28,619 nt of DNA from an uncultured delta proteobacterium (lineage in GTDB: Bacteria > RBG-13-61-14 > DRUE01), in contig CAIYYW010000234.1 of NCBI GenBank assembly GCA_903930515.1, positions 1-28,619 of the forward strand, written 5' to 3'. Both the position numbers and the translations under genes were made by a program. Every line of letters begins with the position of its first letter. Position 1 is the stretch's first letter. This document shows, piece by piece, positions 1-28,619 of this stretch. The notes beneath the pieces were generated by a model. The model did not search any database, was not told the origin of the DNA, and saw nothing but the letters and a program-made list of their open reading frames with translations.

Positions 1-834
1 CTGGCCAAGATTGAGGATGACGAGATCGCGCTCAGCTTCCGCCAGTCCCAAAACAGCTACAACTTGCTCAAGGATAAATATCGGAAATATGTGGAGCTGA
101 ACAAGGAGCAGATGGTCAGCGAGCAGGAGTTCAAGGAAGTAGAGCGGTCCTATAAAGACGCGGAAAGCAACTACCTGCTCTATCATCTCAAGTTTGAAAA
201 TACCGAGTTGCGCTCTCCGATCGCAGGCACGGTGACGGAGAAATTATGCGAGCCGCACCAGTTTTTGGGCGCGATGGAAAAAGCCTTCAGCGTGTCGCGG
301 CTGGATCAATATAAGGTGGACATTTATGTCACGGAATCCGCTCTGGAGAAACTAAAGCAGGACCAGGAGGTGGAAATCCGGATTGACGCCCTTGATGGAG
401 ACACCACGGCATATCCGCATAAGGGCAAGATCTCGGTCATCGGCGCCCAGGTGGATTCCAACACCGGAACCGCTCCGGCCGAAGTAACTCTCCCCGTCCC
501 TCCCTCGGGGGCCAAGCCCGGGATGTTCGCCCGGCTCAAGATTATCACCTCGCTCAGGCCCAATGTCTTGGCGATCCCCAAGCGCGCTTTGGTCCGCGAA
601 GAGCCGGCCGAGGTCTGGGTGATCCGGGGAGACCGGGTGGAGCTGAGACAGGTGGAGACCGGGCTGGAGGATGAAACCTTCCTGGAAGTGACTCACGGCC
701 TCGCGGCTAATGAGCAGGTGGTCACCGCGGGGCAGGAAGCCTTAAGCGACAAGAGCCAGGTCAAGGTGGTGAAAGCATCGCAGGAAGCGCCGGTTCCAAA
801 ACCCAACCAAGGCGCTCCCCGGCCGGCCAAGTAG
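1..834 (+). CDS. RND efflux membrane fusion protein (HlyD/AcrA family), 5' partial
   Basis: This is the periplasmic adaptor that links an inner-membrane RND permease to an outer-membrane channel. The reading frame is open to the left edge, so only the last 277 residues are visible and the true start lies outside. Visible order: the second half of an alpha-helical hairpin (about residues 1-68, charged and coiled-coil-like), the returning half of the lipoyl domain (RSPIAGTV, 71-78), a beta-barrel domain (about 103-183) and a membrane-proximal domain (about 185-257, with IPKRALV and an EQVVTAGQEAL segment), ending in a Pro/Lys/Ala-rich tail. This is the normal adaptor domain order. The stop lies 17 bases before the first permease, whose ribosome site AAGGAG (840-845) falls in that gap, so the three genes probably form one operon. 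The family assignment is secure; the exported substrate cannot be read from the sequence. Confidence 0.9.
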   Translation: MAKIEDDEIALSFRQSQNSYNLLKDKYRKYVELNKEQMVSEQEFKEVERSYKDAESNYLLYHLKFENTELRSPIAGTVTEKLCEPHQFLGAMEKAFSVSRLDQYKVDIYVTESALEKLKQDQEVEIRIDALDGDTTAYPHKGKISVIGAQVDSNTGTAPAEVTLPVPPSGAKPGMFARLKIITSLRPNVLAIPKRALVREEPAEVWVIRGDRVELRQVETGLEDETFLEVTHGLAANEQVVTAGQEALSDKSQVKVVKASQEAPVPKPNQGAPRPAK

Positions 835-851
835 AGATCAAGGAGTAAGCC

Positions 852-3800
852 GTGAACCTGGCGGAATTTTCCATCAAGCGACCGATCGCCATTTCAATGT
901 TGGTGCTGGGAATCCTCCTGATCGGGGTTGTTTCCGCGGTTAAAATACCCTTCAACCTTCTCCCGGAAATAACTTATCCCAAGGTGACCATCCGGACCGA
1001 ATACCCTCACGCGGCTCCGGAGGAAGTGGAGAATTTGGTCACCCGTCCGATTGAGCAATCGGTCGGGATCATCAGCAATGTGGTGAAGCAGAGTTCGGCA
1101 TCCCGTCCGGGGGTCAGCGAAGTGTATGTGGAGTTCCGCTGGGGAGTGGATATGGATGTGGCGGTGATGGACATCCGGGAGAAACTCCAGCTTTTGGAAG
1201 GGTTCTTCCCCGAAGATGTCAAGAAGCCCACCATTCTAAGATATGATCCCAGCACCGACCCGATTATGACCATCGGCGTGGCCGGGAAACTGGATTTGGG
1301 GGAACTGCGGTACCTGGTGGAGAGGGAGATCGAGCGGGAGCTGGAACGGATTGACGGGGTGGCCGCGGTCAAGGTGGAAGGGGGATATGAAGAGGAAATC
1401 ATCATTGAGATGGACGAGGCGAAGCTGACCAAATACGACCTGACCCCGGCGATGGTGATTGACCGGCTCCGGAGAGAGAACATCAACCTTGCCGGAGGCA
1501 CCTTGACCGAGGCCGGAGAGGAACTGGCGGTCCGGACTTTGAACGAGTTCACCGCCCTGCAGGAGATCAAGGATATTATTGTCAGCTCCGGGCCGGGAGA
1601 GGGCGGGGGTGGGGAGGCGCTTTCGGGCCTGTCCGGTATTTCTTCGGTGGGAGGGATGGGAGGCCTGTCCGGTTTGATGATGGGAAGCTTGTCCAGCCTG
1701 GCCGGAATATCCGGAATGATCCCGGGGGCGGCCTCAACCGGCGCCGAGGTGAAGGTATCCATCCCGATCCGGCTGGGAGACATCGCCGAGGTGCGGCCGC
1801 GGCACAAGCCCCGGGAAAAGATTGTCCGGCTCAACGGCAAGGAGTGCATCAAGATCGCCATTTACAAGGAAGGCGACGCCAACATCGTGCAGGTGGCGAA
1901 TTCGGTGAAAAAAGCCCTGAACAAGATCCAGGACAATTTGCGATCCGAGCCGATCAGCGCGAAAGAGGCCCGCAAGCTGCGCTCGCCGGTGGATAAATTC
2001 AAGCGGGCCGGGAACTGGATGATCTACCTGTTCTTCAACACCCGTCCGTTTCATCCGTACCTGTCCAAGCCCAATCTGGTCAACGATCTGGAAATCGTGA
2101 CCATCTCGGACCAGAGCCGCTTCATCAAGGATTCCATCTATTCCGTGATCCAGAACGCGCTCTGGGGGGCGATCATCGCGATTTTGGTTTTCTACTTCTT
2201 CGTCCGAAACATCCCCAGCACCTGGATTATGTCCCTGGCCATACCCACCTCCATCATCGCCACCTTCAACCTGATGTATTTCACCGGCATCTCCTTCAAC
2301 ATTATGAGCCTGGCCGGGATCGCGGTCGGGGTCGGGAATGTGGTGGACAACTCCATCATCGTTCTGGAAAACATACTCCGCCACCGGGTGAAAAACCCGG
2401 ATCTGATAGACAGCGCGGTCAAGGCCACCAGCGAAGTCACCGGCGCGATCATCGCCAGCACGGTCACCAATGTGATCGTGTTTTTCCCGATCTTCTATGT
2501 GGAAGGGATGTTCCGGCAGGCCTTCGGAGATTTGGCCTGGACCGTGACTTACTCCATGGGCGCCAGCATCTTCGCCGCGTTGCTGTTGGTGCCGATGTTC
2601 AGCGTCTATTTCGGAGACCGGGTGAAACTGCCCAAGGAATTGATTGACGAGGACCTGGAGAGCTCCGTCACCGAGGAGGTGGAAGAAGGGCGGGGGAGGA
2701 AACTGACCATCCGGAAATTCCCGAGCTTCCGAGAATTCCCCGGAGGCGTTTTCCCCTGGCCGATCGGATACCCGCTCGCGGTGTTCGGCTGGCTGTTGCT
2801 GGAGATCTATCAAATCACCGGTTTTTTACTGGGAAGTGTTTTTTTCCTGATCTTCCATTACCCCTTGGTCGGGTTTGACCGGAGCTGGAAAGTTGTCAAG
2901 GCCAAATATCCGGGCTGGATTGATTATGTGATCCATCACCCGAATAAATTTTTCTGGGGATCAATACTGCTGGTGCTGTTCTCCCTGCTCGGATTCCTGG
3001 TGATCAATCTGGAACTGTTCCCGGATGTGGACCAGAACGAGTTCCGGATCCATCTCCGGCTTCCGGTCGGAACCGCGATTGAGGAGACCGACCGCCGCTC
3101 GGCCCGGATTGAAAAGGATATCCAATCGCTGCCGGCCGCGGACAAGATCACCAACATTTTTGACACCGTGGGCGGGAGCGTGGCCAGCACGGCGTTGGAG
3201 CAGGAAACAAGCGAAAACATCGGCGAGATCGTGATCTCTTTGGTGGAACGCGGGGACCGTAATTTTAAGGATAATGATATGGTGGAACGGGTCCGGGACC
3301 TGCTCAAGCGCCAGGTGAACCTGGAATTCCGTTTTTCCAAGCCCCAGCTCCTCACCTTCAAGAACCCGGTTGAGATTGAAATCGTGGGCTATAACCTCAA
3401 AGACCTGCGCCGGGCCAGCCTGATGGTCGGCGCGGAACTGGAAAAAATTAAGGGCCTGGTGGACATTGAGAGCACGATGAAGGAAGCGAATCCGGAGATC
3501 GCGATCCGGGTGGACCGGGAACGGGCGGCCAACTACGGGTTGAGTTCCAGCCAGATCGCGGACATCCTGGAGAAGAAGATCAAGGGCAGCCTGGCCACCC
3601 ATTTCCGCGAGCGCGACCGCCAGATTGAGATCACGGTGGAGGTGGAAGAATCGCAGCGGAACACCATCAAGGACCTGGGCAACCTGTCCATCCCGATCGC
3701 CGGCGGCAACTCCATTCCACTTTCGGGCCTGGCCGTTATAGAAGCCAGCCGGGGTCCGGGGTCCATCTCCCGCGTCTCCGGCACGCGGGTTGCCCTGCTC

Positions 3801-4454
3801 ACCGCCAACCTCTACAAGATCAAGCTGGGGACCGCGGCCAAACAGATCAACGAACATCTCAGCCAATTGGAGTTCCCGCGCGGAACCTACTACCGGATCA
3901 CCGGCCAGAACGAGGAGATGAAAAAGAGTCTCTCCAGCCTTTATTGGGCGATGGCTTTGGCGATATTCCTCACCTACATCGTGCTCGCCGCCCAGTTCGG
4001 AAGCCTGCTCCATCCGTTCGTGATTATGTTCGGGGCCTTTTACTCCCTGGTCGGCCTGACCATCTTTTTCCTGGTCTTCAGGGTCTCCGTCAATATCTTC
4101 AGCCTGATCGGGATCCTGATGATGATCGGGATCTCCGTCAATGACGCGATCGTGATGGTTTCCGCGATCAACCTTTACCGCGACCGGGGCGTGGACCGGA
4201 TGAAGGCGATTGTGATGGCCGCCCAGTTCCGGCTCCGGCCCAACCTGATCACCAGCCTGAACACCATTTTGGGAATGATCCCGATGGCGCTTCCGATCGG
4301 GGAAGGTTATGAACTCCGTCTCCCGATGGCCATGGCCGTGATCAGCGGTCTCGCCGCATCCACCTTCCTCACCCTGACCGTGGTGCCCGCAGTCTATCTG
4401 GTGCTGGACCAGGCCGGAGAAAAGGCGATGGCGTCCCTCCGGGGCAAAATATGA
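852..4454 (+). CDS. RND efflux permease, oversized (1200 aa) with three insertions
   Basis: This is a proton-driven inner-membrane exporter of the AcrB/MexB superfamily. It starts at GTG 852, six bases after AAGGAG. The family layout is clear: TM1 (about 11-30), first porter half (PEITYPKVTIRTEYP, 38-52), TM2-TM6 (about 432-585) with VDNSIIVLEN in TM4 (D499), second porter half, and TM8-TM12 (about 1030-1190) with VNDAIVMV in TM10. AcrB has a second TM4 Asp and a TM10 Lys; both positions are Asn here, which I recall as common in many RND permeases. At 1200 residues it is well over the usual 1020-1050. The excess falls in three places: a Gly/Ser/Met-rich stretch (about 246-298), a segment before TM2 (about 360-412), and an enlarged TM6-TM7 loop (about 590-697) with an extra hydrophobic stretch (about 641-672). 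The next permease overlaps its stop by ATGA. Substrate unknown. Confidence 0.95.
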   Translation: MNLAEFSIKRPIAISMLVLGILLIGVVSAVKIPFNLLPEITYPKVTIRTEYPHAAPEEVENLVTRPIEQSVGIISNVVKQSSASRPGVSEVYVEFRWGVDMDVAVMDIREKLQLLEGFFPEDVKKPTILRYDPSTDPIMTIGVAGKLDLGELRYLVEREIERELERIDGVAAVKVEGGYEEEIIIEMDEAKLTKYDLTPAMVIDRLRRENINLAGGTLTEAGEELAVRTLNEFTALQEIKDIIVSSGPGEGGGGEALSGLSGISSVGGMGGLSGLMMGSLSSLAGISGMIPGAASTGAEVKVSIPIRLGDIAEVRPRHKPREKIVRLNGKECIKIAIYKEGDANIVQVANSVKKALNKIQDNLRSEPISAKEARKLRSPVDKFKRAGNWMIYLFFNTRPFHPYLSKPNLVNDLEIVTISDQSRFIKDSIYSVIQNALWGAIIAILVFYFFVRNIPSTWIMSLAIPTSIIATFNLMYFTGISFNIMSLAGIAVGVGNVVDNSIIVLENILRHRVKNPDLIDSAVKATSEVTGAIIASTVTNVIVFFPIFYVEGMFRQAFGDLAWTVTYSMGASIFAALLLVPMFSVYFGDRVKLPKELIDEDLESSVTEEVEEGRGRKLTIRKFPSFREFPGGVFPWPIGYPLAVFGWLLLEIYQITGFLLGSVFFLIFHYPLVGFDRSWKVVKAKYPGWIDYVIHHPNKFFWGSILLVLFSLLGFLVINLELFPDVDQNEFRIHLRLPVGTAIEETDRRSARIEKDIQSLPAADKITNIFDTVGGSVASTALEQETSENIGEIVISLVERGDRNFKDNDMVERVRDLLKRQVNLEFRFSKPQLLTFKNPVEIEIVGYNLKDLRRASLMVGAELEKIKGLVDIESTMKEANPEIAIRVDRERAANYGLSSSQIADILEKKIKGSLATHFRERDRQIEITVEVEESQRNTIKDLGNLSIPIAGGNSIPLSGLAVIEASRGPGSISRVSGTRVALLTANLYKIKLGTAAKQINEHLSQLEFPRGTYYRITGQNEEMKKSLSSLYWAMALAIFLTYIVLAAQFGSLLHPFVIMFGAFYSLVGLTIFFLVFRVSVNIFSLIGILMMIGISVNDAIVMVSAINLYRDRGVDRMKAIVMAAQFRLRPNLITSLNTILGMIPMALPIGEGYELRLPMAMAVISGLAASTFLTLTVVPAVYLVLDQAGEKAMASLRGKI

Positions 4455-7400
4455 GACTTTCCGAGTTTTCCGTCAAATATAAAGTCGCGGGATTGATGAT
4501 TTATATCTGCTTGTGCGTGCTGGGGGTGGTGGCGCTGCGGAGGATGCCCCTGGAGTTTTTGCCCAAGATGGAGATGCCCTTCATCAACATCATCATCAAC
4601 TATCCCGGGACCAGCCCCGCGGAAATCTGCGAAAACATCGTGCAGAAGGTTGAAGAAGCGGTGTCCACCATGCACGGGATTGACAAGATTGAAACCAACT
4701 GCCGGCAGGGGAACGCCGAGATCGGGATCCAGCTCTCCAGCGATTCCAACACCGAGTACCAGGTGCTGGAGGTGCGCGAGCGGATTGAGCAGATCAAGAA
4801 CGATCTCCCCGTGGACCTGCCTCCGATCCTGGTGCTCAAGTTTGACACCGACCAGTTCCCGATCATCTTCGCCTCGGTCGGCCTTCCGGACGACCAGAAG
4901 GAATACAGCGACATTTTGGAGCAGGTCCTGGTCCGGCCGGTCAAGTCCCTGGAGGGAGTGGCGGATGTCCAGTTTTTCGGGATGGAGGAGAAGCGGGTCA
5001 AGGTTGAGTTGGACCAGGATTTATTGAACGCCTACGGGATCAGCATCATTGAAGTTTACGGCAAGCTCACCGCCAACAACCTGAATATGAGTCTGGGCTC
5101 GATTGACCATCTCGGGAAAAAATACTCGGTCCGACTGCTCAGCGAGTTCCTAAGACTCAACGACATCCGGAAGCTCCGGCTCCGCAAAGACCTGATCCTG
5201 TCGGATGTGGCCAAAGTGGATTACGAATATGTCAAGCCGATTTTCCGCGGCCGGGTCAACAGCAAGCCCATGCGGCTGATGCTCATCCAGAAGGAAGGCG
5301 GGGCCAATACCGTCCAGGTCAGCGACCGGGTGACGGACAAAATCAAAGAGGTCATGAAAGACCCGCAAATGGCCGGGGCCGAGATCAAGGTCTGGTTCAA
5401 CCAGGCCGACGAGATCAAGATCGCGGTCTCCGGATTGAAAAACTCCGGGTTGATGGGGGCGTTCCTGGCTTTCTTCATCCTCTGGCTTTTCATCAAGGAT
5501 TTCCGCGCCACTTTCATTATCTCCCTTTCCATCCCAACCAGCCTCCTGATCACGGTGTTCGTGATGTATTTCCTCGGATACACCTTCAATGTCATCACCA
5601 TGAGCGGACTGGTGATGGGGATCGGGATGCTGGTGGACAACGCGATCGTGGTGATGGAGGCGATTTACGCGCGGCTGGAAAGAGGCCAGCCTCGGGACCA
5701 GGCCGCGATCCACGGCACCGACGAGGTGGGACTGGCGATCACGGCCAGCACCACTACCACCATGATCGTGTTCCTGCCCCTGATTTTCAGCAAGCACCGG
5801 GAAGTCTCCGTCCTGATGGGGCAATTGGGGGTGGTCACGGTGATCTCCATCAGCGTCAGCCTGCTGGTGGCGATGACCCTGACCCCTCTGCTGGCCAGTA
5901 TTTTAATCACCGGGCGGAAGCCTTATAAGGTGAAATGGTTTGAGAAAACCGAAGACCGGATGATCGGCTGGCTGGGGGTATTTTTAAAGCACCGCCAGGC
6001 CGTGCTCTGGCCCCTGTTCGGGCTGTTTGCGATCACCATGGTCTTCTTCTTCACCCCCAGGCTGATTGAGAAGGAATCGGTTCCCAAGGCGATGATGCGT
6101 ATCCTCCAGGTCCGGATGGTGTTTGAGCAGAAGCCGGACGATGAGGAGTTGGACCGGAAAATGGCATACCTGGAAGAAATGTTTATGGCCCATAAGGAAG
6201 ATTGGCAACTGGATACGGTCAACTCGGTGATTGCGCCCCAGTTCACCCGGATCAGCCTGGTTATGAATGAAAAACGGAAAAGCAAATTCACCGTGGATGA
6301 TCTCCTGGAGCAGGTCAAGGCCTTGGTGGATCAAAAAATCCAATGGCCGGGAGTAACTTTCAGTTATGAAAATATGTCAATGGGCGGACCTGACAACGGG
6401 CCCAGCCCGACCACCATTAAGGTCAAAGGGGATGATGCGGATCAGGTCTATTATTTTGCCGAGGAACTCCGGAAGCGGCTGAGCGGCTTGAAGACGATCA
6501 AGATGGTGGGGGAGCTGGAAAAAGAAGGGCAGCGAGAAATCCATGTGGAAATTGACCGGGAACTGGCGCAAAAATACGGGGTGGATCCCAGCCAGGCCGC
6601 CTTTTCCATCGCCTATATGATCCGGGGAGCCACGGTCGGGAAATTTTCATCACAGGACCGGCAGATAGATTTATATTTCCAGCTCCAGGAAGCGGACCGG
6701 AAAACCCTCTCCCAATTAAAGGAGACCGAGATCTACAGCCTGGACGGGAAACAGATCCCACTCAAGAATTTCGCCAAGTTCCGGATCAAGGGCATCCCGG
6801 AAAAGGTTGTCCGCGAGAACCGGAGGTTCACGGTCAGGATCCCGATCTTCCCGGCCGTGCGCGACCTGGGCCAGGTCCGGACCGAGGCGATGGAGCGGCT
6901 GTCTGATTTCCGCCTGCCCAAGGGTTATATCTGGGTGATGGGCGAGGAATACCAGGATATGATTGATATGCTCTATGACCTACTGTTCAGCGTGCTCCTG
7001 GCCGCGATCCTGGTCTTCATCGTGATGACCGCCCAGTTTGAATCGTTCCTGCTCCCGTTCGTGATTATGTTTGAAATCCCGCTCGCGGCCATCGGGGTCT
7101 CGATCGCTCTGACGATCACCAGGAGCACCTTCAATGTGCTCTCCGGGGCCGGCTGCCTGGTTTTGATCGGGATCGTGGTCAATAACGCGATCGTGCTGGT
7201 GAGCCATGTGCAGAACCTGCGCCAGCAAGGCCTGAGCGACCGCGACAGCATCCTGAAAGGTTCCCGCGACCGGATGCGGCCGATCGCGATGACTTCCCTC
7301 ACCACCATCCTCGGCGTCCTGCCCATGGCGATCGGACTAAACGACACCGGCCGGATGGTTTATTCCCCGCTCGCTATTGCCGTGATCGGCGGAATGACCT

Positions 7401-7504
7401 TCAGCACCTTCTTCACCCCCCTGGTCATCCCCCTGGTCTTGTCTATTACCGATTCCGTCCGGGAAGGACTCACCCAGGTTCAGACCTTCTTGCGCAAAGC
7501 CTAA
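4451..7504 (+). CDS. RND efflux permease, second subunit (1017 aa)
   Basis: This is a second AcrB-type RND permease of ordinary family length. Its ATG overlaps the stop of the preceding permease by four bases (ATGA), implying translational coupling. Visible landmarks are TM1 (about 12-30), LEFLPKMEMPFINI at the entry to the first porter domain, TM4 with GIGMLVDNAIVVMEAI (D396, followed by Asn), the central TM6-TM7 connection, and VVNNAIVLV in TM10 near the C-terminus. It lacks the insertions of the first permease and clearly diverges from it, so it is not a recent tandem copy. Two unlike permeases behind one adaptor resemble heteromeric pumps such as MdtBC, so a mixed trimer is possible; two separate pumps sharing an adaptor is the alternative. 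No outer-membrane TolC-type gene lies downstream, so that part must be upstream of the window or elsewhere. Confidence 0.95.
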   Translation: MRLSEFSVKYKVAGLMIYICLCVLGVVALRRMPLEFLPKMEMPFINIIINYPGTSPAEICENIVQKVEEAVSTMHGIDKIETNCRQGNAEIGIQLSSDSNTEYQVLEVRERIEQIKNDLPVDLPPILVLKFDTDQFPIIFASVGLPDDQKEYSDILEQVLVRPVKSLEGVADVQFFGMEEKRVKVELDQDLLNAYGISIIEVYGKLTANNLNMSLGSIDHLGKKYSVRLLSEFLRLNDIRKLRLRKDLILSDVAKVDYEYVKPIFRGRVNSKPMRLMLIQKEGGANTVQVSDRVTDKIKEVMKDPQMAGAEIKVWFNQADEIKIAVSGLKNSGLMGAFLAFFILWLFIKDFRATFIISLSIPTSLLITVFVMYFLGYTFNVITMSGLVMGIGMLVDNAIVVMEAIYARLERGQPRDQAAIHGTDEVGLAITASTTTTMIVFLPLIFSKHREVSVLMGQLGVVTVISISVSLLVAMTLTPLLASILITGRKPYKVKWFEKTEDRMIGWLGVFLKHRQAVLWPLFGLFAITMVFFFTPRLIEKESVPKAMMRILQVRMVFEQKPDDEELDRKMAYLEEMFMAHKEDWQLDTVNSVIAPQFTRISLVMNEKRKSKFTVDDLLEQVKALVDQKIQWPGVTFSYENMSMGGPDNGPSPTTIKVKGDDADQVYYFAEELRKRLSGLKTIKMVGELEKEGQREIHVEIDRELAQKYGVDPSQAAFSIAYMIRGATVGKFSSQDRQIDLYFQLQEADRKTLSQLKETEIYSLDGKQIPLKNFAKFRIKGIPEKVVRENRRFTVRIPIFPAVRDLGQVRTEAMERLSDFRLPKGYIWVMGEEYQDMIDMLYDLLFSVLLAAILVFIVMTAQFESFLLPFVIMFEIPLAAIGVSIALTITRSTFNVLSGAGCLVLIGIVVNNAIVLVSHVQNLRQQGLSDRDSILKGSRDRMRPIAMTSLTTILGVLPMAIGLNDTGRMVYSPLAIAVIGGMTFSTFFTPLVIPLVLSITDSVREGLTQVQTFLRKA

Positions 7505-7505
7505 G

Positions 7506-9065
7506 ATGAAGAACGCCGCGGCCAAACTGATTCTCCCGGCTGGAAACTTATTGATCGCAATCATCCTCGCCGCATGTTTTTTAGGCTCGGCCCCGAAAGC
7601 CTTCCCGCTTGATGACGCCTACATCCATCTCTGTTACGCGAAAAACCTGGCGGATGGCGCCGGCTTCTCCTTCAATCAAGGCGAGCCATCCTTCGGGACC
7701 TCCAGCCCGCTCTGGGTTTTCATCCTGGCCTTGTTCATACGATGGCTGGAGCCGCATCTCCTGATCCGACTCATCGCCGTTGTCTGCCTTTGGGCGACTC
7801 TCTGCCTCGGCTCAGCCATCATCCGGGAACAACTCCGGGGAAAATCCCTATCCACCCCGGTAAAAGTTTTCTTCATTTTCTTCCCGGCGCTTTTCCTCGC
7901 CTTGAGCGGAAATTTTTTGTGGATCGTTTTTTCGGGAATGGAATCCGCGCTCTTCTGCGCGCTCACCCTCGCCACGATATTCCTCTTAATCCGGGAAAAG
8001 CCGGCATGGATCGGATACCCGCTCCTGGGACTCCTGGTCCTGACCAGGTTTGAGGCGGTTTTCCTTATCCCCCTGGTCCTGGCCTGGCAATGGTTCAAGG
8101 TTGCAGACAAGAAAAGGATGTGGGGCATCCTGATCTCCATCATTCTCCCGCTCGCGTTTCATTCCTGGGCATATTTTGCGCTCGGCCATTTCCTGCCCAC
8201 CACCCGCGCCGGCAAACTCGCCAGCGATCTCTTCAATTCCGGAATTTCCCTCAAAGGCGGTTGGGCCTTTCTGGTCCGACATATCCTTTATCTCGGGCAT
8301 ACCGAGCAAATTGTCCAAGCTGCTTTGCTCCTGGCTATCGCCGCCGTCTTGAGTTTGATCCGGATCAAGAAGCCAAGGACTCATATAGGGCCGGCGGGAA
8401 TGTCGGCAATTTTCGCCCTGATGATTTTTTTATATCACGACCAGTTTTTCCGCAGCACCCAGATGCTTACCCCCTATCATAATTTCCGTTACCAAGTCCT
8501 GTTCTTCCCGGCACTGGCGATCGGCTTGGCATCCATTTTCGGCAAACTCTATGAAATCGCCATTGGGAAAAAGGACAGGGCTGCTTTAATTTGTATTTTG
8601 GTTTGCGGGTTAATCCCTTCTTTTGTATATTTGGGAAAGTGGCATTCCCTTTTCCTCAACCAATCCCGGCATGTCGCGGATGTTCATCAGAAGACCGCGC
8701 TCTGGGCAAGGGACAATTTGCCCGCGTCCAGCCGGATCGCCTGCTTTGACATCGGCTCCCTGGGATTTTACTCGCAAAGATATGTGATAGACCTGGGCGG
8801 GTTGATTGATCCGGGCATCCATCCCTATTTCAAGAATAAAGAGGTGGGCGGATATCTGGAACAGGAAAAAGCCACCCATTATATTGAGCTGGGCACGCCC
8901 GGGTCGGAACGGATGCTGGGGGTGGAAAGGGATGCGGGAAAGCGGTATCAACTCAAGCCGGTGGCGTATTTCGCGGGCAAGCGGGTGAGGGAGCCGGTGC
9001 TGTTGCATTCCTGGGAAATGAAAGTTTTTGAACTGGAATGGTCAGGCGCAAAGAATGAACCTTAA
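7506..9065 (+). CDS. Multi-pass membrane protein, GT-C glycosyltransferase-like
   Basis: This 519-residue protein has about ten or more hydrophobic segments. A conserved-looking first-loop block follows TM1: PLDDAYIHLCYAKNLADG (about 34-51, with D36 and D37), then FNQGEP and TSSPLW. A paired acidic motif in the first extracytoplasmic loop followed by an NLADG/FN-GE stretch is typical of GT-C-fold polyprenyl-phosphate-sugar transferases and resembles mycobacterial AftB-type enzymes. A soluble C-terminal part (about 390-519) follows the last membrane helix. The ATG is one base after the stop of the second RND permease, so the gene is cotranscribed with the pump. The likely role is transfer of a sugar from a lipid carrier on the periplasmic face, but donor and acceptor are unknown. 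The GT-C fold is inferred from motif and topology; a non-enzymatic membrane protein cannot be excluded. Confidence 0.65.
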   Translation: MKNAAAKLILPAGNLLIAIILAACFLGSAPKAFPLDDAYIHLCYAKNLADGAGFSFNQGEPSFGTSSPLWVFILALFIRWLEPHLLIRLIAVVCLWATLCLGSAIIREQLRGKSLSTPVKVFFIFFPALFLALSGNFLWIVFSGMESALFCALTLATIFLLIREKPAWIGYPLLGLLVLTRFEAVFLIPLVLAWQWFKVADKKRMWGILISIILPLAFHSWAYFALGHFLPTTRAGKLASDLFNSGISLKGGWAFLVRHILYLGHTEQIVQAALLLAIAAVLSLIRIKKPRTHIGPAGMSAIFALMIFLYHDQFFRSTQMLTPYHNFRYQVLFFPALAIGLASIFGKLYEIAIGKKDRAALICILVCGLIPSFVYLGKWHSLFLNQSRHVADVHQKTALWARDNLPASSRIACFDIGSLGFYSQRYVIDLGGLIDPGIHPYFKNKEVGGYLEQEKATHYIELGTPGSERMLGVERDAGKRYQLKPVAYFAGKRVREPVLLHSWEMKVFELEWSGAKNEP

Positions 9066-9085
9066 CCAAACCGGAGGGGTGCGGA

Positions 9086-9694
9086 ATGAAAAAATATTTC
9101 TTATGGATGTTATTGAGTTTGGTGATGGGGTTGATGGCGGTTAATTCAGCGGATGCCAAAAAGCCCGAGCTGGAGCCTGCGGAGGTTATCGTCGGCCTGG
9201 GCTACGGTCCGGCCAGGAATAAAAAAGGAGAGCCGAGGGACGAACTCAAACGCCGGGTGGACAAAGCGGTTGAGGTTTATAAACAGGGTCTGGCCCCTTA
9301 TATTATTTTCACCGGCGCGGACACCGGGGCCGGATGCGAGGCCGAGGTGATGAAGGAGTTGGCGGTGAAGCAAGGGGTTTTGCCGGACAGGATCATCACC
9401 GAGACCAGGGCGACCGACACCATCACCAACGCTAAATACTCGGTCGAAATCATGAGGAGCAAAGGCTGGAGCAGCGCGATCCTGGTGTCCAACCCCTATC
9501 ATTTGAAGCGCGCCCGGTCCCTCTTTGAAGCCAGCCCCGGGATCAAGGTCCAGACCGCTCCCTGCGCCACTCCGGCCAATCCCTTCTACCATTTATTTGG
9601 CTTCAGCTACGAGGTTTTGGCCCGGGCGCAAAACTTCATTATCAACGGCAACCAAAAAGCGCGGGCGGACGAAAACCCAAAGGACGATCATTAG
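9086..9694 (+). CDS. DUF218/YdcF-family protein with N-terminal signal sequence
   Basis: This 202-residue protein has a Sec signal peptide or anchor (about 1-24, hydrophobic core then ADA). The body matches the YdcF/SanA/ElyC (DUF218) family: a strand IVGLGYG (35-41), RRVDKAVEVYKQG (57-68), IIFTGADTG (73-81), CEAEVMKELAVKQGV, then the NAKYSVEIMRSKGW and LVSNPYHLKRA (133-143) blocks, the last being the best-known family signature. Members act in envelope biology or bind nucleotides, but the biochemical role is mostly unsettled. The start is supported by GGAGGGG (9073-9079) six bases upstream of the ATG. It follows the GT-C-like gene by 20 bases and probably belongs to the same operon, which fits an envelope function. 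Its stop overlaps that of the convergent hydrolase gene. Confidence 0.8.
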   Translation: MKKYFLWMLLSLVMGLMAVNSADAKKPELEPAEVIVGLGYGPARNKKGEPRDELKRRVDKAVEVYKQGLAPYIIFTGADTGAGCEAEVMKELAVKQGVLPDRIITETRATDTITNAKYSVEIMRSKGWSSAILVSNPYHLKRARSLFEASPGIKVQTAPCATPANPFYHLFGFSYEVLARAQNFIINGNQKARADENPKDDH

Positions 9695-10644
9695 CCGCGC
9701 TTGCCCTTGACTTCCCGGTCCAGGAAATCGGCGATCACCGAAAAGGCCTCTTGGGCCGGCCGCGTCAAACTCAGGCTGATAAATCCGTGCTCCGCGTTTT
9801 CCACCGTGTAGAGTTGGGATTTGATCCCGGTCTGGTCCAGCCGCCGCTTGAATTCAAGCGAATCCGGAAGATATTCATCCTTGGCTCCGGCCAGGATCAG
9901 GATGGAAGGGTCTTTGTCCGGAGAGAGATACCGGATCGGAGAAGCCTTTAGGTATCGCTCGGGGAAAAGGGTCTGGGGGCCGCCAAGATAGCTCATCACA
10001 TATTCAATCCCGGCATCCTCCCGCGAATCGAAGCGGGTGAGATCATATACGCCGTAAATCAATACCGCGGCCTTGACCGAGGCCTCCAGGCCCGGCGAAT
10101 TATAGGTCGGCTCAAAGGCCACATAATCATAGGCGAACGCGACCATCGCCGACAGGTTGGCCCCGGCGCTGTCCCCCATCACCGCGACCAGATTGGGATC
10201 GCCCCAATATTTCCGGCCGTGATCCTTGGCCCAGATCACCGCGCCCAAAGCATCGTTGACCTGGGCCGGAAAGGGATGGACCGGGGCGAGCCGGTAATTG
10301 ATGTTGAAGACCAGATACCCTCGTTTGGCCAAGTACCGGCACAACCCCTCATCCATTTCCTTGCTCCCAAAGGACCAGCCCCCGCCGTGGATATTAACGA
10401 TGATCGGATACACCCCCTCAGACCGGGGCCGGAAAGCGTCCAGATACAATCTCTCGCGGCCAACCCTGGCCCAGCGAACATTCCTCCGGACATTGATCCC
10501 GGAACTAATCCCGCTCACCGGCCTCCGGAGTTGGTTGAGGCTTAAGCTCGGCAGACGGGCCCGGTCCGGCATCGGCGGCGCCGCGGCCAAACTGATCAGC
10601 GTCATCAGGATGATCGCCGACCTATTCAATATCCGCTGGTTCAT
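9691..10644 (-). CDS. Exported alpha/beta hydrolase (carboxylesterase/HSL type)
   Basis: This 317-residue protein begins with a short charged stretch and a hydrophobic segment (about 9-22), consistent with a signal peptide or anchor. The catalytic fold carries the oxyanion motif HGGG (86-89), the nucleophile elbow GDSAG (157-161, Ser159), a probable acid in AGAKDEYLP (Asp256) and the catalytic His in AEHGF (His286). The triad order and spacing match the hormone-sensitive-lipase/BD-FAE group, which includes esterases acting on acylated sugars and small esters. The start is supported by GGAGGG five bases upstream. It is divergent from xylB and convergent with the DUF218 gene, so it is probably a single-gene unit. 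In a window rich in glycosidases, a role in deacetylating polysaccharide is attractive, but nothing in the sequence fixes the substrate. Confidence 0.88.
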   Translation of the reverse strand: MNQRILNRSAIILMTLISLAAAPPMPDRARLPSLSLNQLRRPVSGISSGINVRRNVRWARVGRERLYLDAFRPRSEGVYPIIVNIHGGGWSFGSKEMDEGLCRYLAKRGYLVFNINYRLAPVHPFPAQVNDALGAVIWAKDHGRKYWGDPNLVAVMGDSAGANLSAMVAFAYDYVAFEPTYNSPGLEASVKAAVLIYGVYDLTRFDSREDAGIEYVMSYLGGPQTLFPERYLKASPIRYLSPDKDPSILILAGAKDEYLPDSLEFKRRLDQTGIKSQLYTVENAEHGFISLSLTRPAQEAFSVIADFLDREVKGKRG

Positions 10645-10699
10645 TTTTTCCCTCCGCCCTGATTCAATGATCGGGTCGGATTTATTCTTGCGCGAGAAA

Positions 10700-10723
10700 T
10701 TCCAGGCTGACGGATTCCTGGAA
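10700..10723. promoter_or_regulatory. Inverted repeat in the divergent hydrolase/xylB intergenic region
   Basis: TTCCAGG (10700-10706) and CCTGGAA (10717-10723) form perfect 7-base arms with a 10-base spacer. Just downstream, GATACC occurs twice as a direct repeat (10728-10733 and 10737-10742), nine bases apart start to start. The position between two divergent genes and upstream of a sigma70-like promoter for xylB would suit an operator. No regulator gene lies beside it, so this is only a candidate. Confidence 0.3.
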
Positions 10724-10775
10724 AGACGATACCTATGATACCTTTGTTTTCAATAAGGAAAAACCCGCTGGATAT

Positions 10776-10804
10776 TTCCCAACTCCCGCGAGTTTGGATA
10801 TAAT
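10776..10804 (+). promoter_or_regulatory. Sigma70-like promoter for xylB
   Basis: A perfect -10 hexamer TATAAT (10799-10804) is preceded, across a 17-base spacer, by TTCCCA (10776-10781), which matches four of six positions of the -35 consensus. Transcription would begin near 10811. That lies downstream of the ATG at 10808, which argues against that in-frame start and for the ATG at 10883. Confidence 0.6.
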
Positions 10805-10882
10805 TCTATGGCGGTTCCGGACCGGGAAAGTGAAAATGGGAACCGGGGTATTTATTCCCCTGTTAGAAGGAGCAAGCGCGCG

Positions 10883-12388
10883 ATGAATTATGTGATGGGA
10901 ATTGATGTGGGCACCAGCGGATTAAAAGCGCTGGTGGTGGACGGGCAGGGCAGGGGCATAGCTTCGGCTTTGGTGGAATACGGGATGGATACCCTTAAGC
11001 CGGGATGGGCGGAGCAGGACCCGGAGCAATGGTGGGATGCCCTGGTCAAAGCGATGCGGAAACTCAAATCTACAGTCCCGGACCTGGCTCATTCCCTCTC
11101 CGGGATCGGACTCACCGGTCAGATGCACAGCTCGGTTTTCCTTGATCAAAAATTCCGGGTGATCCGGCCGGCCATCCTCTGGTGCGACCAGAGAACGGCC
11201 AAAGAATGCGAACAGCTCTATCAAAAGATCGGCTTTGACCGGCTGGTCAGGCTGACCCTGAACCGCGCCCTGACCGGCTTCACCCTTCCGAAACTGCTCT
11301 GGCTTAGGAACCGGGAGCCGGGACATTACAAAAAGACCCGGCATCTTTTGGTGTGCAAGGACTACCTCCGGTTCCGTCTGACCAATGAGCTTGCCACCGA
11401 GGTCTCGGACGCGAGCGGGACTTTGATCTTTGATGTCCGGAACCGGCGCTGGAGCGATCAGTTGATTTCGGAACTGGAGATATATCCGGGGATTCTGCCC
11501 AAATGTTATGAGTCGCCCGAAATCACCGGCGAGCTGACCAGGGAGGCCGCATCTCTGCTGGGACTGAAGCCGGGCGTCCCGGTGGTGGGCGGGGCCGGAG
11601 ACCAGGCAGCCGGCGCGGTCGGGAACGGGATTGTGGAGGAAGGGGCGGTCCTGATTTCAATCGGGACCAGCGGGGTGGTTTTTGCCGCGCATAAAAAACC
11701 GCTGATTGACAAGCAGGCCCGGCTCCATTCCTTCTGCCACGCGGTTCCGGGGCTTTGGCATTCAATGGGGGTGATGCTGAGCGCGGGCGGATCGCTCCGG
11801 TGGCTGCGGGAGGTTTTGCGGGAAGCCGACCCGAAAATGGATTACCCGGAGATGACTGCACTCGCCGAGCAAGTTCCGGCTGGAGCCGATGGTCTTTATT
11901 TCCTGCCTTATCTTACCGGCGAGCGCACCCCGCATTTTGATCCGTATGCGCGCGGGGTGTGGTTCGGTCTTTCGCTCAAACATTCGCTCGGGCATCTGGT
12001 CCGGGCGGTGATGGAAGGGGTCAGCTTCGGCCTGAAAGACTCGGTGGAGGTTATGAAGAAGAGCGGGTTCCGGATCAGTAAATTTTATCTTTCCGGCGGA
12101 GGGGCCAAAAGCCAAGCCTGGGCGCAATTGCTGGCGGATTTGCTGGAGGAGCAAATATACCGGCTGAAGGTTGATGAAGGGCCGAGCTTCGGGGCCGCGC
12201 TCCTGGCAATGGTGGGCACGGGAAGATTTAAAGAGGTAAGGGCCGCGGCCAAAGCGACCCTGAATTTGAAAGACCGCTTTGAGCCGGATCCCAAAACCGG
12301 CGAAACCTACCGGCGTCTCTATCGCAACTGGCAGACCCTGTATCCGGAATTTGCCGGGAAGTTCCGGGAATTGGGGTCAAGGCTTTAG
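10883..12388 (+). CDS. xylB: Xylulokinase
   Basis: This cytoplasmic FGGY-family kinase phosphorylates D-xylulose with ATP to give xylulose 5-phosphate for the pentose phosphate pathway. The 501-residue product is close to the E. coli enzyme in length and matches it along its full length from memory: nucleotide-fold GIDVGTSGLK (6-15), WSEQDPEQWW-like block (42-51), GQMH (79-82), RPAILWCDQR (95-104), GGAGDQAAGAVG (236-247) with catalytic-base candidate Asp240, IGTSGVVF, SFCHA, LPYLTGERTPH (341-351) and LSGGGAKS (403-410). A longer in-frame ORF begins at 10808, but AGAAGGAG (10865-10872) and the upstream promoter support ATG 10883. No xylose isomerase or xylose transporter is in the window. The nearest sugar-related gene is the MCP-XylF fusion beyond csrA. 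A closely related FGGY kinase for another ketopentose is possible but less likely. Confidence 0.93.
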   Translation: MNYVMGIDVGTSGLKALVVDGQGRGIASALVEYGMDTLKPGWAEQDPEQWWDALVKAMRKLKSTVPDLAHSLSGIGLTGQMHSSVFLDQKFRVIRPAILWCDQRTAKECEQLYQKIGFDRLVRLTLNRALTGFTLPKLLWLRNREPGHYKKTRHLLVCKDYLRFRLTNELATEVSDASGTLIFDVRNRRWSDQLISELEIYPGILPKCYESPEITGELTREAASLLGLKPGVPVVGGAGDQAAGAVGNGIVEEGAVLISIGTSGVVFAAHKKPLIDKQARLHSFCHAVPGLWHSMGVMLSAGGSLRWLREVLREADPKMDYPEMTALAEQVPAGADGLYFLPYLTGERTPHFDPYARGVWFGLSLKHSLGHLVRAVMEGVSFGLKDSVEVMKKSGFRISKFYLSGGGAKSQAWAQLLADLLEEQIYRLKVDEGPSFGAALLAMVGTGRFKEVRAAAKATLNLKDRFEPDPKTGETYRRLYRNWQTLYPEFAGKFRELGSRL

Positions 12389-12510
12389 GGTCGGTTGCCC
12401 AAATAGTCCTGAACCTTCATCCGCCACAACCCGCGCCGTTGATCCGGCAGCAGGGCCTCAATCCCTGCCCCCAATTCGTTTGCCACTAATTTTTTGGCTC
12501 CCGCATCCAA
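12385..12510 (-). pseudogene. Possible remnant of a minus-strand gene (41 codons)
   Basis: Between xylB and csrA the minus strand holds a 41-codon frame from TTG 12510 to a TAA at 12387-12385, directly preceded in frame by TAA and TAG. Its peptide (containing LVANELGAGIEALLPDQ and RMKVQDYLGNRP) and codon choice look coding-like, but I recognise no family. There is no Shine-Dalgarno sequence and no ATG start. Its stop overlaps the xylB stop as TTTAG, the same arrangement seen at genuine convergent gene ends in this window. It may be the surviving C-terminal end of a deleted gene, or chance. Confidence 0.25.
12450..12468 (+). terminator. Weak hairpin downstream of xylB
   Basis: GCAGGG (12450-12455) and CCCTGC (12463-12468) form a 6-base stem with a 7-base loop. 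A run of six T residues (12490-12495) begins 21 bases after the stem, too far for a textbook intrinsic terminator. It could slow or end xylB transcription, but it also lies inside the possible gene remnant on the other strand. Confidence 0.2.
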
Positions 12511-12529
12511 CTATTAGAGGGCTGCAGCA

Positions 12530-12573
12530 TTGATAGGGAATCAACGGGCATAGTCAAGAAAGGAGCGGAAGGA
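12530..12573 (+). promoter_or_regulatory. csrA leader with GGA-loop hairpin and GGA motifs over the start: candidate CsrA autoregulatory sites
   Basis: TTGAT (12530-12534) and ATCAA (12540-12544) pair around a 5-base loop AGGGA containing GGA. Three more GGA motifs follow at 12562-12564, 12567-12569 and 12571-12573. They cover the Shine-Dalgarno AAGGAG and run into the start codon as AAGGATG, which matches the core of the known CsrA consensus (A-R-GGA-T-G). CsrA prefers GGA in short hairpin loops and often binds two or more sites across the ribosome site of its target. Shine-Dalgarno sequences contain GGA by nature, so the hairpin and the AAGGATG start are the informative parts. Confidence 0.45.
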
Positions 12574-12758
12574 TGCTGGTATTAAGCAGGAAACTGGGAG
12601 AGAAGATTGTGATTGGGAACAGCATTGTGATCACGGTTAATCGTCTGGAGTATAACCAGGTCAGCCTGGGGATCAGCGCTCCGATTGAGGTTCCGATCGT
12701 GCGGATGGAATTGCTGGATCGGGACCGGGAGAAAAACCGGGTCCATCTCGTCCGTTAA
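12573..12758 (+). CDS. csrA: Carbon storage regulator CsrA
   Basis: This 61-residue RNA-binding post-transcriptional regulator normally acts as a homodimer that binds GGA motifs near ribosome sites and controls carbon flux, motility and biofilm state. The sequence follows the family from end to end: MLVLSRKLGEKI at the N-terminus with Leu4 and Arg6, VNRLEYNQVSLGISAP in the middle, and EVPIVR with Arg44, matching the two RNA-contact regions of the E. coli protein (around Leu4 and Arg44). The length is also normal. AAGGAG at 12560-12565 precedes the ATG by seven bases. The usual flagellar partner fliW and flagellin genes are absent here. It stands alone after xylB, 184 bases downstream, and its TAA overlaps the stop of the convergent MCP-XylF gene. 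Confidence 0.97.
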   Translation: MLVLSRKLGEKIVIGNSIVITVNRLEYNQVSLGISAPIEVPIVRMELLDRDREKNRVHLVR

Positions 12759-15403
12759 GAAGGGTATAATTCTTTTTCGGAATGGAACCCGTCCGCCACG
12801 ATCACTTCCCGCATATTTTGAGCGTCCACCTGGATCGGATTGAGCAGGATGGAAGGCGCCTCGGCCTTGCCGTTATAAACCAGTTGGTCCGCGCCCGGTA
12901 TTTTCTGGCCCTTGAGCATCAGCACCAAAGCTTCCGCGGCCCGGGTGGCCTGGAGCCGGACCGGCATATAAATGGTCATGGTTTGTTCGCCCTTCACGAT
13001 CCTCTTGCAGGCGTCCAATTCCGCGTCCATCCCGGTGAGCAAAACCTTGCCGGTCAGTCCGAATTCCTTGAGCGCCTTGGCCGCTCCTCCCGCGGTGCCG
13101 TCATTGCTGGCAATGATCGCGTCCGGTTTTTTTCCCTGCGCTAAAAGTTTCTTGATGATCTGATAGGCCTGTTCCGGGGACCAGTCCGGGGTCCAGCTTT
13201 CGCCGATCAGATTGACCCGGCCGCTGCGTAAGAACGGTTCCAGGGCCGCGCGTTGCCCCTCTTTCAACCGGATGGAATTGCTGTCCACTTCCGAACCCAG
13301 GAGCAGGAAATAATTTCCTTCGGGCTTCCGCTTCAGGCAATACTCCGCCATCCATCTCCCGATCTGCACCCCGTCATACGCCACGAATAAATCCAGATCG
13401 CAGTTCCGGATCAGGCGGTCATAAGCGATCACCCGGACCCCTGACCGATGCGCCAGGTCCACCACATGCGCCATCCGTTCCGCGTCCACCGCCACCACGA
13501 TCAAGCCCTGCGCGCCCTGTCCGAGTATTTGCTCCGCTTGGCTCACCTGCAGTTCCGCGTCCCCGGCTGCCACGCTTTCCAAAACCTGCGCCCCCAGCCG
13601 CTCGCAGCGCTTGAGCAGGATTTCCCGCTCCCGCCTCCATCGCTCCTCTCGGAGGTTGTCGAGCACGACTCCGACTTTCATCCGCTTCTTGAGTTCGGGC
13701 AGTTCAAACCCTTTAAGCTCTCCGTCCAGGATCAGCGACTGGTCCAGCACGCTCACCGCGGTGTTCTCCACATTTTCCACACTGATCGCGATCAGATCGG
13801 AGGCCCTCCGCACCAGGCCCATCGCCTTGAGGATCTCGGAACTGGCCCGGCTTTGATCCTCGGTGGCCTGCCGGATCACTTCCACCGACGCGGTCAACTC
13901 CTCCATCGCCTTGGATACCCGCTTACTGCTTTCGGCCTGCTCTTTGGACGCGATCTTGACCCGCTCGGTCAGGTCCCGCATTTTTTCCGCGCGCTCCTTT
14001 AGGTATGTGCTGGAGTCTTCCTGCTCCCGCATCGCGGTCTTGATCAACTGGGTCCGCTCGTCAACTTCCGAGCTGGATTGATAGACCTGGTTGGCCAGGC
14101 CCGCCTGCTCCTCGGTGGCTTGCGCGATCTGGCCGGAAAACTTGGCCGCGTTTTGCATCCCTTCCAGAACCTCGTCAATCGCCCCCCGTGCTTCGCTGCT
14201 CAGGCGGGTTCCCTCCCGAGCCCGCTCGTAGGCCTGGGAAATGGCGTTCTGGGAGGACTTCACCGCTTTTCGGGTCCGGTTGATCAGGCCCTCAATCTGC
14301 TTGGTGCTCTCGCTGGTCCTTCTCGCCAAATCCTTGATCTCGGTCGCCACCACCATAAATCCGCGGCCATGCTCTCCGGCCTTGGCCGCCATAATGGAAG
14401 CGTTGAGGGAGAGGAGATGGGTCTCGGAGGCGATGTCATTGATCACGGTGATGATCTCGCCGATGGCCTGAGATTGTTCCGTCAACTGCTCCATCATCTT
14501 GAAGGACTGGTTCACCGCGGACTCAATCTTCTCCATCCCTTTGGCCCAGCCGCTGATCAATTCCGAGGCCTTGGCGCCTTGCTCCCGCGCCGAGGCGGAG
14601 ATCCGGGCGGATTCCTCGGCCCGCTTCCGGTTCTGCTGGGTGGCCTGGTCAATCTCGCGCATGGAACTGGAGGTCTGAGTGGACGCGCTGGACAGGCTCT
14701 CGGTGGCCTGGGCCACGCTCTTGGTGTTTGCGGCCATCTCGGAAATGGCGGTGACCAAATCCCGGACCAACCCGGCCAGCTCGTTGGTCATCTCGGACAC
14801 CATCTGGATGTTGGCCGTCATCTGGTAGCCGGCGCTTGAGGTTTCCTGGCTCAATCCCTTCAACTCGTCCACATTGTTATGAATCTGGTGGATCCCCTGG
14901 TCAATCCGGGAAAGGCTCTCCCCGGTCTCTTCCACCGAGGCCACCTGGGTCGCGGAGCCGCGCGCCAGCTTCTCGCTCTGGTCAATTATTTCGCGGGAAA
15001 GGCTGCGGAGGTCGTCGGTCAGACGGTGGGTCTGGCCCAGCACACTGGTGATATTATTGTGGAATTCTTCCAGCGGAACCTCCAGCCGGGTCCGCCCTTT
15101 TTCCATGGTAAAATTCTTCGGGTCCTGGTTAAGCCGGCCCTGGCTCGCGAGCCGGATATATTTCTCCAACTGGTTCCCGCTCCGCTGATCCAGCAAATAT
15201 ACTCCTCCCGCCACACTATCAACCACGCTGATCAGGATCTGGATCAGGAGGGAAAGCAACAGACTCAGCCCGGCCAGTCCGGCCAGGCTTTTGCCGGTAA
15301 AAGCGATCCCGGCGACCTTGAACAAAATCAGGCCGGAGCCGAATAATAATAATGCCACCAAGGCCAGGAGCGCCAGGACTGTTTTCAGCTTGACCCCGTT
15401 CAT
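12755..15403 (-). CDS. Chemoreceptor-like signalling protein fused to a C-terminal XylF-type sugar-binding domain
   Basis: This 882-residue protein joins two modules normally found in separate proteins. Two membrane helices (about 8-33 and 39-61) are separated by a very short loop, so there is no periplasmic sensor. A HAMP-like stretch (about 75-130) and a long helical methyl-accepting domain (about 140-560) follow, with hairpin tip NDIASETHLLSLNASI and AGEHGRGF (322-349). Residues about 575-876 align with E. coli XylF nearly from end to end: LREERW, AYDRLI (660-665), GNYFLLLGSEVD, ASNDGTAGG (765-773), GMDAEL, QTMTIY and DGFHSEKEL. No hydrophobic segment separates the modules, and Lys5/Lys7 before TM1 suggest both ends are inside, so the sugar domain should be cytoplasmic. 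Most pocket motifs persist, but the Lys of the XylF YKP motif is Met813. GGGAG directly precedes the ATG. No CheA or CheW gene is nearby. Confidence 0.9.
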   Translation of the reverse strand: MNGVKLKTVLALLALVALLLFGSGLILFKVAGIAFTGKSLAGLAGLSLLLSLLIQILISVVDSVAGGVYLLDQRSGNQLEKYIRLASQGRLNQDPKNFTMEKGRTRLEVPLEEFHNNITSVLGQTHRLTDDLRSLSREIIDQSEKLARGSATQVASVEETGESLSRIDQGIHQIHNNVDELKGLSQETSSAGYQMTANIQMVSEMTNELAGLVRDLVTAISEMAANTKSVAQATESLSSASTQTSSSMREIDQATQQNRKRAEESARISASAREQGAKASELISGWAKGMEKIESAVNQSFKMMEQLTEQSQAIGEIITVINDIASETHLLSLNASIMAAKAGEHGRGFMVVATEIKDLARRTSESTKQIEGLINRTRKAVKSSQNAISQAYERAREGTRLSSEARGAIDEVLEGMQNAAKFSGQIAQATEEQAGLANQVYQSSSEVDERTQLIKTAMREQEDSSTYLKERAEKMRDLTERVKIASKEQAESSKRVSKAMEELTASVEVIRQATEDQSRASSEILKAMGLVRRASDLIAISVENVENTAVSVLDQSLILDGELKGFELPELKKRMKVGVVLDNLREERWRREREILLKRCERLGAQVLESVAAGDAELQVSQAEQILGQGAQGLIVVAVDAERMAHVVDLAHRSGVRVIAYDRLIRNCDLDLFVAYDGVQIGRWMAEYCLKRKPEGNYFLLLGSEVDSNSIRLKEGQRAALEPFLRSGRVNLIGESWTPDWSPEQAYQIIKKLLAQGKKPDAIIASNDGTAGGAAKALKEFGLTGKVLLTGMDAELDACKRIVKGEQTMTIYMPVRLQATRAAEALVLMLKGQKIPGADQLVYNGKAEAPSILLNPIQVDAQNMREVIVADGFHSEKELYPS

Positions 15404-15464
15404 CTCCCAACCAACCCAAACCCTGCTTTTAATTCCTGGTTCAATCCTTTCCCTTGATTTAAAT

Positions 15465-15494
15465 AGTATAACCCAGCGCCCGGATAATTGATAA
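15465..15494 (-). promoter_or_regulatory. Sigma70-like promoter for the MCP-XylF gene
   Basis: On the minus strand TATACT (15470-15465, five of six to the -10 consensus) lies 18 bases downstream of TTATCA (15494-15489, four of six to the -35 consensus). The start of transcription would be near 15458, giving a leader of about 55 bases. The gene therefore looks separately transcribed from the glycosidase operon upstream. Confidence 0.5.
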
Positions 15495-15596
15495 TGAGAT
15501 CCGCCTTCCTTACGCTCAAGCCCGCGCTGACCCGGTCATTTACACTTAACATTCCCGATCCATTCCACATAACCGGACAGGGGAGCGGAAGACACC

Positions 15597-15608
15597 TTTT
15601 TATAAAAA
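15597..15608. repeat. 12-base perfect AT palindrome in the gap between glycosidase and MCP-XylF genes
   Basis: TTTTTATAAAAA is a perfect palindrome inside the 264-base gap 15404-15667. It lies about 60 bases past the stop of the Tat glycosidase gene and about 100 bases upstream of the MCP-XylF promoter. It could be an AT-rich protein-binding site or part of a transcription stop. Apart from this and the promoter I see no convincing gene in the gap. Confidence 0.3.
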
Positions 15609-15667
15609 CGCGCGAACCTTGGGCGCAAGAGCTGGCCGGGAGGGACCCCTGTTTTACCGTTAACCGC

Positions 15668-17095
15668 TTAGACCACCGCCTCGGGCCAGGTCAGGTGGAT
15701 CATATCCAAAACCACCGCGGGCCAGTTGAAGGGATGGGCGTTTTTGCCCTGGCCGGACCGGCAGTCGTAGTATTCCCAGAAGCCCTGGTTGCGGATCATC
15801 TTGGCGGTGCGGCGGGTGAGTTCTTTGGCGAGGTCGGTGTAGCCGTGGGTAAGCAATCCCTCGCAGATCATCCAGTTCATATTGGTCCAGATGCAGTAGC
15901 CGCGCCAGAGCAGCAGGTCCTCAAAATAAATCTTTTCCCGGTCCAACTCGTCCTTGGCGTTGAAGCTGACCAGGTAGGGGAGCCAGAACTCGGCCGGGTT
16001 ATGGAAGTGCTCTTTCACGAGCCGCTCGGCCTGGTCTTGGGGAAGGTGCTCGCTCATCAGCGGGAGCAGGGAGGCGCAGGTGGTTCGCTTGGCGAATTTC
16101 GGGTCCTTAAGGTCATAGCGGGACCAGAACAATCCGGCCTGGTCGTCCCAATGTATTTTCCGGATGGCCTCGGTCATCTGTTTCGCCTGGTTCCGGTATT
16201 GCTCGGCCTTTGCTTTGTCGCCCGCCTGTTCAAACATCCTGCTCACCGCGGTCACCGCCCGGATGGTGATGGCGATCACATTCATATCCTCCACGATGAA
16301 CCAGTTGTCAGCCGCGATTTTTTTAAGGTCGTATCCGAGTTCCTTCTGGCGGTCAAACATTTTTGGATAAAGGAACATCCGATAGGGTCCTCCCAGGGGC
16401 GTGCGGTAGTCCAGATCCAGGATCTGGTCATAAGCCGGGGAGGAATCGGTTCCGGATTCCCAGGGATGGATGATGCTGGGAAGGCCGGTCTGGAACAGGT
16501 CGCGCGTGACCGTGAGATACTGGATTGCCCTTTCAAAACGAGGGAGCAGGCGCGTGAGCCAGGCGCGGTCTTTGGTGTTCTGATAAATTTTTTCCGCGGA
16601 AATGATGAAGCTGGGCGGGTCCACCTGGACCGAGACCCCGTCCTGGAACTGGCTTTGGCTCAACTGGTTGCCGAGCTTGTGCCGCAAGTCCTGGTTCTGC
16701 TTGATCTCCTTGAACTGGACCTCGTGGGGCACCCTTCCGTCCGGCCTTTGCTGGAGCATCAAGAACTCCACTTCCGAGGCCGCCATCTTCGGGTCAATCC
16801 GGTTCATGCCGATGGTATGCCATCCCGAGTCCCAGGCAAAGAGGGAGGGATAGGTCCCAAGCGCCGGCATATGGAAATAGTATCCCTGAAGCTCCGTCCG
16901 GTTGCCCGCGAAAGTTTTCTCCGCCTCACTCTTGAGCGCCTGGTAATCCTCCTTGGTCACCGGGCCGTCCGGGATCGGATACGCCGGCGCCGGCTTTTTC
17001 GCGTGGGCGCGCGAAGAAATTTGAGAGCCGAGCGCGATTGCCCCGCTCATTCCGGCAACCTTTAAAAAATTCCTCCGATCAAAATCCCCTTTCAT
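15668..17095 (-). CDS. Tat-exported glycoside hydrolase, trehalase/GH63 (MGH1-like) type
   Basis: This 475-residue protein starts with a twin-arginine signal: DRRNFLKVAG (6-15) with Arg7-Arg8, a hydrophobic stretch and AHA at 30-32, so it should be exported folded. The mature part resembles the (alpha/alpha)6-barrel family of trehalases, GH63 enzymes and mannosylglycerate hydrolases: LFAWDSGWHTIGM (85-97), DGRVPHE (119-125), WESGTDSSPAY (212-222) with acid candidate Asp217, WTNMNW (403-408) and FWEYYDCRSG (439-448) with base candidate Glu441. The frame is open upstream to 17488, but AAAGGAGG (17107-17100) favours the ATG at 17095, or the adjacent ATG at 17098, and only these place the Tat motif at the N-terminus. 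It follows plsY by 17 bases. The substrate is likely an alpha-linked glucoside or mannoside, not determined. Confidence 0.78.
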   Translation of the reverse strand: MKGDFDRRNFLKVAGMSGAIALGSQISSRAHAKKPAPAYPIPDGPVTKEDYQALKSEAEKTFAGNRTELQGYYFHMPALGTYPSLFAWDSGWHTIGMNRIDPKMAASEVEFLMLQQRPDGRVPHEVQFKEIKQNQDLRHKLGNQLSQSQFQDGVSVQVDPPSFIISAEKIYQNTKDRAWLTRLLPRFERAIQYLTVTRDLFQTGLPSIIHPWESGTDSSPAYDQILDLDYRTPLGGPYRMFLYPKMFDRQKELGYDLKKIAADNWFIVEDMNVIAITIRAVTAVSRMFEQAGDKAKAEQYRNQAKQMTEAIRKIHWDDQAGLFWSRYDLKDPKFAKRTTCASLLPLMSEHLPQDQAERLVKEHFHNPAEFWLPYLVSFNAKDELDREKIYFEDLLLWRGYCIWTNMNWMICEGLLTHGYTDLAKELTRRTAKMIRNQGFWEYYDCRSGQGKNAHPFNWPAVVLDMIHLTWPEAVV

Positions 17096-17112
17096 CATTC
17101 CTCCTTTTTCAT

Positions 17113-17718
17113 TTATCCAATTTTTTGAATCGGTTTTTCCTTTCCCTGCAACAGCCGGGCGATGTTGGAATAATGCGACAGAATCACCGCGATTACAATC
17201 GCAAGCGAGGTATATAATATCCATCGGTCCTGTTTCAACCCCAGGATCAGGATCGGGAGCGAGATTGCGGCGATGATGCTGGCCAGGCCCGCGATCCGGG
17301 ATACGGCCAAAATCAAAATCCAGATTCCCAGGCAGAGCAAGGCCGGGATGGGCGAGATCGCAACCATTGCCCCGAACCCGGTGGCAACCCCTTTGCCGCC
17401 TTTGAATTTCAGGTAGGGCGAAAAAATATGACCGAGGACCGCGACCACCGCGGCGACTCCGGTCAAGATCCCTTTCCCAAACAGCCACTCAAAGATCAGG
17501 ACCGGCGCCGCTCCCTTTAAGCCGTCCAAGCCGAACGCCAGGGCCGCGTATCTCCATCCCAGGACGCGATAGACATTGGTCGCGCCGATATTTCCGGAGC
17601 CGATTTCTCGGAGGTCCTTTTTTTTCAGTCTGGCCAGGATCATTCCGAAGGGAATTGCCCCGATCAGGAAAAAGATCAGATAGATCAAAACCAGTTTGAT
17701 CAGGTTAAGGGTCTGCAT
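17113..17718 (-). CDS. plsY: Acyl-phosphate:glycerol-3-phosphate acyltransferase PlsY
   Basis: This inner-membrane enzyme transfers an acyl group from acyl-phosphate to glycerol 3-phosphate, the first step of phospholipid synthesis in most bacteria. The 201-residue product has the expected length, several membrane helices, and all three conserved loops: GSGNIGATN (40-48), GHIFSPYLKFKGGKGVAT (96-113) and SHYSNIARLLQGKE (181-194). An in-frame extension to 17790 adds 24 residues overlapping the upstream gene; the ATG at 17718 gives the normal N-terminus. The start lies eight bases after the stop of the upstream glycosidase with only a weak ribosome site, suggesting translational coupling. A housekeeping lipid gene between two exported glycosidases is unusual. 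PlsX, its usual partner that makes acyl-phosphate, is not in the window. Confidence 0.95.
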   Translation of the reverse strand: MQTLNLIKLVLIYLIFFLIGAIPFGMILARLKKKDLREIGSGNIGATNVYRVLGWRYAALAFGLDGLKGAAPVLIFEWLFGKGILTGVAAVVAVLGHIFSPYLKFKGGKGVATGFGAMVAISPIPALLCLGIWILILAVSRIAGLASIIAAISLPILILGLKQDRWILYTSLAIVIAVILSHYSNIARLLQGKEKPIQKIG

Positions 17719-17726
17719 TTTATCGG

Positions 17727-20084
17727 CTAATCCAGTTTGAGCTGATACTCCCGCTCCAAATCCATCTGGTAGGGCTTGCCCTTGATCCATACGGTAAAAG
17801 ATTTTTCCGCAATTTCCTGATACGGGTCGGTCAGCTTGACCTTGAGGGATTTGGACTTCAGCAAAGGCAATCCGTCCGCGCTTTGCATCTCCATTCTGGG
17901 GACCGTCATCCCGGCCCGGATCCGGTAGAAATCAGAACGGGTCTGAAAATCCCGGGCCTCGCGGAGGTATCCCTGGATTTGGGAGTCACGGTCAAAAAGG
18001 AACCGCTGATGCTGATACCGCTCCAGGATCATCTCCAGGGTGAAGGCCGAGCTCCAGCCGAACTGCGCCGAGGCATAGCCGCTGGTGGGCTTCTGGTTCA
18101 GGTAACTGCCGGTAATGGGATCGTAGGTTTCAAAGATGCCTTTGATCCCGCCCTGGTCCGCCATCATTGAAAGGAGACGCTCGCGCAATTCCGCGGCTTC
18201 TTTCTCGTAACCGAATTTGAACAGGGTTTCCAGGGCCGAGTATGCCGAAAACATCCAGATCCTGCTTTTCCATCCGGGTATGGAATTATCAAAATATTTA
18301 TCATTATATGCAACCACCGGAATCGGGTATTTGCCGAAAAATTCCTCCGGGTTCAACAGATGCTTTTCAATCACGGTCCGAGCCTTTTGCTCGTCCAGGG
18401 TGGCCCCGGCAAAGGCCGGGAACCAGATCGCGGGCGTGAGCACCTTGAAATGGGTGTAATTCCCTTTCCTGCCGTAGGTGTCCAGCCAGCAGCCGCATTC
18501 CGGGTCCCACAAAATCTCGTCGGTCTTCGCGGCAAGCGTCTGGGCCTCGGCGCGCCAATTCTTCGCCTCCTCGGGCTTTCCCAAATCGTCCGCCCATTTC
18601 GCCATCGCGTCATAATAAAAATACACCCAGGGGTTCAGGTCCGCGTTGTCCAAAGGCTTGGTCTTGAACGCGATCACCTCGCCCAGCGATCCGACATAGC
18701 TGATGAAAGGTCCCGGAGCGACATAGTTCATCCGCGGCGAATTGTCCCAGCCGCCCTCGTCCTGGCTCAGGTATTCAAACAGGCCGTTATGGTTCTGGTC
18801 CCGCGCCCGTTTCCACCAATCCAGATAAAGCTTCCCCTTCTCATACATTTCCTTTTCAAACGGCATAGACCCCGGGTCGTCGGGGTAGCGCTCCAGGATC
18901 TGAACCCCGCTGTACCCGAACACCGGCGACTGCGAATGCGGCGTGATCGGTTTGGCCCGCTCATCCTCCATATGCGCGAGGTAGCCGTCACTGCGCTGCG
19001 CCTGGAAAATCGCCTGGATCACCTCCCTCGCCATCTCCGGCTTGAACTCGGAATAGCCGAGCGCCTCAAAGCCCGAGTCCCAGAGCCAGAACCAGTTGTA
19101 ATGGACCTTGGTCGGGACGCAGCCCCAGTATTTCATATTCCCGCGCGGGGCATACAAGGCGTTGTCCAGAGCGGTCGCGGCCATCAGGTAAAGCTCAAGA
19201 TATTCCGGCTTGCCCGAATTCAAATGAGGCCGGGGCAGGGAATTGAAAAATCGGTCGGTCTCGGAATTCATTTTTTCCCAGGCCGACTGCGCGGACTGAA
19301 AATTTTTCCCGGCTTCCGAAACCAGGGCCTGCGCCTGCTTGGCGCTGTCCGGCTCGTATCCGAAAATATAGCTGAACCATTTGCTCTCCCCAGGAGCCAG
19401 CTCCAGCTCTTTTCCGCTCCCCTCAAAACCGCCCCGAATCGGCGCGAACGAAATTTCACCCGAATTATTCCCGGCCAGCGCGAGATAGTTTTTCCCGACC
19501 GTGGTGGTGGGTTGGACACTAAATTTGAACACCGCGGGATCAGCCGGGCTTGATTTTTGGAAGGAAAAACTTTTGCCCTTTTTAGCCAGGCTCAAGATCG
19601 GGGCAAGCCTGAGGTCTTTCCCGGATTTATTCTCCACCTTGACGCTGATCACATATTGGTCCAATCCCAGGAAATGAACATAAGCGAGCGCGGAAAAATC
19701 CTTGAACTCCGCCTGCTCCTGCCAGCCGTAATATGCGAATTGAATCTTGCGCCGATCGGCCTGGTCAAGTCGCTCCCCGTTTTCCAGAAAAGCGATTGAG
19801 CTGACCATAAATAATCCGGTGCGGGAATAGTCCAGCACATTCTTGCCGGTGGCGCAGGCGAAATGAAGCACCCCGGCGAATTCTTTCTTCTCCGCCTCCG
19901 CCTTCAGCCCGAGATGACTTCCATACGGACTTAACGGGCCGCCGTTGTCGCGGAAGGCCTCGGGGAATTGGCTGATATAAGTCGGAGACCCGGAAAAACT
20001 AACGCCCGGAGTCAATGACAGTCCCTGCCCGAAAGCCGAACCCGCGGCCAGGAACGCTATTAAATACACCATCACCCGCTTCAT
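17727..20084 (-). CDS. Sec-exported glycoside hydrolase, GH63-like (YgjK type)
   Basis: This 785-residue protein starts with a Sec signal peptide (about 1-19, ending SAFG). An N-terminal beta-sandwich-like region (about 25-250) is followed by an (alpha/alpha)6 catalytic region (about 290-690) and a short C-terminal beta segment (about 715-785). Motifs of the GH63/trehalase group are clear: FWLWDSGFEALGYSEF (332-347), RSDGYLAHME, GGWDNSPRM (444-452) with acid candidate Asp447, GWKSRIWMF, and IFETYDPITG (650-659) with base candidate Glu652, followed by FGWSSAF. Length and layout resemble the E. coli periplasmic alpha-glucosidase YgjK. AAAAGGGGG (20100-20092) seven bases upstream supports the ATG at 20084. 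It is first in a probable three-gene operon with plsY and the smaller Tat-exported relative. An alpha-glucosidase on short oligosaccharides is the best guess. Confidence 0.85.
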   Translation of the reverse strand: MKRVMVYLIAFLAAGSAFGQGLSLTPGVSFSGSPTYISQFPEAFRDNGGPLSPYGSHLGLKAEAEKKEFAGVLHFACATGKNVLDYSRTGLFMVSSIAFLENGERLDQADRRKIQFAYYGWQEQAEFKDFSALAYVHFLGLDQYVISVKVENKSGKDLRLAPILSLAKKGKSFSFQKSSPADPAVFKFSVQPTTTVGKNYLALAGNNSGEISFAPIRGGFEGSGKELELAPGESKWFSYIFGYEPDSAKQAQALVSEAGKNFQSAQSAWEKMNSETDRFFNSLPRPHLNSGKPEYLELYLMAATALDNALYAPRGNMKYWGCVPTKVHYNWFWLWDSGFEALGYSEFKPEMAREVIQAIFQAQRSDGYLAHMEDERAKPITPHSQSPVFGYSGVQILERYPDDPGSMPFEKEMYEKGKLYLDWWKRARDQNHNGLFEYLSQDEGGWDNSPRMNYVAPGPFISYVGSLGEVIAFKTKPLDNADLNPWVYFYYDAMAKWADDLGKPEEAKNWRAEAQTLAAKTDEILWDPECGCWLDTYGRKGNYTHFKVLTPAIWFPAFAGATLDEQKARTVIEKHLLNPEEFFGKYPIPVVAYNDKYFDNSIPGWKSRIWMFSAYSALETLFKFGYEKEAAELRERLLSMMADQGGIKGIFETYDPITGSYLNQKPTSGYASAQFGWSSAFTLEMILERYQHQRFLFDRDSQIQGYLREARDFQTRSDFYRIRAGMTVPRMEMQSADGLPLLKSKSLKVKLTDPYQEIAEKSFTVWIKGKPYQMDLEREYQLKLD

Positions 20085-20139
20085 TGGTTTACCCCCTTTT
20101 TGGAAAAACCTTTTCCGGCCTTATTTTACCATTCCCGGC

Positions 20140-20169
20140 TTGGGAGCAAAATGCGGTTTATGGTAGAGT
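20140..20169 (+). promoter_or_regulatory. Candidate promoter for the UroD-family gene
   Basis: TTGGGA (20140-20145) and TAGAGT (20164-20169) each match four of six consensus bases with an 18-base spacer. The -10 is preceded by TGG, making an extended -10. The string ATGGTAGAGT (20160-20169) nearly recurs upstream of the crotonase gene at 23897-23906. The match is modest. Confidence 0.4.
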
Positions 20170-20226
20170 GATGGGGAAGATATTTTTAAATGCTTGCGGG
20201 TAAAAATCGCAAGCCAAGGGGAATAA

Positions 20227-21330
20227 ATGAACGGGAAAGAAAGAATAATGACCGCGCTCCAACGGGGAGTGCCGGATCTGGTTCCGATCTGGGAGATGGC
20301 CTACAACGAGCCGAGCATCATCGGGATCGCGAAACATTTTATCGCCGAGGCCGAGCTTCCGAAACCCAAGCTGATTATGGATATGACTCCGGAGGAAAAA
20401 TTCCGCCTGATCGGGGGATTGATGGCGATGGTGCGCGGGCTGGATTTGGACGGTGTTACCGCGATTTCGCTTGCGCCCAGGACCAGGCTGGATCAGCAAC
20501 ATATGAAGGATTCGTTGGGAGTGGTTTATCATCTGAGCGATTTTGGCGAGCCCTATCCGGTTTCCGGGCCGATCAACGAGATGGCTGATCTGAAAAAATT
20601 CCGGATGCGTCCGTCGGAGGACGCGGATTTCGTGATGCTGGAGGTTTTCCGCAAGAGCTTTCCGGACCGCGCCATTGCCTATCATCTGCCGGGCACTTTC
20701 AAGCTGAGCTGGACCTTGCGCGGCTCAATGGAAAAACTGCTGATGGACTATCTGCTGGACCCGGAGCTGGCGCAAAGCCTGGCCCGGATGGTCACGGACC
20801 ATTGCCTGGAATCGGTGGAGCGGGCGTTTCAAAAGGGAGCCGACTTCATCATCCTGGAAGGCGACCTGGCTTACAATCCCGGCCCGATGATGAGTCCGAA
20901 GCATTACCAACAATTTATTTTCCCCTATCATCGGGAGATTTGCGCGGTTGCGCACAAATGCCGCGGAAAAATCGTCAAGCACAGCGACGGCAAACTGACC
21001 CCCCTGGTGCCGCTCCTGATTGAAGCCGGGTTTGACGGCATCCATCCCATTCAGCCGCAATGTATGGAGATCGGCGGGATCAAGCGGGAGTTCGGAAGCA
21101 AGGTTTGCATCCTGGGAAATATTGATTGCAGCTTCCTGCTCGTGTTCGGAACGCCGGAAGAAGTCCGGGAGAGTGTGAAAGAGACCATTGCCCGGGCCGC
21201 GCCCGGAGGCGGATACATCATCAGCTCGAGCAACTCGATTCACCCCGGCTGCCGGCCGGAAAATTATTTGGCGATGGTGGAGGCGGCCCGGAGATACGGG
21301 AAGTATCCGGAATTGGCAAATGGGCGCTGA
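20227..21330 (+). CDS. Uroporphyrinogen decarboxylase (UroD)-family protein of unknown substrate
   Basis: This 367-residue cytoplasmic protein has the UroD/MtaA-type TIM-barrel pattern: NGKERIMTALQRGVPDLVP (2-20), DSLGVVY, PGTFKLSW, a block ADFIILEGDLAYN (206-217), MSPKHYQQFIFPYHREI (222-238), KHSDGKLTPL (251-260, His252), AGFDGIHPIQP (267-277) and ILGNIDC (295-301). It lacks the N-terminal Arg-rich RQAGRYMP signature of the haem enzyme HemE, so haem synthesis is unlikely. It also lacks the His-x-Cys zinc motif I associate with methylcobamide:CoM methyltransferases, and no corrinoid protein gene is nearby. Relatives are typically annotated as UroD-family proteins, some being methyltransferases or acting on aromatic or plant-derived compounds. 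AAGGGGA (20216-20222) precedes the ATG. It appears to be a single-gene unit, ending one base before the stop of the convergent reductase gene. Confidence 0.85.
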   Translation: MNGKERIMTALQRGVPDLVPIWEMAYNEPSIIGIAKHFIAEAELPKPKLIMDMTPEEKFRLIGGLMAMVRGLDLDGVTAISLAPRTRLDQQHMKDSLGVVYHLSDFGEPYPVSGPINEMADLKKFRMRPSEDADFVMLEVFRKSFPDRAIAYHLPGTFKLSWTLRGSMEKLLMDYLLDPELAQSLARMVTDHCLESVERAFQKGADFIILEGDLAYNPGPMMSPKHYQQFIFPYHREICAVAHKCRGKIVKHSDGKLTPLVPLLIEAGFDGIHPIQPQCMEIGGIKREFGSKVCILGNIDCSFLLVFGTPEEVRESVKETIARAAPGGGYIISSSNSIHPGCRPENYLAMVEAARRYGKYPELANGR

Positions 21331-22362
21331 TCAGAGATTTTTCTTAATCTCCTTCCAGACTTCTTTTACATCCAGGGGCTTGAACTCGGGCTTGGCGAAT
21401 TCTCTTTTGCACAACTCGTAGATGGCGCGGTTGTAGGGAGCTTTCATCCCGACTTTGTCCGCGAGTTGCACGATATATCCGTTGATGGATTCCAGTTCGG
21501 TCTCCGAGCCTTTCCTTTGCAGAACATCCTGCGCCATGGAGCTGATGATCATTTTCTTCTCATTTTTGGAAAAGAGGGGACGGGTGATGACTTTGGGAAA
21601 ATTGACGGCCATCCAGAAAGTGAACCAGGAGGGCATTCCGCCCAGCTTGCATTCGCGGCTTCCCGCGCTCTTGATGATTTGGGAGCCTTCATAAAGCAGG
21701 TTGGTGAGGATGTTCTGGAACAGGTCGGGGTCGGAGATGGGCTGGAAGCGGTGGCCGAGCAGGGCGGTCACGGAATTCGCCAGGTTGACCACGATCTTGC
21801 AGTGGACCGCGTCCTGCAAATGGTTGGTGATGATGGTTTCCACGCCCAGGTTGAAAATGTCCGCGACCGCTTTCATCTCATCCTGCATTTTATTGTCAAC
21901 CGCGCCGAACACCAGCGGTCCTTTTTTTTGATACCCGATCAAGCCCGGCTGGTCCATCCAGGCGTTGTAACAAATCACGCAATAGATTATTTTGGAAAAA
22001 TATTTGGGGAGGATGGTCTGGTTGATGATGCCGTTGGCCATGGAAAGGATGATGGGCCGGTCTCCCAATTTGTCCTTGATCATTTTCGCGACCTTGTCCA
22101 GGCTGTAGTTCTTGACCGTGACCACGACCAGGTCAGCGTCCCGCGCCTGGCTCAAATCGTCCATAACCTTGACCTTCACATTTTTCTTTTGCTCCGGAGC
22201 GTCGCTGCCATAAAGGGTCAGCCCCTTCTGTTTCAAGGCCTCGGCCACCAGGCCCTGGTCGTAAAAATACAGGTCCTGATAATGAGGCGCGATCCATCCG
22301 CCGACTGACCCGCCGACCGCCCCAACCCCGAAAAACACGATTTTCATTTTTTTCTGTTCCAT
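21331..22362 (-). CDS. Ketopantoate reductase (PanE/ApbA)-family oxidoreductase
   Basis: This NAD(P)-dependent reductase family includes the enzyme that turns 2-dehydropantoate into pantoate for coenzyme A, along with many homologues acting on other 2-oxo acids. The 343-residue product has the nucleotide-binding motif FFGVGAVGG (10-18), VVVTVKNY (79-86), SMANGI (107-112), a DAVHCKIVVNLANS stretch with the family Lys-x3-Asn pair (Lys189, Asn193), and a C-terminal block with QDVLQRKGSETELESINGYI (278-297) supplying the usual Glu. Two starts are possible: ATG 22368 touches AGGAGG directly, whereas ATG 22362 has a proper six-base spacing, so I chose 22362. It follows the GH105-type gene by 52 bases on the same strand. 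No other pantothenate genes are present, so a role on a sugar-derived 2-oxo acid is possible, but this is inference. Confidence 0.85.
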   Translation of the reverse strand: MEQKKMKIVFFGVGAVGGSVGGWIAPHYQDLYFYDQGLVAEALKQKGLTLYGSDAPEQKKNVKVKVMDDLSQARDADLVVVTVKNYSLDKVAKMIKDKLGDRPIILSMANGIINQTILPKYFSKIIYCVICYNAWMDQPGLIGYQKKGPLVFGAVDNKMQDEMKAVADIFNLGVETIITNHLQDAVHCKIVVNLANSVTALLGHRFQPISDPDLFQNILTNLLYEGSQIIKSAGSRECKLGGMPSWFTFWMAVNFPKVITRPLFSKNEKKMIISSMAQDVLQRKGSETELESINGYIVQLADKVGMKAPYNRAIYELCKREFAKPEFKPLDVKEVWKEIKKNL

Positions 22363-22414
22363 TTCCATCCTCCTGATCCGTCCCCGGAAATTTCTTCAAG
22401 CCGCTCTCTAAATA

Positions 22415-23824
22415 TCACTTTTCATAAAATAAGTAAATGTTTCCGCGATAGTTCTGCGGGAATCCGCTGATGATAATTTGTTTTCCGTCCGCGTCAACCC
22501 GGGTTTTGGGCAAAGGTTTGCCCGGAAAAACCGCCTGGACTTTGGGATAGGCCTCGGGAAAATCCGGGTTGATTCCGCGGAGTTTATCTGGGGATACGCT
22601 CGCTTGATCGCGGCTTAGGGTGAGTTCGGAAACGCTTAGCCTGACACATTCCACCTGATCGGCTTGGGCCAAGACCTCGGGAGAAAGCCGGGACATCGCG
22701 GTGGCCGCGAGCAGGAACGCTCCCACGCCGAATGATTCGGAGTTGTTCTCAAAGTCAATATTCACGGGCTTATTCCCGACCGGCTGCACCCGCATAAGAC
22801 GGCCGTCGTCGCTTACGCTCAGCTTCAAAAAATGCCAGGCCTTCTGAACCACCGGGAGGTAATCCGGAGAAAGCTTCCCGTCCGCGATCATATTCGCCAT
22901 CATATAAACGATCAGTCCGGAGCCGGAAGTTTCGGGCATCCAATAGGTTTGCCGGGCGATAATGTCCGTGTTCCAGGTGCCGACGGTATTCCGATTATCC
23001 TTCAAAGATTTTGCCATAGAGACCAGGAGGCCGTCTATCCAGTCGGCGTCGGCCCGGTATTTGGGATCGGATTCCATCACCTTCAGGATCCGGTAAAAAG
23101 CCGCAACGGCCCAGCCGTTGCCCCGGCCCCACAGATACTTGCCCACATTCCAGCGGTCGTGCCAAAAAAGGCCGCTCTGCCCGTCTCGCAGAATGTCGGT
23201 ATATGCCTGGGCGTATTCCATGGAGATGGTCCTGGCGTCCTTGCCATTCGGGATTTGGTAAGCGCCCGCGGCCTGTCCGCGCGCCGCGAGAAAAGTCGGG
23301 ACCATATAAAGGTCGTCCACCCAGAAGAGCATCCAGTAATCGCGGTACCCGGTCCCGAGTTGGGAAAATTTCCGGCCCTGGAAAATCAGCGTGATCATTT
23401 CATTGGTCAGGTCGAGGTGGCGGGAGGTCTTGCCGGAGCGGTTGTAAAGCCAGATGTAGGTCTGGCCGGCTCCGAGAGCGTCTCCGTGCCAGATCGGGAT
23501 CGGATATTTTCCCGGATCGCGATCTCCCCAGGCTTCCACATATTCCAAGTAGCGCTTCGCGGGCGAGCCGTTTGCCTCGGTCCGGTCGTAAAGCCCGGTG
23601 ACCCCGGTCATCAGGGTGGCGTCTTCCCAGTATAAATTATGATGCAAAATGAATTTCGGCTGTTCGTTGGCAAAAGCGTAAATCTTCCCGAACAACTCAT
23701 AATCGGCAACCGCTCCGGCAACCATCAGCGGGTCCGCGACCTGATCCATCCCCGCGGCCCTCGCGGCTCCCTGCAACAGGAAAATTGAGGCGGCCAGGAA
23801 TAAATTGAGTTTGATCGGTTTCAT
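22415..23824 (-). CDS. Exported GH105-type unsaturated glucuronyl/galacturonyl hydrolase
   Basis: This 469-residue protein starts with a Sec signal peptide (about 1-23). The body fits the GH88/GH105 (alpha/alpha)6 family that removes the terminal unsaturated uronic acid left by polysaccharide lyases acting on pectin or similar polymers: YWEDATLMTGVTGLYD (65-80), IWHGDALGAGQTYIWLY (111-127), FWVDDLYMVPTF (167-178) with the expected catalytic Asp (Asp170 or Asp171), GLFWHDRWN (218-226), WGRGNGWAV (232-240), ETSGSGLIVYMMA (298-310) and ESFGVGAFLLAATAM. After the catalytic part (about 380) comes a tail of about 90 residues ending in a beta-rich segment I do not recognise. No polysaccharide lyase is in the window. 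There is no Shine-Dalgarno sequence, and a TAAAAT box lies only eight bases from the ATG. Confidence 0.88.
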   Translation of the reverse strand: MKPIKLNLFLAASIFLLQGAARAAGMDQVADPLMVAGAVADYELFGKIYAFANEQPKFILHHNLYWEDATLMTGVTGLYDRTEANGSPAKRYLEYVEAWGDRDPGKYPIPIWHGDALGAGQTYIWLYNRSGKTSRHLDLTNEMITLIFQGRKFSQLGTGYRDYWMLFWVDDLYMVPTFLAARGQAAGAYQIPNGKDARTISMEYAQAYTDILRDGQSGLFWHDRWNVGKYLWGRGNGWAVAAFYRILKVMESDPKYRADADWIDGLLVSMAKSLKDNRNTVGTWNTDIIARQTYWMPETSGSGLIVYMMANMIADGKLSPDYLPVVQKAWHFLKLSVSDDGRLMRVQPVGNKPVNIDFENNSESFGVGAFLLAATAMSRLSPEVLAQADQVECVRLSVSELTLSRDQASVSPDKLRGINPDFPEAYPKVQAVFPGKPLPKTRVDADGKQIIISGFPQNYRGNIYLFYEK

Positions 23825-23832
23825 TGGCGCTA

Positions 23833-23838
23833 ATTTTA
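23833..23838 (-). promoter_or_regulatory. Candidate -10 box for the GH105-type gene (near-leaderless)
   Basis: TAAAAT (minus strand, 23838-23833) matches five of six -10 bases and ends eight bases before the ATG at 23824, so transcription would begin about two or three bases before the start codon. No convincing -35 was found. The absence of a Shine-Dalgarno sequence fits a leaderless transcript. Confidence 0.35.
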
Positions 23839-23896
23839 TCCATTATTCCCGATCGCACAAAGCCGGGGGGCGCGAAATGAAATCTGAGGGAATTTA

Positions 23897-23906
23897 ATGG
23901 TAGAAT
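23897..23906 (+). promoter_or_regulatory. Candidate extended -10 promoter for the crotonase gene
   Basis: ATGGTAGAAT (23897-23906) holds TAGAAT, five of six to the -10 consensus, with the TGN extension. The UroD-family gene has the near-identical ATGGTAGAGT. No good -35 is present, which an extended -10 can tolerate. The leader would be about 20 bases and includes the ribosome site. Confidence 0.4.
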
Positions 23907-23933
23907 AAGAAAAAAATCGGGAGGCGACTGAAG

Positions 23934-24746
23934 ATGACGGGAAGCTATACGGTGATCAGTTTTGAGAAAAAGGGCAGGGTGGCTGAAGTTTTTTTGAACC
24001 GGCCGGATAAGAGCAACGCACTGAACCCGGAGTTCTGGCCCCAGATCCGGGAGGCGTTCCAGAAGATCAGCGCTGACCCGGAAATCCGCGTGGCGATCCT
24101 GGGCGGGAACGGGAAGAATTTCAGCGCGGGCCTGGACCTGGTTGCGTCGGCTTCTATTTTCAAGGGGACCGAAGGCTCCGCGGAAATGGATTCAATGTAT
24201 CACCTGGTGCTTCAGATGCAGGAATCGGCGAATGTGATTGAAGAGTGCAGGAAGCCGGTGATCGCCGCGATCCACGGCGCTTGCATCGGGGGCGCGCTTG
24301 ATTTGATCGCGGCCTGCGACATCCGGCTCGCGAGCAGGGATTCGCGGTTTTCGCTCCGGGAGGCCCGGGTGGGGATGATCGCGGACCTGGGCAGCCTGAA
24401 CCGCCTGCCCCATATCATCGGCGAGGGTCACACGCGCGAACTCGCGTTCACGGGAAAAGACCTTGACGCCGAGCGCGCTCTCCGGATCGGGCTGGTCAAC
24501 GACCTATATCCGGACCGCGAAGCCTGCCTGGCGGCTGCCCGGGCGCTGGCCGAAGAGATCGCCGCGGCCGCTCCGCTCGCGGTCCAGGGCGCCAAGGAAG
24601 TGATCAATTTTTCGCGCGATAAAAATATTCGCGACGGCCTGGCCTTTTCCGCGGCTCGGAACTGCCTGATCCTGAAATCCGCGGATGTAATGGAGTCAGT
24701 GGCCGCGTTCGTCCAGAAGCGCAAGCCGGAGTTCAAGGGGAAATAG
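23934..24746 (+). CDS. Enoyl-CoA hydratase/isomerase, dienoyl-CoA isomerase-like
   Basis: This 270-residue crotonase-family protein acts on CoA thioesters. Family marks are LNRPDKSNAL (21-30), the oxyanion-hole segment FSAGLDLV (63-70), and HGACIGGALDLIAACDIRLA (114-133). Three acidic residues, Asp123 in GGALD, Glu143 in LREAR and Asp151 in IADLG, are spaced 20 and 8 residues apart, as I recall for Asp176, Glu196 and Asp204 of the rat delta3,5-delta2,4-dienoyl-CoA isomerase. The following GSLNRLPHIIG also matches that group better than plain hydratases. CGGGAGG (23918-23924) precedes the ATG by nine bases. No other beta-oxidation gene lies nearby. It is divergent from the GH105-type gene and appears to be a single-gene unit. 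A role in degrading polyunsaturated or aromatic-derived acyl-CoA is likely. Confidence 0.88.
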   Translation: MTGSYTVISFEKKGRVAEVFLNRPDKSNALNPEFWPQIREAFQKISADPEIRVAILGGNGKNFSAGLDLVASASIFKGTEGSAEMDSMYHLVLQMQESANVIEECRKPVIAAIHGACIGGALDLIAACDIRLASRDSRFSLREARVGMIADLGSLNRLPHIIGEGHTRELAFTGKDLDAERALRIGLVNDLYPDREACLAAARALAEEIAAAAPLAVQGAKEVINFSRDKNIRDGLAFSAARNCLILKSADVMESVAAFVQKRKPEFKGK

Positions 24747-24776
24747 ATCGGGGCCGGGCGATGACTCCAAGTCGGT

Positions 24777-26381
24777 TTATTGGAGCCGGTAGATTTCCGT
24801 CAGGCCGAATTTGCGGAGGGGCGAGTAGTTTTCGCGGAGGAACCGGTTCAATTCCGGGAATTGTTCGGAGAGCGCGGTCTGTACCGTTGGCTGGGAGAGG
24901 TCCACCGAGAGCGGGATTTGCTGGTCGGTGACGATAAAGAACCGGGGACGGGCCATGATCACGGCCTGAGTATATTCCGCAATCCATTGTTTCTGAGTGT
25001 CGGAGATGGTTTGACCGGGCGGGGTGTAAACCAGGTGCTGGATATTCTGGAACCGGGAGGGGATTTTTTTCTTGAGCAAAAACGGGAGCAGGGGCTGGAC
25101 GCCGAAGACCTCAATCTGATCCCGGGGCTTGAGCAGGGGCTTGAGGTATTGAGCCGGGAGATAGTAATTGCTCACCAGGGCGTAATCGGACGCGGACTCA
25201 TAGCGGGAATAATAAGCGGGCTCAACCGCGCGGAAGCAATATTTCGCGGCGAAGCTGAGCTGTTCCGGCTTGATATTCAAGGTCATCAGGAGGATGACTG
25301 CGGCGTAAAAAAATCCCGAGACCAGCCGGTTGCGCAAATTCGGTTCGGGAGATTTCAGCCGGGAGCCGATCCGGTAAAAGGCGGGTCCGGAGAGGATTGC
25401 GATCAATCCCCAGAAGGGGATCAGATGATAGGAAAAATATTTGGCCTGAATCACCAGGGCGATCAGGGAGACCAGGCAGAGGGAAACGATGGCAAGGAAT
25501 AATTTGAAACCCTGGTCCCAAGCCCGGCGCTCCGCGGCTTTAAAGGAAAGAAAAAAAATCGCGGAGAAAAGCAGGAGCGGCTGTTCCAGCAAAAACAGCT
25601 TGACCAGGCTGGAAAATTTCAGGTAGGGATCTCCGCCGGTGGCGAGCGCCGCGAGCTTGAGATAGATCTGGAAGTTATACCAGATCAATGCCCGGTAAAG
25701 ATCATTGAGGCGGCCGAGCTCCAGGTAATAGAGAATAAAAATGGCGGCCGGAAGGAAACAGCAAACCGAATAAATCGCCAGTTCCCTCCAGGGGATTTTG
25801 CGTTTTTGCCGGAGGCCCTCGGTCAAAAATACAATTCCCAACACCAGCCAGGCCAGTCCGTAGGGAGGCTTGATCAGGGGCGCGAACCCGATCAGTAAAC
25901 CAGCGGCGACGGCCCTTCGCAATCCCTGCCAGGAAAAGCTGACCAGGAGGGAGGCGATGAACAGCCAGAGCACATAAACCTCGCGGTTGCCCGCGCTCCA
26001 TCTTCCCAGCCCGAAATAATAGATGCCGTAGAACAGGCAGGAGAGGAACCCCGCGGGTTGGGAGCCGGAAAGTTTTTTCGCGAGCGAATAAATCATTGCC
26101 AGGCTGAGCAGTTGCGCGATCAGGTCGAAAATTCTGAAACCCAGGATGCTCTCCCCGAACAGGGTCATTGCCAGACGGTAAATGACGAAGATGCCGGGAT
26201 AGGTCAGGTCCCAACTTCCCAAATAGGGCGCCAGATGCTGATCCTTCCAGACCCAGGCCATATACGCGCAGATCGCCTGATCCATCCCGAAGCTGTACCA
26301 AAGGGTGAGGGCCAGGAAAAATCCGCCGCAGAAGATTGAGGCCCAGAACCATTTGTCCTTGAAAATAATTTTATCGCTCAT
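24777..26381 (-). CDS. ArnT/PMT-like (GT39/GT83-type) membrane glycosyltransferase
   Basis: This 534-residue protein has about ten or more membrane helices and a soluble C-terminal part (about 385-534). After TM1 comes FGMDQAICAYMAW (31-43) with Asp34, then HLAPYLGSWDLTYPG (49-63). This is the first-loop acid motif and PY...YPG pattern of GT-C enzymes in the PMT/ArnT group, which move a sugar from a polyprenyl-phosphate carrier onto protein, lipid A or glycan outside the inner membrane. The usual DE pair appears as DQ. The ATG at 26381 is chosen; an in-frame TTG at 26393 lies inside the TATAAT box and is improbable. There is no Shine-Dalgarno sequence. The donor lipid and acceptor are unknown, and no polyprenyl-sugar synthesis gene is nearby. 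Confidence 0.8.
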   Translation of the reverse strand: MSDKIIFKDKWFWASIFCGGFFLALTLWYSFGMDQAICAYMAWVWKDQHLAPYLGSWDLTYPGIFVIYRLAMTLFGESILGFRIFDLIAQLLSLAMIYSLAKKLSGSQPAGFLSCLFYGIYYFGLGRWSAGNREVYVLWLFIASLLVSFSWQGLRRAVAAGLLIGFAPLIKPPYGLAWLVLGIVFLTEGLRQKRKIPWRELAIYSVCCFLPAAIFILYYLELGRLNDLYRALIWYNFQIYLKLAALATGGDPYLKFSSLVKLFLLEQPLLLFSAIFFLSFKAAERRAWDQGFKLFLAIVSLCLVSLIALVIQAKYFSYHLIPFWGLIAILSGPAFYRIGSRLKSPEPNLRNRLVSGFFYAAVILLMTLNIKPEQLSFAAKYCFRAVEPAYYSRYESASDYALVSNYYLPAQYLKPLLKPRDQIEVFGVQPLLPFLLKKKIPSRFQNIQHLVYTPPGQTISDTQKQWIAEYTQAVIMARPRFFIVTDQQIPLSVDLSQPTVQTALSEQFPELNRFLRENYSPLRKFGLTEIYRLQ

Positions 26382-26392
26382 CGTCCGGTTCA

Positions 26393-26398
26393 ATTATA
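26393..26398 (-). promoter_or_regulatory. Perfect -10 box immediately before the ArnT-like gene (near-leaderless)
   Basis: TATAAT (minus strand, 26398-26393) ends 11 bases before the ATG at 26381, so the transcript leader would be about five bases. A weak TTTCCT (26420-26415) sits 16 bases upstream. That region is part of a 27-base all-purine run on the plus strand (26401-26427). Confidence 0.5.
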
Positions 26399-26448
26399 CC
26401 AAAGGAGAGGAAAGAGGAAAGGGGAAATACTCTTCAGCCGTGGCGGGA

Positions 26449-26465
26449 TTTGCCCCTGCGGCAAA
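26449..26465. repeat. Short hairpin between kinase and ArnT-like genes
   Basis: TTTGCC (26449-26454) and GGCAAA (26460-26465) form a 6-base stem with a 5-base loop in the 93-base gap after the kinase stop. No T-run follows on the minus strand, so it is not a standard terminator of the kinase transcript. It may still separate the two units. Confidence 0.25.
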
Positions 26466-26474
26466 CTGACCCCT

Positions 26475-28619
26475 TCAGCGGCGATGGTTTTTGCCGTAAC
26501 GATGCTTATGGCTGGTTTCAGTCCGGTCCATGGTCTCGCGGACTTTTTTAAGGAAGGGATCGATTCGGAAGGGTTTTTGGAGAAAGGAAAATCCCGGGGA
26601 GATAATTTCGCGGCTGGCGATGGTGGCGTCGGCATAACCGGAGACAAACAGGATTTTAGTTTTAGGTTTTAATTTTAGGATCCGGGCGGCTAAATCCTTT
26701 CCGCTCATTTTTATCATCACCATATCGGTAATGACCAGGTCAATATTTTTTTTGCTGCTTTTAAATATCTTCAGGGCTTGCTCCCCGCTGACCGCCTCCA
26801 GGACCCGGTACCCGGCCCCGGTCAGGATATCCACGATCGCCTCCCGGACCCCGTCATTATCTTCCGCCACCAGGATGGTTTCCGAGCCGCCCACGGTTCC
26901 GGGAGTCTTTGTTTTTTTAAGCCGGGCCTGCGATTGCCCGGCGCGGGGGAGATAAATCCGGAAGCTGGCGCCTTTCCCCGGCTGGCTTTGAACCTCAATT
27001 TCTCCCCCCATCTGCTTGATGATGCCATAAACGGTTGAGAGGCCTAGCCCGGTGCCCTTGCCCGGCTCCTTGGTGGTGAAGAACGGCTCAAAAATATGCA
27101 GCATGGTTTTCTCGTCCATCCCCGAGCCATTATCGCGTATGGTCATCTTGACATATGCTCCCGGCTTTAGCGCCGGATGGGTTTTGGCATATTCTTTGTC
27201 AAAATCCACATTCGCGGTTTCAATCACCAGCTTTCCGCCGGAAGGCATGGCGTCCCGCGCGTTCACCGCCAGGTTGATGATCACCTGCTCAAGCTGGGTC
27301 GGGTCAATTTTCACATAGCCCAGGCCCGGCTCCAAAACCATCTCCGTCACGATCCCCTCCCCGATCAGCCGGCCGAGCATTTTTTTCAAGTTGGCGAGCG
27401 ACTGGTTCAGGTTCAACACCTGCGGCTCGACCACCTGCTTGTGGCTGAAAGCGAGCAGCTGGCGGGTAAGGGCAGAGGACTGTTCCGCGGCTCTCAGGAT
27501 CATTTCTATCTGGCTGCGTCTGGGGTCCTGCCGGTCTAAAGTTTGCTGAAGCATTTCGCCGATGGTGAGAATGATCACCAATTGGTTGTTGAAATCATGC
27601 GCCACCCCTCCGGCCAGCGTCCCGATCGCTTCCATCTTCTGGGCCTGGAGGAATTGCTGTTCCAGTTTTTTTCGGTCCGTGATGTCCCGCGCGATCACCT
27701 GGATGCCATAAGGTTTATTGTTCTTTTTAAGCAGCACCGAGTAAATTTCGATCCATCGCATCTGATCCGGCCCCAGGAATATCCTTAATTCCACCGGGCC
27801 CAAGGTCTCTCCCTTTTTCAGCCTGCCAAACAGCTTGCGGATATATTTCTTGTCTTCCGCCGAGATAACCGGCAGGTCCAGAAAGTTCTTCCCGAGAGAC
27901 TCTTCCTTGGGCGTTCCGAAATACTCGTTCATTTCCAGGATCAGGCCGTCCAGGTCCGTAATAGTAATGGACTCGGGCGCGGACTCAAAAAGGGTCCGGT
28001 ATTTTTCCTCGCTATCCCGCAGCGCCAACTCGGCCTTTCTCTGCTCGGTGGTGTCAAAAATCGTTCCCTGGACCATAGTCGGCTTGCCGTTTTCGTCACA
28101 AAGGTTTTGAATCCGTTCCCGCACCCAGCGCAGTTCTCCCTTTTTGGTCGTGATCCTATATTCGCGCTCGGCGGTGAAATTGGGAATAGCCCGGATGCTT
28201 TCAATGCTGGCGGTGATTTTTCTTAAATCATCCGGGTAAATAACCTGATCCCACCTGGGCTTGCCGGCGAGGAAATCTTCCTCGGTATAGCCGGTGATTT
28301 TTTGGGCCGTGCCGTGGAAAAACTCCGGGGTAAAATCCAGGTTGCCGCGAAAAGCAATGCCCTGAAAGTTCTGGAGAAATCCGCGGTAGTTTTCCTCGCT
28401 CTCCTTCAGCCCGGTCTCGGCCTGTTTACGCTCGGTGATGTCGGTGGCGATATGGATGACGCGCTTGAGATAGCCGTATTCATCAAGGACCGGGGTGCAG
28501 GACACCAGATAGGTTCCCCCCAGCGCCTCCATTTCCATGTCCACCTGTTCCAGCTTTCCGGATTCCAGCATTTTTTCCAGCGGGCAGTTTTCAGGAGCCT
28601 GGTCGGTTTGATGGAAAAA
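26475..28619 (-). CDS. Multi-PAS hybrid sensor histidine kinase, 5' partial
   Basis: The frame is open to the right edge, so the N-terminus is missing; 714 residues are visible, with the first in-frame ATG at 28571. Order: the end of one PAS domain (about 1-66, closing [10 protein letters not shown]), two further complete PAS domains (about 70-196 and 200-317), a HisKA helix with GGVAHDFNN and phosphorylation site His341, an HATPase domain with [20 protein letters not shown] and GTGLGLS (about 440-558), and a receiver domain (about 580-698) with Asp632 in VITDMVM and Lys682 in QKPF. A His/Arg/Lys-rich tail ends the protein. No membrane segment is visible, so it may be soluble unless the missing N-terminus carries one. 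The HDFNN form and the fused receiver are typical of hybrid kinases in phosphorelays. No partner regulator is in view, and the signal is unknown. Confidence 0.93.

Follow-up and report, generated by a model that had tools for sequence, protein, structure and literature searches.

The window, the whole 28,619-nucleotide stretch of DNA analyzed here, carries a gene for a chemoreceptor with a XylF-type sugar-binding domain at its C terminus. The receptor gene (positions 12755 to 15403, minus strand, stop codon included) encodes 882 amino acids in a frame that starts with ATG, runs without interruption, and has no in-frame start further upstream. Convergent with it is a xylulokinase gene of the FGGY family (xylB, 10808 to 12388, plus strand), whose product scores 576 bits against TIGR01312 (cut-off, 380). 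Between the two lies csrA (61 amino acids; 12573 to 12758, plus strand), whose 3′ end overlaps the 3′ end of the receptor gene. Upstream of the receptor are two MGH1-like glycoside hydrolase genes (15668 to 17488 and 17727 to 20084); the first open reading frame has probably been called too long, and a twin-arginine signal begins close to residue 130 of that call.

The initial annotation described the receptor as a chemoreceptor fused to a sugar-binding domain, in the order membrane, signaling hairpin, sugar domain. Pfam matches and a predicted model bear out both the fusion and the order: within one open frame, MCPsignal is found at residues 293 to 449 (E value, 1.8e-39; 135.8 bits against a curated cut-off of 34.6) and Peripla_BP_4 at residues 577 to 834 (E value, 2.9e-47, far above the cut-off). 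The model has low confidence in the hairpin and membrane part.

The same protein occurs in a second species, from one other genome of the receptor's genus (record CAIUDS010000088.1, entered as a sediment-derived uncultured delta proteobacterium). Domain order is the same, and 881 of the 882 residues align, with one gap and 75% identity. In this second species, xylB and the receptor are directly convergent, with no csrA between them, and xylB runs off the contig, with its remaining half at the end of another contig. The genes on the other flank of the receptor differ between the two species. The linkage of XylB and receptor is known from these two related species only. The phylum's third genome has XylB, no fusion, and only free XylF; its xylB ortholog (locus L124, 2412 to 3956; 63% identity) lies in an unrelated neighborhood with no receptor.

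Membrane topology

In both species, membrane-grade hydrophobic windows occur only within residues 1 to 72, where hydropathy gives two peaks. The first membrane helix spans approximately residues 8 to 31 (15311 to 15382, minus strand; residues 6 to 32 in the model) and the second approximately residues 38 to 62 (15218 to 15292, minus strand; residues 37 to 64 in the model). Only a few residues separate them, as had been claimed, which argues that the receptor has no periplasmic sensor domain. The N terminus is basic (K5 and K7), as is the stretch after the second helix, and the N terminus is predicted to lie inside. Next comes a short linker at the place of a HAMP domain (residues 65 to 117; 15053 to 15211, minus strand), modeled with low confidence; its predicted beta-alpha-beta-beta pattern is weak, and the receptor has no Pfam HAMP match.

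By Kyte-Doolittle hydropathy, no third membrane segment follows residue 72 (the strongest later window reaches 1.24). Since the crossings are even in number, the hairpin is necessarily inside, and no further hydrophobic segment follows, the sugar domain should be cytoplasmic, a topology read from hydropathy. This agrees with the cytoplasmic placement in the initial annotation; a periplasmic sugar domain, which would have undone it, is at odds with the lack of any hydrophobic segment between hairpin and sugar domain. Domain order and hydropathy together put the sensor after the hairpin and on the same side of the membrane, as in chemoreceptors with C-terminal ligand-binding domains.

Signaling hairpin, tip, and possible Che partners

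Profile match and alignment place the signaling hairpin at residues 119 to 566 (13706 to 15049, minus strand), with its turn at about residues 342/343 and arms of about 32 heptads each way. Long receptors from other phyla can be aligned to its core with no gap. A 64H class of methyl-accepting chemotaxis proteins (MCPs) has been named in the literature (PMC6943060; PMC8235581), and the hairpin fits this class by length and gapless core alignment, the class profile not being part of the assignment. The long receptors compared stop at the hairpin, about where the sugar domain starts here (approximately residue 566), whereas the fusion continues into that domain. Three other long receptors of the same genome (L002 to L004) likewise all end at the hairpin and lack a C-terminal sugar domain. 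Where the canonical tip reads IEAARAGE, long receptors of several phyla have IIAAQAGE or a closely similar sequence (loci L002 to L004, L016, L017, L019, L020, L022, L023, and L025 to L028).

The tip of the fusion (residues 329 to 354 by alignment; 14342 to 14419, minus strand) is unusual. The consensus of 13 long receptors is N, I, and Q at positions 329, 338, and 341 and D or E at 354, whereas the fusion has H329, M338, K341, and T354. In Tsr, the first three of these positions are N, E, and R; we take the Tsr trimer-contact positions E385 and R388 to correspond to 338 and 341, where the fusion has Met and Lys. The tip therefore lacks some of the conserved residues through which trimers form and CheA/CheW is contacted. 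The tip departs from both Tsr and the long class, yet it is nearly identical (92%) in the two species. One strict-pattern methylation site, a match by sequence pattern alone, is found at residues 456 to 465 in both.

Which signaling proteins could such a tip address? Several CheA/CheW sets are present in the receptor's genome, and on one contig the che set is accompanied by a receptor with a canonical tip. Another contig (C77, 1 to 9570) carries genes for CheA, an AAA ATPase, two CheW proteins, a zinc-ribbon/receiver protein, a HEAT-CheR protein, CheB, a GAF protein, and CheY, with no receptor gene anywhere on its 9.6 kb. A che cluster of similar make-up, also with no receptor gene, occurs on contig C126 of genome G002 from the same phylum, and CheW matches in an order similar to the C77 cluster are found in a further genome of the phylum (G001). 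The C77-type cluster is perhaps the partner of the fusion, a guess made from the absence of a receptor gene of its own.

Coupling of the fusion to CheA and CheW is uncertain because the tip departs from both the canonical and the long-class consensus, with M338 and K341 at the places of E385 and R388. The receptor might instead work without CheA/CheW, its altered tip using another partner or only organizing other receptors. A tip unlike that of Tsr and the long class at H329, M338, K341, and T354, and still so similar across species, speaks for this alternative. However, MCPsignal still matches at 1.8e-39, and the genome has che systems, one of them without a receptor. We consider this alternative fairly unlikely, and it is compatible with the sensing part of the explanation that we favor below.

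Sugar domain and putative ligand

The XylF-type domain (residues 573 to 880; 12764 to 13687, minus strand) is identified by Pfam, NCBIfam, structure comparison, and the predicted model. The near end-to-end XylF match proposed at the outset holds: the NCBIfam xylF profile TIGR02634 matches residues 577 to 879 over positions 1 to 302 of 302 (293 bits), and the closest solved relative, E. coli XylF (3m9w), aligns end to end with residues 573 to 880 (E value, 2e-80). The domain is modeled with pLDDT mostly above 90 and superposes on the closed, liganded XylF 3ma0 with a TM score of 0.95. Its scores are below the XylF equivalog cut-offs (293 versus 390 bits for TIGR02634; 304 versus 504 bits for PRK10355), as are those of many free XylF-like proteins.

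We compared the pocket, in E. coli XylF numbering, in an alignment of the fusion with 21 free XylFs and the E. coli ribose-binding protein, for which we assume a sequence and pocket residues whose numbering is self-consistent. At 28 positions the free XylFs are at least 95% invariant, and the fusions of both species keep 24 of these. The kept pocket positions are R16, D90, R91, W169, N196, and D222 (R588, D662, R663, W741, N767, and D793 in the receptor). Changed in both fusions are Y101F, Q113M, Q221M, and K242M. The last two are the pocket residues Met792 (13028 to 13030, minus strand; position of ribose-binding protein F214) and Met813 (12965 to 12967, minus strand; position of ribose-binding protein Q235). 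K242 is present in 30 of 30 free XylFs sampled and Q221 in 29, counting the 21 in the alignment and nine more that follow the same rule, a tenth being from a genome already counted; neither fusion has the full set of XylF pocket residues, which includes both. The statement that most pocket motifs are kept is therefore right for ERW (587 to 589), YDR (661 to 663), SND (766 to 768), and D793, but not for Q221 and K242, which are Met792 and Met813. The pocket resembles that of a pentose binder in its charged and aromatic core, minus two polar contacts, and what the receptor senses inside the cell is probably not plain xylose.

It is tempting to propose that the domain binds D-xylose as a free XylF does, reporting internal or newly imported xylose. 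XylF is the closest family, R16, W17, D90, R91, W169, N196, and D222 are retained, and a xylulokinase gene adjoins. However, plain D-xylose is made less likely by the replacement of both Q221 and K242 with Met in the two species; the domain scores under the XylF equivalog cut-off, and none of the phylum's three genomes, which are 87 to 95% complete, gave a xylose isomerase match above the cut-off. We regard D-xylose as an unlikely ligand. The altered pocket, the lack of a xylose isomerase match, and the convergent xylB together make a pentulose, a pentitol, or another pentose-like metabolite a better guess. The earlier suggestion that the receptor reads an internal pentose pool thus gains some support from the convergent xylB in both species, while its xylose version is weakened by Q221M and K242M and by the missing isomerase.

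The same two substitutions could mean lost binding instead of a changed ligand. The domain would then act as a structural element or as a platform for protein contacts, docking XylB, say, or some other protein, and the further loss of XylF-invariant residues (Y101F and Q113M) is in keeping with this. Against this, both species retain the remaining conserved pocket positions, and a dN/dS of about 0.15 indicates purifying selection on the domain. A module that binds no ligand therefore seems quite improbable to us.

Conservation and rarity of the fusion

Between the two orthologs, dN/dS is about 0.32 in the membrane part, 0.07 in the tip, and 0.16 in the returning arm of the hairpin, next to the value for the sugar domain given above. 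The fusion of two separate genes by a sequencing or assembly error, which the initial annotation had named as one of the ways in which it could be wrong, has nothing in its favor and is for all practical purposes ruled out, because an independent genome of the same genus carries the whole 882-amino-acid frame with the identical join at 75% identity and with dN/dS well below 1.

Outside the genus, we found no MCP-XylF fusion in 386 genomes or in a phylum of 84 genomes; the more than 80 other XylF genes in these sets are all free. In the search with the XylF family across the 386 genomes (327 genera), all other matches lie in frames of about 340 to 560 amino acids, and a second search, of the 84-genome phylum, gave 61 XylF matches in frames of 349 to 472 amino acids. 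A plasmid collection had no such fusion among the best matches listed. In a tree of XylF domains, the two fusions group together as a single clade at the end of a long branch; the free XylFs of the same phylum are not its sister group, and its deeper placement is weakly supported. Free XylF genes of the phylum's other two genomes (L109, 3323 to 4564; L110, 8745 to 9890) encode signal or lipoprotein-like N termini, and no XylG or XylH transport genes adjoin them in the stretches read.

Proposed mechanism and relation to known systems

Our favored explanation, which we hold to be somewhat probable, is a membrane-anchored, inside-facing receptor in which the XylF-derived domain at the base of the hairpin reads a pentose-like metabolite and alters the output of the tip. 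The two N-terminal helices would anchor a dimeric, long-class (64-heptad-like) hairpin in the inner membrane, with no sensor facing the periplasm. The XylF-derived clamshell would sit in the cytoplasm at the base of the bundle, close to the membrane, since it follows directly behind the end of the returning helix. Binding of a small pentose-like metabolite might close the clamshell and pull or twist the C-terminal helix; this movement would change the packing of the bundle and hence the output at the tip. The ligand may be a pentulose or related sugar used by the neighboring XylB, rather than D-xylose, and the output may pass through a CheA/CheW set, perhaps the che cluster of the phylum that lacks a receptor gene.

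Chemoreceptors that carry their ligand-binding domain at the C terminus are known, though still poorly characterized; at least 17 domain types are reported, CZB being by far the most frequent (PMC7390727). The claim that no standard system has this order is therefore not supported. Those receptors likewise have a hairpin followed by a sensor, both cytoplasmic; the difference is that their commonest type is the zinc-binding CZB, whereas the fusion has a XylF-type domain. In the literature searched, we found no description of an MCPsignal plus Peripla_BP_4 architecture, or of a chemoreceptor with a XylF-type domain as its C-terminal sensor, the latter with the types reported in PMC7390727 taken as a set rather than individually. 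What looks new is the XylF-type domain in the place of the C-terminal sensor.

There is ample precedent for binding proteins that act on membrane receptors from the outside to pass on a signal (PMC6321045). XylFII-LytS resembles the fusion in using a xylose-binding-type protein for signaling, but in that system the binding protein sits on the outer side of the cell membrane and associates with a kinase that is a separate protein (PMC6321045). The fusion's domain shares with E. coli XylF (3m9w, 3ma0) the whole fold and most pocket residues; E. coli XylF is free and periplasmic, whereas the domain here stands behind a hairpin without a signal peptide of its own and has Met, Met, Met, and Phe in place of Q221, K242, Q113, and Y101.

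More broadly, a long chemoreceptor may have taken over a sugar-binding protein of ABC transport, bringing it into the cytoplasm as its C-terminal sensor; with pocket and tip retuned, the receptor would report on a pentose-type metabolite inside the cell to a chemosensory system dedicated to it. That this amounts to an inside-facing, metabolite-reading kind of receptor not previously described is a tentative proposal, which we think possible but short of probable. If it is true, a periplasmic-type clamshell at the base of a hairpin would offer a clear and testable example of a chemoreceptor controlled from its C terminus, and transport binding proteins could be redeployed as internal sensors without the DNA-binding part of LacI-type proteins. 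Metabolism-dependent taxis has long been known, but few chemoreceptors are known to carry a cytoplasmic sensor that directly reads a named carbon metabolite. Repressors of the LacI/GalR family read internal sugar with a C-terminal domain that resembles binding proteins. Their output, however, is DNA binding, and the sugar domain of the fusion is far more similar to XylF.
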